From assembly GCA_005790505.1 (NCBI GenBank), contig SXUP01000011.1, forward strand, positions 1-59,900: a DNA stretch of 59,900 nt, given 5' to 3'. Of this stretch, positions 1-59,900 are shown piece after piece. This stretch comes from Actinomycetota bacterium (GTDB lineage Bacteria > Actinomycetota > Acidimicrobiia > Acidimicrobiales > Ilumatobacteraceae). The notes under the pieces are model-generated. The model ran no database searches. It was given only the letters and a program-made list of their open reading frames with translations, and was not told the origin of the DNA. How positions within the stretch are numbered: position 1 is the stretch's first letter; the number at the start of each line of letters is the position of its first letter. The translations under genes and the position numbers were made by a program.

Positions 1-329
1 GGCAACCCACCCTGCGTTGTCTTGTCGGCCGTACCACTTTGATTCGCAGCTGGCGCCCACACAACCACCTCTAAAGACTCATCCTTTTTAAGTTCGTTCA
101 CAACAACATCGATGCCTGCTGCTCCGATGCCATCATCATTTGTGACAAGCACAATCAACTTCGTTGCAGTCTCAGTGGGTTCAACCACAGATTCAGACGT
201 CTCGGCCAGCGTGCTCTCAGTACCAGTTGTGTCTGGCGTGGCAGATGAGTCGTTTGAAGAAGATGAGCTCCCGCAGGCCGACAACAAAATTAGCCCTGCT
301 GCAACTGTCGCAATATATTGTTTTTTCAT
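1..329 (-). CDS. surE: SurE-like 5'/3'-nucleotidase lipoprotein (3' end beyond window)
   Basis: The reverse strand reads from ATG at 329 off the left edge, giving about 109 residues. The first 19 residues are a lipoprotein signal (MKKQ start, hydrophobic core, lipobox LLSAC with the lipidated Cys at 19), followed by a Ser/Thr/Glu-rich linker of about 45 residues. Then comes the SurE core: VTNDDGIGAAGI, the metal-binding Asp pair motif of SurE nucleotidases, and later VVWAPAANQSG, matching the family APxxxQSG motif. SurE proteins are metal-dependent survival-type phosphatases acting on nucleotides and are normally cytoplasmic. Here the signal places the enzyme outside the membrane, so a role in scavenging phosphate from extracellular nucleotides is inferred. 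No Shine-Dalgarno precedes the ATG; a TATAAC box sits 6 nt upstream. Family assignment is confident; the function is inferred because most of the domain is outside the window. Confidence 0.82.
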   Translation of the reverse strand, partial: MKKQYIATVAAGLILLSACGSSSSSNDSSATPDTTGTESTLAETSESVVEPTETATKLIVLVTNDDGIGAAGIDVVVNELKKDESLEVVVWAPAANQSGTADKTTQGGL

Positions 330-615
330 ACCCGAGTTATAACACAAAAATCTTGGCTCTACTACCAGTCGCGCCAACTTCGCCCCCACCGCGGCGATGA
401 TTGCCGCAGTTGCTTCGTCAATCTGGGCATGATATTTTCAATCAATTCAGGCAATGCGATATGAACGAGCACGTCAATCTGTCGAACACAGCTGCAGGGT
501 GAACCAAACCAAAATCGACTTTTGGGGGTCAGTTGCAGTTGCCTCAGGCGCCGCAGAGTTTCGACAAGATTCAGCTTTCGTTCAAGCATCCTTCACAACC
601 TTACTATCAGCGGTC
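330..615. other. Intergenic region, no supported gene
   Basis: Between polA and surE. Both strands carry only short open frames (up to 75 codons) with no recognisable motif and no convincing start signal. The minus frame of surE stays open upstream to about position 436 without a better start than the lipoprotein ATG. Nothing else is supported. Confidence 0.5.
336..341 (-). promoter_or_regulatory. Possible -10 box of a leaderless surE transcript
   Basis: TATAAC on the minus strand ends 6 nt before the surE ATG, the spacing of a -10 element when transcription starts at the start codon. The last base departs from the TANNNT consensus, and no clear -35 was seen. Confidence 0.33.
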
Positions 616-3339
616 CTAGGCTTTTGCCGAAGCCCACGTTGAACCCCAGGCTGAGTTGACCTCGATGGGCACATCTAACTTCATTGCACCGCGCATAATG
701 CTTAGTACAAGTTCGTCCACGGCCTCTTTCTCGGCAAAGGGTGCTTCGGTCACGACTTCGTCGTGAACCTGCAAAACGATTCGAGATTGGAGTTTTTTTT
801 CAGATAGTGAAGCGTCAATCTTCACTAATGCGATTTTGAAAATATCTGCGGCAAGACCTTGAATTGCAGCGTTCATCGCTTGACGTTCTCCTGCTTGCCG
901 TACCCTAAAATTGTCGCTGAGTAGTTCTGGGATTTGACGACGACGACCAAAGAGTGTCTCGGTGTAGCCACGCTGTCTCGCCTGGTGGATTGTCCTGTCC
1001 ATGTAATCCTTGACATTTGGGAAAGCCCCAAAATAGGCATCTAAAATGCTTGACGCTTCCTGGACGCCAATAGTTAGGCGCTGGCTTAGCCCGTAGGCCT
1101 CCATGCCGTAGGCCAGACCGTAGGACACCATTTTGGCTTTAGATCGTTGTTCGCTCGTAACGCTCGCAGTATCCACCCCAAAAACACGTGCCGCAGTTGC
1201 GTTGTGAATATCTTGACCCGAACGAAATGCATCAATTAATCCCGAATCAGCCGCGAGATGAGCAATACATCTGAGTTCGATTTGGTTGTAGTCGGCCACC
1301 ATGAGTTCACAACCACTACGCGGAACAAATGCTGTCCGAAAAACTCGTCCCTCATCTGTACGCGTTGGAATATTGTGCAAGTTTGGTTGGTCACTACTCA
1401 GGCGTCCCGTACGAGCCACGGTCTGATTGAAAGTGGCATGAATACGATTATCGGCGCCAACTTCTGCGAGCAGACCTTCTCCGTAGGTAGAGCGAAGTTT
1501 TTCAGTTTCGCGATAGCGCATGAATGGCTCAATAAACTCAGGCCACGTAGCCCGCAGGCTTTCAAGTGTCGCAGCATCTGTGCTGTATCCAGTTTTCTTT
1601 TTCTTGCCGGGAGTCAAACCCTTATCCGTATACAACACATCTCTGAGTTGCTTGGGTGAATTGAGATTGAATTCTCGTCCCGCAATTTTATGTAGAGCAG
1701 CGGTGAGGTCTTGAACTTCAAGTGTCAATCTGTCGCGGATTGCTTCAAGAGCGCTGCGGTCAACCCCGATGCCTACGTCTTCCATGCGTGCCAAAACTCG
1801 TACGAGCGGGTTCTCAATATCGCTGTACAGATTATCGACTCCACCATTTGTAATTTCCTCGCGCAGCACACCGGCAAGTAGCGCAGTGAAATATGCGTGT
1901 TCAGCCACGACAATGTCATCACTTGTTTCCTCAAAATTAAACTGACCGGTTGCTTCGGCGACACCCGACGGCTCAGCACCCAGGTATCTTGCACAGATTG
2001 CATTCAGCGAGTAACTATTTTCTGAAGGGTTGACTAGGTAGGCAGCGATCGCAGTATCAATGGTCAGCCCAGTCATGTCAACGCCCATCGCCAAAAAAGT
2101 TCGCATCAATGGTTTGGCATCATGCATTTGCACCTCCGAAGCTCCGGCCAGAGCATCTTTCACTTTGCTATCATCCAAAAAGCTCACCGGAATCCATGTC
2201 ACTTGAGCAGTGGACTCATTTTCCACGACTGCGATTCCCAACAGCGCAGAACGACCAGGTGCATCTGCCCACCGAGCGGCCAGTACAACTGGTGTTTTGC
2301 TCAGCAGAGATACAACATCAGATACGGTTTTGGCCGTTGTCACCTCTACGGCACGAACAGATACCTGCGTCAAAGTCGAACTTGAACCCGCAATGTTTGA
2401 GTTTTGGCTTGGGTTTGGGTTTGGGTTTGCTTTACTAGTTGCCCCAACTGATTCTCTAGTAATCCACTTCAATTGCTTGACAAGGCCCTCAAGTCTTTTA
2501 AACATCGTCCGAAATTCCAAGAGTTCGAACATCTGACGAGCGGATTCAAGATCGGGGCGAGGGACCGTCGTCAAGAAATCAAGATCAAGAGGTACATCCC
2601 GCAAAAGCACCATGATCTGAGCATTGCGTTGCACTCGCTCACCATGCTCAATGAGACCAGCCTGCAATTTTGGCGTCTGCTCAGTTGCATGAGCCAAAAC
2701 ATTGTCCAGATTGCCGTATTGATTTATCAATTTGGCAGCGGTTTTTTCACCAACACCTGGAACTCCAGGCAAGTTGTCACTCGGGTCGCCCCGCAAAGCC
2801 GCATAGTGCGGATATTGCGCCGGCGTTACCCCGGTGCGCTCTTTGATTCCTGCTTCGTCATAAATTGCGTATTCACTCACGCCTCTTTTGTTGTACAAGA
2901 CTCGAACATGGGGGTCAGCGACAAGCTGGTAACTGTCGCGATCACCAGTGACAATCAGGATGTCTTCCCCGACCGCTGCCACTCGGGTAGCAATCGTTGC
3001 CAGCAGGTCGTCTCCCTCGAACCCGGCCTTTTCGATCCATGTAATGCCGAGTGCGTCAAGTAACTCCCTAATCAATTGGAGTTGCTGACGCAAGATGTCT
3101 GGTGATGCTGCACGTTGTGCTTTGTATTCAGGAATTGCAATATGACGAAAAGTGGGTTCAGGTCGGTCAAACACCACAATCACCCGATCTGGTGAATGCT
3201 CTTTGAGAAGAGTCATCAGCATCGTTGTAAATCCATAGATCGCGTTCGTTACTTGACCCCCTGCGTTGGTCATGTCTTCGGGAAGTGCGAAAAACGCACG
3301 ATATGCCAACGAATTTCCGTCAAGCGCCATTGTCAGCAT
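616..3339 (-). CDS. polA: DNA polymerase I
   Basis: Repair and Okazaki-fragment polymerase, 907 aa, the usual size. The N-terminal 5'-3' exonuclease (about 1-300) opens with LDGNSLAYRAFF and has GDRDSYQLV and GDPSDNLPGVPGVGEKTA. The middle domain (about 330-520) has the proofreading fold but lacks the acidic catalytic residues: the position of the usual DTET motif reads VVLAARWADAPG. The polymerase domain carries YSTDAATL, motif A DYNQIELR (about 681), motif B RSKAKMVSYGLAYG (about 730) and motif C LQVHDEV (about 855). A linker after about residue 300 contains the repeat NPNPNP, encoded by a hexanucleotide repeat. Loss of proofreading is known in other actinobacterial PolA proteins. An alternative ATG lies three codons downstream. 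It is downstream of pdtaR on the same strand (46 bp gap), so co-transcription is possible. Confidence 0.97.
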   Translation of the reverse strand: MLTMALDGNSLAYRAFFALPEDMTNAGGQVTNAIYGFTTMLMTLLKEHSPDRVIVVFDRPEPTFRHIAIPEYKAQRAASPDILRQQLQLIRELLDALGITWIEKAGFEGDDLLATIATRVAAVGEDILIVTGDRDSYQLVADPHVRVLYNKRGVSEYAIYDEAGIKERTGVTPAQYPHYAALRGDPSDNLPGVPGVGEKTAAKLINQYGNLDNVLAHATEQTPKLQAGLIEHGERVQRNAQIMVLLRDVPLDLDFLTTVPRPDLESARQMFELLEFRTMFKRLEGLVKQLKWITRESVGATSKANPNPNPSQNSNIAGSSSTLTQVSVRAVEVTTAKTVSDVVSLLSKTPVVLAARWADAPGRSALLGIAVVENESTAQVTWIPVSFLDDSKVKDALAGASEVQMHDAKPLMRTFLAMGVDMTGLTIDTAIAAYLVNPSENSYSLNAICARYLGAEPSGVAEATGQFNFEETSDDIVVAEHAYFTALLAGVLREEITNGGVDNLYSDIENPLVRVLARMEDVGIGVDRSALEAIRDRLTLEVQDLTAALHKIAGREFNLNSPKQLRDVLYTDKGLTPGKKKKTGYSTDAATLESLRATWPEFIEPFMRYRETEKLRSTYGEGLLAEVGADNRIHATFNQTVARTGRLSSDQPNLHNIPTRTDEGRVFRTAFVPRSGCELMVADYNQIELRCIAHLAADSGLIDAFRSGQDIHNATAARVFGVDTASVTSEQRSKAKMVSYGLAYGMEAYGLSQRLTIGVQEASSILDAYFGAFPNVKDYMDRTIHQARQRGYTETLFGRRRQIPELLSDNFRVRQAGERQAMNAAIQGLAADIFKIALVKIDASLSEKKLQSRIVLQVHDEVVTEAPFAEKEAVDELVLSIMRGAMKLDVPIEVNSAWGSTWASAKA
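2411..2428. repeat. Hexanucleotide tandem repeat (GGGTTT x3) inside polA
   Basis: Three direct copies of GGGTTT in the plus orientation encode the NPNPNP stretch of the PolA linker between the 5' nuclease and the degenerate proofreading domain. The repeat is in frame, so unit loss or gain would change only linker length. Confidence 0.75.
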
Positions 3340-3385
3340 AAATTATTTTCGCCTTGCGAACTCATCTGAGCCAGCGGCACCATCA

Positions 3386-3961
3386 TCACGGGCGAAGTTC
3401 GCCGGCAACCACTTGACCGGCGACAACATGCATTGTGGCTCGTAGATTCATCGCGGAGCGTTGCAGAAAGCCAAAGGCGTCGGCTTCTGACATTGAGTGT
3501 TGGTCCATCAACACACCCTTGGCACGGTCTAAAAGTTTGCGGATTTCAAGTTGCTCACCAAGTGCGTCAATTTCACCATTGAGTGCCTGCATCTCCTTGA
3601 AACGTCCGATTGCAACCTCGATTGCAGGGATTAGGTCACTCTTTTGAAATGGTTTAACCAAATAAGCAAGTGCACCAGCATCGCGCGCTTCCTCCACAAC
3701 TTCGCGTTGACTGAACGCCGTCAGGATCAGGATGCCACAAATTTTTTCAGAAGAGATAATTCGGGCTGCAGCCAGACCGTCCATGCCCGGCATCTTGATA
3801 TCTAAAATTACTAAATCGGGTTGCAACTCGCGCACGAGTTCTACTGCTTTGTCCCCACGACCTGTTTCTCCGACAACTACATACCCCTCTTCCTCGAGGG
3901 TTTCCTTTAGATCAAGGCGGATGATTGCTTCGTCTTCGGCAATAACTACTCGGATCGTCAC
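3386..3961 (-). CDS. pdtaR: Receiver-ANTAR response regulator (PdtaR type)
   Basis: 191 aa. An N-terminal receiver domain (1-120) has the acidic pocket E9/D10, the phosphoacceptor D54 in LVILDIKMPG, T81 and K103 in YLVKPF. A helical linker leads to a C-terminal ANTAR RNA-binding domain (about 130-184; RKLLDRAKGVLMDQHSMSEADAF begins it). ANTAR proteins act as antiterminators by binding paired RNA hairpins once phosphorylated; the actinobacterial PdtaS-PdtaR pair is the named precedent. No histidine kinase is present here. The GTG start overlaps the stop of the upstream 97-aa gene by 4 nt, so the two are translationally coupled. The RNA targets are not visible in this window. Confidence 0.9.
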   Translation of the reverse strand: MTIRVVIAEDEAIIRLDLKETLEEEGYVVVGETGRGDKAVELVRELQPDLVILDIKMPGMDGLAAARIISSEKICGILILTAFSQREVVEEARDAGALAYLVKPFQKSDLIPAIEVAIGRFKEMQALNGEIDALGEQLEIRKLLDRAKGVLMDQHSMSEADAFGFLQRSAMNLRATMHVVAGQVVAGELRP

Positions 3962-4251
3962 TTTGTTGAATCTTTCATCTGGTCAAGCAGAGTATCAATC
4001 GTGGTTTCAAGTTCTCCTACTGCCACAATTAGTTTCCCCCGATGCTGGCGCATCACATCAACATGCGACTGAGCGTCTCGGTGTTCAAAACTGGTTGCTG
4101 GCGTCTCTGCAACGAGGGCTCTAATTGCCAGGTCGTCGGCGTCGTCAACGAGGGCTTCGAGTTGATCTTCGATGACGCGCAGCTCTAGACGCACGTCGCG
4201 GAGCTTGTCGCTCGTCAGACGCAGCCGACGTTGCAGCAGTCGTTGACCCAT
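3958..4251 (-). CDS. Small coiled-coil protein coupled to pdtaR
   Basis: 97 aa from the ATG at 4251 (MGQRLLQRRLRL). The same frame remains open further upstream but would run through tRNA-Leu, so that extension is rejected. The protein is charged and predicted almost wholly helical, with heptad-like stretches such as LRDVRLELRVIEDQLEALVDD and a second helix near the C terminus. I recognise no family. It starts 22 nt after the tRNA 3' end and its stop overlaps the pdtaR start in GTGA, so it is probably made with PdtaR and could be a partner or scaffold; that role is inference only. Confidence 0.72.
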   Translation of the reverse strand: MGQRLLQRRLRLTSDKLRDVRLELRVIEDQLEALVDDADDLAIRALVAETPATSFEHRDAQSHVDVMRQHRGKLIVAVGELETTIDTLLDQMKDSTK

Positions 4252-4273
4252 GGGAGAGAGTGTATTTATCACC

Positions 4274-4359
4274 TGGTGCCCGAGGTGGGAGTCGAACCCA
4301 CACGTCCTTACGAACAACGGATTTTGAGTCCGTCGCGTCTGCCAGTCCGCCACTCGGGC
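4274..4359 (-). tRNA. tRNA-Leu (anticodon CAA)
   Basis: The minus strand folds into a class II tRNA: acceptor GCCCGAG pairing with CTCGGGC, D arm GGACTGGCAG, anticodon stem ACGGA/TCCGT around loop CTCAAAA (anticodon CAA, reading UUG), a long variable arm, and T arm GTGGG-TTCGACT-CCCAC. The CCA end is encoded (4274-4276). It sits directly upstream of the pdtaR operon on the same strand and divergent to fabD. Confidence 0.97.
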
Positions 4360-4487
4360 CAGGACAAAAGAGCGTATCGGCTGGGTTGGCTTACTGCTGA
4401 GTAGCGCCTTAGTTCTTAGTCAAGCGTCTAAGGTTGGAGCGACGGTCGAACTGATATCTGCTTGAAATACTGGAGATTAAACTAACC

Positions 4488-5666
4488 ATGCTCGCTTTTA
4501 TGTTTCCAGGTCAGGGCTCCCAGCGCTCTGGCATGGGCAGACCTTGGGCCGAGCATGAAAGTTGGGAAATAGTCCTTGAGGCTTCGGAGATCGCGGGTCG
4601 AGATATTGCTCGCCTCTTGCTAGATGCTGATGCCGAAGAATTAAAAGACACGCGTAACGCGCAACTGACAACTTTTGTTTCAAGTTTGATGGTTCTTGAC
4701 GCAGTAGAGCGTCTCGGTATTGAACCAAGCTTTTGTGCCGGACACAGCCTCGGCGAATACACCGCGCTGATCGCCACTGGTGCTCTTGGTCTTCAAGAAG
4801 GAGTAACTCTTGTTGCCACACGGGCAGAAGCCATGCATGAGGCTGGTTTGACGAACCCCGGGACTATGGCGGCGATCCTGGGTTTAGACGACGATCTAGT
4901 CGAAGTTGCATGTCGTCGCGCTGACAACGATGTGTGGGTTGCCAATTTCAATGCTCCCGGCCAAGTTGTAATCGCTGGTTCAATTGCAGGCGTTACTGCT
5001 GCAGGCACAATCGCCAAAGAACTCGGCGCTAAACGCGTGATGTCACTTCCAGTTTCAGGAGCCTTTCATACACCTTTTATGACGAGCGCTCGGGAGCGGC
5101 TGCGCGAGGCAATCGCCTTGGCCTCACCCCGTGACATAGAAGTTCCCATCATCTCTAATGTTGATGCACTCCCCCACGACATTGGCACCGATTGGAGTTC
5201 GCTGCTGTCAGCCCAACTCTCAAGTCCCGTGCGTTGGAAACATTGCTTGCTCACAATGGGCGAACTGGGTGTCGCTGGTTTTGTCGAACTTGGTCCCGGC
5301 GGCGTTTTGACTGGAATGGCTAAACGAACAGTTGCCACCGCCCGCACGATTAGTGTTTCAACTCCCGAGGAACTTGACGATCTCATTGAATGGGTTGCTG
5401 CAGCGTCACCTTCTGCTCCACCCCACATCGAAGGCGAGCATCTTTTTGCTGTCGAGCGTTTAGTTGTCAGCCCCGCTGCAGGAGTTTTTACACCGCTTGC
5501 CATTCTTGCCAATTCAAATATTTCAGTAGGACAAGTGATCGGACACGTCGGCTCACACGAGGTCCGTTCCGCCTTTGACGGCTTCCTGCAAGCCTATATT
5601 GCCCATGATGGGGAACGCGTTACTTCTCGACAGCCAATTGCATGGCTCAAAACTAATCCCTCATGA
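4488..5666 (+). CDS. fabD: Malonyl-CoA:ACP transacylase with C-terminal biotinyl/lipoyl-like domain
   Basis: Transfers malonyl from CoA to ACP for fatty acid synthesis. Residues 1-300 are a standard FabD: GQGSQ loop at 9-13, nucleophile elbow GHSLGEYTAL with S87, TRAEAM with R112, catalytic H194 in GAFHTPFM, and the GPGGVLTGM motif. The usual enzyme is about 310 aa; this one is 392. The extra 70-80 residues (about 320-388) resemble a barrel-sandwich biotinyl/lipoyl domain: VVSPAAGVFTP, VGQVIGHVG, VRSAFDGFL, HDGERV, RQPIAWL. The attachment lysine of the usual MKM motif is absent (GSHEVRS there), so it is probably a non-modified structural or docking domain. First gene of fabD-H-G-acpP-F. The FabD call is certain; the tail assignment is by motif pattern. 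Confidence 0.95.
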   Translation: MLAFMFPGQGSQRSGMGRPWAEHESWEIVLEASEIAGRDIARLLLDADAEELKDTRNAQLTTFVSSLMVLDAVERLGIEPSFCAGHSLGEYTALIATGALGLQEGVTLVATRAEAMHEAGLTNPGTMAAILGLDDDLVEVACRRADNDVWVANFNAPGQVVIAGSIAGVTAAGTIAKELGAKRVMSLPVSGAFHTPFMTSARERLREAIALASPRDIEVPIISNVDALPHDIGTDWSSLLSAQLSSPVRWKHCLLTMGELGVAGFVELGPGGVLTGMAKRTVATARTISVSTPEELDDLIEWVAAASPSAPPHIEGEHLFAVERLVVSPAAGVFTPLAILANSNISVGQVIGHVGSHEVRSAFDGFLQAYIAHDGERVTSRQPIAWLKTNPS

Positions 5667-5679
5667 AAAGATGTAGCCC

Positions 5680-6630
5680 GTGCCAATAATTCCAACAGGC
5701 GTTCGTGGGGCGCGCATCATCGGCTGGGGCAGTGCACTAGGCAACAAAGTTGTCACGAATGACGACCTTGCTCTAACAATGGAAACAAACGACGAATGGA
5801 TCCGAGAACGCACGGGCATCCATCGAAGGAGCATTGGTGGCACGACAGCCGAACTTAGTATCAGCAGCGGTGGCGCTGCTCTGACAATGGCAGGAGTTGA
5901 CCCTTCAACAATTGATGCCTTAATCCTGGCTACTACGACCCCTGACAGATCCGTTCCAGCCTCATCGGCCAAAGTTCAAGATGCCCTCGGACTCAGATGT
6001 GGAGCGTTTGATTTGAACGCCGCTTGTTCCGGATTCGTTTACGCCCTTGTCACGGCGCATGGACTGATTGCGATGGGCGCACAACGAGTCCTCGTGATCG
6101 GAACCGACACGCTGTCGCGAATCGTTGATTGGACGGATCGCAATACAGCGATTTTGTTTGCTGATGGTTCTGGAGCGATGGTATTGGAAGCAACCTCGGG
6201 CTTGGGTCAATTGATGAGTTGGGACCTTGACGCCGATGGCAGCCTCGAAGAACTCTTGTATTGCGAAATTGGGTCAACCGTTCAAATGAATGGAAAAGAA
6301 GTTTTTAGACGCGCGGTCCGCATCATGGTGGACTCCGCTGCAAAAACGATGCAACAAGCCGGAGTCACTGCCGACCAAATCGCACTCATTGTTCCGCACC
6401 AAGCCAATACTCGCATAATCACCGCGGCATGTGAGCGACTGGGTGTACCCATGGAAAAAACAGCACTCACGATTGAGTTCACCGGCAATACATCCTCAGC
6501 ATCAATACCCCTCGCCTTGTTTCATGCCGCAGACGGTGGTCGCCTGAAACAAAATGATCTTGTCTTGCTTGTCGGATTCGGCGCTGGCATGACCGCGGCG
6601 AGTGCTTTGCTCAGATGGGGTGCCCAGTGA
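5680..6630 (+). CDS. fabH: Beta-ketoacyl-ACP synthase III
   Basis: Condenses acyl-CoA primer with malonyl-ACP to start fatty acid synthesis. 316 aa, normal length. The catalytic triad is visible as C116 in AACSGFVYAL, H240 in VPHQANTRI and N270 in GNTSSASIPLA; GFGAGMTAASALL forms the family C-terminus. Starts with GTG 13 bp after fabD and overlaps fabG by 4 nt, so it sits inside the fab operon. Whether the primer is acetyl-CoA or a branched acyl-CoA cannot be told from sequence alone. Confidence 0.97.
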   Translation: MPIIPTGVRGARIIGWGSALGNKVVTNDDLALTMETNDEWIRERTGIHRRSIGGTTAELSISSGGAALTMAGVDPSTIDALILATTTPDRSVPASSAKVQDALGLRCGAFDLNAACSGFVYALVTAHGLIAMGAQRVLVIGTDTLSRIVDWTDRNTAILFADGSGAMVLEATSGLGQLMSWDLDADGSLEELLYCEIGSTVQMNGKEVFRRAVRIMVDSAAKTMQQAGVTADQIALIVPHQANTRIITAACERLGVPMEKTALTIEFTGNTSSASIPLALFHAADGGRLKQNDLVLLVGFGAGMTAASALLRWGAQ

Positions 6631-7331
6631 GTCGCGTCGTCTTGATTACGGGTGGAGCAACGGGTATTGGCTTGGCCTGCGCGCAACGCTTCTTGGATCT
6701 AGGCGACAAAGTTGCCATCACCTATCGTTCATCCGCGCCGCCTCCGCAGTTTTTTGGAGTTCAGTGTGATGTCACTTCTAGCGCTGATGTTGACGCTGCA
6801 TTTACCGCAGTAGAGAATCATTTTGGTCCTGTTGAAGTCTTGATCTCAAATGCAGGGATAGCCAAGGACACATTATTGTTGCGCATGTCAGAAACTGATT
6901 TTGCGGACGTCGTCGATACCAATTTGACGGCTGCTTTTCGAATTACAAAACGAGCAACCAAAAACATGATCAAGGCGCGGAAAGGCCGGGTGATTTATGT
7001 CTCGTCAGTCGTTGCGCTTTTGGGGTCAGCAGGACAGGCAAACTATGCCGCCTCTAAGTCGGGCCTCGTCGGACTTGCAAGGTCCCTTGCCCGAGAACTT
7101 GGTACGCGCAATATCACGGTCAATGTTGTAGCACCTGGCCCTGTGAGCACTGCCATGACTGCCGCCCTCAGCCCAGAGAGGATTACTGAACTTTGTTCTG
7201 CGGTTCCATTGGGGCGGATGGCTGACCCCGAAGAAATAGCGGGTGTCGTGGCTTTCTTGGCAAGCGCCGACGCCTCATACATTACTGGCGCAATACTGCC
7301 CGTTGATGGTGGTCTTGGGATGGGTCACTAG
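6627..7331 (+). CDS. fabG: 3-oxoacyl-ACP reductase
   Basis: NADPH-dependent reduction of 3-oxoacyl-ACP in the elongation cycle. About 234 aa from the GTG at 6627, which overlaps the fabH stop in GTGA; an in-frame ATG four codons earlier (6615) is also possible. SDR motifs: TGGATGIG nucleotide loop, NAG (SNAGIAKD), catalytic Ser in YVSSVVALLG, YAASK (Tyr and Lys), and PGPVSTAMT. The C-terminal GAILPVDGGLGMGH fits the FabG tail. Position between fabH and acpP supports FabG over other SDRs. Confidence 0.95.
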   Translation: MSRVVLITGGATGIGLACAQRFLDLGDKVAITYRSSAPPPQFFGVQCDVTSSADVDAAFTAVENHFGPVEVLISNAGIAKDTLLLRMSETDFADVVDTNLTAAFRITKRATKNMIKARKGRVIYVSSVVALLGSAGQANYAASKSGLVGLARSLARELGTRNITVNVVAPGPVSTAMTAALSPERITELCSAVPLGRMADPEEIAGVVAFLASADASYITGAILPVDGGLGMGH

Positions 7332-7390
7332 CAAAAATACCGCTTTGCACAATCTATGTGCGACAATAGAAAGTACTTAAGGAGAGAATT

Positions 7391-7624
7391 ATGGACCAAC
7401 AATTATTTGATCGTTTTAAGAAGTGCGCGGTGTCGGTTCTTTCCGTTGACGCGGCACAAGTTGTACCGGAAGCCACATTTAAGGACCTTGATGCCGACTC
7501 ACTTGACCTTGTTGAATTTGTGATGGCCCTCGAAGAAGAATTCGGAATTGAAGTTCCAGAAGAAGATCTTGAAGGTGTCACAACTGTTGGTGGTGCTTTT
7601 GATCTCGTTTCGTCAAAACTCTAA
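7391..7624 (+). CDS. acpP: Acyl carrier protein
   Basis: 77 aa, acidic, four-helix ACP. The phosphopantetheine site is S37 in DADSLDLVEF, followed by the recognition helix MALEEEFGIEVPEED. A strong AAGGAG Shine-Dalgarno lies 6 nt before the ATG. It carries acyl intermediates between FabD, FabH, FabG, FabF and FabZ, whose genes surround it. Confidence 0.97.
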   Translation: MDQQLFDRFKKCAVSVLSVDAAQVVPEATFKDLDADSLDLVEFVMALEEEFGIEVPEEDLEGVTTVGGAFDLVSSKL

Positions 7625-7636
7625 GGAATAACACTC

Positions 7637-8818
7637 ATGCAAGGCGCTGGCCATCGCGTTGCGATTACTGGCTATGGGGTCGTCGCCCCTTGTGGAATAG
7701 GTAAGCAGAACTACTGGAAAGGACTGCTTGGAACCACGGCGATTAATTCTGTTTCAGTTGGCATACCTGACTGGGATCCACTTCCCTATTTCTCCAATCC
7801 CAAGGAAGCACGCCGTGCCGACCGCGTGGAGCAATTCGCACTTGCCGCGGCTCAAGAAGCCTTCGCACAATCTGGTCTACCCGAGGTTGCGCCATCTCGC
7901 TTTGGAACAATTTTTGCCACTGGCGTTGGCGGATTACACACCCTTGAAGAACAAGTTGCTATCCGTCTAGACAAGGGTGATCGTCGGGTTTCTCCATTTT
8001 TGGTTCCGATGATGATGGTCAATGCATCTGGCGCCTCAATCTCGATGAAATACAATTTGCAGGGGCCAAATGAAACGCTTTGCACTGCTTGCGCGGCATC
8101 TACACATGCAATTGGGTACGCAGCACGAATGATTGCCTGGGGGCAGTGTGACGCCGTGGTAACTGGCGGATCAGAGGCTCCCGCAACTGCCACGTCGTTG
8201 GCGGGTTTTGGAAACATGACCGCTCTGTCGTCAAGTGGATCAAGCAAGCCCTTTGATGTTTCGCGCGACGGATTTGTAATGGGTGAGGGTGCGGCTGTTT
8301 TTATCCTCGAACGCTTTGACATGGCTCTCAAGCGTGGAGCAAAGATTCTTGGTGAAATAGTCGGTTCGGCAAGTAACGCAGACGCCCACCATGTGACCGC
8401 ACCTTCGCCTGGAGGCGTTGGTGCGATTGCCTGCATGCAACAGGCTCTAGAAGACGCTCAATTGCAAGCGTCGCAAGTTACCCAAGTGAACGCCCACGGC
8501 ACTTCCACTCCTCTCAATGATTCTGCAGAGGCCAGTGCGATGACGCATGTCTTTGGCCCTCATGGCGTGGCTGTCACTAGTGGCAAAGGCATAACTGGCC
8601 ATGCTCTTGGAGCCGCTGGTGCACTGGAGGCTGCTTCGGTTTTGTTGTCTTTTGAGCATTCACTGATTCCACCAACTGCCGGAACGACAAACGTTGATCC
8701 AGCGATGGAAATTGACTTAGTAATTGGCGCTCCGCGTCGCTGGACACCGGGCCCAACGATGTCAAATAATTTCGGCTTCGGTGGACACAACGGGTCGCTC
8801 ATCATTGCGCCAGGATGA
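7637..8818 (+). CDS. fabF: Beta-ketoacyl-ACP synthase II
   Basis: Elongating condensing enzyme, 393 aa. Nucleophile C152 in CTACAASTHAIGYA, catalytic histidines in NAHGTSTPLND and GKGITGHALGAAG, and the C-terminal NNFGFGGHNGSL motif. It starts 12 bp after acpP and closes the operon; the opposing fabZ ends 33 bp downstream. KasA/KasB-type actinobacterial synthases are the closest functional analogues by context; substrate chain length cannot be read from sequence. Confidence 0.96.
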   Translation: MQGAGHRVAITGYGVVAPCGIGKQNYWKGLLGTTAINSVSVGIPDWDPLPYFSNPKEARRADRVEQFALAAAQEAFAQSGLPEVAPSRFGTIFATGVGGLHTLEEQVAIRLDKGDRRVSPFLVPMMMVNASGASISMKYNLQGPNETLCTACAASTHAIGYAARMIAWGQCDAVVTGGSEAPATATSLAGFGNMTALSSSGSSKPFDVSRDGFVMGEGAAVFILERFDMALKRGAKILGEIVGSASNADAHHVTAPSPGGVGAIACMQQALEDAQLQASQVTQVNAHGTSTPLNDSAEASAMTHVFGPHGVAVTSGKGITGHALGAAGALEAASVLLSFEHSLIPPTAGTTNVDPAMEIDLVIGAPRRWTPGPTMSNNFGFGGHNGSLIIAPG

Positions 8819-8851
8819 TTTTTTCTGTCTACAGATGCGCCTCTCTTGCTG

Positions 8852-9280
8852 CTAAGCGTCAACCAAGACAAACATCAATTCACACTCACACGCTATTTCG
8901 CCATTGAGCAACGCTTGACCTGAGCCTTTGCCCGCGCGCGAACTCATCCGAGTCATATTCACAGTCAGTATTAATTCATCTCCAGGCCCCACTTGGCGTC
9001 TAAAACGTGCCGCGTCCAGTCCACCAAACAATGGCAGTTTCCCGACAAATTTTTCATCTGATAAAACAATGTAAGCGCCAACTTGAGCAATTGCCTCACA
9101 CATCAACACACCAGGCAAAGTTGGTCTGCCAGGGAAATGTCCCGAAAAAAACCATTCATCGCCTCTTAGTTTCCAGTGACCCACCGCACTTTGACCGACA
9201 ACAAGTTCAGTAATCCGATCTACGAACAAAAATGGCGCTCGATGCGGCAAGACCGAGTCCGGTGTTGGAAAAGCATTCAT
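8852..9280 (-). CDS. fabZ: 3-hydroxyacyl-ACP dehydratase
   Basis: 142 aa hot-dog fold dehydratase for the third step of fatty acid elongation. Conserved PHRAPFLFVDRI, catalytic His in GHFPGRPTLPGVL and catalytic Glu in CEAIAQ. It is last in the minus-strand trp-bcp run, sharing a 4-nt ATGA overlap with bcp, and converges on fabF. So the elongation dehydratase is outside the fab operon but adjacent to it. Confidence 0.94.
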   Translation of the reverse strand: MNAFPTPDSVLPHRAPFLFVDRITELVVGQSAVGHWKLRGDEWFFSGHFPGRPTLPGVLMCEAIAQVGAYIVLSDEKFVGKLPLFGGLDAARFRRQVGPGDELILTVNMTRMSSRAGKGSGQALLNGEIACECELMFVLVDA

Positions 9281-9771
9281 TTAGCAAGCGCCTGCAATAA
9301 GTTGGTTGGAGTGTCTTTGGGTGAAACTTTGTACCAAGCGTGTGAAATCTTTCCGCTGGTGTCAATAAGGAACGCTGAACGCTCAATTCCCATGTATTCG
9401 CGTCCGTACATTGACTTTTTTTTCCAGACATCAAAGGCAAGCGCAGCGGTGTGTTCCGTATCAGCCAACAAAGTGAATCCGAGCTCATATTTTTCATCAA
9501 ATTTCAAAAGTTTTGCCGGTTGATCAGGACTTATTCCAATGATCACTGTTCTACCGATATCTGCTGCGATGTCGCGTAAGCCGCACGACTGTTGCGTGCA
9601 ACCAGGCGTATCAGCCTTGGGGTAAAAGTAGATCAGAATTTTTCTTTTGGATATGCGACTCGCCGATAACTTTTTGCCCTGCTGATCAACCAACGAAAGA
9701 ACCTTCGCTAATGGGGCTTTATCGCCAGGCTTCAGCACAACTTGGACACTAGTGCTCGCGCCCAATGACAC
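9277..9771 (-). CDS. bcp: Thioredoxin-dependent peroxiredoxin, Bcp/PrxQ type
   Basis: 164 aa. Reduces hydroperoxides using a peroxidatic Cys in YPKADTPGCTQQSC; the second Cys five residues on is the resolving Cys of PrxQ-type atypical 2-Cys enzymes. The later IERSAFLID motif also fits. GTG start 15 nt after trpA; stop overlaps fabZ start by 4 nt. Cytoplasmic, probably co-transcribed with the trp genes, though no functional link is apparent. Confidence 0.93.
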   Translation of the reverse strand: MSLGASTSVQVVLKPGDKAPLAKVLSLVDQQGKKLSASRISKRKILIYFYPKADTPGCTQQSCGLRDIAADIGRTVIIGISPDQPAKLLKFDEKYELGFTLLADTEHTAALAFDVWKKKSMYGREYMGIERSAFLIDTSGKISHAWYKVSPKDTPTNLLQALAK

Positions 9772-9786
9772 TGCTACTTTTCGGTT

Positions 9787-10560
9787 TCAAAGCGTGATGG
9801 CAAGACGAACTTGGGCTACATATTCACCCACAGCGTCTGGACCTGACTCCATCAATCGCCGCATAACTGAGGCGCCCTGAATCACGCCATCGGCTACTTG
9901 AACTGCTTGAGTTGCTTGTTCAGCATTTGAGACTCCAACGCCAACAAGAACAGGAACATCGGTAATGGCCTTGAGACGTCCAGCTAAATCCGTTGCTGTT
10001 TGTGCCAGTGAGGCACGTTCACCCGTAACTCCAAGCAAACCAACCGAGTACACAAAACCTCTCGCGCGTGCCACAACTCGCGGCAAGCGATCGTCCGGCG
10101 CTGTCGGTGCAGCCAGCATTACGGTCTCTATTGAGGCCGCATCTGCCGCTTGGCACCACGGTCCAGATTCTTCAAGAGGTAGATCAGGAATAATCGCAGC
10201 GCATACGCCCGCGTCGGCAAGCGCGTAAGCAAACCTCTCGTGTCCTGCATGAAAAACCGTGTTGTAGTAGCACATCACAGCAAGAGGAATACCCACGTCA
10301 AGTGAACGTATTTCTTGCATTATTGAAATTGGTGTTGCACCATCAAAAAGCGCCTGCTGTGATGCCGCCTGAATGATTGGTCCATCCATCACGGGATCAG
10401 AAAAAGGCAGACCAATCTCAATTGCATCAGCTCCATTGGCAGCACAGGCCCTGATGGCATCTTGCCAGCCTTTTAGTCCACCGGTGATGTACGGAACCAG
10501 ACATTTGCCTCCGTCGTTACGGCGTTGGCGAAGCTGTGTCTCAAGTCGACCAAAGGTCAC
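9787..10560 (-). CDS. trpA: Tryptophan synthase alpha subunit
   Basis: 257 aa TIM barrel that cleaves indole-3-glycerol phosphate to indole, which channels to TrpB. Catalytic Glu and Asp lie in [14 protein letters not shown]; the phosphate-binding loops GVTGER and [10 protein letters not shown] are intact. GTG start overlaps the trpB stop by 4 nt (GTGA), giving coupled synthesis of the two subunits. Confidence 0.97.
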
Positions 10561-11741
10561 AACTTTCCGTCCAAAATATCCATCATTTGACCTACATCTT
10601 TGTCCCCTCGACCCGACAAATTCATCAAGATGATTTGACCCTGCATCTTTGGCGCCTCACGAGAAATCCATCCCACTGCATGGGCACACTCAAGAGCGGG
10701 AATAATTCCCTCTGAACGAGAAAGCAACTGGAATCCAGCCACTACTTCATCATCAGTCACCGTGGGATACTCCGCCCGTCCGATGGACGCTAAGTATGAA
10801 TGCTCTGGACCAACCCCTGGATAATCGAGACCCGCGCTAATTGAGTGGGCTTCTTGCACTTGACCGTGTTCGTCCTGCATTAGGTAACTCTTCATCCCAT
10901 GAACAACTCCAGGTTGACCGCGACCAACAGCAGCGCCACCTGCGGGTTCGACTCCGATAAGACGCGCCTTGGTATCTATGAAGCCGGAAAAGATTCCCAT
11001 CGCATTAGAGCCGCCGCCGACACATGCAACGACCACGTCTGGCATAACTCCGAGGCGCTCTTGGCACTGCGCTCGCGCCTCGTCACCAATGACACGATGA
11101 AACTGACGAACCATGAACGGATATGGATGAGGTCCCATTACCGAGCCAAGGCAATAGTGGGTGTCGCTAACTGTTGCAACCCAATCACGCATCGCCTCGT
11201 TGACGGCATCTTTGAGTGTGCGCGACCCAGAATGCACTGCTTCAACTTGAGCACCAAGCAATTTCATTCGAAATACATTGAGTGATTGCCTTTCGACATC
11301 TACGGCACCCATGTAAACCTTGCACTCAAGGCCCAGCAAAGCTGCTGCGGTTGCGGCGGCAACTCCGTGCTGTCCTGCTCCGGTCTCAGCCACGATTCTG
11401 TTCTTCCCCATCCGCTTAGCCAACAGGACCTGCCCTAGGACATTGTTTATTTTGTGCGAACCGGTGTGATTGAGATCTTCTCGCTTAAGAAACAAACGAA
11501 GCCCCAACTGCTTGCCCAAGTTGTGACATTCAGTCAGTCCACTTGGCCGACCAGCGTATTCAGACAACAACTTGTCCAGATCGTGGCGATACTCTGGGTC
11601 GCTCCAAGCATCGTTGAATGCCGCTTCTAATTCTTGACAAGCAGGCACCAAGGTTTCGGGAACAAAACGCCCACCAAATTCTCCGAACCGACCATCTGCA
11701 CCAGGAGTTATCAACAACGACATAGCATTAGAGTCCACCAT
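10557..11741 (-). CDS. trpB: Tryptophan synthase beta subunit
   Basis: 394 aa PLP enzyme joining indole and serine. PLP lysine in [17 protein letters not shown], phosphate-binding GGGSNAMG and the C-terminal NLSGRGDKD are all present. A TrpB1-type protein that pairs with the adjacent TrpA. The start annotated is ATG at 11741; a second in-frame ATG lies six codons further on ([11 protein letters not shown]). Follows trpF by 31 nt in the same transcript direction. Confidence 0.97.
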
Positions 11742-11772
11742 GTTTTGAACACTTTTCCACTACTCATTAACG

Positions 11773-12438
11773 TTATTCATCGCTCCAGTCGTAGGGTCCC
11801 TTGTCACCATTAGTTTCATGTTGGCGTTCTGGAGCCTCTGGGACTGCTCTGACGGCATCAATAAAGCGCTTCATCTGCACGGGGTCTTTGCGACCTGCAA
11901 TCGCTTCAACGCCACTTGACACATCAACACCCCAAGGCTGAGCAGCCCTGATACCGGCTGCAACATTGTCTGCAGTCAAGCCCCCAGCCAAGATCAGTCT
12001 ATTGACGGGAGGTACTTCAGATAAAAGGTTCCAGTCAAATACCTGCCCTGCGCCGGGAGCCACCGCGTCAATCATGATCATGTCAGCGGCAAACAGGTCT
12101 GCTCGCCTGGCGTCGACTGAACCCGCCGTTACAGCTTTGATTACTCGATGAACATTCTTGGCCACGGTTGCAACATCATCGGGAGTCTCATGCCCGTGTA
12201 ACTGGGCAGCTTTTACGCCGCTGCGCTGCACTATTTCAACGACCCTACTTGGATGTTCATCGCGAAAAACCCCAACGGTAAGAATCTCGGGCGGAAGACG
12301 ACGGGTTATGTCGAAAACTTTTGTGGCAGCCATTTGACGTGACGAAGGTGCAAAAACAAATCCAACTGCATCAGCACCCAATGCCACGGCCAATAGGGCA
12401 TCATCTTCGTTGGTTATTCCACAGATTTTTATGAACAT
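11773..12438 (-). CDS. trpF: Phosphoribosylanthranilate isomerase
   Basis: Isomerises phosphoribosylanthranilate in tryptophan synthesis. About 221 aa from the ATG at 12438, preceded by GGGG at Shine-Dalgarno distance; a TTG one codon earlier is less likely. Catalytic Cys in IKICGITN, catalytic Asp in GVDVSSGVE, phosphate loop ILAGGLTADN. Has a hydrophilic C-terminal tail of about 20 residues beyond the barrel. Lies between trpC (77 nt upstream) and trpB. Confidence 0.95.
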   Translation of the reverse strand: MFIKICGITNEDDALLAVALGADAVGFVFAPSSRQMAATKVFDITRRLPPEILTVGVFRDEHPSRVVEIVQRSGVKAAQLHGHETPDDVATVAKNVHRVIKAVTAGSVDARRADLFAADMIMIDAVAPGAGQVFDWNLLSEVPPVNRLILAGGLTADNVAAGIRAAQPWGVDVSSGVEAIAGRKDPVQMKRFIDAVRAVPEAPERQHETNGDKGPYDWSDE

Positions 12439-12515
12439 CAACCCCGATCGTAGTTACTGCAATGTTGTGCTTGGTGTATGTCGATGTACGTCGATGAGTG
12501 CAGTTGCAACTCGCC

Positions 12516-13292
12516 CTAAACCAATAATTCAGCGAGCGCCCTTGCTGGATCGGGAGCCATCACTAGGTGCTCACCGACCAAAACCGCGTTGTAGCCGGCG
12601 TCGCGCAGAGCCAAGGCATCATCTCGACCACGGACCCCCGATTCGGCCACGGAGACAACGTCCTTGGGCATCGCAGCACCCATCCGCACCGCACGCTCGT
12701 GATCAACAACAAAAGTTTCAAGATCTCTTTGGTTGACGCCGATCAAACTCGCCCCAGCATTAATCGCAATCTCTAATTCTTTTTCGTCATGTACTTCTGC
12801 CAGCACATCCATTGCGAGGCCATGTGCCACTTCGATAAAGGAAGTGACCTCGGCAATCGATAAAGCGGCAACAATTACCAACGCACAGTCAGCACCCATC
12901 AAACGTGCATCACAAACATCGCGGATGTCAACGGTAAAATCTTTACGCAATACGGGCAAAGTAACCGCGGCTTTGGCAAGCAAAAGGTCAGAGACGGATC
13001 CTCCAAAGTGCGGTTCATCGGTGAGCACCGAAAGGCACGATGCTCCACCCACTAAATAAGACTTTGCTAACTCACCTGGATCGAGATCAATGGCAAGGTC
13101 ACCTTTTGATGGCGAACGACGTTTGATTTCAGCAATGACCGACAAGTGATCGTTGTTGACGAGCGAATCACGAAAACCCCGCGTCGCCGCAGTTTTGCTG
13201 GCTGCTTCTAGCAACGACCGAGCATCACGACTGTCACTGCTTGCGCGACGGCGATGAAAGGCAACAATGCTGTCTAGATATGTGCTTGTCAC
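12516..13292 (-). CDS. trpC: Indole-3-glycerol phosphate synthase
   Basis: 258 aa TIM barrel forming indole-3-glycerol phosphate. Catalytic lysines in EIKRRSPSKGDL and VLRKDFTVD, catalytic Glu in LAEVHDEKE, NQRDLETF and AESGVRGRDD are all recognisable. GTG start. Monofunctional, so trpC and trpF are separate genes here. trpE, trpG and trpD are not in the window. Confidence 0.96.
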   Translation of the reverse strand: MTSTYLDSIVAFHRRRASSDSRDARSLLEAASKTAATRGFRDSLVNNDHLSVIAEIKRRSPSKGDLAIDLDPGELAKSYLVGGASCLSVLTDEPHFGGSVSDLLLAKAAVTLPVLRKDFTVDIRDVCDARLMGADCALVIVAALSIAEVTSFIEVAHGLAMDVLAEVHDEKELEIAINAGASLIGVNQRDLETFVVDHERAVRMGAAMPKDVVSVAESGVRGRDDALALRDAGYNAVLVGEHLVMAPDPARALAELLV

Positions 13293-13309
13293 AACATGAT
13301 CTTTGCGAG

Positions 13310-13618
13310 CTATAGACCCTTGCCAGCAATCGGTGTCAAGAAAGTCAATTCAGGACGACCACCCATCAGTGGGGCCATCTTGGGACCAAGTTGTTTGAAC
13401 CAATCCGAGCCCATGTGTGATGTCAGGTCGTCCTGGGACTCGTACAACTCATACATCCACAACACGTCAGGGTCCGTGGCGTCTGCATGCAAGATATACA
13501 ACAATGTGCCTTTTTCTGAGACAACATTGTCAAGGGCAAACTGCAGTGCTTCTGCAAGTTCGGCACCCTTTCCGGGGGCGGCTGGCACTTTGGCTGCTAC
13601 TGCTACTTTTTTCATCAT
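13310..13618 (-). CDS. Antibiotic biosynthesis monooxygenase (ABM) domain protein
   Basis: 102 aa ferredoxin-like dimeric barrel: a first strand KKVAVAAKVPA, helix GKGAELAEALQFAL, strand GTLLYILHADATDPDVLWMYE, then DLTSHMGSDWFKQL. This is the ABM/YgiN-like pattern. Such proteins are small oxygenases, haem-degrading enzymes or quinol oxygenases; nothing here picks one. Only 17 nt upstream of trpC on the same strand, so co-transcription is likely. Starts at the first of two adjacent ATGs. Confidence 0.8.
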   Translation of the reverse strand: MMKKVAVAAKVPAAPGKGAELAEALQFALDNVVSEKGTLLYILHADATDPDVLWMYELYESQDDLTSHMGSDWFKQLGPKMAPLMGGRPELTFLTPIAGKGL

Positions 13619-13684
13619 TTGTCCGTTCTGTTTGTTAGTCGATTATTTCAACCCGAGTAACACTAGTCGCCCGATATGGATCAT

Positions 13685-14992
13685 CTAAAAGCCGAGTCGC
13701 TTACCTAATTCATCCAGCAGACCAGCAATGGATACCCGCACCTGTTGCGTGGTGTCTCGCTCTCTGATTGTGACCGCATCGTCTTCGAGTGACTCAAAGT
13801 CTACGGTCACGCAAAGTGGCGTGCCGATTTCGTCTTGTCGGCGATATCTACGCCCAATGGCCTGGGTTTCGTCGTAGTCCACCATGTATCTGCTGCTAAG
13901 GGAAGCATAAATGTCTTTGGCCAGTGGTGTCAGTGTTTCTTTCTTTGAGAGCGGCAGGACTGCAACTTTATAAGGAGCAAGCCGTGGGTGTAATCGCAAC
14001 ACTGTGCGGGGCTCATCATTAATAATGTCTTCGTCGTATGCCGCCAACATAAACGCTGCCATCGTGCGATTGGCACCTGCTGCTGGCTCGATTACATACG
14101 GTACATACCGCTCATTCGTTGCTTGATCAAAAAAATCAAGTTTGCTACCCGAGTGTGTTGAGTGTTGAGTTAGGTCGTAATCCGTGCGTTGCGCGATTCC
14201 CTCTAGTTCTCCCCAACCCCAGGGAAACAAGAACTCAACATCACTCGTGCCAGCCGAATAATGTGAAAGCTCATCTGCAGCATGCGGTCTCAGTCGAAGC
14301 ATTTCGCGCGGGATGCCCAGATTGACGTACCACTCAAGTCTTTCGGTACACCAATATGAATACCACTGCGCCGAATCAGCAGGTGGTACAAAAAATTCCA
14401 TCTCCATCTGCTCAAATTCGCGAGTCCGAAATATAAAGTTTCCTGGAGTAATTTCATTACGAAAACTCTTGCCCACTTGGGCAATTCCAAATGGAGGACG
14501 CTTGCGACTGGTTTGCAAGACATTGCCAAAATTGACGAACATTCCTTGCGCAGTCTCGGGACGCAAATAGACCTCGGCACCGCTCCCCTCAACTGGTCCG
14601 GCGACAGTCTTGAACATGAGGTTGAATCCACGTGATTCAGTGAAAGCACACCCTTTCTTTGACTGCGGACAATCCCTCTCATCTAGGTGGTCTTCTCGAA
14701 AGCGACGCTTACATACAGTGCAGTCCACGAGAGGGTCACTGAAATTTGCCAAGTGACCGCTTGCTTCAAAGATCTGCGGAGGACCCAAAATCGCAGCATC
14801 AACCAGAACCACATCATCGCGCAACTGCACCATCGTTCTCACCCATGCATCTTTGACATTGCGAAGCATTAGTGAACCAAGCGGACCGTAGTCATAAGAC
14901 GAACGAAAACCGCCATATATTTCGGCACTCGGGAAAACAAAGCCACGGCGCTTACACAAGTTGACAACTTGATCTAATTCTTGCGCTGGCAT
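13685..14992 (-). CDS. glyQS: Glycyl-tRNA synthetase (dimeric alpha2 type)
   Basis: 435 aa class II synthetase of the eukaryote/archaeal-like single-chain type used by Actinobacteria. Motif 2 FRNEITPGNFIFRTREF and motif 3 GANRTMAAFMLAAYDED are clear, and the C-terminal anticodon-binding domain begins at about LAPYKVAVLPL. A Cys cluster (CTVC and DCPQSKKGC) in the insertion may bind zinc. It follows recO by 11 nt, probably in one operon. Confidence 0.97.
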   Translation of the reverse strand: MPAQELDQVVNLCKRRGFVFPSAEIYGGFRSSYDYGPLGSLMLRNVKDAWVRTMVQLRDDVVLVDAAILGPPQIFEASGHLANFSDPLVDCTVCKRRFREDHLDERDCPQSKKGCAFTESRGFNLMFKTVAGPVEGSGAEVYLRPETAQGMFVNFGNVLQTSRKRPPFGIAQVGKSFRNEITPGNFIFRTREFEQMEMEFFVPPADSAQWYSYWCTERLEWYVNLGIPREMLRLRPHAADELSHYSAGTSDVEFLFPWGWGELEGIAQRTDYDLTQHSTHSGSKLDFFDQATNERYVPYVIEPAAGANRTMAAFMLAAYDEDIINDEPRTVLRLHPRLAPYKVAVLPLSKKETLTPLAKDIYASLSSRYMVDYDETQAIGRRYRRQDEIGTPLCVTVDFESLEDDAVTIRERDTTQQVRVSIAGLLDELGKRLGF

Positions 14993-15003
14993 AGCAGATA
15001 AGC

Positions 15004-15723
15004 CTACAGATGTCGGTCAAAAAGACCGACGCTTCTTAACTTGCGTTCAAGGTGGGCTTCCATCAGCGCCATTGCGAGTTGGTTCACTTCTCTCACCGCC
15101 GGAGACTCATCTAGGGTCAGGGCTGTGGCTAGTCCACCACTAGACACCTGACGCAATATATTGAGCGCCGCATCAGATACTGCAGTTCCAGAACGACATG
15201 ATCGACACAGGATTCCACCCTCTTGCATGTTGAGAGCGCAAAGTTCTGTCGAACTTCCACAACGTACGCAATCATCAAGGGCTGGTGCGACCCCTTCTGA
15301 CGAAAGTAGCTTCCAATAAAAAGCCCCGACAATCAACGGAGATGCAGCATCATTCAGTGAACGTAGCGCTCGCGACAGCATGGTGTAGACGTGCGGCACT
15401 GGTTCACGATCAGGGGTCAGTTTGTCGACCGCCTCAACCATCGACAAACCTTGCTCCAACCTTTTTAGATTTATTCTCAAAGCGGTATGAGTGTCGATCA
15501 AGTCGACTTGACGGACAGTGTCGAGATCGCGACCCCGATAAAGTTGCACGTCTACATGGCTGAGTGTTTCAAGACGAGCTCCAATACGCGATGTTGTTTT
15601 GCGGATACCCTTGGCAACTGCCCGAATTTTTCCCGAGTTTTCAGACAACATGACGACAATGCGATCAGATTCACCGAATTTATAACTGCGCAAAACCACC
15701 GCTTTTTCGCGGTAGAGACTCAT
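15004..15723 (-). CDS. recO: DNA repair protein RecO
   Basis: 239 aa. N-terminal OB fold (REKAVVLRSYKFGESDRIVVML) and a helical C-terminal domain with a zinc-knuckle CVRCG ... CRSC. RecO loads RecA onto SSB-coated DNA in the RecFOR pathway. Its ATG overlaps the stop of the UppS-like gene by 4 nt (ATGA), so the two are translationally coupled, and glyQS follows. The recO/uppS/era neighbourhood is a common actinobacterial arrangement. Confidence 0.95.
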   Translation of the reverse strand: MSLYREKAVVLRSYKFGESDRIVVMLSENSGKIRAVAKGIRKTTSRIGARLETLSHVDVQLYRGRDLDTVRQVDLIDTHTALRINLKRLEQGLSMVEAVDKLTPDREPVPHVYTMLSRALRSLNDAASPLIVGAFYWKLLSSEGVAPALDDCVRCGSSTELCALNMQEGGILCRSCRSGTAVSDAALNILRQVSSGGLATALTLDESPAVREVNQLAMALMEAHLERKLRSVGLFDRHL

Positions 15724-16370
15724 GAGTCGAGTCCCCCAAACCGTCTGTGGCGACGATCGAAATCGTCAACTGCAAGTTCTAGATGAGATGCCGACAAGTC
15801 ATCCCACTTCAAGTCCAAGAACACGAGTTCGCTGTATCCCAGTTCCCATATCAAAGAACTTGGCAATTGGTCAGGCGGTCCGAATACTACAACTAAATCT
15901 GGTTCAACATCGGCTGGTGTCATTACGCAAGTTGCCAATACTGATTCGTTGAGGTCCTCAGGCCCCATTTGGTCAGCACGCAAGGACTCAAGAATCATCG
16001 CGAAACGAATCCTTCCTTGCGGAGATGGATCAATAATCACACTCAAGCCCGATGACTTCTGCCAAACACCACGCATGAGATGCTCGGTTCCAACAAGCCC
16101 GAGAGGTACCGCGTCTCCAATGACTTTGAAAAATTCTTCTCTCTCGGCAACCGTCAAAACATCACCTCCGTGAGGGAGAAGCGTGATCCAGCGTGCACCT
16201 CCGACTGAAGCCCCCCGAACTATGTCATCAAGACGGCTCCCCCAGTCACTAGACCCAAAATTTCGCCATTCTTGGGGGGTGCCCGCAGCGATCACGACAT
16301 GCTCAAGTGGAGATAATCCGAGCGAGTCGCTCTGGGCTTTTTTTGAAGGCGACTTTTTTTGGATACCCAT
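15720..16370 (-). CDS. UppS-like protein lacking the catalytic loop (NgBR/Nus1-like partner candidate)
   Basis: 216 aa. The whole chain aligns by eye with undecaprenyl diphosphate synthase, but the active-site loop is gone: HVVIAAGTPQEW (24-35) stands where family members have HVAxIMDGNGRW, and VFGPPDQLPSSLIW (162-175) where they have RTSGExRLSNFLLW. Retained are the late core GYSELVFLDLKWDDL (178-192), including Glu181, and the C-terminal DFDRRHRRFGG, with R210-F211-G212 as the RxG motif that completes the active site across the dimer. This is the residue pattern of the non-catalytic NgBR/Nus1 subunit, including its FGPxD segment as I recall it. The adjacent divergent uppS lacks exactly these parts. 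It is coupled by ATGA to recO. The family relation is clear; the partner role is inference. Confidence 0.82.
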   Translation of the reverse strand: MGIQKKSPSKKAQSDSLGLSPLEHVVIAAGTPQEWRNFGSSDWGSRLDDIVRGASVGGARWITLLPHGGDVLTVAEREEFFKVIGDAVPLGLVGTEHLMRGVWQKSSGLSVIIDPSPQGRIRFAMILESLRADQMGPEDLNESVLATCVMTPADVEPDLVVVFGPPDQLPSSLIWELGYSELVFLDLKWDDLSASHLELAVDDFDRRHRRFGGLDS

Positions 16371-16443
16371 CTTCTTAGTCTCGCACTCAAATCTGCATCA
16401 GTGCGACTACTTGGCACAACCCTCTCAGTAGTGTGGCGTTGTT

Positions 16444-17124
16444 ATGTCCACGCCTCCAAGACCCCTCCATGTGGCCTGCATTATGGACGGAAACGGACGC
16501 TGGGCACGGCGGCGTGGGTTGCCCAGAACCGACGGGCATACCGCTGGAGAAGAGACTCTTGCCACCATCGTGCGCGCCGCTGCCGAGCGCAATGTCGGGT
16601 GGCTGACAGTGTTTGGGTTTTCCACCGAAAATTGGGTGCGACCGCGAACCGAAGTTCGTCACATCTTGTCGCTACATAAAAAACTCTTCGGCCGCATCAC
16701 TGAACTCAACGACAAAAATGCCTCAATTCGATGGATCGGTCGTCCGTTTGATGAGCCTGGTGCTCTGACGCCGGTCTTCATCCAAAAAGCAATCAAAAAG
16801 GCAATCGCCGACACCGCAGGAAATTCAGGATTGGTGGTGACTGTGGCTTTTGATTACGGCAGCCGAGCCGAACTCGTCCGAGCATCCCAGATCGCTTTGC
16901 GTTCCGCAGAGGCAATCACCCCTGACTTATTATCCGCCAATATGTACGACCCCAGTGTCCCGCCAGTAGATGTCGTTGTACGAACCTCGGGCGAAGCCAG
17001 AATCTCAAATTTTTTGCTCTGGCAAATTGCAGGTGCCAAGGTTTACTTCACCGAGCGCACTTGGCCTGATTTCAACGCCTCCGAATTAGATGCTGCAATT
17101 GCACTTGTGAATTCGAACATCTAG
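16444..17124 (+). CDS. uppS: Undecaprenyl diphosphate synthase, catalytic subunit lacking RxG tail
   Basis: cis-Prenyltransferase that adds isopentenyl units to farnesyl diphosphate, making the lipid carrier for cell-wall synthesis. 226 aa against about 250 usual. Catalytic features are present: D15 in MDGNGRWA (14-21), GFSTENW (58-64), AFDYGSRAEL (135-144), RTSGEARISNFLLWQ (180-194) and WPDF (207-210). Two expected features are missing. The chain stops at ALVNSNI, about 20 residues before the usual ERRFGG tail, and WQIAGAKVYF has K199 where the family has Glu (E. coli E213 by memory). The divergent neighbour encodes both missing elements. dinG follows after 2 nt. No Shine-Dalgarno; a TAGTGT box lies 9 nt before the ATG. 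A sequencing frameshift at the 3' end was considered, but no RxG coding sequence follows in another frame before dinG. Confidence 0.93.
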   Translation: MSTPPRPLHVACIMDGNGRWARRRGLPRTDGHTAGEETLATIVRAAAERNVGWLTVFGFSTENWVRPRTEVRHILSLHKKLFGRITELNDKNASIRWIGRPFDEPGALTPVFIQKAIKKAIADTAGNSGLVVTVAFDYGSRAELVRASQIALRSAEAITPDLLSANMYDPSVPPVDVVVRTSGEARISNFLLWQIAGAKVYFTERTWPDFNASELDAAIALVNSNI

Positions 17125-17126
17125 CC

Positions 17127-19010
17127 ATGACACCCAATGCTGGCGAACAAGCCGTGATCGCACTTCACCGTGTCACTGCAAGTCTTGCAGGATCAGAAGA
17201 GCGTCCTGGACAAGACGACATGACACGGGCGATTGCAGACGCATTAGCCCAGAGGCGGCACATCATCGCCCAAGCCGGAACAGGCATCGGAAAATCACTC
17301 GCTTACTTGGTGCCTGCAATCTTGAGTTCAAAAAAAACAGTCGTCGCAACGGCAACAAAAGCGCTCCAAGACCAACTTAATCGACAAGATTTGCCCCAAC
17401 TAGCAAAGCATCTCGGAATCGACTTTTCATGGGCAGTGGTCAAGGGTCGAAACAACTATGTCTGTCTGCAGCGCCTTGACGAACTCCAAAAGACCAACGA
17501 TCAGTTTGACTTTGATGAGTTGAGCGAGCGATCCAAACGCGAAGTCAAAGATGTCATTGCGTGGGCAAAAAAGACAAAAACTGGAGACATGGAAGAACTG
17601 CCAAATGCCGTCCTGGACCGCACGCGGCTTGCCGTCACTGTCCAGAGCGACGAATGTCCAGGAGCTTCAAAGTGCCCGATTGGCGAGCGTTGTTTTGCTG
17701 AAAGAGCTCGTGATAACGCGGCTGCATCTGCTGTCACGGTCGTCAATCTTCATCTCTATGGTCTACACATTGCAGGAGGTGGTGGTCTGTTGCCGGTTCA
17801 CGACATTGTGATTTTTGACGAGGTGCACCAACTTGAGGCAATCATGAGCGACACCGTTGGAGCGCAACTCAATCCAAGCACTTTTGCTGCTTTGGCTGCC
17901 GTGATTCGCCGAATTCTCACAAGTGCCACTACTGACGATCTTCTCAACGCTTCTGACAAACTCAGCGTGGCCCTTTCACCCCACGTCGGCAAAAGACTCT
18001 CCAGCCCCTTGCCCGACTTTGTCGTCACTCCGCTCAATCAAGCCCGCCTTGCTCTCAACGATTTACTCAATGCCTTGCGCAACATCACCTCTGACGACCT
18101 TGACACGAGTCAACGGCGTCAGCGCGCCCAGTCCCAGTGCAACCGACTTGCGGAGCAGATTGACGTTGCCCTTGGAATGGTCAATAACTATGTCGCCTAT
18201 GTGGAAGGATCTCCTGAACGACCTTCTCTGCGCATTAGTCCTCTTAGCGTAGGAAATGTTCTTGACACCGCGGTCTGGCAGGACCATCTCGCAATTCTCA
18301 CAAGTGCCACAGTGCCCATGACGCTCCCGTCTCGGGTGGGTCTGCCCCTCGAACGAACAGATGAAATTAGTGTTGATAGCCCTTTTGACTACGAAAAAAA
18401 TGCACTTCTATATTGCTCACCTGAATTTCCGGATCGCAACTCACGAGAGTTCGAAGAATTCGTACACGACGAACTTGAAGCTCTTATTACAGCGGCCGGT
18501 GGCCGCACGCTGGCGCTTTTCACGAGCAACAAAGCCTTGAACGCGGCAACTGCAGCCTTGCGTTTGCGCGTACCATTTCCGATTCTGACTTCTGCTGAAA
18601 ATACCCGCTCCCAAATGATTAAAATCTTTCTTGAAGATGAAGCATCTTGCATCTTTGCGTCACAATCATTTTTCCAAGGAGTTGACCTCCCTGGTCGAAC
18701 GCTTTCCCTTGTTGTTCTTGACAAACTTCCGTTCCCGCGACCCGACGACCCATTGCTTGAGGCCCGCCGTGACGCCGTTGGCCGCCAGGATAGTTTCGGA
18801 CTTATTGACTTACCCCTCGCCGCCACATCATTGGCTCAAGCTGCGGGCCGACTGATACGCAGTACCACCGATATGGGCGTTGTGGCGGTGCTTGACAGAC
18901 GACTTGCGACGATGAATTATCGCTCCAAATTGCTCGGAGTGATGCCCCCCATGACACGAACTCGCAAGCGTGAAGAAGTCGAAAATTTTTTGCGCCGTAT
19001 CACTCAATGA
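17127..19010 (+). CDS. dinG: DinG/XPD-type ATP-dependent DNA helicase
   Basis: 627 aa SF2 helicase without an exonuclease domain. Walker A is AQAGTGIGKSLAY; the DEVH box is VIFDEVHQLE. Four cysteines, one in NNYVCLQRL and three in ECPGASKC/GERC, form the iron-sulfur cluster site typical of DinG/XPD. C-terminal motifs include SFFQGVDLPG and QAAGRLIRS (motif VI). Unwinds 5'-3' at damaged or R-loop DNA. Starts 2 nt after the uppS stop, so it is in the same transcript. Converges on era. Confidence 0.93.
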   Translation: MTPNAGEQAVIALHRVTASLAGSEERPGQDDMTRAIADALAQRRHIIAQAGTGIGKSLAYLVPAILSSKKTVVATATKALQDQLNRQDLPQLAKHLGIDFSWAVVKGRNNYVCLQRLDELQKTNDQFDFDELSERSKREVKDVIAWAKKTKTGDMEELPNAVLDRTRLAVTVQSDECPGASKCPIGERCFAERARDNAAASAVTVVNLHLYGLHIAGGGGLLPVHDIVIFDEVHQLEAIMSDTVGAQLNPSTFAALAAVIRRILTSATTDDLLNASDKLSVALSPHVGKRLSSPLPDFVVTPLNQARLALNDLLNALRNITSDDLDTSQRRQRAQSQCNRLAEQIDVALGMVNNYVAYVEGSPERPSLRISPLSVGNVLDTAVWQDHLAILTSATVPMTLPSRVGLPLERTDEISVDSPFDYEKNALLYCSPEFPDRNSREFEEFVHDELEALITAAGGRTLALFTSNKALNAATAALRLRVPFPILTSAENTRSQMIKIFLEDEASCIFASQSFFQGVDLPGRTLSLVVLDKLPFPRPDDPLLEARRDAVGRQDSFGLIDLPLAATSLAQAAGRLIRSTTDMGVVAVLDRRLATMNYRSKLLGVMPPMTRTRKREEVENFLRRITQ

Positions 19011-19046
19011 CCGGCATTCGGTCTTTGTCATATTGCAACCCACCCG

Positions 19047-19077
19047 TGAGCCATGAGTATGGGTCACCTGTGGCTCA
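19047..19077. terminator. Inverted repeat between convergent dinG and era
   Basis: TGAGCCA and TGGCTCA form a perfect 7-bp stem around a 17-nt loop, exactly in the 70-bp gap between the converging stops. There is no T-run on either side, so a bidirectional terminator role is tentative. Confidence 0.3.
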
Positions 19078-19080
19078 AGT

Positions 19081-19920
19081 TCAGTAACCCAATTGCCGCA
19101 CCTTTTCGGCGTTGCGCTGCCAATTTTTATCGACCACCACTTTTAGTTCGAGATAAGCACCGTCTGGCATCTGAGCGCGTGCCGCTACTCCGACTTTTTT
19201 CAACAAGTCCCCACTTTTGCCAATCACCATGCCTTTTTGACTTTCACGCTCGACAATAATTTCACATTTCACTAACGGCCATTCCCATTGCGTGACGCGA
19301 GTCGCAATTGAATATGGCAATTCGTCCTCAAGAAGATGTAGCAACTGTTCTCTGACCAGTTCGGCTACCCATTGCGCTTCGGGAGTATCCGTAATCATGC
19401 CATCAGGAAAATATTTTGGTCCGTCTGGCATCCGATCTGACAACTTGGCCAACAACACATCCACCCCTTGTCCGTTTTTAGCCGATACAGGGAAATACTC
19501 TGCTGCACCTAGCGCACCAACGGCTCCTAATTGTGTGAGCACTTTGGACGGCGAAGCACGATCAGTTTTGTTGACAATAACGAAGGCCTTTGAAATGTCA
19601 ATTCGATCGGCAACCCATCGATCACCACGCCCAAATGGTTCGGTTGCATCAATCAAGAGGCACACGACGTCAACATCATCTGCGCCGTCGAGGGCCGTGG
19701 CATTTACACGCTCTCCAAGAGCGCTCACGGGCTTATGAATTCCAGGAGTGTCAACAAATACAATCTGAGTATCGCCACGGTTCCAGACGCCCCTGATGCG
19801 GGTGCGAGTGGTTTGGGGCTTATTGGACACAATGCTGACTTTTTCTCCACAAATCGCATTTAGAAGGGTGGATTTTCCGACATTGGGTCGCCCCACAAAA
19901 GTCACAAAGCCGCTTCGCAT
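19081..19920 (-). CDS. era: GTPase Era
   Basis: 279 aa. GTPase domain with G1 GRPNVGKST, G3 DTPGIH and G4 NKTD, followed by a KH RNA-binding domain around VIGKSGDLLKKVG. Era binds the 3' end of 16S rRNA and assists 30S assembly. It lies 18 nt downstream of an acyl-CoA synthetase gene on the same strand, so it may be read from that gene's promoter. Confidence 0.96.
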   Translation of the reverse strand: MRSGFVTFVGRPNVGKSTLLNAICGEKVSIVSNKPQTTRTRIRGVWNRGDTQIVFVDTPGIHKPVSALGERVNATALDGADDVDVVCLLIDATEPFGRGDRWVADRIDISKAFVIVNKTDRASPSKVLTQLGAVGALGAAEYFPVSAKNGQGVDVLLAKLSDRMPDGPKYFPDGMITDTPEAQWVAELVREQLLHLLEDELPYSIATRVTQWEWPLVKCEIIVERESQKGMVIGKSGDLLKKVGVAARAQMPDGAYLELKVVVDKNWQRNAEKVRQLGY

Positions 19921-19938
19921 CCTTTTAGGCTACTGAAC

Positions 19939-21498
19939 TCAAACTTGGCTTGAGCGTCCCTCCCAAAACGGACTTCGCAACTCGCGCTTTAAAATCTTGC
20001 CCGAACCAGTTTTTGGCAACTCTTCAGACCACGACAGTGAGCGGGGAATTTTGTAGCTTGCCAGGTGCACCCGAGTGTGGGCATTGACGTCTTGCTCGGT
20101 CAAAGCAGAGCCAGGTCTTTTTACAACCACTGCATGAACCAATTCGCCCCACTCATCACTCGGAATTCCAAAAACAGCAGCTTCGTAAATATCTGGGTGA
20201 TTCTCCAAAACAGCCTCAATTTCGGCTGGATAGACGTTCATTCCCCCAGAAATAATCATGTCTTTTTTGCGGTCACAAATATAAAAATATCCCTCTTCGT
20301 CGCGATATGCAATGTCGCCAACCGTTTGATATCCATCTCTTCGATCAGCCATGTATTTATCGTGCTGCTTGTAATAATCTGCAAATACTGAAGGACTTTT
20401 GACGAATAATTCACCCGGGTTATCAGGTCCGAATCCAATAACTTCGTTGCCCTCGTCATCGAAGAGTTTGATCTCGACCATCGGTGATGGCTTGCCGCAC
20501 GAGCCAGGCTTGCGTAACTGATCCTCTGGACGAAGCACGCAATTGACTCCGAGTTCAGTGCTTCCATAGACCTCAAACAGTGAATCTGCTGGGAAATCAG
20601 CAAGATACATCTTTTTGAGCGTGAAACTCCATGGGGCTGCATTGGCAATCATGATCCGCATAGAACTTCGATCAAATTTTTCCTTTACCTGTGAATCAAG
20701 ATTACATACCATTCGAATCGGAGTTGGAGCGCTAAAAGTTGAAGTTGCCTTATAGGCGTCAACCAGCCTCAACCAATCAACAGGCTCAAACTTGCGTTGT
20801 AAAACAACGGTTTGCCCCATCGCTTGCGCAGTCACCATGAACCCGCCAGGTCCACTGTGATAAAGCGGTCCGGTCGTGATGTAAACATCTTCCGTGGAAT
20901 AACCAATATGGGCCAACAAAGCTGCCCCTTGCTCTGCTGAGCCCGAGGATGTTCGTAACGCACCTTTGGGCTTGCCCGTTGTTCCAGATGTGTAGATCAT
21001 CGTCCCGCCTGGTTCTCGATCGAGTGGGATAGACGGCTCATCACTTGATGCATGCAACATCAAATCATCTGCTGAGTTCATTCCGCTCGGGGCGATCCCA
21101 TCAAAAACAAGTATTTGTTTTACCTTGGGCAGTTGATCACGAATTCGCACGAAAGTATTGGCGTACTCGGCATCAACAAAGACGACCGTCGCATCAGAAT
21201 GATCTGTGACATAGGCCGCCTCGTCGTCTGACAGTCGATAATTCAATGGAACAGCAGTAACGCCTAATTTTCTTGTCGCATTGATCATGATCACGATCCC
21301 AATCGAGTTCGGCCCGCACCAAACCATTTTGGTTCCCTCCTCAGCGGCACCAGAGCCCAATAAAACATTCGCCAACTTGTTGGCTTGAATATTCAACTCA
21401 GACCATGTCAGAACTCGAAGCGGTGCATTGGGTCGGTCGTCGATTACTGCAACTTTTTGGGGCTGCAATTGGGCATAAGTGCTCAGGAAGTCAGGCAT
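19939..21498 (-). CDS. Acyl-CoA synthetase (AMP-forming)
   Basis: 519 aa ANL-superfamily ligase activating a carboxylic acid as acyl-AMP and then acyl-CoA. Core motifs: TMIYTSGTTGKPKG (P loop), YGSTELGVNC (A5), and the C-terminal lid with DRKKDMIISGGMNVYPAE and the catalytic Lys in PKTGSGKILKREL. Substrate is not readable; the neighbouring MaoC hydratase, second ligase and acyl-CoA dehydrogenase suggest a fatty acid or other side-chain catabolic set. Divergent from the MaoC gene. An AGGA element lies 10 nt before the ATG. Confidence 0.9.
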   Translation of the reverse strand: MPDFLSTYAQLQPQKVAVIDDRPNAPLRVLTWSELNIQANKLANVLLGSGAAEEGTKMVWCGPNSIGIVIMINATRKLGVTAVPLNYRLSDDEAAYVTDHSDATVVFVDAEYANTFVRIRDQLPKVKQILVFDGIAPSGMNSADDLMLHASSDEPSIPLDREPGGTMIYTSGTTGKPKGALRTSSGSAEQGAALLAHIGYSTEDVYITTGPLYHSGPGGFMVTAQAMGQTVVLQRKFEPVDWLRLVDAYKATSTFSAPTPIRMVCNLDSQVKEKFDRSSMRIMIANAAPWSFTLKKMYLADFPADSLFEVYGSTELGVNCVLRPEDQLRKPGSCGKPSPMVEIKLFDDEGNEVIGFGPDNPGELFVKSPSVFADYYKQHDKYMADRRDGYQTVGDIAYRDEEGYFYICDRKKDMIISGGMNVYPAEIEAVLENHPDIYEAAVFGIPSDEWGELVHAVVVKRPGSALTEQDVNAHTRVHLASYKIPRSLSWSEELPKTGSGKILKRELRSPFWEGRSSQV

Positions 21499-21584
21499 AG
21501 GGGTATTTCCTAGCAGACTTTTGACTACTCAACGAACAAACTGCCAATTTTTTGGGAATCCCAGTTTCGTGGCAGACTCAAGAG

Positions 21585-22043
21585 ATGACCTCAAGAAGCA
21601 TCAACGGAACAGCAGAACTCAAAAAACTTGTCGGGCGACATCTTGGCTACTCCGAGTATGAGACCATAACGCAAGAGCAAGTAAACATATTCGCCGACGC
21701 CACGGGCGACCACCAGTGGATTCACATTGATGTTGAGCGGGCAACAGCCGGCCCATTTGGTGGGCCAATCGCCCACGGATACCTCACTCTCTCTCTGGGT
21801 CCAGTTCTTCTGCCTCAAATTTTTACAGTCAGTGGATTTTCAATGGGAGTCAATTACGGCTGCAATAAAGTTCGGTTCCCGTCGCCCGTGCCCGTTGGTT
21901 CTTCTCTTCGGGCCGGAGTCAAATTACTGAATGTTGAAGAAATCGCCAACGGTGTGCAAGTAACACTTGAGACCACTTTCGAGGTCAAGGACTCAGCGAA
22001 GCCATCCTGTGTGGCCGAGGTTATTTTTCGTTACTACGTCTAA
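21585..22043 (+). CDS. MaoC-like (R)-specific enoyl-CoA hydratase
   Basis: About 152 aa from the ATG at 21585 (MTSRSING); an in-frame ATG at 21552 would add 11 unconserved residues. Single hot-dog MaoC domain with the hydratase-2 motif FADATGDHQWIHID, where D42 and H47 are the likely catalytic pair, then GPIAHGYLTLSL. Such enzymes hydrate trans-2-enoyl-CoA in beta-oxidation or supply (R)-hydroxyacyl groups. Its stop overlaps the opposing LLM gene stop by 4 nt. Confidence 0.88.
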   Translation: MTSRSINGTAELKKLVGRHLGYSEYETITQEQVNIFADATGDHQWIHIDVERATAGPFGGPIAHGYLTLSLGPVLLPQIFTVSGFSMGVNYGCNKVRFPSPVPVGSSLRAGVKLLNVEEIANGVQVTLETTFEVKDSAKPSCVAEVIFRYYV

Positions 22044-23014
22044 CGAAAATTTGAAATTACCTTTTGCGCAAACAATTCAATTGTTTGCGTTGATGGATAG
22101 TCGGGACACCACGGAATGAATCCAGTGCAACCTGCGGCCAGGTAACGCGCAATTTTCTCACTTACCTGCTCTGGTGTGCCGACTAACGCTTTTTCACGCC
22201 AAACTTCCAGCGATTCACCGGACATGCTGCGCGAACCTGCCGCCACAATTTCTTTTTCGGTTTCGCGAATGAAAACTTCACTTGATACGGTCTTTCGGAT
22301 CTCGGCCTCATCACGACCCACAACCTTGCAATGTTCCTGCAGAATTGCCCTTTTTTTTGTGAACTCCTCCACAGAACTTCCAAAATTAGAGACATCGGCA
22401 TGTTGGGCCACGACTCGCAATGTGAGTTGCTCGCCACCTCCGCCAATCCAAATTGGTGGGTGTGGTGTTTGCAGTGGCTTTGGATCACAGTTGCCACGTA
22501 TCAACTTGTAGTGCTTGCCGTCATAGTTGGTTTCTGCGTTCGTCCACATTGACTTCACAATCTCAACGCTCTCTTTGAGCATTCCAATCCGATCTGAGGG
22601 TTTATGAAATTCAAACCCATAACCCTTGTACTCATTTTCATACCAGCCAGCGCCGATACCCCAGTCCAGTCGACCGCCAGATATCACATCAACTGTTGAC
22701 GTAATCTTTGCCAACAGGGATGGATTGCGATAACTGTTGCAGCCAACCATTTGACCAAGGCGAATGCGACTTGTTCGTTGACTAATCGCCGCCATTGTTG
22801 TCCAGCATTCAAAGACGGCCTCATGCGCTGGAATCGGCACATTATGAAAATGGTCGTAAACCCAAATGGAGTCAAACCCAAGTTCCTCGGCCTTGATGGC
22901 GATTTCAACGGCCCTATTCCATTTGTTAGCGGCACCTTCGATACCAGCGAGTTCCATTTTCCAGCCTTGCGGTACAAATACCCCAAACAAGGGCTTGTGG
23001 TCATAAATTGTCAT
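22040..23014 (-). CDS. LLM-class flavin/F420-dependent oxidoreductase
   Basis: 324 aa luciferase-like TIM barrel. Typical segments are LGFDSIWVYDHF near the N terminus, RIRLGQMVGCNSYRNPSLLAK, the SGGRLDWGIGAGWYENEY loop that binds the cofactor, and PPIWIGGGGEQ. In Actinobacteria this class mostly uses coenzyme F420, often for redox steps in lipid or xenobiotic breakdown, but the sequence alone does not exclude FMN. Divergent from the second acyl-CoA ligase; a TAGCGT box 6 nt before the ATG suggests a leaderless transcript. Confidence 0.88.
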   Translation of the reverse strand: MTIYDHKPLFGVFVPQGWKMELAGIEGAANKWNRAVEIAIKAEELGFDSIWVYDHFHNVPIPAHEAVFECWTTMAAISQRTSRIRLGQMVGCNSYRNPSLLAKITSTVDVISGGRLDWGIGAGWYENEYKGYGFEFHKPSDRIGMLKESVEIVKSMWTNAETNYDGKHYKLIRGNCDPKPLQTPHPPIWIGGGGEQLTLRVVAQHADVSNFGSSVEEFTKKRAILQEHCKVVGRDEAEIRKTVSSEVFIRETEKEIVAAGSRSMSGESLEVWREKALVGTPEQVSEKIARYLAAGCTGFIPWCPDYPSTQTIELFAQKVISNFR

Positions 23015-23020
23015 GTCGCT

Positions 23021-23026
23021 ACGCTA
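23021..23026 (-). promoter_or_regulatory. Candidate -10 box, leaderless LLM oxidoreductase
   Basis: TAGCGT ends 6 nt before the ATG, and no Shine-Dalgarno is visible. Confidence 0.42.
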
Positions 23027-23078
23027 CGCCGTCATTGACCAAGAGCACCTCCATAGCGGATCTATTCCATGCCTTGAT

Positions 23079-23084
23079 TACTCT
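23079..23084 (+). promoter_or_regulatory. Candidate -10 box, leaderless acyl-CoA synthetase
   Basis: TACTCT ends 6 nt before the ATG at 23091. This supports that ATG over an upstream in-frame start that would overlap the divergent LLM gene. Confidence 0.42.
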
Positions 23085-23090
23085 TTCCCA

Positions 23091-24740
23091 ATGTCTTTGA
23101 TGGCAAATATGCCTATTGCCCAAGTAAATGTCGCCGAACTGCATGAAGCAATTTCGGCTATGCAACCCGACAAAGAATGTTTGATTTTTCGTGACAGAAG
23201 ATTCACTTGGTCGCAGGTCACAAACCGAACGAGACGCCTAGCCAATTACCTGATCTCTCAAAACCTCGGATGTCATACGGAGCGTGAGAATTTATTGGGT
23301 CATCAATCTGGACAAGACCATTTAGCGATCTATTTACATAATGGCAACGAATATCTAGAGACGATGCTCGGGGCGCTTAAAGCCCGCGTTGCGCCCTTCA
23401 ATGTAAATTATCGTTACGTCGCTCAGGAGCTGACATACCTACTCAATGATTCTCAGGCAACTGCGATTGTCGTCCATTCTCAGTTCGCCCCGCTGTTGAC
23501 AGAAGTTCTTCCTAGTCTTGAGCGACTACGCGTCATCATCCAGGTTCGTGATGACAGCAGTAACGAACTAATCCCCGGTGCGGTGTGGTACGAAGATGCC
23601 CTATCCCGATCATCTGCAAAAAAGCCTGACGTTGTTTGGAGCGGTGATGATTTATACATCTTGTACACGGGTGGCACTACAGGAATGCCAAAGGGTGTTT
23701 TATGGCGCAACGCCGATGCCCTGACGGAATGTTTTGGTGGATCAAAGACGGCCTCGACGATTGAGGATTTCCTGGCGGAGGCAAACACGGGACTTCGCGC
23801 CATTGCATCACCACCATTTATGCATGGAGCAGGACACTGGGTTAGCTTTCGCATTTGGAACGGTGGGGGCACCGTAATTGTGCAATCGATACCTGAACGA
23901 CTCGACCCTCACGACATCTGGAGTCTGATTGAAAAAGAAAAAGCCAACTTTTTGCTGATTGTCGGAGATGCTTTTGCGCGGCCTTTGCTTGATGGTCTGG
24001 TGAATCGGTCGTACGATTTGAGTTCGCTGCTCTCAATTCTTTCCGGTGGCGCACCTTTGTCAGCCCATCTAAAACAAGAGTTTCAAAGTCACCTCCCGTC
24101 GGTCATCGTGATTGATGGTCTGGGCTCCTCCGAGGCTGGGGGCCAACTTGCTCAAGTCACGGCCGGAGGCAAAGCCACGACAGGAACATTCGCACTATCG
24201 GATCAAAATCACATCCTGTCGGAGGATCTTGGTCGCGTACTGGAGCCTGGTCATTCTGAATTGGGATGGCTTGCCAAAAGTGGTCGTCTAGCACTGGGTT
24301 ATTTCGGGGATGCAGAAAAAACTGCTCGTACATACCCAGTCATTGACGGGGTTCGCTACGCAGTTCCTGGCGATCGCGCCAAGGTCACTGCCGACCTTTT
24401 GGTTGAACTCCACGGGCGTGATTCAGTCACCATCAACTCAGGAGGCGAGAAAATTTTTGCCGAAGAAGTGGAGGCCGCCATCAAGGGACACGCCAGTATC
24501 TATGACTGCGTTGTTGCTGGTCGTCCAAGCGATCGCTGGGGTAACGAGGTTGTTGCTGTCGTTCGGCTTCGTTCGGGACACACTGCTGATGCCGCAGCGT
24601 TAAAAGAACATGCAGCGCAGTACATTGCGCGCTACAAATTGCCAAAGGCATTCGTGTTCGTGGACGAGATCGTTCGTTCGCCATCTGGCAAGGCTGATTA
24701 CCGATGGGCTAAACAAATTGCGAGTGAGACCCAAGGGTAG
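23091..24740 (+). CDS. Acyl-CoA synthetase, FadD19/FadD17-like
   Basis: About 549 aa from the ATG at 23091 (MSLMANMPIAQ); the same frame is open to 23013 but would collide with the divergent LLM gene. ANL ligase motifs: LYTGGTTGMPKGVLWRN, typical of the mycobacterial FadD17/FadD19 steroid side-chain ligases, GLGSSEAG, and the lid NSGGEKIFAEEVEAAI with the catalytic Lys in SPSGKADYRW. The GGTTGMPKG signature and the LLM and dehydrogenase neighbours suggest sterol or branched-chain acid activation; that is inference. The stop abuts the stop of the opposing acyl-CoA dehydrogenase with no gap. Confidence 0.88.
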   Translation: MSLMANMPIAQVNVAELHEAISAMQPDKECLIFRDRRFTWSQVTNRTRRLANYLISQNLGCHTERENLLGHQSGQDHLAIYLHNGNEYLETMLGALKARVAPFNVNYRYVAQELTYLLNDSQATAIVVHSQFAPLLTEVLPSLERLRVIIQVRDDSSNELIPGAVWYEDALSRSSAKKPDVVWSGDDLYILYTGGTTGMPKGVLWRNADALTECFGGSKTASTIEDFLAEANTGLRAIASPPFMHGAGHWVSFRIWNGGGTVIVQSIPERLDPHDIWSLIEKEKANFLLIVGDAFARPLLDGLVNRSYDLSSLLSILSGGAPLSAHLKQEFQSHLPSVIVIDGLGSSEAGGQLAQVTAGGKATTGTFALSDQNHILSEDLGRVLEPGHSELGWLAKSGRLALGYFGDAEKTARTYPVIDGVRYAVPGDRAKVTADLLVELHGRDSVTINSGGEKIFAEEVEAAIKGHASIYDCVVAGRPSDRWGNEVVAVVRLRSGHTADAAALKEHAAQYIARYKLPKAFVFVDEIVRSPSGKADYRWAKQIASETQG

Positions 24741-25979
24741 TTACAGCGGCAAATCCCCTGTTGCCTTGCGCGTTGTACCGTTGTCAGTAAAAGCCTTGAT
24801 CGTATTTTCTGCGATGCGCATCTGATGAATTTCGTCAGCACCATCAGCAAAGCGCGCCCACCGCGCGTGTTGCATCATATTGGCGAGTGGTGTGTCAGTG
24901 GAATACCCCAATGCTCCGTGCACCTGGATGGCGCGATCAATAATGCGGTTCAAACTGTTGGCGACAAAATGCTTGGCCATTGATACTTCTGTTCGAAAAT
25001 CATCTCCACGATCAATCTTGTAGGCGGCGTGCAAGACCATTAGTTTGCACTGATACATCTCCATTGCCGAATCTGCAATCATCCACTGCACGCCTTGTTT
25101 TTCGGCCAAATATGAACCATGAGAGTAACGCTTCAGCGATCTGTCGACCATCATGTCTAGGGCCATCTCCGCTTGAGCAATCCACCGCATACAGTGGGCT
25201 AGTCGGGCAGGTCCTAATCGGTATTGACCTAATCGATGTCCGTTGCCTCGTCCGCCCAATATTTGAGAGTCATGAACGCGCAGGTCTTCAATCATGATTT
25301 CGCTGTGACCACCGGGCCCGTGCATCGTCTCAACTTCGCGCACATTGTTCCAGCCCTCCATCGGAAGGTCGATGATGAATGCGGTATTTGCCCCGCGAGA
25401 GCCATCAGGAACGTCCATTTCAGTTCGAGCGATCAAGATCGCAAACTTTGCGCGGTTTGCCCCCGAGATGAACCACTTATGTCCGTTCAGGATCCACTCG
25501 TCACCGTCTTTGACTCCGTTCGTCCGAATCAAAGTCGGATCCGAACCAGCCACCTCGGGCTCAGTCATCGCAAAACATGAGGATGAAACTCCATCACAAA
25601 GAGGCTTGAGGTATTTCTGTTTTTGCTCATCTGTCGCCCAATGCAGCAAAGTGTGCATGTTGCCCTCATCTGGAGCCTGGCAGTTCAACACCCATGGCCC
25701 GACACGAGTTTTTGCTGACTCAGCTTGCACCATTGCCAGCGCAACGTGTCCGAGTCCCATACCACCCCATTCAGGGGGCATGTGAGGAAGCCACAAGCCT
25801 TGCTTCACGGCTTCTTTTCGCAAGCCAATCAATTCTCGAATGTACTTGCCATGATCTTCCGACGCCATTTCTTCACGATGGCCAAATGGCTCAATGGCTG
25901 GGCGAATAGTGTTGTCGACAAAATCACGCACCCGTAGGCGGATCTCTTCATGTTCAGGCGCGAGTGTAAAGTCAATCAT
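24741..25979 (-). CDS. Acyl-CoA dehydrogenase family protein
   Basis: About 412 aa from the ATG at 25979 (MIDFTLAPEHEEIR), which has a GGGGGG Shine-Dalgarno 7 nt upstream; the longer open frame adds 24 unlikely residues. FAD-dependent alpha,beta-dehydrogenation of acyl-CoA. Visible motifs: CFAMTEPEVAGSDPT, NGHKWFISGAN, and the C-terminal QVHGALGYSTDTPLANMMQ with ARWARFADGADEIHQ. The sequence resembles the ACAD10/11-like or FadE-like dehydrogenases. Divergent from menG. Confidence 0.92.
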   Translation of the reverse strand: MIDFTLAPEHEEIRLRVRDFVDNTIRPAIEPFGHREEMASEDHGKYIRELIGLRKEAVKQGLWLPHMPPEWGGMGLGHVALAMVQAESAKTRVGPWVLNCQAPDEGNMHTLLHWATDEQKQKYLKPLCDGVSSSCFAMTEPEVAGSDPTLIRTNGVKDGDEWILNGHKWFISGANRAKFAILIARTEMDVPDGSRGANTAFIIDLPMEGWNNVREVETMHGPGGHSEIMIEDLRVHDSQILGGRGNGHRLGQYRLGPARLAHCMRWIAQAEMALDMMVDRSLKRYSHGSYLAEKQGVQWMIADSAMEMYQCKLMVLHAAYKIDRGDDFRTEVSMAKHFVANSLNRIIDRAIQVHGALGYSTDTPLANMMQHARWARFADGADEIHQMRIAENTIKAFTDNGTTRKATGDLPL

Positions 25980-26068
25980 AATAAAGCCCCCCAAATAAGA
26001 CGCCCTAAGTCTTACGCAATAACAAATAAAGTGACGAGTCCAAGCAGACACTCATCATTTTTGGGCTC

Positions 26069-26074
26069 TAGCCT
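26069..26074 (+). promoter_or_regulatory. Candidate -10 box, leaderless menG
   Basis: TAGCCT ends 7 nt before the GTG at 26082, and no Shine-Dalgarno is present. It supports this GTG as the start. Confidence 0.42.
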
Positions 26075-26081
26075 TTACATC

Positions 26082-26810
26082 GTGAGACCTTCGTCTGATG
26101 AGCCACCCGAAAGCCTCTGGGACCGAGAATCACTTCCCCAAGGTGAAGACAAAGCGCTCATGGTGCAGGCCATGTTTGACAAAATCGCCCCGCGTTACGA
26201 CCTCGTCAACCGCATCATGACTTTCCGACTTGATACAAGATGGCGCAAACGAGCGGTGAAAGATCTCCGTCTGGCGAGCGGAAGCCTTGTTTTAGATCTT
26301 GCTTCGGGCACCGGGGATCTCTGTCTTGAGCTAGCCAAGATGGGACACAACCCAGTTTCTATTGATCTTTCATTTGGCATGTTGTCAAATGACACAAGTG
26401 GAGCGCCACGAATCCAAGCAGACATCTTGCGCTTGCCGTTGGCTGATAGAAGCGTCGATGGAGTCATCTGCGGTTTTGCACTCCGCAATTTGGTGGATCT
26501 ACCACTATTCTTCGCCGAATTATTTCGTGTCGTACGTCCGGGTGGTCGTATTTCCTTGTTAGATGTTGGTGTTCCTAAAAACTGGTTTATTCGTCAAGGT
26601 AATAGCATTTATTTTGGAAAAATTGTTCCCAAGATTGGCGCCTTGCTCTCCGATCGCGCCGCTTATCGCTATCTTCCGCGCAGCGTCTCCTACCTCCCTG
26701 CTTCAGATGTCTTGCTCCAACAAATTGTAAGTGCGGGCTTTGTTGATGCGTCACACCATGATTTATCTGGTGGGCTGACCCAACTTCTGCATGGCACTCG
26801 TAGTATCTAA
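26082..26810 (+). CDS. menG: Demethylmenaquinone methyltransferase
   Basis: C-methylates demethylmenaquinone, the last menaquinone step. About 242 aa from GTG at 26082; earlier in-frame codons would overlap the divergent dehydrogenase. The UbiE/MenG signatures are MFDKIAPRYDLVNRIMTF, DLASGTGDLCLELA (SAM motif I), ADRSVDGVICGFALRNL and the post-motif VVRPGGRISLLDVG. The stop codon overlaps the menF start by one base (TAATG). Confidence 0.93.
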   Translation: MRPSSDEPPESLWDRESLPQGEDKALMVQAMFDKIAPRYDLVNRIMTFRLDTRWRKRAVKDLRLASGSLVLDLASGTGDLCLELAKMGHNPVSIDLSFGMLSNDTSGAPRIQADILRLPLADRSVDGVICGFALRNLVDLPLFFAELFRVVRPGGRISLLDVGVPKNWFIRQGNSIYFGKIVPKIGALLSDRAAYRYLPRSVSYLPASDVLLQQIVSAGFVDASHHDLSGGLTQLLHGTRSI

Positions 26811-28018
26811 TGTTTGCAACCACCCGGCAATTGGACTTTGTTGTTGATCTCAATGACGTCGCACGCGGGGACGGCTTTCTTTTTGTCAGAGATGGAGTAG
26901 GTATTGCAGGCCGCGGGGTTGCCCTCAGAACAACGGAATCACTTGTTATAGAGGCGCTCGCAAACGTCGTACAAGTCGGCTCGCAAACACCAGACCCGAT
27001 TGCTATTGGAGTCATCCCATTTCTCAAATCAGATGAATCATATTTTGTGATACCAAAAATAATTGTGCGCAAACAAAGCACTGGTCACAACACTTTGACA
27101 ATCGTTGCGCTGAGTGAGATTGAGTGCTCTGAACAACACGTCCAGCAAGCAATTGACGACCTTCTGAAAGTCCAAGTCTTGGTTCCATCGGCAAATTCTT
27201 TCACTATTTCACCAATAACGCCGATCAGCACCTACCTTGGGGCTGTCACTGCAGCCCGTGATGCGGTGCGCTCTGGAGTACTCGTAAAAGCCGTCATCGC
27301 ACGAGATATTCTGGTTTCTAGTGACACCGAGATTGACGTGCATAAGTTATTGCTTCGTCTGCGTTCAACTTTTGGCTCTAGCTATCGCTACTCCATTGAC
27401 GGGTTTATCGGCGCCTCCCCTGAATTGCTAGTTGCAGTAGACAACTTGACCGTCACCAGCCATCCCCTCGCTGGCACAACAAGCAGAACTGGCGACCCAA
27501 TCACGGACTCAAAATTGGCAGCAGATTTGCAAGCCAGCGATAAAAATCAAATTGAACATCGAGTTGTTGTCGACATGGTGCACGACACACTGCTGCCATA
27601 TTGTTCTTTTTTGGATTGGCAACCTGAACCTGGCGTTGTTTCTGTTGCCAACGTTCAACATTTGGGCACTGCTGTTGTTGGACAACTCAACAAGCCTGCC
27701 ACACACGTGCTGACATTGGCTCGCGCCCTATGCCCAACACCAGCGCTCGGTGGCTATCCGTCAGCAGAAGCGATTGAGTTCATCACCGCCGTTGAAGGCA
27801 TGAGTCGTGGCAATTACGGAGGCGCAGTGGGATGGATAGATTCTCTCGGAAATGGAACGTGGGCTGTTGCAATTCGCTGCGCGCAACTCAGCAAAGATAA
27901 AAAATCAGCGCGACTCCTGGCTGGAGGGGGCATCGTCGCCAAAAGTGAACCAGAAGCCGAACTGGCCGAAACCCAAGCAAAGTTTCAAGCAATGCTGTCG
28001 GCAATTATCAGACCGTAA
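26810..28018 (+). CDS. menF: Isochorismate synthase
   Basis: 402 aa. Converts chorismate to isochorismate, the entry to menaquinone synthesis. The C-terminal two thirds is the chorismate-binding fold: ASPELLVAVDNLTVTSHPLAGT, Mg-binding EHRVVVDMVHD, TPALGGYPSAEA, GMSRGNYGGAVGWID and the terminal LLAGGGIVAKSEPEAELAET. MenF and EntC have the same fold; menG and menD next door support MenF. Coupled to menG by TAATG and convergent with menD (24-bp gap). Confidence 0.92.
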   Translation: MFATTRQLDFVVDLNDVARGDGFLFVRDGVGIAGRGVALRTTESLVIEALANVVQVGSQTPDPIAIGVIPFLKSDESYFVIPKIIVRKQSTGHNTLTIVALSEIECSEQHVQQAIDDLLKVQVLVPSANSFTISPITPISTYLGAVTAARDAVRSGVLVKAVIARDILVSSDTEIDVHKLLLRLRSTFGSSYRYSIDGFIGASPELLVAVDNLTVTSHPLAGTTSRTGDPITDSKLAADLQASDKNQIEHRVVVDMVHDTLLPYCSFLDWQPEPGVVSVANVQHLGTAVVGQLNKPATHVLTLARALCPTPALGGYPSAEAIEFITAVEGMSRGNYGGAVGWIDSLGNGTWAVAIRCAQLSKDKKSARLLAGGGIVAKSEPEAELAETQAKFQAMLSAIIRP

Positions 28019-28042
28019 CATTTTTTGCACGGGGATTTGCCC

Positions 28043-29731
28043 TTAATTGTTGTGCAACGCGATTGCCACGGATTCATTTAGATCGTCATGTTGAGCCACA
28101 TTGCTGGACCGATCAGTAACTGCCTCAATGACCACGGGGCCACTGTGCTGAAGTTCGGTTCTTAAGTCAGCAAGTGAGGTTACCTGCACGGCCGCAACCC
28201 CGTACGAATGCGCCAGTTTGCAGATGTCAACTGAGTGTGGCGTTCCAAAAATTTGCTCAAATTCCAAATGGTCAAGCACTTGGGCCTGCGGTAAGAAGCT
28301 AAAAATTGACCCACCAGAATTATTCACAACGACTATTCTTAAATCAACATTGCGATCAGCAAGGTTCCATAAGCCATTTGAGTCGTGAATAAAGGCGATG
28401 TCGCCAATCAACAAATAAGTCGGATCAAACGACACCATCGCAATACCAACTGCCGTGCTGACTACTCCGTCGATGCCATTGGCTCCCCGATTGCTGTAGA
28501 GGATGTGACTGTCGTCAGGAGCCCCAAACCATTCGACGTCTCGGATCGGCATGGATGAAGACACCATCAAGGCACCGTTGCGCTCGACTGACACCATCCG
28601 AGCAATCGCAGGTTCGCTCCATTCTGTTGCCAATTTGTCAGATATTGCCTGCTGGGCAAGGTTCTCTGCATCAAGCCAGCCTGTCAACCATGCCGATTTA
28701 GTCGACGGTGTTACTTGTGCTAGCAAAGCGGTGAAAAATGCTTCAATGTCTGCGGTGATATTGAGGGTTACTGATTTTTCGGCATTAAAAATACGGGCAT
28801 CAGGACTTATTTGAATAACTGCAACATTGCAGGCCGAGATCCATTGGCTCAATATCTTTGATGCTGGTGGTTCGCCGATGCGAATAATAATTTCTGGTCG
28901 ATGAGCATCGACAAAATCTCCGACACGGAGCAGAGAATCAAATGCAACAACTGACGGCCACCGAGGTGAGCGTAGTCCGCTTCGAGGGTCCGCCAAGATT
29001 GGCCATTCCAACAACCCTGCCAGTTGACCGACCGCCGTAGTCGAACCTTTTCCTGCAATAAATACTCCCTGCTTGCCTGCGATCATTTTTACTAATTGTT
29101 GGAGGTCTGAACTATTTGTCTCTTCTGGTGAGTTTTGCGATTGCAGTTGCTCAAGTGATGGGACTTGCTCACTCGCTGGCAGCTCGCCCACTTCTCCAAG
29201 CAAGGGCTCCCGAAATGGCAAATTGAGGTGCACAGGGCCAGGCAACGCACCAACCGACATGGCAAAGGCTCGCCTCGCAAGTGCGCGCCAATTTGGCGAA
29301 TCCTGCTCCGATGGCACTTGGACAGCGAAGAACTCCCGCACCGCCGAACCATACAAATTGACTTGATCAATTGTCTGAGGTGCACCGAGACCATGAAGTT
29401 CAGGTGGTCGATCGGCGGTGCACACAATCAATGGCACTGCGCTTTGATGTGCCTCTACAACGGCGGCATGAAAGTGCGTTGCCGCGGTGCCTGATGTACA
29501 GAGCAACACTGCTGGCACGCCGAGGGCCAAACCCACTCCGAGGGCGGCAAATGACGCGGATCTCTCATCATGAAAAATATGTACATCAATCTTGGGGTTT
29601 CTGAGCAGTGCCACGGCTAACGGAGTGCTACGCGACCCCGGCGCCAAAATGGCAGTAGTCAATCCACTCCGCTGCCATTCATCAACAATCGTGGCACAGA
29701 AGGTGGCTGCGGCGTCCCCGAATGCGTTCAT
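28043..29731 (-). CDS. menD: MenD, SEPHCHC synthase
   Basis: 562 aa thiamine-diphosphate enzyme joining isochorismate and 2-oxoglutarate. N-terminal LAPGSRSTPLAVAL, ThDP glutamate in HDERSASFAALGVG, TSGTAATHFHAAVVEAH, TADRPPELHG, and the C-terminal ThDP/metal site GDIAFIHDSNGLWN with NNSGGSIFSFLPQ. Convergent with menF and divergent from the DsbA-like gene (18 bp between the starts), so the two promoters must overlap the opposite coding sequence. Confidence 0.96.
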   Translation of the reverse strand: MNAFGDAAATFCATIVDEWQRSGLTTAILAPGSRSTPLAVALLRNPKIDVHIFHDERSASFAALGVGLALGVPAVLLCTSGTAATHFHAAVVEAHQSAVPLIVCTADRPPELHGLGAPQTIDQVNLYGSAVREFFAVQVPSEQDSPNWRALARRAFAMSVGALPGPVHLNLPFREPLLGEVGELPASEQVPSLEQLQSQNSPEETNSSDLQQLVKMIAGKQGVFIAGKGSTTAVGQLAGLLEWPILADPRSGLRSPRWPSVVAFDSLLRVGDFVDAHRPEIIIRIGEPPASKILSQWISACNVAVIQISPDARIFNAEKSVTLNITADIEAFFTALLAQVTPSTKSAWLTGWLDAENLAQQAISDKLATEWSEPAIARMVSVERNGALMVSSSMPIRDVEWFGAPDDSHILYSNRGANGIDGVVSTAVGIAMVSFDPTYLLIGDIAFIHDSNGLWNLADRNVDLRIVVVNNSGGSIFSFLPQAQVLDHLEFEQIFGTPHSVDICKLAHSYGVAAVQVTSLADLRTELQHSGPVVIEAVTDRSSNVAQHDDLNESVAIALHNN

Positions 29732-29736
29732 TGCTC

Positions 29737-29742
29737 TATCGT
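29737..29742 (+). promoter_or_regulatory. Candidate -10 box, leaderless frnE-like gene
   Basis: TATCGT ends 7 nt before the ATG at 29750. This favours that ATG over the GTG three codons earlier, which overlaps the box. Confidence 0.42.
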
Positions 29743-29749
29743 GTCATTC

Positions 29750-30403
29750 ATGATTGTTGATATCTGGTCCGATGTGGTCTGCCCATGGTGCTTTATTGGA
29801 AAACGCCAATTTGAAACTGCTATTGACAATTTACGAGCAAAAGGAAACACCACTCCTATTGAGATTAGATTTCGGGCGTATCAACTCGACCCAACAGCAC
29901 CAATTGGCACAACAACCCCAGCAATAGATGGTTATGCCCGCAAGTTTGGGGGCCAGGCACAAGCTCGCAAAATTATCGACCATGTCAGTGCAGCCGCAGC
30001 AGCAGTTGGTATTGATTTTCAGATGGATAGAGCACAGCGAGCCAACACGCTGCTCTCCCACCGCGCGATTCATTACGCCTACATCAAGCATGGTTCGATG
30101 GTTCAATCTCTTCTTAAAGAGCGCCTGATGAAGGCGTACTTTATTGACGGGCTCAATGTCGGGGATGCAGAGGTCGTCGCAGATTGCGGCGAGCAATGTG
30201 GCATGAACCGTGATGAACTCAGCCAGTGGCTCGGGACAAAGCAAGGTATTGAGGAGGTTCTTGATGAGATCCAAAGTGCAGCCATGCATGACATCACTGC
30301 AGTTCCGTCATTCGTCATCAATGACCAGTTTCTGATCCCAGGATCACAAGACCCGTCAACATTTGAGATTTTAATCGAGCGAATTCTTTCGCGACAAACA
30401 TGA
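29750..30403 (+). CDS. DsbA-family oxidoreductase, FrnE-like
   Basis: About 217 aa. A thioredoxin fold with the redox motif CPWC in WSDVVCPWCFIGKR, an inserted helical domain (about 60-170) and a cis-Pro strand ITAVPSFVINDQFLIPGSQ. These features match the cytoplasmic FrnE/2-hydroxychromene-2-carboxylate isomerase-like branch of DsbA proteins; no signal peptide is visible. The final TGA overlaps the menH start in ATGA, so the two are translated together. A role in menaquinone or redox metabolism is only suggested by context. Two extra Cys (DCGEQC) lie near the C-terminal third. Confidence 0.88.
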   Translation: MIVDIWSDVVCPWCFIGKRQFETAIDNLRAKGNTTPIEIRFRAYQLDPTAPIGTTTPAIDGYARKFGGQAQARKIIDHVSAAAAAVGIDFQMDRAQRANTLLSHRAIHYAYIKHGSMVQSLLKERLMKAYFIDGLNVGDAEVVADCGEQCGMNRDELSQWLGTKQGIEEVLDEIQSAAMHDITAVPSFVINDQFLIPGSQDPSTFEILIERILSRQT

Positions 30404-31152
30404 CAATTTTTATGTCTCGAGATGGGAATGGGGAGAACCTTTGCCTATTGCATGGATTTACCCAAACTCATGAGTCATGGCAGACGCTCAGGGAGAGCTT
30501 GAATCGAACTTACAAGACAATCGCCCCGGATTTGCCCGGTCACGGAAAATCAGCAAATGGAACCCTCTCGGTCAGCGAAATTGCCGATGAAATAGTTTCA
30601 GCGGTCAATGAACCCACGGTATTCGTTGGTTATTCGTTTGGCGCACGCATCGCGTTACATATTGCCCTGCAACATCCTGCTCTCACGCGCGCGCTGGTGC
30701 TGGTAAGTGCGACTGCAGGTTTAGAAGACCCAAAGATTCGCCAAGATCGCCTCAGGTCCGATCAGGCTCTCGCAGAGCGGATCGTCGCAATCGGAGTAGA
30801 GGCCTTTGTAGATGAATGGTTGGCTCAGGAACTGTTTGCAACTCTGACACCCCAGAACAATCAACGTTCAATCCGTCTGAGCAACACAGTTGATGGTCTT
30901 GCAGAGTCCCTTCGTCACGCAGGAACAGGATCTCAAGAATCATTGTGGGAGAGACTCAACGATATCGGTTGCCCGACCCTGCTCGTTGTCGGCGAAAAAG
31001 ACCCGAAGTTTGTGGCCCTCGCTCAACGACTTCACATCAATTTAATTCGCTCTGAATTAGTTGTTCTCAATTCAGGTCACAGCGTTCACCTAGAACGACC
31101 ACAAGAATTTCTGGAATTACTAGATGACTTTCTTGGGCGACTACATCGCTAA
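30400..31152 (+). CDS. menH: Alpha/beta hydrolase, probable SHCHC synthase MenH
   Basis: 250 aa. Alpha/beta-hydrolase with oxyanion motif LLHGFTQTHESW, APDLPGHGKS, nucleophile Ser in VGYSFGARIAL, acid Asp in GEKDPKF and His in NSGHSVHLERP. MenH eliminates pyruvate from SEPHCHC; the HGFTQ and GHGKS segments and the men-gene context favour MenH over a generic esterase. ATGA overlap with the DsbA-like gene; its 3' end overlaps convergent menA by 12 nt. Confidence 0.85.
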   Translation: MTIFMSRDGNGENLCLLHGFTQTHESWQTLRESLNRTYKTIAPDLPGHGKSANGTLSVSEIADEIVSAVNEPTVFVGYSFGARIALHIALQHPALTRALVLVSATAGLEDPKIRQDRLRSDQALAERIVAIGVEAFVDEWLAQELFATLTPQNNQRSIRLSNTVDGLAESLRHAGTGSQESLWERLNDIGCPTLLVVGEKDPKFVALAQRLHINLIRSELVVLNSGHSVHLERPQEFLELLDDFLGRLHR

Positions 31153-32049
31153 AGCAATACCGGCCGCAAAACTTGCACCAAAAATAATCTGTGCCTTGCC
31201 TGTTGCCCCTAAAACGGGGATTAGGTTCTGTCCGATCGCCCCACTGCGCACCGTCTTTATTGGGGACCAAGAAGCTACCACTCCCAACAACCCAGCCAAG
31301 GCCGCGGGCGATGTACGAATCGCAACTAGCAGAACAACGATCAAGGCCACAACAAATAACAATACGAATAAATGCCGTGTGTTTGCATCACCAATTCGCA
31401 CTGCTAATGTGCGTTTTCTTGCGACTGTATCGCCTGGGATATCTCGCAAGTTGTTAACAACAAGCAATGAACACGCGTAACACCCAACTCCAATCGAAGC
31501 CAACGCGCTTGTCCATATTGCTTCACCTGATGCTTTTGCAGTCAATACATAGGTGCTGCCCACAGTGGCAACGACACCGAAGAAAAGAAAGACAAAAACT
31601 TCTCCAAATCCTGCATAGCCGTATGGTCGCGGTCCGCCTGTATAGGTCCAGGCTGCAATTACCGCGCAGAGACCGACAACTATCAACCACCATGAGACGA
31701 CAATCGCCAAAATCAATCCTGCGACCATGGCAACCATCAACGACAAAAAGGCCGCTTTTTTAACTTGCTGAGCAGATTTTGTCTTGGAAGCCACAAGACG
31801 TAGTGGCCCCACACGCACATCATCAGTACCACGGATTCCGTCACTGTAATCATTTGCAAAATTGACCCCTATTTGCAATGCCACACTGACAAGCAGCGCA
31901 AGCCCTGCCCTCCACCACACAGCATCTGAACCAACAGCAGTTGCCGCACCAACAGCGACGGGAACAACGGCAGCCCCCAAAGTGCGTGGCCGCGAGCCGA
32001 TAATCCATGCTTTCGCCCCTGAAGATGAACTTGATTCAACGGGCTCCAT
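31141..32049 (-). CDS. menA: 1,4-dihydroxy-2-naphthoate polyprenyltransferase
   Basis: 302 aa UbiA-superfamily membrane enzyme that prenylates dihydroxynaphthoate. Two aspartate-rich motifs are present: NFANDYSDGIRGTD and NNLRDIPGD. Eight or nine hydrophobic helices can be traced (for example FLSLMVAMVAGLILAIVV and HLFVLLFVVALIVVLL). The last 12 nt overlap menH from the other strand. Divergent from menE. Confidence 0.95.
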   Translation of the reverse strand: MEPVESSSSSGAKAWIIGSRPRTLGAAVVPVAVGAATAVGSDAVWWRAGLALLVSVALQIGVNFANDYSDGIRGTDDVRVGPLRLVASKTKSAQQVKKAAFLSLMVAMVAGLILAIVVSWWLIVVGLCAVIAAWTYTGGPRPYGYAGFGEVFVFLFFGVVATVGSTYVLTAKASGEAIWTSALASIGVGCYACSLLVVNNLRDIPGDTVARKRTLAVRIGDANTRHLFVLLFVVALIVVLLVAIRTSPAALAGLLGVVASWSPIKTVRSGAIGQNLIPVLGATGKAQIIFGASFAAGIALAM

Positions 32050-32096
32050 ATTGACCAGTGTTTCATCTGCAATAGTCGCAAAGCGTCACTGAGCCC

Positions 32097-32102
32097 TACG
32101 CT
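32097..32102 (+). promoter_or_regulatory. Candidate -10 box, leaderless menE
   Basis: TACGCT ends 7 nt before the GTG at 32110. No Shine-Dalgarno is present. Confidence 0.4.
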
Positions 32103-32109
32103 ACGGATT

Positions 32110-33213
32110 GTGAATGAATTGGTCTGTCTTGATCTGCCTGCCGGACCATCCTTTGTTGAACAGATCAATCGTGCATGGGATATGGGTGACGCGGTATTTC
32201 CGCTTGATCAGCGTCTTCCCGAAACATTGCGTCAACGGGTTCTGGACTCAGTTGCACCAACAGTCGTTGTGTCTGCATCTGGGGAACGAACTAAACTACC
32301 TGGTCGCCCGACCGAGCCCGGTGATGCCGTCGTTGTAGCCACAAGTGGCAGTACCGGAGAACCTCGGGGAGTTGTACTCACACACACAGCAATCCAAGCC
32401 AGTGCAAGCGCAACGAGTGCGCGCCTCGGCGTGACAGACGCCGACACTTGGCTAGCTTGTCTTCCGCTCTCCCATGTTGGTGGACTGAGTGTTGTGCTGC
32501 GCTCAATTCTTTTTGGCACCGCAGTTCAAGTTGCTCCAAGTTTCTCAGTTGATATCTATGATTCATCCGCCAGACAAGGATGCACCCTCGTTTCGTTGGT
32601 CTCTACAGCCCTCCTGCGGATAGATCCATCTAAATATCGGAAGATTCTCTTGGGCGGATCACCTCCACCGATTCAACTCCCTGACAATGTAGTTACCACT
32701 TATGGTCTCACTGAGACAGGCAGTGGTGTCGTTTACGATGGTCGCCCACTTGACGGAGTCGATATCCGTATCGTCGACCAAGAAATACAACTTCGCTGTC
32801 CGATGATGATGCGCCAGTACCGAGATGGCAGTTCATCTCTTACTACTGATGGCTGGTTGCCAACCGGTGATCTTGGATTTTTTGAAAACGAACTTCTGTG
32901 CGTAAGCGGCAGAAGGTCAGATCTAATTGTTTCTGGGGGAGAAAACATCTGGCCTCATGTAGTTGAGCAATCCCTCTCGACGTGCGATGCCATCATTGAT
33001 GTTTGCGTCACTGCAACAGTCGACCCAGAGTGGGGTCAAGTCGTTACAGCATGGGTGGTCTCAAGCAATGACCGTCCATCCCTCAAACAACTGCGTGATC
33101 ACGTAAAAGAAACTCTTCCTGCTTTTTGTGCACCACGTCTATTGCACTTTGTCGATGTAATCCCTCGCACTTCACTTGGTAAACCAATCCGTTCACTACT
33201 CAAAAATACTTAG
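32110..33213 (+). CDS. menE: o-Succinylbenzoate-CoA ligase
   Basis: 367 aa ANL ligase that activates o-succinylbenzoate. P-loop VATSGSTGEPRGVVLTH, YGLTETGSG (A5), PTGDLG, GRRSDLIVSGGENIWP and catalytic Lys in RTSLGKPIR. It is shorter than a typical acyl-CoA ligase because the N-terminal lobe is reduced, as in other compact actinobacterial MenE proteins. Context with menG, F, D, H and A supports MenE over other ligases. GTG start. menB and menC are not in the window. Confidence 0.87.
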   Translation: MNELVCLDLPAGPSFVEQINRAWDMGDAVFPLDQRLPETLRQRVLDSVAPTVVVSASGERTKLPGRPTEPGDAVVVATSGSTGEPRGVVLTHTAIQASASATSARLGVTDADTWLACLPLSHVGGLSVVLRSILFGTAVQVAPSFSVDIYDSSARQGCTLVSLVSTALLRIDPSKYRKILLGGSPPPIQLPDNVVTTYGLTETGSGVVYDGRPLDGVDIRIVDQEIQLRCPMMMRQYRDGSSSLTTDGWLPTGDLGFFENELLCVSGRRSDLIVSGGENIWPHVVEQSLSTCDAIIDVCVTATVDPEWGQVVTAWVVSSNDRPSLKQLRDHVKETLPAFCAPRLLHFVDVIPRTSLGKPIRSLLKNT

Positions 33214-33269
33214 TCTCCGAAGAGCGTCTCCACATGGCTGATGCACGATTGTCGGAACTGACGCGCTAA

Positions 33270-34010
33270 TCACTCGCCAGTTTTGGTTCCTGCTCCGCCG
33301 TCAATTACGTATGTTTCGCCGGTAATCCAATTCCCTGCATCTGAAACCATAAATGTTGCCAAATTGGCGATGTCCTGGGGCTCCCCAAGACGTCTCGTCG
33401 GCAGGGCTGCGGCAAGTTTGTCCCCAAAATTATCCACCAAATAACTCGCGAAATCAGTCTTCACCAGCCCGGGTGCAATCCCGACCACCCGCGTCGGACC
33501 TATCTCTCCTGCCAACTGCATTGTGTAATGAATCATTGCCGCCTTCGTCAGATTGTAAATTCCCAAATTACCGCCAGCCCTGACTCCACCAACTGAGGCG
33601 ATATTCAAAATCACGCCAGGTTTTTGTTTCATCGCCTGTTGATACGCAGCCTGACTCCAAAAAATTGGTGCTTTTAGATTGACTTGGAATGTCTTGTCAT
33701 AGCGACCCTCATCTACTTCCATTGTTGGTCCCAGATAGGGATTAGTTGCTGCATTGTTGACCAAAATATCAAGTCCCCCAAAGAGCGCTATCGTCTTTGC
33801 AATCGTTTCTTGGGCTGCTTCCAAACTACCGACATTGGCCTGACAGATCGCCACCTCACCTTTTATGCCCTCTATCGCACTTTTATCGATCTTGCGCGAC
33901 ACCATCATCACCTTGGCTCCAGACTCAGCGAATGATTTAGCGATCGCCAAGCCGATTCCACGCGACGCACCTGTCACCAACGCAACTTTACCCGTCAACG
34001 AAATTTCCAT
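33270..34010 (-). CDS. SDR family oxidoreductase
   Basis: 246 aa NAD(P)-dependent short-chain dehydrogenase. TGASRGIG cofactor loop, VNNAATNPY, catalytic Ser in NIASVGGV, YNLTK (Tyr, Lys), and the end TGETYVIDGGAGT. It looks like a FabG-related classical SDR; the substrate is not identifiable. A TAATCT box 6 nt before the ATG suggests a leaderless transcript. It stands alone, convergent with menE. Confidence 0.9.
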   Translation of the reverse strand: MEISLTGKVALVTGASRGIGLAIAKSFAESGAKVMMVSRKIDKSAIEGIKGEVAICQANVGSLEAAQETIAKTIALFGGLDILVNNAATNPYLGPTMEVDEGRYDKTFQVNLKAPIFWSQAAYQQAMKQKPGVILNIASVGGVRAGGNLGIYNLTKAAMIHYTMQLAGEIGPTRVVGIAPGLVKTDFASYLVDNFGDKLAAALPTRRLGEPQDIANLATFMVSDAGNWITGETYVIDGGAGTKTGE

Positions 34011-34016
34011 AGGGCG

Positions 34017-34022
34017 AGATTA
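34017..34022 (-). promoter_or_regulatory. Candidate -10 box, leaderless SDR gene
   Basis: TAATCT (within GATAATCT) ends 6 nt before the ATG at 34010. No Shine-Dalgarno is visible. Confidence 0.45.
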
Positions 34023-34075
34023 TCGGCAACCCATTACAAGCCTCTAGTTGTAAAATTTTGTTAAGGAATCGTGTC

Positions 34076-35359
34076 TTATTCTCTGTCTAGCACTGGAGAG
34101 ACCCTGACGCTTCGGATTCGCCGACCTTCGACTTCTTCCGCGGTGAATTTCCAGCCATCAAAATCAACCGCCTCTCCAACCCGTGGAACGTGTTCAAGCG
34201 TGGCGAAAATAAAACCAGCGACCGTATCCCAATCTTCATCAGGCAAATCCAGATCAAACCGTTCATTGAAATCCGAGATGCTTAATGCTCCGTCAACTAA
34301 GAACTCACCATTTACTAATGACGTGACCATCTGATCCTCATCATCATGTTCATCGACGATATCCCCAACCAACTCTTCTAAACAGTCTTCAAGAGTGACT
34401 AGTCCAGTGATGCTCCCGTACTCATCGGCCACGATGGCAAGATGAAAATGATCCCGTTGCATCTCTCGCATAAGTTTTGATACTGGTTTATTTTCAGGCA
34501 CAACAGTTGCCGGTCTCAAGACAGAAGACACAAGATTATCGCCACCACCGTTTCTCTCGTGTTGCATGAGGTCTTTTGCAAAAGCCAGGCCCAGGACGTC
34601 TTCGTTACCGTCCTCATCTTCGATTAATACCGGCAAGCGACTTACCCCGTGCTCAAAGGCCTCATCAAGAGCAACCTTTATTGTCATCTTGTCAGAAACA
34701 CAGACAAAGTCGGGGCGAGGTTTCATTATCTCCCGCACAATCGTGTCGCCAAATTCAATAATTGACTCGATGAGCTCTCTTTCTTCATGTTCGATCACTT
34801 CATCGTGAGCAGCTGCCTCAACGATTCCAAGAAACTCTTGTTCACCAACAAACGGGCCTTGCCTTAAACCCTTGCCCTTCACAATGATGTTGGTGAGGCC
34901 AATCAAAGCTCGCGATACAAACATGAGAGGAGCCGAGGCGACGAGAATCGTCGCAGGCCTAGCGGTCATCAATGCTGCTCTCTCGGGGTTGAGAATTGCA
35001 TAGGTCTTGGGCACAGCCTCAGCCAGTACGAAAAATACAATGACGTTGAGCGTCACCCCTATTGCGACACCTGCCGCTCCAAAAAGACGCCCTGCAATAA
35101 CGCCCGTCAGTGTTGCTTGAATTGTCTGCGACACGTTGACTGCCAACAGCAATGGGTTGACCCACCTTTCGGGATGCATCACCAACTTGACGAGTGCATC
35201 GCCGCCGCGCGCGCCGGACTCGGCAAGAGCGTTGGCCTTGGGCCGAGTCATTCGGGACAGTCCCATCTCAGCAATGGATAGAAAGATCAAAAAAAGCAGC
35301 AGTCCGAATATCACTACCAGCATCCAGATATCGGAGTTTTGTAGACCTTGGGCAATCAT
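34076..35359 (-). CDS. CNNM/CorC-type membrane protein with CBS pair
   Basis: 427 aa hemolysin-C/CorC-like protein, proposed in other systems to extrude or regulate divalent cations such as Mg2+. An N-terminal CNNM (DUF21) domain has about four membrane helices (VVIFGLLLFLIFLSIAEM; VIVFFVLAEAVPKTYAI). Two CBS modules follow (about 215-345, with MKPRPDFVCVSD and ADEYGSITGLVTLEDCLEELVGD), then an acidic linker and a C-terminal CorC/HlyC transporter-associated domain. ATGA overlap with ybeY upstream, giving the operon phoH-ybeY-corC-like, a widespread arrangement. Confidence 0.92.
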   Translation of the reverse strand: MIAQGLQNSDIWMLVVIFGLLLFLIFLSIAEMGLSRMTRPKANALAESGARGGDALVKLVMHPERWVNPLLLAVNVSQTIQATLTGVIAGRLFGAAGVAIGVTLNVIVFFVLAEAVPKTYAILNPERAALMTARPATILVASAPLMFVSRALIGLTNIIVKGKGLRQGPFVGEQEFLGIVEAAAHDEVIEHEERELIESIIEFGDTIVREIMKPRPDFVCVSDKMTIKVALDEAFEHGVSRLPVLIEDEDGNEDVLGLAFAKDLMQHERNGGGDNLVSSVLRPATVVPENKPVSKLMREMQRDHFHLAIVADEYGSITGLVTLEDCLEELVGDIVDEHDDEDQMVTSLVNGEFLVDGALSISDFNERFDLDLPDEDWDTVAGFIFATLEHVPRVGEAVDFDGWKFTAEEVEGRRIRSVRVSPVLDRE

Positions 35360-35949
35360 TGGGCGTGTTCTTGTCTGAAGCCCGCCGGCACGGAAGCTTT
35401 CCAGTGATGTTTTTGCAAGATATCTATTTCCCTGGCTCGCATAGCGTGGGTATCTCTGTCATTTTCGTGGTCATGTCCCAAAATGTGCAAAATACCGTGC
35501 ACGAGGAGCAATGCAAGTTCGTCTTCATATGATCCGGCATGTGTCGCAGACTGTAGATTGGCGACGCTTGGACAAATAATCACATCACCGAGCAACAACG
35601 GAATGTCGCTTATGTCGAACTGAGACTGGGATGGGCTACGCGTGACAGCGCCTGGTCCTTGGGCGACAACTATCTCTGCACTGTCTATTGGAAAAGCAAG
35701 AACATCTGTCACGGAGTTTTTACCCATATATTGATTATTCAAATCCTTGATTGTTTCTTCGTCAACAAACATCACAGACAACTCCACTGCGCCACGAATT
35801 CCTTCCTCCTCAAGAGTCGCCAGAGCAAGGAGACGCCAGCGCGGTAGATCAATCTCAGCATAGGTTTGCTCGTCAACACAAAATATTTCTGGAACGCCAT
35901 CGCCTCCTGAGCGACGACGGCTAGAAACCTTGGGTTTACCATCATCCAT
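35356..35949 (-). CDS. ybeY: Endoribonuclease YbeY
   Basis: About 197 aa from the ATG at 35949, which overlaps the phoH stop by 8 nt; a longer frame to 36027 would overlap phoH by 86 nt. Zn-dependent RNase acting in 16S rRNA maturation and ribosome quality control. The metal motif HGILHILGHDHENDRDTH is intact, and NSVTDVLAFPID is the usual central motif. A non-conserved insertion of about 25 residues (VVAQGPGAVTRSPSQ region) precedes LLGDVIICP. The N-terminal 25 residues are basic and low complexity. Confidence 0.94.
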   Translation of the reverse strand: MDDGKPKVSSRRRSGGDGVPEIFCVDEQTYAEIDLPRWRLLALATLEEEGIRGAVELSVMFVDEETIKDLNNQYMGKNSVTDVLAFPIDSAEIVVAQGPGAVTRSPSQSQFDISDIPLLLGDVIICPSVANLQSATHAGSYEDELALLLVHGILHILGHDHENDRDTHAMRAREIDILQKHHWKASVPAGFRQEHAQ

Positions 35950-36934
35950 CGGTTTGGGATTTTCTGGACGACGTGCTTGTCTTACTTGAGCTTTGACGCT
36001 CGTAAGCGGAAACGATATCTGCCACAATTTTGTGTCTTACGATATCGGTCCCATCAAGGTGGACAAAAGCCAAATCATCAACTGCTCCGAGTAATTTTTC
36101 AATGCCCGATAAACCACTACGACCATCTGGAATATCAACTTGCGTCACATCGCCAGTCACCACAACTTTTGAGCCATAGCCGATTCGGGTGAGAAACATT
36201 TTCATTTGTTCTGGCGTAGTGTTTTGGGCTTCATCCAAAATGATAAATGAATTATTAAGAGTTCGCCCCCGCATGAAGGCCAACGGTGCAACTTCGACGC
36301 TTTGGCGCTCAATCAGTTTTTGTACATTTTCGGCATCTACCATGTCGTGCAACGCATCATAAAGGGGTCGTAAGTATGGATCAACTTTGGCCATGAGATC
36401 ACCTGGCAAGAATCCGAGTCGCTCCCCTGCCTCAACTGCTGGTCTGGTCAGGATTATTCGTTGAACCTGACGCGACATCAGTGCTTGCACAGCCATCGCA
36501 ACTGCGAGCCAACTTTTACCGGTTCCAGCCGGTCCAATTCCAAAAGTAATGGTGTGATCTCGGATCGCATCCACATAGCGTTTTTGACCCGCCGACTTTG
36601 GACGAATCATTCGCCCTTGGGCACCTTTTAGGATGTCACTTGTCAAGATCTCGCTTGGTCTTTGTTCTGCACGCACCATCACAATGCTGCGATCAAGTAC
36701 GGCAATATCAATTCTTTCGCCTCGCTGCAACAACAGCACGAGTTCTTCGAACAATTTGCCTACTTGGTGGGCTCTAGGGCCACTCAACTCAACCTCGTTG
36801 CCACGAACCAAAATGGCAACATCGGGAAACGCGTCTTCAATCCGACGCAAAAAAAGATCTCTATGGCCTAGCAGCTCAACCACAAGATGAGCGCCGGGAA
36901 TCACAACGGTACTAGTAGGAACGGTTGTGGACAT
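35942..36934 (-). CDS. phoH: PhoH-like ATPase (YbeZ)
   Basis: 330 aa. An N-terminal RNA-binding-like region, then the PhoH NTPase: Walker A GPAGTGKSW, ILTRPAVEAGERLGFLPGD, Walker B FIILDEAQN and VVTGDVTQVD. PhoH/YbeZ works with YbeY in RNA processing. The C-terminal tail is Ser/Thr/Lys-rich. A GAGGAG element lies directly against the ATG, with TAGTCT 8 nt upstream. First gene of the phoH-ybeY-corC-like operon and divergent from the GGDEF-EAL gene. Confidence 0.95.
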   Translation of the reverse strand: MSTTVPTSTVVIPGAHLVVELLGHRDLFLRRIEDAFPDVAILVRGNEVELSGPRAHQVGKLFEELVLLLQRGERIDIAVLDRSIVMVRAEQRPSEILTSDILKGAQGRMIRPKSAGQKRYVDAIRDHTITFGIGPAGTGKSWLAVAMAVQALMSRQVQRIILTRPAVEAGERLGFLPGDLMAKVDPYLRPLYDALHDMVDAENVQKLIERQSVEVAPLAFMRGRTLNNSFIILDEAQNTTPEQMKMFLTRIGYGSKVVVTGDVTQVDIPDGRSGLSGIEKLLGAVDDLAFVHLDGTDIVRHKIVADIVSAYERQSSSKTSTSSRKSQTDG

Positions 36935-37032
36935 CTCCTCTAAGACTACAGACCAACCCGCCGAGTTAGTGGGAAAAGTTTTCCAGCCCCTAAAAGCAAG
37001 TCAGCGACCTCTTGCAGTGGCAGGATGTCAAG

Positions 37033-39306
37033 GTGCGTAGGGCTCTGACAATCCTGTCTTGGACTCTTTTTGGGACTGGACTTGGACTCGCCCTATTCCA
37101 TCTCTTTTTAGATTCTGGACCCGCCGAGCTTGCCACACTTGGTTCAGCAATTGGACTGGCCGTCGCTTTTGTGCTCAGTGCGGTCCTTCTTCGTGTCACC
37201 CCCACCGTCTGGTGCGGCGCGGCAATCGTTGCTGCTCTTGTTGTCGCTCAACACCTGATTAGCGTGCGGCGACCCAACGACTTGGACTGGAGCATCACAG
37301 GGCAAGTTCTTTCATTATTTTTACAAATATTTTTGATTGTTTCACTTGGTCTCGTGGTTCGTCGAAGACTCGGCTCCGACACGCGAGGTGTTTTCGGCGA
37401 CAGTCTAATTGTGGGGCTCGGAGTATGGCTCGTTGTTTGGGTTACATTGCTGCAGCCATCAATTGACCAGAGCACCGAAACAAGCCTCGTCAATGGCCTG
37501 CGAGGGACATCTCTCGCCCTCAGCATAATTGTTTTGTTCCTACTTGCGATTCTTTTGTTTTCTGATTCCATGAACACCGCTTCTGTAATTTTTATTTTTC
37601 TGGCAATAGCATTTCAATTCTCAGCTGATGTCCTGCGGTCATATAACGCCCGCGGAGGAAGCATTATTGGCATAAATATTCTGCACTCATTATTTATCGC
37701 ATTTATTTGTACCGTTTCTGCCGCAATCTTGCATCCGAGCATCCGTTCACTATTGAAACCCGACCAACAACGCCAATTGCCGGCACTGATGACACGCCTC
37801 ATCACAACTACTGTCTCACTTGTCGTTCCAGTGCTGGTTTTGGCAATCACTGACTCCAAAGATGCAACTGATCGACTCATCAGAACCATCTCCGTTGTAG
37901 TGCTTGCTATCGCTGTCACTACTCGAGTCATTCAAAGTGTTCGGGCTAACGCAGTTGCCCAGTCCACGCTTTTGCACAACGCCTCAATGGATTCCCTTAC
38001 GGGTCTCCCGAACAGAACCCTCATGCTCGAGCACATCTCAAAGGCACTCAATCTTTCAAGTTCCAACAATGCTCAACCAACTGTGCTGTTTATTGACATA
38101 GATCGTTTCAAAAATATCAACGATAGTCTGGGACACTCTGCTGGCGACGATGTGTTGTCAGCCGTCGCCAAGCGACTTACGAACGCAGTACCTGCTAACG
38201 CCCTTGTCGGCAGAATTTCAGGGGACGAGTTTGTCGTACTTGACGCCTCGACCAACACCACGACGCAGTCAGTCTTGCTTGCCGAAAAAGTACTTGATGC
38301 CTTCCGAGAGCCGCTGGCAGTTCGACCAGGGGACATGTTTGTTTCAGCGAGCGTCGGCGTCGCGACTGCTCCGAACGACATACCTTTATCCGCTGAAGAC
38401 CTTTTGCGCAATGCCGATACAGCGATGTACCGCGCCAAAGACGCCGGTCGCAATTGCATTGCGCTCTTTGACGAGTCAATGTTGGAACGAATTACTCAAC
38501 GTCTTACTGTTGAAACCGCGCTCTACCGCGCTCTTGAGCGCAAAGAACTGCATTTGGTGCACCAACCCATCGTTGACGTTGAATTAGGACTAGTTATCGG
38601 CTTTGAAGCCTTGATGCGATGGGATCGTTTGGATGGAGGGACGGTTCCCCCCGCAGAATTCATTCCTATCGCCGAGGAGACAGGAACAATCGTTCCGATT
38701 GGTTCGTGGGCCATTCTTGATGCCCTGACGCATCTGCGTCACTGGATTGACAGTGGGGCTTGCGGTCTCCACGCCACAATGTCGGTCAACGTCTCACCCC
38801 GACAGTTGCATGATCCCAACTTTGTCTCCATCGTCAGTGAGGCCTTGGCACGTTCAGGAATCGCACCACATCAACTCTGGCTTGAGATAACTGAAAGTGT
38901 GATGGTCACCGAACCAGAACAGGCGCTCGTGGCACTAAAGCGTCTCGTGGCACTCGGTGTTCGCATTGCTATTGATGACTTTGGGACAGGGTATTCGTCA
39001 CTCTCTCTTCTGCAACGTTTTCCAATTCAACGCATCAAAATTGACAGGGCGTTTGTCAACGAAATTGTCAGTAATCGCGACACTCAATCACTTGTAAGAA
39101 CAATCATTGCCATGGGTCAAGCGCTTAATCTTGAACTGGTGGCAGAGGGAGTTGAGAACGCCCTGCAGTTGCGGGCACTCGTAGAAATGAACTGCACCAA
39201 GGCTCAGGGATTTCTAATCAGCCACCCTGTCCCCGTAGGAGCTATCCCTTCAACCGTTGTCGCTCTCCAAGATTTGCCGACATGGAACCGTCTCATTCAG
39301 GGATAA
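37033..39306 (+). CDS. Membrane GGDEF-EAL protein (cyclic di-GMP turnover)
   Basis: 757 aa from the GTG at 37033, which has CAGGA about 7 nt upstream; a TTG at 37012 would add seven residues. About eight to nine hydrophobic helices fill the first 300 residues, an MHYT/MASE-like sensor region I cannot assign further. Next comes a GGDEF domain with SGDEF (about residue 396; Ser for the first Gly is tolerated in active enzymes) and an EAL domain with GFEALMRW (about 523), ITESVMV and DDFGTGYSSL (about 648). EAL catalytic residues look intact, so it may both make and hydrolyse cyclic di-GMP. Confidence 0.92.
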   Translation: MRRALTILSWTLFGTGLGLALFHLFLDSGPAELATLGSAIGLAVAFVLSAVLLRVTPTVWCGAAIVAALVVAQHLISVRRPNDLDWSITGQVLSLFLQIFLIVSLGLVVRRRLGSDTRGVFGDSLIVGLGVWLVVWVTLLQPSIDQSTETSLVNGLRGTSLALSIIVLFLLAILLFSDSMNTASVIFIFLAIAFQFSADVLRSYNARGGSIIGINILHSLFIAFICTVSAAILHPSIRSLLKPDQQRQLPALMTRLITTTVSLVVPVLVLAITDSKDATDRLIRTISVVVLAIAVTTRVIQSVRANAVAQSTLLHNASMDSLTGLPNRTLMLEHISKALNLSSSNNAQPTVLFIDIDRFKNINDSLGHSAGDDVLSAVAKRLTNAVPANALVGRISGDEFVVLDASTNTTTQSVLLAEKVLDAFREPLAVRPGDMFVSASVGVATAPNDIPLSAEDLLRNADTAMYRAKDAGRNCIALFDESMLERITQRLTVETALYRALERKELHLVHQPIVDVELGLVIGFEALMRWDRLDGGTVPPAEFIPIAEETGTIVPIGSWAILDALTHLRHWIDSGACGLHATMSVNVSPRQLHDPNFVSIVSEALARSGIAPHQLWLEITESVMVTEPEQALVALKRLVALGVRIAIDDFGTGYSSLSLLQRFPIQRIKIDRAFVNEIVSNRDTQSLVRTIIAMGQALNLELVAEGVENALQLRALVEMNCTKAQGFLISHPVPVGAIPSTVVALQDLPTWNRLIQG

Positions 39307-39311
39307 GGGAC

Positions 39312-41381
39312 TTACTTGGGGGTTGGTGCGCCAGCCGTTGTAATCGTTCCGGTCTCGCCGTTGTATACCAGCAGTTCAAGTTTGTGTTTCCCAGCTGTCA
39401 GAAGCGAATAATCAATCACTGACAGAAACCCAAAATACACCGACCCCAATCCGAATTCACCGACTACGCCGGCTGCAATTCCGTCAACAACTAAAATACC
39501 TTCCGAACCCTCAGGCAGTGGTTCGTTCAATAAAACCCCGCCCAACACGACGACAGGGGCAAATGAACCTGGTTCTGATTTGACATCCTCAAAACTATCG
39601 ACCCGATTAATCAGCCAGCGAGCAACAACGGACTCCCCATCTGACGGGGGCGCTGGTAATCCAATTAGATCAGCTGATGCACCAACTGCCGCTATTCGTC
39701 GAGCATCTCCAACATTGGGAACAATTTCTGCGTAATACTGCACTCGCAACATCAAGTCATCGAATCCAGTCTCGAGTGAAGTCATTTGACCAGTCGCTGA
39801 TTCAATTGGTCGTTGAGAACGCACGGGGCATGATGATTTCAGGCTTTTTCCCGTGAATTTCCAGTCCGTAGTCACCCCCAACACATCTATGATCGTCGGA
39901 AGAATATCCAAGTTTGAGCTTGCACAATCCGAAACACGTGACACAGATTGATTCGGATACTTGATGAACGTCGGCACCCGATAAATGTCGTTGACGAGAT
40001 CAATGTTTTCGAGGTTTGATTGCCGTTGTGCTTCGCCAGGCACAAACGAAATGCCATGATCTGCGGTCACGACAAGCAGCATCTTGTCCCAAATGTTATT
40101 TTCTTTGAGCCTGTTTATTGCCTGCAAAAGGCTTTTGTCGGTTGCAACCATTTGATTTTGATACCTCTGGTAATTGTCGCGAGTCCCGTCGTTATTTGGT
40201 GGGTTGTCGGTACCTTTATCAGCAGATTTATCTGTGACTCGTGCATCGGGAGTCAAATACCATGGAGCGTGAGGCACTAGAGCGTGAACGACTTGCACCG
40301 TCGGACCAGGAGCATTTATCAAGCGTTCCACCGCCTCGTTGATTGGACTCAACTGCACCAACGCACCTTGTTTGACTTGATCAACAAATCGGTTGGCTAC
40401 AGCGTCAAATCCGCCCCAACCGAGGTTCGTGCTTGGAAGGTGTTGTGCCGTTCGATCTGGCAACACTCGTCTTCCGTACACAACGAATACATCTTTGAAA
40501 AATTCACTTAGACGGCCAATATTTGGGGATTTTGCCGACTTCTCGGCTTGTGTGCAAACACTGACAGGACACATACTCGTCACTGGCTCAATGCCATCAA
40601 TTTCTAGACTCTTGCCGAACAAGGTAAAGATATTTTGGGGATGTGTCTGCAAAAAAGGTGAATCGTTTTTGTCAGGAATCTTCGATGCCAGAATTCCTGG
40701 AACGGCTTGGTGAGTAAAATTAGAGACCGAGACGTTATTTCGATACCAAGTTGAGGATTTTTGTAACTCAGCAAATCCAGGGAATCGCTCGGCGTTGATG
40801 TTGCCATCACTCCCCAGCAAGGAGTACAGCGGCAATTCATCAAGAATCAATTCCAAAACCGGTATTTGTGGCCGATCAATTGCGATATCGGCCAGTTCCG
40901 CGCCCCCTGGCAAGAGAATCGGTTGCGCTTGGACTAAAAACAGCGCAACGACTGCAACACTTAGGGCTGAAAGCCACGCCAACCATTGCCGAAGGCTTTT
41001 TGAAGACTCATATAGACGACAAAACATAACGGCAAGTAGTACTGCCACGGGATAGACCACGAAATCATTGCCGATCTTCACAGAATCGAGCAGTGCTCCA
41101 AAAAACATCACAGAAAAGACACCCACGAGCACAAGATGAACTGAATCAGCGACAGTATCTCCGAACACCCGAGCAAGTCTCTCGACAGCACCAGCCACGA
41201 GTGCTGGGATCAGGATCACGGTCAGCAGGAACACAATCACGCTTGATCGCTCCAGTTTGGCGGCAGAAAATATGGTCAGATTATTTCCGTAAAGATCAAG
41301 GATTGGTTGGCCAATGGCAAGTGATGACATCGTCAAATACGTCACTAATCGGCTTCTTAGCACCTGTCTAATCTGCCACAA
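39312..41381 (-). CDS. Membrane-anchored sulfatase/phosphotransferase-fold protein, paralog 1
   Basis: 689 aa from a TTG at 41381 with AAGGG 4 nt upstream. About four to five N-terminal membrane helices (to about 152) precede an extracytoplasmic alkaline-phosphatase-fold domain. Metal-site residues: LILDELPLY (D181, E182) and VVTADHGISF. T223 in NFTHQAVPGIL lies where sulfatases have their FGly Cys, suggesting a Thr nucleophile as in LTA synthases and phosphoglycerol or phosphoethanolamine transferases. Cysteines in CPVSVC, SDCAS and SSCPVR recur in the two paralogs at 56696-59900. A C-terminal beta-rich domain (VVDGIAAGVVGEF) is also shared. Substrate unknown; an envelope-polymer transfer or hydrolysis role is inferred. 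Divergent from the SGNH hydrolase. Confidence 0.8.
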   Translation of the reverse strand: MWQIRQVLRSRLVTYLTMSSLAIGQPILDLYGNNLTIFSAAKLERSSVIVFLLTVILIPALVAGAVERLARVFGDTVADSVHLVLVGVFSVMFFGALLDSVKIGNDFVVYPVAVLLAVMFCRLYESSKSLRQWLAWLSALSVAVVALFLVQAQPILLPGGAELADIAIDRPQIPVLELILDELPLYSLLGSDGNINAERFPGFAELQKSSTWYRNNVSVSNFTHQAVPGILASKIPDKNDSPFLQTHPQNIFTLFGKSLEIDGIEPVTSMCPVSVCTQAEKSAKSPNIGRLSEFFKDVFVVYGRRVLPDRTAQHLPSTNLGWGGFDAVANRFVDQVKQGALVQLSPINEAVERLINAPGPTVQVVHALVPHAPWYLTPDARVTDKSADKGTDNPPNNDGTRDNYQRYQNQMVATDKSLLQAINRLKENNIWDKMLLVVTADHGISFVPGEAQRQSNLENIDLVNDIYRVPTFIKYPNQSVSRVSDCASSNLDILPTIIDVLGVTTDWKFTGKSLKSSCPVRSQRPIESATGQMTSLETGFDDLMLRVQYYAEIVPNVGDARRIAAVGASADLIGLPAPPSDGESVVARWLINRVDSFEDVKSEPGSFAPVVVLGGVLLNEPLPEGSEGILVVDGIAAGVVGEFGLGSVYFGFLSVIDYSLLTAGKHKLELLVYNGETGTITTAGAPTPK

Positions 41382-41450
41382 ATCACCCTTCTAGGTGGTT
41401 GTTGTAATCAAAAACAGATCTGCAATTACCACAAGTGCCACACTTGTTAG

Positions 41451-42263
41451 ATGAAGGTTCTGCCCATCTGGATGGGCTTGACGCTGAGCTTGTTGGGCGT
41501 CGTAGTCTCTGCACCCGATGTCCAGGCATCGCCAACGCTGTGCCGCGAGCCCATCTCCCGCAATCGCTCTTCAGATTCAACAACAACGAGTACTTCTCCT
41601 CCGCCAACAACGACATCCATCAACGATTCCCGCGAATACTCCTCTCAGACACTCTTTTTTCTTGGCGACAGCCTGTCAATTGGGACCGAAGTTATTGGCA
41701 GCATGTCAACGAAGTTATTAAAACTTGGCATCTGGAGGAAGATCCTCGCTGACTGCAAAATTGGGCGCACAATTACGGGTGGTGCAATGGACCTTCGATC
41801 GCGTCTATTGAGATCAAAAAACATTTCAGCGGTTGTGATTGCATTGGGAACAAATGATTTGCAGTCAAGAACGGAGGGCACTTACCCCAGACTGGCAATA
41901 GATCTTGTGATGGCCGAAGCACAAAAACTTCCGGTGCTGTGGGTCAATATTGCTTACGATAGAAAACTTCATCCGGACTACGACCGAAGAGCAAAAAAAT
42001 TCAATACCGCACTTATATTGGCTAGGAAGACCTACAAAAATCTTTTTATCGCCACATGGGACAAAGCCTCCGTGGAACAATCCTCAAAATACGAAAAAGA
42101 TGGCATCCATCTGATGCCAAGTGGATATCGGTCCCGAACAGATTTTCTGGTTCCAACGATTGCAAAGTTTTGGAATAAACAGTCACGCCTTATTTCAATA
42201 CCAACAGCGACAACTACTACTCTTTTTTCTGCTCCATCTGCTGGATCTTATTCAGCTAAGTAA
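41451..42263 (+). CDS. Secreted SGNH/GDSL-family hydrolase
   Basis: 270 aa. A signal peptide (MKVLPIWMGLTLSLLGVVVSA, probable cleavage near PDVQA-S), then a Thr/Pro-rich linker (about 40-60). The SGNH domain has block I FLGDSLSIG (S74), GTNDLQ (N135) and the Asp-His pair DGIHLMPSG (D217, H220); its small size recalls the extracytoplasmic domain of OatA-type acetyltransferases. It may add or remove acyl groups on cell-wall polymers. It is divergent from a membrane phosphatase-fold protein, which suggests shared envelope work; that link is inference. Confidence 0.85.
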   Translation: MKVLPIWMGLTLSLLGVVVSAPDVQASPTLCREPISRNRSSDSTTTSTSPPPTTTSINDSREYSSQTLFFLGDSLSIGTEVIGSMSTKLLKLGIWRKILADCKIGRTITGGAMDLRSRLLRSKNISAVVIALGTNDLQSRTEGTYPRLAIDLVMAEAQKLPVLWVNIAYDRKLHPDYDRRAKKFNTALILARKTYKNLFIATWDKASVEQSSKYEKDGIHLMPSGYRSRTDFLVPTIAKFWNKQSRLISIPTATTTTLFSAPSAGSYSAK

Positions 42264-42316
42264 GTCTCGCAATTTTCCCAGCGCAATGTGTCAATAAACG
42301 AGATTGACCTAACCAG

Positions 42317-43450
42317 TTAGCCAGAAATAGCCTGAAAAGTTGCCATCAAGGGACCCCCTGCGCGGGTGTCTCCGACGGTGCCGTCACCCATTCGGTTCAT
42401 CACGTACGCAAACGTCATCGATGCATCAAGATCGTTCACCACAAGTGAACCGCCCCAGCCGCCCCAAAAACAAGCTCGCTTGTTGGGACTCACCAATGAA
42501 TGTTTTGACACGAGTCCATAGCCAATTCCCAAGACGATTGGCGTCCCAAGCACAAGATCCTTGCCTGAGGCTTGAATCTCAAATACTTTTTCACATGTTT
42601 GGGGCGACAAAAATGTTTTTCCGTGCAAAGAACCCCCATGGGACAAAATCGCTTGTACAAGGGCCACCGACCGAGCATTGCCGTGACCGTTGGCAGCAGG
42701 ACTCTCACACCGTCGCCATTGCGGCGTCCAGGAAAATCGAGCATTCAACAATGGATTGCTCATACATCGCGCAGCAACTGACATCTTGTCGATACCGGCA
42801 GAATTAATCGGCTCTGGCGGGATAACAAGTACCACCCGATGATCGTGCTCAGGACCCGTACCGATGTGGAAATCCGCTCCTAACGGCACCGCAATATTGT
42901 CACGAAAAAATTGACCAAGAGTTTGACCCGTCGCCCTTCGCACAACCTCACCCAGTAGGTACCCTTGAGTCAACGCGTGATAGCCCGATTGCGTTCTTGA
43001 CTCCCACCAAGGTTCTTGTGCAGCTAAGGCTGAGGCGCATTTATCATGGTCGAGCAGATCGTTTTTCGTTAGTTTTGTCGACCATCCAGCCAGACCTGAA
43101 GTGTGAGACATCAAATGTCGGATTTCAATGTCTTGTTTACCGTTGGCAGCAAATTCTGGCCAATATTTTGCCACTCGGTCGTAGACAGATAAATCACCTC
43201 TGTCGTGTAGAAGCAACATTGTCAAAAACATCATTGTTTTGGTTGATGACCAGACATTAACAATGCTGTCTTGTTGCCACACTTGGGTTCGCTCCAAGTC
43301 GCCATGCCCCGCCCAAAGATCAACGACCGTTTCACCGTGGGATATCACCGAAACTGACGCTCCAACTTCAAAACCATTGGTGAAATTTTTGGCAAAGGCG
43401 TCCTTGACTCCCTCAAAGCCCTTTTTGACCGAACCATGAATATCAACCAC
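42317..43450 (-). CDS. Serine beta-lactamase-like hydrolase (class C/EstB family)
   Basis: 377 aa from GTG at 43450 with GGGGG 6 nt upstream. Penicillin-binding-protein fold with nucleophile S68 and K71 in VWSSTK, the Tyr-containing second motif near SGYHALTQGYLLGE, and HTSGL in between. The final WGGWGGSLVVN matches the third motif region of EstB-type esterases. No signal peptide, so a cytoplasmic esterase or lipolytic enzyme is more likely than antibiotic resistance. Confidence 0.88.
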   Translation of the reverse strand: MVDIHGSVKKGFEGVKDAFAKNFTNGFEVGASVSVISHGETVVDLWAGHGDLERTQVWQQDSIVNVWSSTKTMMFLTMLLLHDRGDLSVYDRVAKYWPEFAANGKQDIEIRHLMSHTSGLAGWSTKLTKNDLLDHDKCASALAAQEPWWESRTQSGYHALTQGYLLGEVVRRATGQTLGQFFRDNIAVPLGADFHIGTGPEHDHRVVLVIPPEPINSAGIDKMSVAARCMSNPLLNARFSWTPQWRRCESPAANGHGNARSVALVQAILSHGGSLHGKTFLSPQTCEKVFEIQASGKDLVLGTPIVLGIGYGLVSKHSLVSPNKRACFWGGWGGSLVVNDLDASMTFAYVMNRMGDGTVGDTRAGGPLMATFQAISG

Positions 43451-43496
43451 AAGAAGCCCCCTAATAAAAGTTTATCACCGCTGAGGTGCTTGGGAT

Positions 43497-45764
43497 TTAT
43501 TGACGCCCCATGGTCTGGCGCTCTGTCGCCTCAGCATTGGCAACGGCCTCAGTCCGATTCTCTGTTATCAGCTGAATATCCAAACGTTGAATTTTTCCTT
43601 GAAAAGGAAACGCTCCCCTATAACGCCCGCTAATCGTGGAGCCTTCATCACTTCCAATGCTTGCTCCGACACTGGAAATCATTCGCATGATTGCAGGAAT
43701 CTGCAAATCTCCCGCCCGTTTGCCGTCAATGATCAGTGTTGCAGTCGCATCTTTTTTTGCCCTACGAAATTTCAGCCCAACAACGCTCACACCTGTCGGA
43801 ACGTCAAAATCTGATTCAATCACACTGTGATCCCCAAAATAGTTGTAATCAAACACCAATTTATTTTCTTGAATGAATAGGGAAATGCCAGAGTTCTCCG
43901 TCCCAGTTGAATACAAAACACCATCATCGCCAATTTGACGCGTCAACGAGACCTCCATGTCCCAACTGCGACCCCCGAGACCAGGTCCCGCTTGAGTGGG
44001 AATCCGAGCGATCGGAGGGAAATAGGCGTAATGCCGGTCCGAACGATTAGGAGAGCGTTCATCAATCGTTCCGCCAAATAGTTCTACCCCTCTGTCATCT
44101 AGGGGTAGACCGTTGTGTTTTTCGGCCTCACGCCACCACAACTCGACTAATTCTTCTACCTTGTCAGGCATTTGCGGCGCAAGATTGACGCATTCGGAAC
44201 GATCTTCGGCAAGATTGTACAGTTCCCAATCATCGTCTTCATACGAGTCATTTGCGGTATGTCTAGTCACAGCTTTCCAGCCATGTGCATAAATCGCACG
44301 GTGTCCATGATTCTCAAAAAATTGGACAGTTTTTTGTGTTTCCGCATTACCGTCGTTGAGACTGTATTTTAGAGAGACACCTGTAATTGGCATCTGTTCA
44401 AAACCGCGTAAAACCGCAGGCGGAGTGACATTGAGTGCGTCATAAATTGTCGGAACAATGTCATTGACACTATGAAATTGGTGCCTCAACTCTCCCGAAG
44501 AATTTATGCCTTTTGGCCAATGCACAATCAACGGGACATGCACGCCACCCTCGTGGGTGTTTTGTTTATACCATTTGAAAGGAGTATTCCCAGTTTGCGC
44601 CCAGCCCCACGGATAATTGGAATGACTAGACGGACCACCAATATCATCGATGCGATGAATTGCCTGATCAGGCATCTCCATGATCATGTTGAAGAACTTC
44701 ATTTCATGCAACACACCAAAAGGTCCACCCTCTTGGCTTGCCCCATTATCTGACTGCAAAAAGATGAGAGTGTTATCTAATTCCCCTAATTCTGCGAGAC
44801 CGTCAACAACACGTCCAATTTGTTCATCGGTGTGTTCCAAGAAAGCAGCAAAGGCCTCTTGTAAACGACAAGCCAACCGTTTTTGGTTGTCCGACAGCGT
44901 ACTCCATTCCTCGACGCCGGGATTGCGAGGAGCGAGTTGCGTGTCGGGCGGAATTATTCCGAGAGATTTTTGTCTGGCGAACCATTCTTGGCGGGCCACG
45001 TCCCAGCCTGCGTCGTATAACCCCTTGTGCTTATCCAAAAACTTCTTGGGAGCTTGATGTGGAGCATGGGTGGCCCCAAATGCGAGATACATGAAAAATG
45101 GTCGGTCAGGGCGGATGGATTTGGCGTCACGCACAAACTCCATTCCGTGGTCAACAAGATCTTCACTGACGTGATAACCGTCTGCTACTGACCTCGGGAC
45201 TGGAACATGATGGTTGTCGTAAACCAATTCTGGATAAAACTGATCTGTCTCGCCGTCCAAGAAACCGTAATAGCGATCAAATCCACGACCGAGGGGCCAT
45301 TGATCAAATGGTCCTGCTGCTGAAGCGTTAGCCATCTGCGTGAGGTGCCATTTACCAAGAGCAAAAGTAGTGAATCCCTCTTCGCGCAGTACCTCGGCCA
45401 CCAATCCCGCGTGATTTGAGACATGTCCACGCATGTTGGGAAAACCAGTATTAAAGTTGGACACAGAACGCATGCCAACTTCGTGCGAGTTGCGCCCTGT
45501 TAATAACGATGCCCTCGTTGGGGAACACAATGGCGTCACGTGATAGTTGGTGTAGCGCAAACCCCCTTGGGCGAGGCGATCAATATTGGGCGTTGCAAGC
45601 GTTGACCCAAAGCAATTGAAATGTGAAAAACCTAAGTCATCAATCAAAATAATCACGACATTTGGGGTACCAATCGGTGGATATTTCTTCGTCTCAAAGG
45701 CAGGGGTTGATTCCTTGATTGTCTTGCCGATGACTCCTTCAAATGGCTTCTCCGAAACGCTCAT
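43497..45764 (-). CDS. Type I arylsulfatase with C-terminal lectin-like domain
   Basis: 755 aa from the ATG at 45764, which has AAGGAG 6 nt upstream. Hydrolyses sulfate esters. Formylglycine motif CSPTRASLLTG with C80, metal-binding Asp pair in ILIDDLGFSHFNCFGS (D42/D43), GKWHL and DNGASQEGG. After about residue 590 a beta-sandwich concanavalin-like domain follows (LVFDYNYFGDH, TLIIDGKRAGDL). No signal peptide is visible. An FGly-generating enzyme is not in the window. Divergent from the DUF1330-like/TetR/dehalogenase operon, with a palindrome in the shared upstream region. Confidence 0.93.
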   Translation of the reverse strand: MSVSEKPFEGVIGKTIKESTPAFETKKYPPIGTPNVVIILIDDLGFSHFNCFGSTLATPNIDRLAQGGLRYTNYHVTPLCSPTRASLLTGRNSHEVGMRSVSNFNTGFPNMRGHVSNHAGLVAEVLREEGFTTFALGKWHLTQMANASAAGPFDQWPLGRGFDRYYGFLDGETDQFYPELVYDNHHVPVPRSVADGYHVSEDLVDHGMEFVRDAKSIRPDRPFFMYLAFGATHAPHQAPKKFLDKHKGLYDAGWDVARQEWFARQKSLGIIPPDTQLAPRNPGVEEWSTLSDNQKRLACRLQEAFAAFLEHTDEQIGRVVDGLAELGELDNTLIFLQSDNGASQEGGPFGVLHEMKFFNMIMEMPDQAIHRIDDIGGPSSHSNYPWGWAQTGNTPFKWYKQNTHEGGVHVPLIVHWPKGINSSGELRHQFHSVNDIVPTIYDALNVTPPAVLRGFEQMPITGVSLKYSLNDGNAETQKTVQFFENHGHRAIYAHGWKAVTRHTANDSYEDDDWELYNLAEDRSECVNLAPQMPDKVEELVELWWREAEKHNGLPLDDRGVELFGGTIDERSPNRSDRHYAYFPPIARIPTQAGPGLGGRSWDMEVSLTRQIGDDGVLYSTGTENSGISLFIQENKLVFDYNYFGDHSVIESDFDVPTGVSVVGLKFRRAKKDATATLIIDGKRAGDLQIPAIMRMISSVGASIGSDEGSTISGRYRGAFPFQGKIQRLDIQLITENRTEAVANAEATERQTMGRQ

Positions 45765-45801
45765 TGCTTCTCCTTGACTCAACTCATTCTTTTGTCATAC
45801 T

Positions 45802-45819
45802 ATCTGACAGATCTCAGAT
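45802..45819. promoter_or_regulatory. Palindrome, candidate TetR operator
   Basis: ATCTGA-CAGATC-TCAGAT is an inverted repeat with perfect 6-bp arms in the 128-bp region between the divergent arylsulfatase (ATG 45764) and the operon that contains a tetR gene. Its location and symmetry fit a local TetR-family operator; this is inference. Confidence 0.45.
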
Positions 45820-45838
45820 GAACGCCACTGACGATTCC

Positions 45839-45882
45839 ACAACGCTATTTAACAACGCTATTTAACAACGCTACTTAACAAC
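45839..45882. repeat. 13-bp tandem repeat upstream of the TetR operon
   Basis: Three copies of ACAACGCTATTTA (the third has C for one T) plus a partial ACAAC run directly into the AAGGAG Shine-Dalgarno of the next gene. The repeat lies in the 5' leader, or may carry repeated protein sites. Confidence 0.85.
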
Positions 45883-45892
45883 AAGGAGTGCC

Positions 45893-46624
45893 ATGACAAA
45901 AAATGACAATACCGAGGAGCACGAGGTTAGTGCTGTCAAGCACAAATACGGTCGGATCAATAAGGACTATGCGATGCAGCTGGCAACATGTGCGCCCGAA
46001 GTGGATGGACCCATTTACATGGTGAATTTAATGAAGTACTTCGAAATTGCCCAATACGATGATCCTTCAGCAACAGCGATCAGTGGTCGTGAGGCTGACG
46101 ACAAATACAATCCAGTGTCTGTTTTGAACAAAATTGGCGCAAACATTGTTTTTGTTGCCGATGTACTCCGCAATCACGTGGGTGATGAAGACTGGGACAG
46201 AATCGCAATTGTGCGATATGCCACGCGAGTATCTTTCATTGAAATGCAGAGCCGTAAAGACTTCAGTGAGAAGCATGTTCACAAAGCAGCAGGAATGTTA
46301 AGAACGACGTTGTTGGCGTCGCGCCCCCTTGACGAGTCGCTTGACAACCGCGACCGCCCGACACCACTTGAATTTCGTTACCTTGTGATGGTTGTACGTC
46401 AAACAGATAATCGCAGAGAAGTTTTTGCCAACCCAGATGCTGTTTCCTTTGATGTCGAGGGAACAGTGTTGAGTGATGGGCGTTTTTGGGACACGGTGCA
46501 ATTGATACCAGCGATCAATGAGCACGAAGCTGATGCATTGGCACAGTCGATGACCGACCTCGTAGCGGGTACGAGTTACGCCATGACTTTACGGGCAACT
46601 ATTGACGGACTTACGACAAATTAG
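45893..46624 (+). CDS. DUF1330-like dimeric alpha-beta barrel protein
   Basis: 243 aa with AAGGAG 4 nt before the ATG. The first half has IYMVNLMKYFEIAQYDD, a GREADDKYNPV segment, then WDRIAIVRYATRVSFIEMQ, a sequence pattern of DUF1330-type ferredoxin-like barrels. The second half (LEFRYLVMVVRQTDN ... WDTVQLIPAI) looks like a second, weaker copy of the fold. I cannot name a reaction. It is the first gene of an operon with tetR (TAG directly followed by ATG) and a haloalkane dehalogenase. Confidence 0.7.
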   Translation: MTKNDNTEEHEVSAVKHKYGRINKDYAMQLATCAPEVDGPIYMVNLMKYFEIAQYDDPSATAISGREADDKYNPVSVLNKIGANIVFVADVLRNHVGDEDWDRIAIVRYATRVSFIEMQSRKDFSEKHVHKAAGMLRTTLLASRPLDESLDNRDRPTPLEFRYLVMVVRQTDNRREVFANPDAVSFDVEGTVLSDGRFWDTVQLIPAINEHEADALAQSMTDLVAGTSYAMTLRATIDGLTTN

Positions 46625-47245
46625 ATGTCGCTAACATCTGGTACTCAGGATGTCATTCTTGACGGGCGAAGTTTGCGTCGCGAACGAAATCGGCTGGCGA
46701 TTGTGCAGGCTCTCCTGGGTCTCTATGAGGAAGGGTGGATCGAAGTAAGTGCCTCATTGATTGTTCAAAGAGCCGGACTTTCTGAAAGATCTCTTTTCCG
46801 TTATTTTGATGATGTTGATGATCTTTATCAGACGGCATGTGACACTCACTTCGAAAAAATGTCACGATACGGGACGATTGTTGAGTTTGCCAAAGGTTCA
46901 CTTGTTGACAAAGTTGAGCACCTTGTCGACCAGCGATTGAGGATATTCAAGGCAACAAGAAATACTGCCATCGTTGCTCGAATCCACGCCCACAAAATTG
47001 CACCGGTAAAAGAACAGCTTCAGCGGGGAAGAGAACTTCTCCGAGAACAAACAAGGACCCATTTTCACACGGAACTTCAAAAAATGAGCCACAGTCACAG
47101 ATTGGCGGTCATCGCAGCGCTAGACGTTCTTGCCTCTTTTGAATCTCTTGAACTACTGAGATATGACCAAGGCTTGTCCCACGATGAAACTAAGTCAGTT
47201 CTGACATTTTCGATACTCAAATTATTTATGCAGGAGCGACAATGA
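46625..47245 (+). CDS. TetR-family transcriptional regulator
   Basis: 206 aa. The N-terminal helix-turn-helix (about 20-65) shows VQRAGLSERSLFRYFDDVDDLYQTA, the standard TetR recognition helix and following segment. The C-terminal ligand-binding domain is helical and divergent. It begins immediately after the DUF1330-like stop and overlaps the dehalogenase start by 4 nt. It probably controls its own operon and possibly the divergent arylsulfatase through the palindrome at 45802; the ligand is unknown. Confidence 0.9.
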   Translation: MSLTSGTQDVILDGRSLRRERNRLAIVQALLGLYEEGWIEVSASLIVQRAGLSERSLFRYFDDVDDLYQTACDTHFEKMSRYGTIVEFAKGSLVDKVEHLVDQRLRIFKATRNTAIVARIHAHKIAPVKEQLQRGRELLREQTRTHFHTELQKMSHSHRLAVIAALDVLASFESLELLRYDQGLSHDETKSVLTFSILKLFMQERQ

Positions 47246-48153
47246 AAACACTACGCACACCGGACGAAAGATTCAGCAATCTCGTTGATTACAATTTTGT
47301 TCCGCAATATTTGGAGATCCCTGACGACCAAGGAGGTTCTCTTAGAATGCACTACCTTGACGAGGGTCCAGCAGATGCTGCCCCCATCTTGTTGATGCAT
47401 GGCGAACCTTCTTGGTGCTATCTATATCGCTATATGATTCCGGTTTTGGTCGCTGCCGGTCACCGCGTTGTGGCCCCAGATCTCATCGGCTTTGGTCGCT
47501 CTGATAAACCAACTCAAAGAAGTGACTACACCTACGCACGACATGTTGCATGGATGAGTTCTGCAATTTTCAATGTTCTTGATTTGCGACGCATTACATT
47601 TTTTGGACAAGACTGGGGTGGTCTGATCGGACTGCGCCTTGTGGCTGCGGAACCTGCTCGCTTTGATCGAGTCGTTATCTCCAATACGGGTCTGCCTGTC
47701 GGCGATGGGAAAATGAGCGACGCTTTCATGGCTTGGCAAAAATTTTCGCAAGAATCTCCCGTCTTTCCGATCGGCAAGATCGTCGACGGCGGCTCCGCGA
47801 CAAAACTATCTGACGCCATCATCGCCGCCTATGACGCACCTTTCCCCGATGAAACATACAAAGAGGGCGCGCGAATTTTCCCGTCACTTGTGCCTGTCGC
47901 TCCCGACAATCCGGAATGCTCTGCTCAACTCAACGCATGGGAGTCGTTGCGCAAATTTGAAAAACCTTGGCTATGTATCTTTGGTGATAGTGATCCAGTT
48001 ACAAAAGGAGGGGATGCAATTTTTCTTCGTGAAGTACCTGGGACAAAAGGTCAACCCCACACAACTATCATCGGCGGCGGGCACATGATTCAAGAGGACA
48101 AAGGACCCCAAGTGGCACAGCTAATTAACGATTTTATTTCTGCCACGCGCTGA
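47242..48153 (+). CDS. Haloalkane dehalogenase (HLD-I like)
   Basis: 303 aa alpha/beta-hydrolase. The oxyanion/halide motif HGEPSWCYLYR (W58), nucleophile D124 with halide-binding W125 in GQDWGGLIG, FGDSDPV (acid) and GGGHMIQED (base His) match haloalkane dehalogenases; D124-W125 coincides with DhlA numbering. Trp165 in AFMAWQKFS lies in the cap domain and may complete halide binding. It would hydrolyse carbon-halogen bonds to alcohol and halide. An epoxide hydrolase is the main alternative, but HGEPxW and DW favour HLD. ATGA overlap with tetR. Confidence 0.87.
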   Translation: MKTLRTPDERFSNLVDYNFVPQYLEIPDDQGGSLRMHYLDEGPADAAPILLMHGEPSWCYLYRYMIPVLVAAGHRVVAPDLIGFGRSDKPTQRSDYTYARHVAWMSSAIFNVLDLRRITFFGQDWGGLIGLRLVAAEPARFDRVVISNTGLPVGDGKMSDAFMAWQKFSQESPVFPIGKIVDGGSATKLSDAIIAAYDAPFPDETYKEGARIFPSLVPVAPDNPECSAQLNAWESLRKFEKPWLCIFGDSDPVTKGGDAIFLREVPGTKGQPHTTIIGGGHMIQEDKGPQVAQLINDFISATR

Positions 48154-48156
48154 ACG

Positions 48157-49056
48157 TCAGACGGCGACAATCGCCCCACGACGTTCTATCTGCCGTCTTG
48201 CGACTCGACCAATTCTTTCAATATTTTTCATCAACTCTTCTCGTGCCTGTTCCGCTGCTGAGTTGAGTCCGCTTATCTTGTCTATCGCCCAATGCCGAAA
48301 CACAAGCGGAACAATGATTTTTTCATGATGAATCGCAAAATCATAGATACCAATCTTGGCGATTTGCTTTGCATGTTCCACAAACCCCGGGATACCCACT
48401 CCAGGCATGGAAAAACTTGTAACTTGGCGGGTCAAAGCCTGCACCGCAGTTGACGGATCAAGTTCGATAAATTTTGACACCAGATCACGATAAAACAAAT
48501 GATGCCGATTTTCGTCGGCCGACAATCGCATCATGACGTCATACCCAGCTGGATCATTGAGCATGGTCCCCGTGTTACGGTGCGAGAGACGAGTTGCGAG
48601 TTCTTGTATCGCCACGTAGCACATCCCGTCTGCAGCAGTCTGAGGTTCTGGGACAATTGCCGCACTCACCTGGGCCATGCGCCCATCCTCTAATACTTTG
48701 GGATCCACAAGCCCACTTACTGTGATGTAGTCGCGCATCGCAATCGCGTGACGACCTTCTTCGGCAGTCCAACGCTGTGCCCACGCACCCCAAGCCGAAT
48801 CTCCACCAAACATGCGCGAGATAGTTCGGGTGTACCACGGAAGATTGTCCTCGGTCAAAAGATTGACGAGCAACGCAGACCTCACGCCTTGCGGCAACGC
48901 CTCTTCTCCATAGACAAACCCTTCGGACTGCAATTGTTGCGCACGATGCCACGGAACTATTTCATGGGGGTACCAATCTTCAGCGGTCTCAAGATGCCGG
49001 TTAAGCAGACGCTCTGCCACTGGTTCAAGTTCGGCTAAAAGTTCAGCATCGGTCAT
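48157..49056 (-). CDS. Acyl-ACP desaturase, DesA-like diiron enzyme
   Basis: 299 aa ferritin-like helical bundle. Diiron ligands by pattern: E69 (LTEDNLPWY), E100 and H103 (AEEGRHAIAMRDY), E152 (IQELATR), E182 and H185 (DENRHHLFY). This is the stearoyl-ACP desaturase family; mycobacterial DesA1/DesA2 are the named actinobacterial relatives. It would introduce a double bond into an ACP-bound acyl chain and needs ferredoxin. Convergent with the dehalogenase (3 bp between stops). Confidence 0.9.
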   Translation of the reverse strand: MTDAELLAELEPVAERLLNRHLETAEDWYPHEIVPWHRAQQLQSEGFVYGEEALPQGVRSALLVNLLTEDNLPWYTRTISRMFGGDSAWGAWAQRWTAEEGRHAIAMRDYITVSGLVDPKVLEDGRMAQVSAAIVPEPQTAADGMCYVAIQELATRLSHRNTGTMLNDPAGYDVMMRLSADENRHHLFYRDLVSKFIELDPSTAVQALTRQVTSFSMPGVGIPGFVEHAKQIAKIGIYDFAIHHEKIIVPLVFRHWAIDKISGLNSAAEQAREELMKNIERIGRVARRQIERRGAIVAV

Positions 49057-49063
49057 ATAGTCA

Positions 49064-49069
49064 AACCTA
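49064..49069 (-). promoter_or_regulatory. Candidate -10 box, leaderless desA-like gene
   Basis: TAGGTT ends 7 nt before the ATG at 49056. No Shine-Dalgarno is visible. Confidence 0.42.
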
Positions 49070-49163
49070 GGCGGTTCTGAACTCTTTTGTTGGTTTCAAC
49101 GAACAAGATAAGGTCTTGATAGTGACTACAGGCACAAAGCGCCATGGTTCTACTGGAGGCTTT

Positions 49164-50864
49164 ATGAGAGAAAAATGGATAACGGATTGGCCAACGAGCA
49201 AGCGCTTTCCTCATTACACCCGTGCTAATGCCGGCGAAGTACTCGCCAATCCCGTGAGTCCCCTTGGCTGGTCATATGGCTGGGATGGCGGAATCGTCGC
49301 CGGGTACAAGGCGGGCCTCATCAGGTGCGGTCTCTATGAGGACAGTGATTTTGATCCCGAGCATCCAGAGTCGGTTGCATGTTTTGGTGGATACCTCTAT
49401 ATAAATCTCTCAGCAATACGAATGCAGGGCGTTCGAAATCCAGCCGCCACAGTCGAGGTTCTTGACATTGCATTTTTTGGAAATCACCCCGATGTTCCGC
49501 CATATGTTGAGCACCCAAACGATAACAAACCTCATCTCTTGCCAAATCTTGAACGTCACAACGAGTGGGTTATGAGTGGCTCTGGGTGGCCAGAACTTGA
49601 TGAAGACAAAAAAGCAGCGGAGGATTTGCGCGCTTCGCGAGGCGATCTCAGTGCACTTTCGCTCACGCAATTGTTAACGCGTGCACGTAGCATTCAGTCC
49701 CAACTCCCCCATTTGTTTTCTCAACATGTCGTATCCGGCACGAGTGCCGCCATGGCACCGGGATTACTCGGCGTGGTTGCAACAACATTGAGTGACCCAG
49801 GGCTGCCTATGGTGTTGCTTTCAAGTCTCGGCGACGTTGATTCAGCCGACGCAAACTATGCACTGTGGGATCTATCACGTCTCGTGCGGAATAGTCCATC
49901 GCTAACGTCCACTTTCAATGCCGGCATAAATGACGCCCTTGCGCGCATTTCCTCACCAACATTCATTGCCGCATGGGAGTCTTTTTTATATGAATTTGGC
50001 TCGCGTGGACCAGACGAGTGGGATCTCGCTTCACCGACTTGGGAGACACATCCACAACTCGCGCTCGCCGCAATAGACCGAGTTCGCCTGCAAGTAGACG
50101 CGGAGTCGCCTCAGCTACGAAACGAAGCAAGAGCGAGGCAACGAAATGCCCTGATCACATCCGCACGCAAACAACTCGTGAGTAATCCAGAAATATCGGC
50201 ATTGTTGGAGGCTGGCATCACCGCTGGCGCAATGATGGCTCATCGTGAGAGAACGAAAACCACAATTGTTCGTGTTATCCATGAAGCAAGAATGGTGTTT
50301 CATGAAATTGCCAACCGAACTGGGCACGGTGATTTAGTTTTTCAAGTTTTGGATTCCGAATTAGATGCTTACGCACATTATCCAGAATCTATGCTTGACA
50401 CTCTGACAAAGCGCCACGTTGAATGGCGAGAGCTCTTTGATTTACAACCGCCTTTTATAATTGCCGACGCTAATGTTCCAGCACTAGAGCAATGGGCCCG
50501 TCGATCTGCTGACTCAATTGCCCAAGTTCATCCCAACGACTGTCTGCAGGGCGTGTCAGGATCGCCTGGTTTTGCTAGGGGTCGTGCTCGCGTGGTGCTC
50601 GATCCGGGCGATCCACGTGACCTGCAACCTGGAGATATCTTGGTCGCCCCTTGCACGGACCCGAGTTGGACACCTCTTTTTATGACGGCTGCGGCAGTAG
50701 TGGTTGATGTGGGTGGACAAATTAGTCATGCCGTAATCGTTAGCCGCGAACTAGGACTTCCCTGCGTGGTCTCAGTTACGAATGGCACCCTGTGCATCCC
50801 TGACGGTGCGATCATCGAAGTAGACGGAACCTTGGGAACAATCACGATTGTGTCACTGCCCTAG
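49164..50864 (+). CDS. PEP-utilising enzyme mobile-domain protein, copy A
   Basis: 566 aa from the ATG at 49164, with GGAGG 4 nt upstream; the longer frame to 49116 is rejected. The N terminus has the RPH/PpsA-like segment FPHYTRANAGEVLANPVSPLGW, a long helical middle, and a C-terminal swivelling phosphohistidine domain with GGQISHAVIVSRELGLPC; H522 would carry phosphate. The ATP-grasp domain that normally phosphorylates this His is absent, so it must act with a separate partner, as in phenylphosphate synthase, or have a different role. Paralog of 52584-54326; two SDR genes lie between them. Confidence 0.83.
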   Translation: MREKWITDWPTSKRFPHYTRANAGEVLANPVSPLGWSYGWDGGIVAGYKAGLIRCGLYEDSDFDPEHPESVACFGGYLYINLSAIRMQGVRNPAATVEVLDIAFFGNHPDVPPYVEHPNDNKPHLLPNLERHNEWVMSGSGWPELDEDKKAAEDLRASRGDLSALSLTQLLTRARSIQSQLPHLFSQHVVSGTSAAMAPGLLGVVATTLSDPGLPMVLLSSLGDVDSADANYALWDLSRLVRNSPSLTSTFNAGINDALARISSPTFIAAWESFLYEFGSRGPDEWDLASPTWETHPQLALAAIDRVRLQVDAESPQLRNEARARQRNALITSARKQLVSNPEISALLEAGITAGAMMAHRERTKTTIVRVIHEARMVFHEIANRTGHGDLVFQVLDSELDAYAHYPESMLDTLTKRHVEWRELFDLQPPFIIADANVPALEQWARRSADSIAQVHPNDCLQGVSGSPGFARGRARVVLDPGDPRDLQPGDILVAPCTDPSWTPLFMTAAAVVVDVGGQISHAVIVSRELGLPCVVSVTNGTLCIPDGAIIEVDGTLGTITIVSLP

Positions 50865-50921
50865 TCGCTGACCTACGATGAAGGCAGGAGAAGCCAAAAG
50901 GTTCTGAAATGGGGGGAAATC

Positions 50922-51701
50922 ATGGGATTGCTTGATGGTCGCGTGGCGTGCATTACAGGCGGGACAAGAGGCATTGGCTTGGCGATAGCAAGCGCGTTTC
51001 TTGATGAAGGCGCAAGTGTGGTCATCAATGGACGAGATGCCGCCAAAGCGAAAAGATCGATGGACGAACTTGGGGCGGGAGATCGTCTTCACTTCATTGG
51101 TGGCGATGTCAAACAACGATCTGATTGCGAAGCAATCGTCAATGGAACCGCGAAACATTTCGGCCGACTTGATATTTTGGTCCCGAACGCGGGTGGTGGC
51201 AGCGATTACGCGCCGATTGCTCAACTGACTGACGAGGCGATGCAAGATGCTTTGGTATGGAGTTTTTGGCACACTTTTTGGACAATGCGAGCCGCGTTGA
51301 ACCTAATGATTCCAAATAATTATGGTCGCATTTTAGCGATGAGTTCTGTCGAGGGGAAAATGGGAAAACCCGGTATCTCTAGTTATGTTGTGGCCAAGCA
51401 CGCCATTAACGGCCTTGTTAAATCGGCAGCCCAAGAAGTTGGCACGCTTGGAATCACCGTGAATGCTCTTTGTCCAGGCGCAATCGAGACCGACATCATG
51501 AAACAAGATGGACCTGGCGCTGCACAAGCAATGGGCCTGACATATGAGGGGCTCCTCGAGGTTTTTGCCAACGACTCAGCGGTGAAACGACTCAACGAGG
51601 TCGGAGATGTAGCCGCAGTTGCTGTTCTGCTGGCTTCAGATGCCGGAAGTGGAATCAGTGGTTCATTAATTTCAATCGACGGTGGAACATCACCATATTG
51701 A
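50922..51701 (+). CDS. SDR family oxidoreductase, copy A
   Basis: 259 aa classical SDR: TGGTRGIG cofactor loop, PNAGGG, SSVEGKMGKPGISSYVVAK with the catalytic Ser, Tyr and Lys, and NALCPGAIETDIM. Closest relative in the window is the next gene, with which it shares GKPGI, NGLVKS, the following VGTLGITVNA and TDI. Substrate unknown. GGGGGG lies 8 nt before the ATG. It follows PEP copy A by 57 nt, suggesting co-transcription. Confidence 0.9.
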   Translation: MGLLDGRVACITGGTRGIGLAIASAFLDEGASVVINGRDAAKAKRSMDELGAGDRLHFIGGDVKQRSDCEAIVNGTAKHFGRLDILVPNAGGGSDYAPIAQLTDEAMQDALVWSFWHTFWTMRAALNLMIPNNYGRILAMSSVEGKMGKPGISSYVVAKHAINGLVKSAAQEVGTLGITVNALCPGAIETDIMKQDGPGAAQAMGLTYEGLLEVFANDSAVKRLNEVGDVAAVAVLLASDAGSGISGSLISIDGGTSPY

Positions 51702-51779
51702 TAAATCGTTATTTAGCGGTCGCAGCATAACTACTCAATAATTTAAGAGCATCAACAAAGTACACGAGGGAGCAAAATC

Positions 51780-52562
51780 ATGGGAAAGCTTGATGGAAAG
51801 ATCGCCTGCATCACAGGTGGCACACGCAGCATTGGTCGAGCAATCGCCGAGGCCTATCTTGCCGAGGGTGCAACAGTCGTCGTCAACGGTCGTGACGAAG
51901 CAAAGGGACAACAGTGCCTGAAAGAGTTGAACGCCGGCGCAAAAGCGGCGTTTTATGCAGGTGATGCGTCATTGCAGTCAACAGTTGAGGGCCTTATCGA
52001 TTTCACTATTTCCAAATACGGCAAACTTGACATCTGTTGTTTGAATTCGGGTGGCGTGCAGATGACTGCGCCGATTGCCCAGATGTCCGACGAAGAGTGG
52101 AAACTTGAAATCGACTGGAATCTGAATCACGTCTTCTGGGGCATGCGCCGGGCACTGAATCATATGATTCCTCGCCAATATGGACGCATCATCGTGACTT
52201 CGTCAGTAGAGGGCAAACTTGGCAAGCCAGGAATAGCTGGCTACTCGACCACAAAACATGCTGTGAATGGTCTTGTGAAGTCGGTGGCCCGTGAAGTCGG
52301 AACACTTGGGATCACCGTCAATGCAATTCTTCCTGGTCTTATTGAGACTGACATTGTGCGCGAGACTGGCCCATCCTCGGCGATTGCGATGGGTCTTGAA
52401 AGTTACGACGCAATGATTGCCCTGTTCACCCAGGAATCCGCCATCAAGCGTCCCAATAAAGTTGAAGAGGTTGCTGCAGTCGCTGTTTTGATGGCGACAG
52501 ATGGGGCGCGCAATATGACTGGATGTTTGTTTCCCGTCGACGGCGGCACTATGCCCTACTAA
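51780..52562 (+). CDS. SDR family oxidoreductase, copy B
   Basis: 260 aa paralog of the preceding SDR: TGGTRSIG cofactor loop (Ser where copy A has Gly), SSVEGKLGKPGIAGYSTTK with the catalytic residues, and LPGLIETDIV. GAGGGAG lies 9 nt before the ATG. The near-identical blocks imply tandem duplication. Convergent with PEP copy B (21 bp between the stops). Confidence 0.9.
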   Translation: MGKLDGKIACITGGTRSIGRAIAEAYLAEGATVVVNGRDEAKGQQCLKELNAGAKAAFYAGDASLQSTVEGLIDFTISKYGKLDICCLNSGGVQMTAPIAQMSDEEWKLEIDWNLNHVFWGMRRALNHMIPRQYGRIIVTSSVEGKLGKPGIAGYSTTKHAVNGLVKSVAREVGTLGITVNAILPGLIETDIVRETGPSSAIAMGLESYDAMIALFTQESAIKRPNKVEEVAAVAVLMATDGARNMTGCLFPVDGGTMPY

Positions 52563-52583
52563 GTCTGGGCTACTCAGGCTGAA

Positions 52584-54326
52584 CTACGGCAGAGACAGGA
52601 TTGCCACCAAACCAGTTGATCCATCAATTGAAATTGTTGAACCATCGGGAATACGCCGTGTCGCGTCGACTACTGAAACTACGCACGGAATACCAAGTTC
52701 GCGACTCACGATGGCTGCATGACTCGCCACCGCTCCAATGTTGACAACAACCCCAGCAACCGACAAAAACAACACCGTCCATGATGGATCCGTTGTTGGA
52801 GCAATCATGATGTCAGTCGCCTCTATATTGCACGCATCGTTTGGCTCAAGAACCACCCTTGCAATTCCCGTCACTACTCCTTGAGCACCAGCAGCACCTT
52901 GCAGGACATCTCCTACTGACACAGTTGCGTCACTTGACAATGAATTGCGCCTCGACCACTGTGAGATTGGCGTTACACCTTGTTCGTATCCAACAATATA
53001 GGGCGGTTCGAGAAGAGCCAGTTCTGCAAAAGATGCATCACGATCAATAATAATGTCCGTAAATATTTGAGGCTCTAGAACAAAAGCGTCAAGTTCGTCA
53101 TCTAAAAGCATGAATACCTGTTGTTTATCGACAATTATTCCCCGCTCAACCATCCGATCGCCGAGTTGCATCATTGCTAGCTTTGCCTCGTGAATGACTC
53201 GGATACAGGCACTTTTACCTAATTCTCGCAACGAATAAAACAACGAGGCAGACGCAAGTCCAGCCTCAAATGTTGCACTCATCTGAGCATCGTGCTCAAG
53301 CAATGACAACACTTCCCCTACAAGCATCTCCCGTTGCTCTCGATGTTTGGCTCTGACGAGATACGGTGAACGCTCATTGGTCTGAAATCTCAGTCTCTCC
53401 AGCATCGCCAAAGGCAACTCGGGTGCGGTAAACCACGAATGAGAGCGCATATCCCATTCATTTAGACCACGATGACCATGCAAAAACAGCAGATCCTGCC
53501 ACATTTTTTTAAACTGTTCCGACTCAGAAGTTGTTGAGGATTGAATTTTATTGAGTAGGCCGACAACTCCCCCATCAAAAAAAGCGGTGAGTTCCGTCGA
53601 TTCTTTTACAAGGCGACTGAGGTCCCACATTGCCACAGCAGACTCTGCCGATTCAACGTTGCCGACTGTCGCCATTACCTTGATTGCATCTTGTCCGCGC
53701 CCTACGGCATCACACATCGCCTGCACTGCTCCAGGCCCGAGTGATGCACCGAGTGCCACCTGACAGTACGCAGTCCATACCTCGTAGAGAATCGGAGCCA
53801 TCTGACGGGCGCGAAGCACTAAGTCGGCGTCACTCATTGAAGATAGTTGTGGCCGATCATTAGCTACCTGACGGGATAACTCGGCGCATTTCTCCATTTG
53901 CTCAAACCGTGTAGCACTCATCACCCACGCCATCGTGTTGGCGAGTTTTGCTGACTGCGTTTCATTTTCGTCATCAGGATGTGGCTGATACTCAGGTACT
54001 CCTGGATGATCTCCAAAATATGCTTGATCAATTGCCGCAGGAGTTGCACCCGGCATACGACATCCCATCAAGCGCGGTAGAGAAAGTTGATTGTAAAAAT
54101 AACCACCCCAACTTCCAAACACCTCTGGTGGATCTACTGCAAACTCACTGTGCTCAAGTACCCCAAAATCAACATAGCCTTGCGCGACTCCTGGAATACA
54201 ACCTTTGATCCAACCCAGACTCCAGCCCAGTGGGCTGAACGGATCGGGTCCTACTTCATCTGCATTAGCACGCGTGTAATACGGAAAACGCTCACTAAGT
54301 TGAGTATCTGTAATCCAACGATCCAC
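52584..54326 (-). CDS. PEP-utilising enzyme mobile-domain protein, copy B
   Basis: 580 aa from GTG at 54326 with AAGGGG 8 nt upstream. Same architecture as copy A: FPYYTRANADEVGPDPFSPLGW at the start, FGSWGGYFYNQLSLPRLMG, helical middle, and the C-terminal domain GAVASHAAIVSRELGIPC with phospho-acceptor H536. No ATP-grasp domain. Overall similarity to copy A is clear by eye but far from identity, so the duplication is old. Orientation is inverted relative to copy A. Confidence 0.83.
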   Translation of the reverse strand: MDRWITDTQLSERFPYYTRANADEVGPDPFSPLGWSLGWIKGCIPGVAQGYVDFGVLEHSEFAVDPPEVFGSWGGYFYNQLSLPRLMGCRMPGATPAAIDQAYFGDHPGVPEYQPHPDDENETQSAKLANTMAWVMSATRFEQMEKCAELSRQVANDRPQLSSMSDADLVLRARQMAPILYEVWTAYCQVALGASLGPGAVQAMCDAVGRGQDAIKVMATVGNVESAESAVAMWDLSRLVKESTELTAFFDGGVVGLLNKIQSSTTSESEQFKKMWQDLLFLHGHRGLNEWDMRSHSWFTAPELPLAMLERLRFQTNERSPYLVRAKHREQREMLVGEVLSLLEHDAQMSATFEAGLASASLFYSLRELGKSACIRVIHEAKLAMMQLGDRMVERGIIVDKQQVFMLLDDELDAFVLEPQIFTDIIIDRDASFAELALLEPPYIVGYEQGVTPISQWSRRNSLSSDATVSVGDVLQGAAGAQGVVTGIARVVLEPNDACNIEATDIMIAPTTDPSWTVLFLSVAGVVVNIGAVASHAAIVSRELGIPCVVSVVDATRRIPDGSTISIDGSTGLVAILSLP

Positions 54327-54393
54327 TATCTTGCCCCTTCATTCTCGCTAGGCCTGAGTGTAGGGCGATTGGCAACAGCCATAACAATTGTCG

Positions 54394-54399
54394 TAGATT
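54394..54399 (+). promoter_or_regulatory. Candidate -10 box, leaderless SDR gene
   Basis: TAGATT ends 7 nt before the GTG at 54407, and no Shine-Dalgarno is present. Confidence 0.4.
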
Positions 54400-54406
54400 A
54401 TCGCCA

Positions 54407-55189
54407 GTGAGTATCGCCGATCAGTTCCGTCTTGACAACTGTGTATCCGTGGTCACTGGTGGCGGACAAGGAATCGGTCGGGAAATCGCATGGGCCCTTG
54501 CAGACATCGGCAGCGATGTAGTCATCAATGCTCGTCGATTGACCGACCTAAAGGTAACTGCTGAGGGTATCGAACAACGCGGGCAACGTGCGCTAATCGT
54601 TGATGGCGATATCCGTGATTTTTCGGAGGAGTTAGCCGAGCGCACGATGGCTAAATTTGGACGCATTGATGTGTGGGTCAACAATGTTGGTGGGTCAGAT
54701 GACAAGACAACGCGTGCACTCGTTGATACTCCTGACGATGTATTCCGATCACAACTTGAACTCAACCTTATTTCTGCATTTCAAGGCTGCAAGGCGGCGG
54801 CCACGCGAATGTCAAATGGTGGATCAATCATCAATATTTCCTCTGGTGCCGGAATGCGCGGTTCTCCATTTACTGGACCATACGCAGCTGCCAAGGCGGG
54901 AATGAACAATCTGACACAAACACTTGCCCTTGAACTTGCCCCGCTGATTCGCGTCAACGCGGTGGCCCCAGGACCCGTAGCCACCGAAGCCTTCTTGGAA
55001 GTGCTCAACGTTGAGTCACAACTAGACGAGATTGCAGCAACAATTCCTCTTGCCCGCCTCGGTACACCACAAGACATTGCAGCCGCAGTTGTTTACTTTG
55101 CCACACCAGCGTCATCTTGGATTACGGGACAACTGCTTCTTGTCTCGGGTGGACGCACCCAACGAACACACTCCTATAAACCTAAGTAG
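54407..55189 (+). CDS. SDR family oxidoreductase
   Basis: 260 aa. TGGGQGIG cofactor motif, VNNVGGSDD, catalytic Ser in NISSGAGM, YAAAK (Tyr, Lys), APGPVATEAF. Similar to 7-alpha-hydroxysteroid dehydrogenase/FabG-like SDRs; substrate unknown. The C-terminal tail is basic (QRTHSYKPK). GTG start with no Shine-Dalgarno and a TAGATT box 7 nt upstream. Divergent from PEP copy B. Confidence 0.9.
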   Translation: MSIADQFRLDNCVSVVTGGGQGIGREIAWALADIGSDVVINARRLTDLKVTAEGIEQRGQRALIVDGDIRDFSEELAERTMAKFGRIDVWVNNVGGSDDKTTRALVDTPDDVFRSQLELNLISAFQGCKAAATRMSNGGSIINISSGAGMRGSPFTGPYAAAKAGMNNLTQTLALELAPLIRVNAVAPGPVATEAFLEVLNVESQLDEIAATIPLARLGTPQDIAAAVVYFATPASSWITGQLLLVSGGRTQRTHSYKPK

Positions 55190-55435
55190 GAACTCTTTAA
55201 ATAAGTTCCGAGTTAAGTATGCGTGCAGTATCCGTTTCATCGTGATCAAGTAAAATTACTGGCTAGATGCGCGCCATCTTCTATTTTTCGTAAAGTAGCA
55301 CCTCATGTCCACGACCAGACAGTCAACTCCGGCAGTCACCTCAATGGATGTAGTGTGGCGATCAAGGGCTGGCGTCTCAAACTAGGAGAGTTGTGGCCAA
55401 ATTTCCGTATGGCATACTGCAAAAACTTGTAAAAA
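55190..55435. other. AT-rich intergenic stretch
   Basis: No supported gene. Directly at the preceding stop lies an inverted repeat GGAACT/AGTTCC (55189-55209, 9-nt loop) that could be a weak terminator. Only frames under about 70 codons without family features are present. Confidence 0.4.
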
Positions 55436-55537
55436 TTAAGCCTTCTTTTTCTCATTTTTTTTGAGACGCTTTTCTTTAAGTGAGAGTTTTGCTTCTTTTT
55501 TTTGCTTAGGTTTATTTTTTTGCTCTTTATTTGCCAC
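55436..55537 (-). CDS. Small lysine-rich protein (33 aa)
   Basis: A minus-strand frame from GTG at 55537, with GGAG exactly 5 nt upstream, to TAA at 55436. The product starts MANKEQKNKPKQ and ends KRLKKNEKKKA, about half lysine, with LSLKEKRLKKNEKK as a probable amphipathic helix. An in-frame ATG five codons earlier (55552) is the alternative. Its composition recalls small basic nucleic-acid-binding or ribosome-associated proteins, but no family is recognised. A chance frame through an A-rich tract is possible; the well-placed GGAG argues against it. Confidence 0.45.
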   Translation of the reverse strand: MANKEQKNKPKQKKEAKLSLKEKRLKKNEKKKA

Positions 55538-55677
55538 AACAACTCCGTTCATGATGTCAATAAATACTGCCAATACCCGTACCTTAGCCCCTGGACCTTA
55601 CCCCCGAGCACCAATCACCTTGATCAGCATTACTAATGTGGGATTGTTTGAAGAAATTAATTACCAAGGAGCAGGTG

Positions 55678-56427
55678 ATGGCAAAGACAGTACTAATAAC
55701 TGGATCTGGGTCCGGGTTTGGCAAAGGAGCAGCCATTGCGCTTGCTGCTCGCGGACACAAGGTGATTGCCACGACAGAAACCGCTGAACAGGCCGTTTCT
55801 CTTGCGACACAGCACCCTGAACTGCGGGTAGAAAAAATAGACATCACTGACATGACGGATGTTGCAAAAATTGGCGCTTGGGAAGTGGATGTGCTGATCA
55901 ACAACGCAGGGTATGGTCAAACAGGCCCAATGTCTGACGTACCCCTTGAGCGACTTCGGCGGGTTTTTGAAGTGAACGTTTTTGGTACGGTTGCCGTCAC
56001 GCAGGCGACACTGCCTCAAATGGCCGCCCGTGGGTCTGGACGAATCATCATCGTTTCTTCAATTGCAGGGAAGTTTGCTGCCCCTGGTTTTGGACCTTAT
56101 GCAATGAGCAAGCATGCCCTTGAAGCTATGGGGAAGGCGATGCGGCCCGAACTAGCCCCTCAGGGTATTGATGTCTGTCTTCTCAATCCAGGTCCGTACA
56201 ACACAGGATTCAATGATCGAATGGCAGATTCAATGTGGGAATGGTTCAACGACTCGTCAATAAACGCGCCTGCAAAAGAAATACATCAGGCTGTAAGACA
56301 AATGGTGACCACAAACCAAATGAACCCTGAAGAAGTAGTGACGCGTATGGTTGAACTCGTTGAGGCAGAGACAACAACAGAAAATAATTTTGTACCTGAA
56401 GCAATAGTGGCGATGCTTAATCTGTAA
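55678..56427 (+). CDS. SDR family oxidoreductase
   Basis: 249 aa from ATG at 55678, with AAGGAG 6 nt upstream; the longer frame to 55636 is not needed. TGSGSGFGKG cofactor loop, INNAGYGQTG, catalytic Ser in VSSIAGKFAAPGFGPYAMSK (also Tyr and Lys), NPGPYNTGF. Resembles retinol/17-beta-hydroxysteroid-type SDRs more than FabG. Substrate unknown. Confidence 0.9.
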   Translation: MAKTVLITGSGSGFGKGAAIALAARGHKVIATTETAEQAVSLATQHPELRVEKIDITDMTDVAKIGAWEVDVLINNAGYGQTGPMSDVPLERLRRVFEVNVFGTVAVTQATLPQMAARGSGRIIIVSSIAGKFAAPGFGPYAMSKHALEAMGKAMRPELAPQGIDVCLLNPGPYNTGFNDRMADSMWEWFNDSSINAPAKEIHQAVRQMVTTNQMNPEEVVTRMVELVEAETTTENNFVPEAIVAMLNL

Positions 56428-56506
56428 ACATCATCTAAATTAAAAATCTCAATGATTATATGAACACGGTAAATCAAAACCCCAATAGACACAAATGGTG
56501 ATTGGC

Positions 56507-56524
56507 CTCCTCAGGACAGAGGAG
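56507..56524 (-). terminator. Hairpin 3' of tRNA-Cys
   Basis: CTCCTC and GAGGAG make a 6-bp stem with a 6-nt loop, 10 nt past the tRNA-Cys 3' end. No T-run follows, so termination is only possible. Confidence 0.3.
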
Positions 56525-56534
56525 AGTTGGTTAG

Positions 56535-56606
56535 AGGCGACGCTGGGAATCGAACCCAGATACAGGGCTTTGCAGGCCCTTGCCTAAACCATTCGGCCAC
56601 GTCGCC
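56535..56606 (-). tRNA. tRNA-Cys (anticodon GCA)
   Basis: Cloverleaf on the minus strand: acceptor GGCGACG/CGTCGCC, anticodon stem AGGGC/GCCCT around CTGCAAA (anticodon GCA), T arm CTGGG-TTCGATT-CCCAG, and discriminator U as expected for tRNA-Cys. CCA is not encoded, unlike the tRNA-Leu in this window. Confidence 0.96.
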
Positions 56607-56695
56607 AAAGTGAATAATTACTCCACTATGAACACTTTAAACTAGCCCAAAATCTTCCGACATCCTCAACGGTCAGCAATACCGTCAGTTTGCAT

Positions 56696-58975
56696 TTATG
56701 AGGGTGATCCAATAAAGGTAATTGTTGGTGACAACGGACTACCTGAGGCAATCGCCAACGCAATTTCATGCGCCCCTTTTGTCAAATTCGACGGTTCAAG
56801 CACGCTTACAAACGGTACTCTTGCCCCGGCTTTTGAGCGCGATAATTCTCCAATCATTCCTGAGACACGACCATCTATCAACACAAGACCAACTGCATCC
56901 TTTGGGAGCGTTGCATTGACCTGAATCGTACCCCTTATCAAAAGGGGAATTTCCGCAAAGCGAGCCGACTTAACATCTTTGAATTGTGTGGCGTCATCTA
57001 GCGTCCACGTCACTATTGGCTCTTGAACTGAACTTGATTCAGCAACAAACGAATTCATCAGGCTTCCGAATGGCGTAATGGCTGAAGCACTTCCACCCGT
57101 TGTCACCCAGGTGCTGTATTTGTCAACCCGATTTTGTAGAGAACTCTGATCAGAAACAAAAGTCCTGCGGTTTCCCGGCCAAGTTATTGAGCGTGATGAC
57201 CGAGTCGGACATTGATCTCGCAAGTTTTGACCATCGAACTTCCAGCCCGCATCAAGGCCTTTCACTGCAGCAATCGTTGGCAAAATATCTACTGCCATGA
57301 CGGGACAATCACTTATCTCTGCCAAAATTTGATCTGGATATTTGATAAATAGTGGAACCTTATAGAGATCCTCCATCGTGTCACTACGCTCAGGGTTCAC
57401 ATTGCGCTTGTGTTCGCCTGGTTCAAAAGTGATTCCATGATCAGAAGTAACCACCAGCATCGTTCGGTTCCAATTCTTGGAAGCCTTGAGCTGAGCAACA
57501 AGATCACCGATTAAGGTGTCAGTCGCAACATACTGTTGGAGAAACTTCTGGTATTGATCACGACTTGCGTCGACGTTCACCGAGTTATCTGGAGGGAAGT
57601 TTTCTTTCGTCGAACTGCGTAAATCTGACGAGAGCTTCCATGGTCGGTGTGGTAGCAAAACATGGACAAAGTGCAGCGTGGGTATTGTTTGCGAACTCGA
57701 CCTCTTGATTAGCTTTTCAATCCTCAACACCTGGGATACTGGGCCACTTGCCCTCCATTTTTCTTTTGACAGTTTTATATCCTCGGTAGATTCATAATTA
57801 ATGACAGGCAATGTCTCGTTAGGAGCGATATTGACCACATCTTCGGAGCTTGATGTTTCGTCCTGGTCTACTTGCATCTCCATGTCGCCAAAGTTGCCCC
57901 AGGCTTCGTCAATTGTGGGTAGTTGTCGTCGCAGACCAGGTGGCATCAGTTTGTGACCAAGAACAATCGAGGTGTCAAGTAGAAATCTTGAGAACGAAGT
58001 TGATTCAGTTGGCTCTGATGTATTTTGACCGTCGGGCAAACTGCTGGCCGGGACTACTCCTTCGTTACCAGAAGTAATTGCTGCTTTTTCACAAAGACTG
58101 ACTGGACATAAACTTGTTATAATCTCTTGCACGTCCATGGCCATATTGCCCCCCAATAGTGTGAACAAATTCTTCGGATAGTCAGCCAGCAGCGGCTCTT
58201 TGTCGGCAGTTGGAAGTACTCCGGATAAAATGGAAGGCAGTGCCTCTATTGTTTCTTGGGAAGACGCAATATTGTTTCGATACCACGTACCTGAATCAGC
58301 TAACGAAGCGAATCCTGGGAAACGCGACTCATTAATCGCACCCTCGGAGTCAAGCAATGGAAATAGTGGCGCCTCATCCAGGATCAAGAAAACCACACTG
58401 ACGTCTTGACGGGGTGTTGCAATTTGGGATTCTTTTTCTTTATTGACGAAAACATCCGCTGCCCCGATATTTGGCACCCAAATGACATTTTGTGCTGCAA
58501 TCACAAACAAAATAAAAACGATCAAACCTAACGGCGACATAATTCGCGTCCAAGAACCAACCGCAGGCAGTGCAACGTAGGCACCGAGCATCGCAAGCGC
58601 AATTAAGCCAGATACCAAAAGTGCTAGTGGCCAAATATAAAATGAAAAGGTCCGCGAGATTAACATTGTCACGCTCCAGAGCGCCAGAAAAATAAATACG
58701 CGGTGAAAAATCTGTTGCCAAGGTTGATAGATCGCCACGGCGACTGTCTCAAGCACAATCAGGAGCAACGGAGGAGCCAGAATGACAAATATCGCAAAGC
58801 CAATGACCTGCCACTCGCCTATCTTTGCGATTGTAAAAACAGTCAGGTTTTCACCGTAGAGCTGTAAAATTGGTTGGGCGATTGAAATAGATGTCAAGGT
58901 CAGGTAGGTCAAAAAATGGCCTACAAGATTTGGGGGGGCCTTCACTTTACTCGACCAACGAGCCCACGAGTTCAT
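56696..58975 (-). CDS. Membrane-anchored sulfatase/phosphotransferase-fold protein, paralog 2
   Basis: 759 aa. Five or so N-terminal helices (to about 168) precede the extracytoplasmic alkaline-phosphatase-fold domain: LILDEAPLF (D200, E201), WYRNNIASSQETIEALPSIL with T242 in the nucleophile position, VVTSDHGITFEPGE, and the late Cys motifs DCPVM and DQCPTR. A region of about 100 residues between CPVSLC and LPTIDEAWGNF is richer in Ser and acidic residues than paralog 1. Shares the C-terminal domain with VLIDGRVSGMIGEL. Its start lies inside the 3' end of the upstream paralog (28-nt overlap), so this is a tandem pair made from one message. Substrate unknown. Confidence 0.8.
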   Translation of the reverse strand: MNSWARWSSKVKAPPNLVGHFLTYLTLTSISIAQPILQLYGENLTVFTIAKIGEWQVIGFAIFVILAPPLLLIVLETVAVAIYQPWQQIFHRVFIFLALWSVTMLISRTFSFYIWPLALLVSGLIALAMLGAYVALPAVGSWTRIMSPLGLIVFILFVIAAQNVIWVPNIGAADVFVNKEKESQIATPRQDVSVVFLILDEAPLFPLLDSEGAINESRFPGFASLADSGTWYRNNIASSQETIEALPSILSGVLPTADKEPLLADYPKNLFTLLGGNMAMDVQEIITSLCPVSLCEKAAITSGNEGVVPASSLPDGQNTSEPTESTSFSRFLLDTSIVLGHKLMPPGLRRQLPTIDEAWGNFGDMEMQVDQDETSSSEDVVNIAPNETLPVINYESTEDIKLSKEKWRASGPVSQVLRIEKLIKRSSSQTIPTLHFVHVLLPHRPWKLSSDLRSSTKENFPPDNSVNVDASRDQYQKFLQQYVATDTLIGDLVAQLKASKNWNRTMLVVTSDHGITFEPGEHKRNVNPERSDTMEDLYKVPLFIKYPDQILAEISDCPVMAVDILPTIAAVKGLDAGWKFDGQNLRDQCPTRSSRSITWPGNRRTFVSDQSSLQNRVDKYSTWVTTGGSASAITPFGSLMNSFVAESSSVQEPIVTWTLDDATQFKDVKSARFAEIPLLIRGTIQVNATLPKDAVGLVLIDGRVSGMIGELSRSKAGARVPFVSVLEPSNLTKGAHEIALAIASGSPLSPTITFIGSPS

Positions 58976-59900
58976 AATCGCTATTGTCGCTATTTGAATT
59001 ATCTATCACCAAGGAGACCTGATGTCGTCCTGGAGTCAGCAATGTGTAGTCAAGCACCGCGATGAATTCAAGTTTGCCTGCCTTGGCGCCTGAGAGTTCG
59101 TCTATTACTCCTGCCACTTTGCCGTCTATCAAAATCAGGCCATTAGTTCCAGTAGGGAGATCTGAAGCAATGTCGATATCACCGTAGATTACAGCCGGTG
59201 TAATTTGACCAAGCCCTGGTCTGATGTCTTTAAACTGTTTAATAATTTCGGAATGCCAAGCCGTCACAGCCAACGATTTCTGCGTCGTTTCAATCTTTGT
59301 TCCTAACAGGCCCACATAATCTGCCAGACCCGCAACTTTATTGACGGTTCCCTCGCGCGTAACCCATTGGGCGTATCGATCAGATCGCTCTAGGACTTTG
59401 GAAAACGAACTTTCAATCAAACTTGACGTCTTGGTTGTGGTCACAAGACGCTTGGGGCGAACTGGGCATTGATCTCGTAGGGATACGCCCTCCATCGGAA
59501 CTTGAGTCGACACTTTTGCTACCTCCATAATTGTTGGAAGTAAATCAAGGTTCGTCACAGCACAATCATCAAGTCTTCCTGCAACTTGGTTTGGCATCTT
59601 AATAAACATTGGAATAGTGAACAAGTCGGTAACTTGACCAGCATTGGAAAAATCAGTTGATCGCTTCATTATGCCTGGCTCAAAGGAAATCCCATGATCT
59701 GCGGTGATAATAACAAGGGATTTATCCCATTGATTAGCCTTTTGCATTCTTTTGATCAACGACGAGATCATCGAATCCACCGCACCTAGTTGGTATAAGT
59801 ATCGCTGCAGGTCCACTCGAGTATTCGAGCCTGTAGTCAAGTTGAGGTCACCCAGAAATGGTGAAGCCGTACTTTTGCGCAGGTCTGGCAACATCAGCCA
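58947..59900 (-). CDS. Membrane-anchored sulfatase/phosphotransferase-fold protein, paralog 3 (5' part beyond window)
   Basis: C-terminal part, about 318 residues; the frame continues past the right edge, and upstream codons match the PW(Y/K)L region of the paralogs, so the Met at 59894 is internal. Contains IITADHGISFEPG with metal-binding Asp and His, LDDCAVTNLDLLPTI, DQCPVRPKRLV, and the shared C-terminal domain LILIDGKVAGVIDEL and LLTPGRHQVSL. Together with 39312 and 56696 it defines one family. The nucleophile region is outside the window. Confidence 0.8.
   Translation of the reverse strand, partial: WLMLPDLRKSTASPFLGDLNLTTGSNTRVDLQRYLYQLGAVDSMISSLIKRMQKANQWDKSLVIITADHGISFEPGIMKRSTDFSNAGQVTDLFTIPMFIKMPNQVAGRLDDCAVTNLDLLPTIMEVAKVSTQVPMEGVSLRDQCPVRPKRLVTTTKTSSLIESSFSKVLERSDRYAQWVTREGTVNKVAGLADYVGLLGTKIETTQKSLAVTAWHSEIIKQFKDIRPGLGQITPAVIYGDIDIASDLPTGTNGLILIDGKVAGVIDELSGAKAGKLEFIAVLDYTLLTPGRHQVSLVIDNSNSDNSDYELVGSLVE

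Follow-up and report, generated by a model that had tools for sequence, protein, structure and literature searches.

A divergent pair of UppS-family genes with complementary losses in Ilumatobacteraceae: a likely heteromeric cis-prenyltransferase

A divergent pair of UppS-family genes

The window considered here, the whole stretch of DNA that was analysed, is 59,900 nucleotides long and comes from a contig (SXUP01000011.1) of a bacterium in the family Ilumatobacteraceae, order Acidimicrobiales. Within it lie two genes of the UppS family, A and B, which point away from each other across 73 bp. The stop codon of A sits 2 nt before a gene for a helicase of the DinG/YoaA type, and the stop of B overlaps the start of recO. 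Both open reading frames exist as the first-pass annotation described them, a divergent pair with complementary losses. The features of the locus are, from left to right:

15004..15723, minus strand: recO, downstream of B, the marker of the ancestral uppS-recO locus (TIGR00613 above its cut-off; synteny)
15720..16370, minus strand: gene B, putative non-catalytic UppS-like subunit of 216 aa, with the RxG tail
15735..15743, minus strand: R210-F211-G212 of B, the C-terminal RxG, invariant in the alignment
15828..15830, minus strand: E181 of B, the retained interface Glu (GYSELVF), invariant in the alignment
15870..15884, minus strand: FGPPD, residues 163-167 of B, replacing RTSGE by sequence comparison (compare KFGPVD of human NgBR)
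16266..16289, minus strand: AAGTPQEW, residues 28-35 of B, replacing the DGNGRW loop (DGNG in 0 of 99 distinct B)
16371..16443, no strand: divergent intergenic region of 73 bp, common to A and B
16444..17124, plus strand: gene A, putative catalytic-type UppS subunit of 226 aa, without the C-terminal RxG
16486..16503, plus strand: DGNGRW, residues 15-20 of A, the diphosphate/Mg loop (D15, G16, N17, G18, R19 and W20 invariant in alignment A1)
16618..16635, plus strand: FSTENW, residues 59-64 of A, invariant in alignment A1
16981..16995, plus strand: RTSGE, residues 180-184 of A, the IPP-site motif, found in 91 of 91 distinct A
17038..17040, plus strand: K199 of A, at the place of the conserved Glu of AYSELVF (Glu absent in 87 of 91 distinct A)
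17127..19010, plus strand: DinG/YoaA-type helicase gene, bounding the locus on the downstream side of A (hits to NCBIfam YoaA/DinG models, none reaching its cut-off; synteny)

The product of A matches the Pfam model PF01255 with 208.9 bits (cut-off 27 bits) over positions 1-209 of 219 and the NCBIfam model TIGR00055 with 191.1 bits, above the curated cut-off of 109.55. Its AlphaFold model has a pLDDT of 86.7, and its structure match to UppS has an E-value of 8e-21. The 226-residue frame keeps MDGNGRWA (with D15), FSTENW and RTSGE and has K199 for Glu, all as initially read. The initial reading of its tail stands in part. The RxG is indeed missing, but A does not end some 20 residues ahead of it: A has only 16 residues after WPDF, and in the complete UppS of the order RxG begins after 17 intervening residues past WPDF in 27 of 28 (L009 reads RLFG). 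The last helix of A is thus still there, though diverged, and what is missing is no more than the few terminal residues that include RxG.

B is very divergent in sequence. It matches PF01255 with 38.6 bits against the same cut-off, and only over model positions 143-219, and its TIGR00055 score of 40.2 bits falls under 109.55. An automatic annotation that relies on this NCBIfam model would take A as UppS and pass over B, and the split would probably go unnoticed. Alignment A2, made up of B and related proteins, has 31 members; PF01255 is the one Pfam family that any of them matches, and all do so at 0.001 or better. The AlphaFold model of B has a pLDDT of 87.9 and matches the UppS structure 2e9a over residues 18-208 (Z 12.9, rmsd 3.5, 173 aligned). 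By that span B is predicted to be a whole UppS fold and no C-terminal fragment, with the cis-prenyltransferase fold and without the catalytic motifs. The 216-residue frame bears out what was first said of the minus-strand protein: it lacks DGN and RTSGE, keeps GYSELVF with E181, and ends in RRFGG, the full tail being RRFGGLDS (R210, G212). Neither window protein, A or B, holds DGN, RTSGE, Glu and RxG together in one chain, as a homodimeric UppS would.

The same division is seen in related proteins. Among 91 distinct A that are complete at the 3' end, RTSGE is universal and DGNGRW occurs in 89, the two others (L038 and L066) both missing their 5' end. Glu is lost in 87 and retained in four (L151, L152, L112 and L117). 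There is no R-x-G in the tail of 89; two have one, that of L097 lying one residue off the usual place. The 99 distinct B that are complete at the 3' end all have Glu and RFGG, and none has DGNG or RTSGE. These counts are partly circular to the extent that they draw on 80 named contigs (MAGs labelled acIV, Ilumatobacteraceae or Acidimicrobiaceae), which were fetched with patterns containing Glu or RR[HN]R. Repeated without the named contigs, on loci not fetched through B or its motifs, they give Glu and RFGG in 50 of 50 B and no Glu in 47 of 49 A.

Conservation along the chains tells the same story. Where a value of 1 means fully conserved, the part of A ahead of the RTSGE strand reaches 0.84 and the stretch from WPDF onward 0.66; for B the corresponding values are 0.59 and 0.83. 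Full-length UppS of the order score 0.80 and 0.79 in the N-terminal part and from WPDF onward. (Alignment A1 omits the 5'-truncated A of L038 and L066 and keeps those of L049 and L040, though they are cut by contig ends; alignment A3 omits two of 24 UppS from the order.) The values are reciprocal, so each chain is constrained where the other has decayed, and the recurrence of one and the same split across the family is more than chance.

Distribution and origin of the pair

The first-pass annotation supposed that no complete third UppS lies elsewhere in the genome, and none was found: a PF01255 search of the 2.01-Mb, 97.4%-complete assembly returns A and B only, with a model that is positive in 14 of 14 control genomes. 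The same genome encodes two Glycos_transf_4 proteins and one BacA/UppP, which belong to the enzyme types that work with the polyprenyl carrier and recycle it. With A and B the sole PF01255 matches and the carrier enzymes kept, the carrier must come from the pair, barring a gene that the assembly lacks.

The pair is widespread in the family. A PF01255 match was found in 190 of 200 genomes of Ilumatobacteraceae, and a match to the B profile at 1e-15 in 182, among them G287, G295 and G325, which match through a complete UppS. Of the 79 genomes with completeness of 90% or more and contamination of 5% or less, 74 have two PF01255 matches, one (G008) has three because its A is broken across contigs, and four have one. 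Two of those four (G287 and G295) have a complete UppS. In the other two the pair is cut, B beginning at a contig edge in G197 and being crossed by an N gap in G364, where A is present. The B profile matches 78 of the 79, G287 and G295 again through their complete UppS. Among the 27 genera sampled, 24 include a genome with two PF01255 matches and a B-profile match (the coordinates of A come from the matches listed). Three genomes assembled as single contigs (4.78, 4.83 and 4.97 Mb) have both genes, an observation that rejects pseudogenes or an assembly artefact as the source of the pair. One of them (G170; 4,830,181 bp) I take to be Ilumatobacter coccineus YM16-304. Wider searches took in 246 genomes each from the class and the phylum. 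The A1 profile at 1e-78 picked out A-like proteins in 18 of the class genomes, and the A2 profile at 1e-27 B-like proteins in 9 of those from the phylum; every one of these genomes belongs to Ilumatobacteraceae, at thresholds so strict that a separate or more diverged pair would escape.

A and B were expected to occur together in relatives, and this is largely so. A divergent B lies at 48 of 48 distinct A that have at least 900 nt upstream, counted over loci not fetched through B. (I prefer this figure to 131 of 131, which includes the named contigs and repeated genomes. In the named contigs themselves, B adjoins recO in 80 of 80.) The expectation does not hold in G412, one of five examined genomes with A only. 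In the four others, an N gap crosses B in one, a contig edge falls within B in another, and the contig stops at A in two. In G412, which is 77% complete, A is intact and B survives as a copy with three stops, with an insert of about 2.4 kb as well; an intact B may lie in the missing part of the genome, or B may be dispensable there. It is the observation that most favors A working alone.

A few other genomes depart from the simple pattern. G298 (89% complete) has a B match with one internal stop, and G373 (72% complete) has another type of UppS and no recO match. Three PF01255 matches occur in five genomes of the family (G006, G008, G339, G374 and G398), G398 having two A and two B; the third match in G006 proved to be an incomplete frame of A type, lying at the edge of a contig, which rules out a third complete UppS there. 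The A matches of G337, G342, G353, G033 and G138 run through a stop codon, and the A frames of G033 and G138 were open on retrieval.

What did the locus look like before the split? Other families of the order have a complete uppS upstream of recO, in the same direction, at 22 of 24 loci. On its other side is a divergent DinG-type gene in seven and era in four, counts limited by short flanks. Even within the family as filed, G287 has the order dinG-uppS-recO-glyS with a complete UppS. The order in the family is glyS-recO-B facing A-dinG. B occupies the slot of uppS on the recO side and so holds the ancestral place; A is then the inverted extra copy. In the first sample, the 24 genomes of other families of the order have one UppS each, covering model positions 1-219. 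Of a further 12 genomes picked from the order, ten have more than one PF01255 match and two have one copy. Of those ten, nine have two complete copies, and G204 has a complete copy and two fragments. That nine of the ten have two complete copies rules out A and B as ordinary paralogues.

A forms one clade with support of 100. The stem of this clade measures 3.4 changes per column, and the clade is placed inside the UppS of the order with moderate support (88-94). When B was included in the tree with A and complete UppS, A and B each came out as one group with support of 100. The data do not reject a clade of A plus B (p-AU 0.77), but because some branches within B are long I do not claim that A and B are sisters.

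Then there is the genus g172. In three of its genomes the DinG-type gene and recO are adjacent, with neither A nor B. A complete UppS of another type, not linked to this locus, is present in two of the three; the third genome (81% complete) gave no PF01255 match. Joint loss of A and B is what is predicted for a two-part enzyme. The best reading of the locus is an inverted duplication of uppS, after which the two copies decayed in complementary fashion to an obligate heteromer that has converged on DHDDS/NgBR.

A proposed two-part enzyme and its alternatives

I propose, with a probability of about 0.86, that A and B form an obligately heteromeric cis-prenyltransferase, derived from a duplicated uppS, that makes the polyprenyl diphosphate carrier of the cell wall. 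In A, the DGN loop, FSTENW and RTSGE would hold the allylic diphosphate, Mg and IPP. B would be a pseudoenzyme of UppS fold that dimerizes with A and contributes two elements in trans, E181 as the interface Glu and R210-x-G212 as the C-terminal RxG. Each A-B dimer would then have one working active site, to which A gives the framework and B the missing residues, with activity only when the two are together. The product would be a polyprenyl diphosphate carrier, presumably undecaprenyl diphosphate (C55). As to origin, a homodimeric uppS upstream of recO would have been duplicated in inverted orientation, and the copies would have lost opposite halves of the active site.

The alternative that survives best is that A works as a homodimer without RxG and Glu, and that B has a job of its own as a pseudoenzyme, regulatory or otherwise, for example with the recO that it overlaps. 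There are precedents. The archaeal MM_0014 of Methanosarcina mazei is described as active without the RXG motif and as crystallizing as a homodimer (PMC8131916), so that loss of RxG is by itself no proof of dependence on a partner. Human DHDDS alone likewise is reported to form homodimers, of poor activity (PMC7573591). G412, with its intact A and decayed B, leans the same way, as do the four A of 91 that retain Glu. Against this, both trans-acting elements that A has lost are the very ones invariant in B, B lies divergently at every one of the 48 A where it could be sought without bias, and A and B were lost together in g172. I therefore consider it unlikely that A acts on its own.

If A and B do form a heteromer, its product might still be something other than the cell-wall carrier: a cis-polyprenyl diphosphate that is shorter or longer, or one that is branched, and that serves a different purpose. 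PDB titles tell of superfamily members that make short or irregular products, and chain length is not readable from the sequence of A or B. A different product is nevertheless very improbable in a genome that has no further PF01255 match and retains two Glycos_transf_4 proteins and BacA/UppP, and in which the pair sits at the ancestral uppS locus. It is scarcely credible that A and B are decaying remnants or an artefact of assembly, the real UppS lying elsewhere or missed: the genome is short of 100% complete and B is highly diverged, but against this stand the 24 of 27 genera with the two PF01255 matches and B-profile match, the three single-contig genomes, the long open frames, and the invariant residues.

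An obligate A-B heteromer would matter in several ways. The lipid carrier of the cell wall is essential, and the split enzyme is borne, apparently, by one family of aquatic actinobacteria. If the proposal is true, an independent bacterial origin would show which parts of a symmetric enzyme can be divided between chains. With a single duplication at a known locus and relatives with complete UppS all around, the route from homodimer to obligate heteromer is directly testable.

Comparison with known systems

One close relation is the bacterial homodimeric UppS/IspU (TIGR00055, PF01255), which shares sequence family, fold and locus with A and B, is still found in sister families, and is presumably the ancestor. 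In UppS/IspU all motifs lie in one chain and a single gene is enough; in A-B they are divided.

Heterodimeric trans-prenyltransferases, such as HepS/HepT and HexA/HexB, differ in fold from cis-prenyltransferases. They also make other products than A-B is expected to make. Like A-B, though, they are bacterial prenyl-chain synthases composed of a catalytic and a helper chain, as the review PMC7839719 has it. The same review speaks of homodimeric cis-prenyltransferases in bacteria and plants and of heteromers in eukaryotes (PMC7839719). Searches that covered part of the literature found no report of a bacterial heteromeric cis-prenyltransferase. A-B is likely to be the first, a split by inverted duplication that converges residue for residue on DHDDS/NgBR and makes the cell-wall carrier, possibly with altered chain length or regulation.

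A prokaryotic pair of cis-prenyltransferase homologues, MM_0618/MM_1083 of Methanosarcina mazei, is cited as working jointly on products of C45-50 (PMC8131916). This pair is archaeal and A-B is bacterial, and the likeness is to the cited description rather than to residues or phylogeny.

A close parallel is with the heteromeric dehydrodolichyl diphosphate synthases of eukaryotes, DHDDS-NgBR in animals and Rer2-Nus1 in yeast. The human complex resembles A-B in having a catalytic chain (DHDDS) without Glu and RxG and a partner (NgBR) with the fold, Glu and RxG, which is inactive alone by the account of PMC7573591. The human features named in the first-pass annotation are correct by sequence. DHDDS reads HSCLVF, with Cys at the position of Glu. 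NgBR reads PDLVLKFGPVD...RLTEIVSL...QRLGK, so Glu is kept and RxG is present, and its replacement of RTSGE is much like that of B (PDLVLKFGPVD versus PDLVVVFGPPD). Yeast Nus1 is reported to have Asn instead of the Arg of RxG (PMC7839719). There are differences. A-B is bacterial, A is short and has no counterpart of its extra C-terminal domain, and the product of A-B is presumably C55, versus C85-100 for DHDDS-NgBR and Rer2-Nus1.

Is B then a bacterial counterpart of Nus1, as was first suggested, and A one of Rer2? As an analogue, yes; as an orthologue, no. The B profile matches E. coli UppS at 3e-19 and NUS1 at only 9e-4, and B sits at the ancestral bacterial locus, which makes its likeness to NgBR convergent, of independent origin. 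Structure searches with B do not bear on this either way: the best 50 rows each from Foldseek and VIA-align hold UppS and other cis-prenyltransferases, and no NUS1 or NgBR.

The likeness may extend to the contacts between the chains. In the human structure, the RxG tail of NgBR is reported to cross the dimer interface into the active site of DHDDS, where N82 and R85 of DHDDS contact it (PMC7573591). A has N63 and R66, both invariant in alignment A1, which by sequence would be the places of N82 and R85, with the same offset as from D15 to D34. Disease-causing mutations are known in DHDDS/NgBR (PMC7573591), and A-B, if it works as proposed, could serve as a simple soluble model for the mechanics of the human enzyme.

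The replaced loop of B

Two genes are at issue here:
15720-16370 (-), B, the putative non-catalytic UppS-like partner
16444-17124 (+), A, the catalytic-type UppS-family gene

Where the DGN loop would be expected, B carries HVVxxGGTPxEW (window 16266-16301), which over its 12 columns has a conservation score of 0.83 (1 being full conservation). The good conservation of this replacement suggests that it plays a structural role of its own.

A decayed copy of B and apparently misnamed records

Then there is the case of G412:C25 (L184, L191), from a genome that is 77% complete, in which A is intact while the copy of B has decayed, with three stops, the two separated by an insert of about 2.4 kb whose frames are membrane-protein-like.

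Public MAG records with the A-B pair bear titles such as Bifidobacterium breve and Ferrithrix thermotolerans DSM 19514. The records concerned are L080, L084, L104, L106, L108, L112, L114, L120, and L123, and the organism names in them are apparently wrong.

Genomes with a complete UppS

A dinG-uppS-recO-glyS locus with a complete UppS is kept in genome G287 (L155/L167), filed under the same family as the window and either an early branch of that family or misplaced.

In the genus g172 (L156 of G295, L157 of G325, and L173-L175), the dinG-recO locus has lost both A and B, and two of its three genomes have a complete UppS unlinked to that locus. The g172 enzyme is of a distinct type, marked by the motifs RTSSE and WHSTYAEFVF, and resembles the UppS of two other families (L025, L026).
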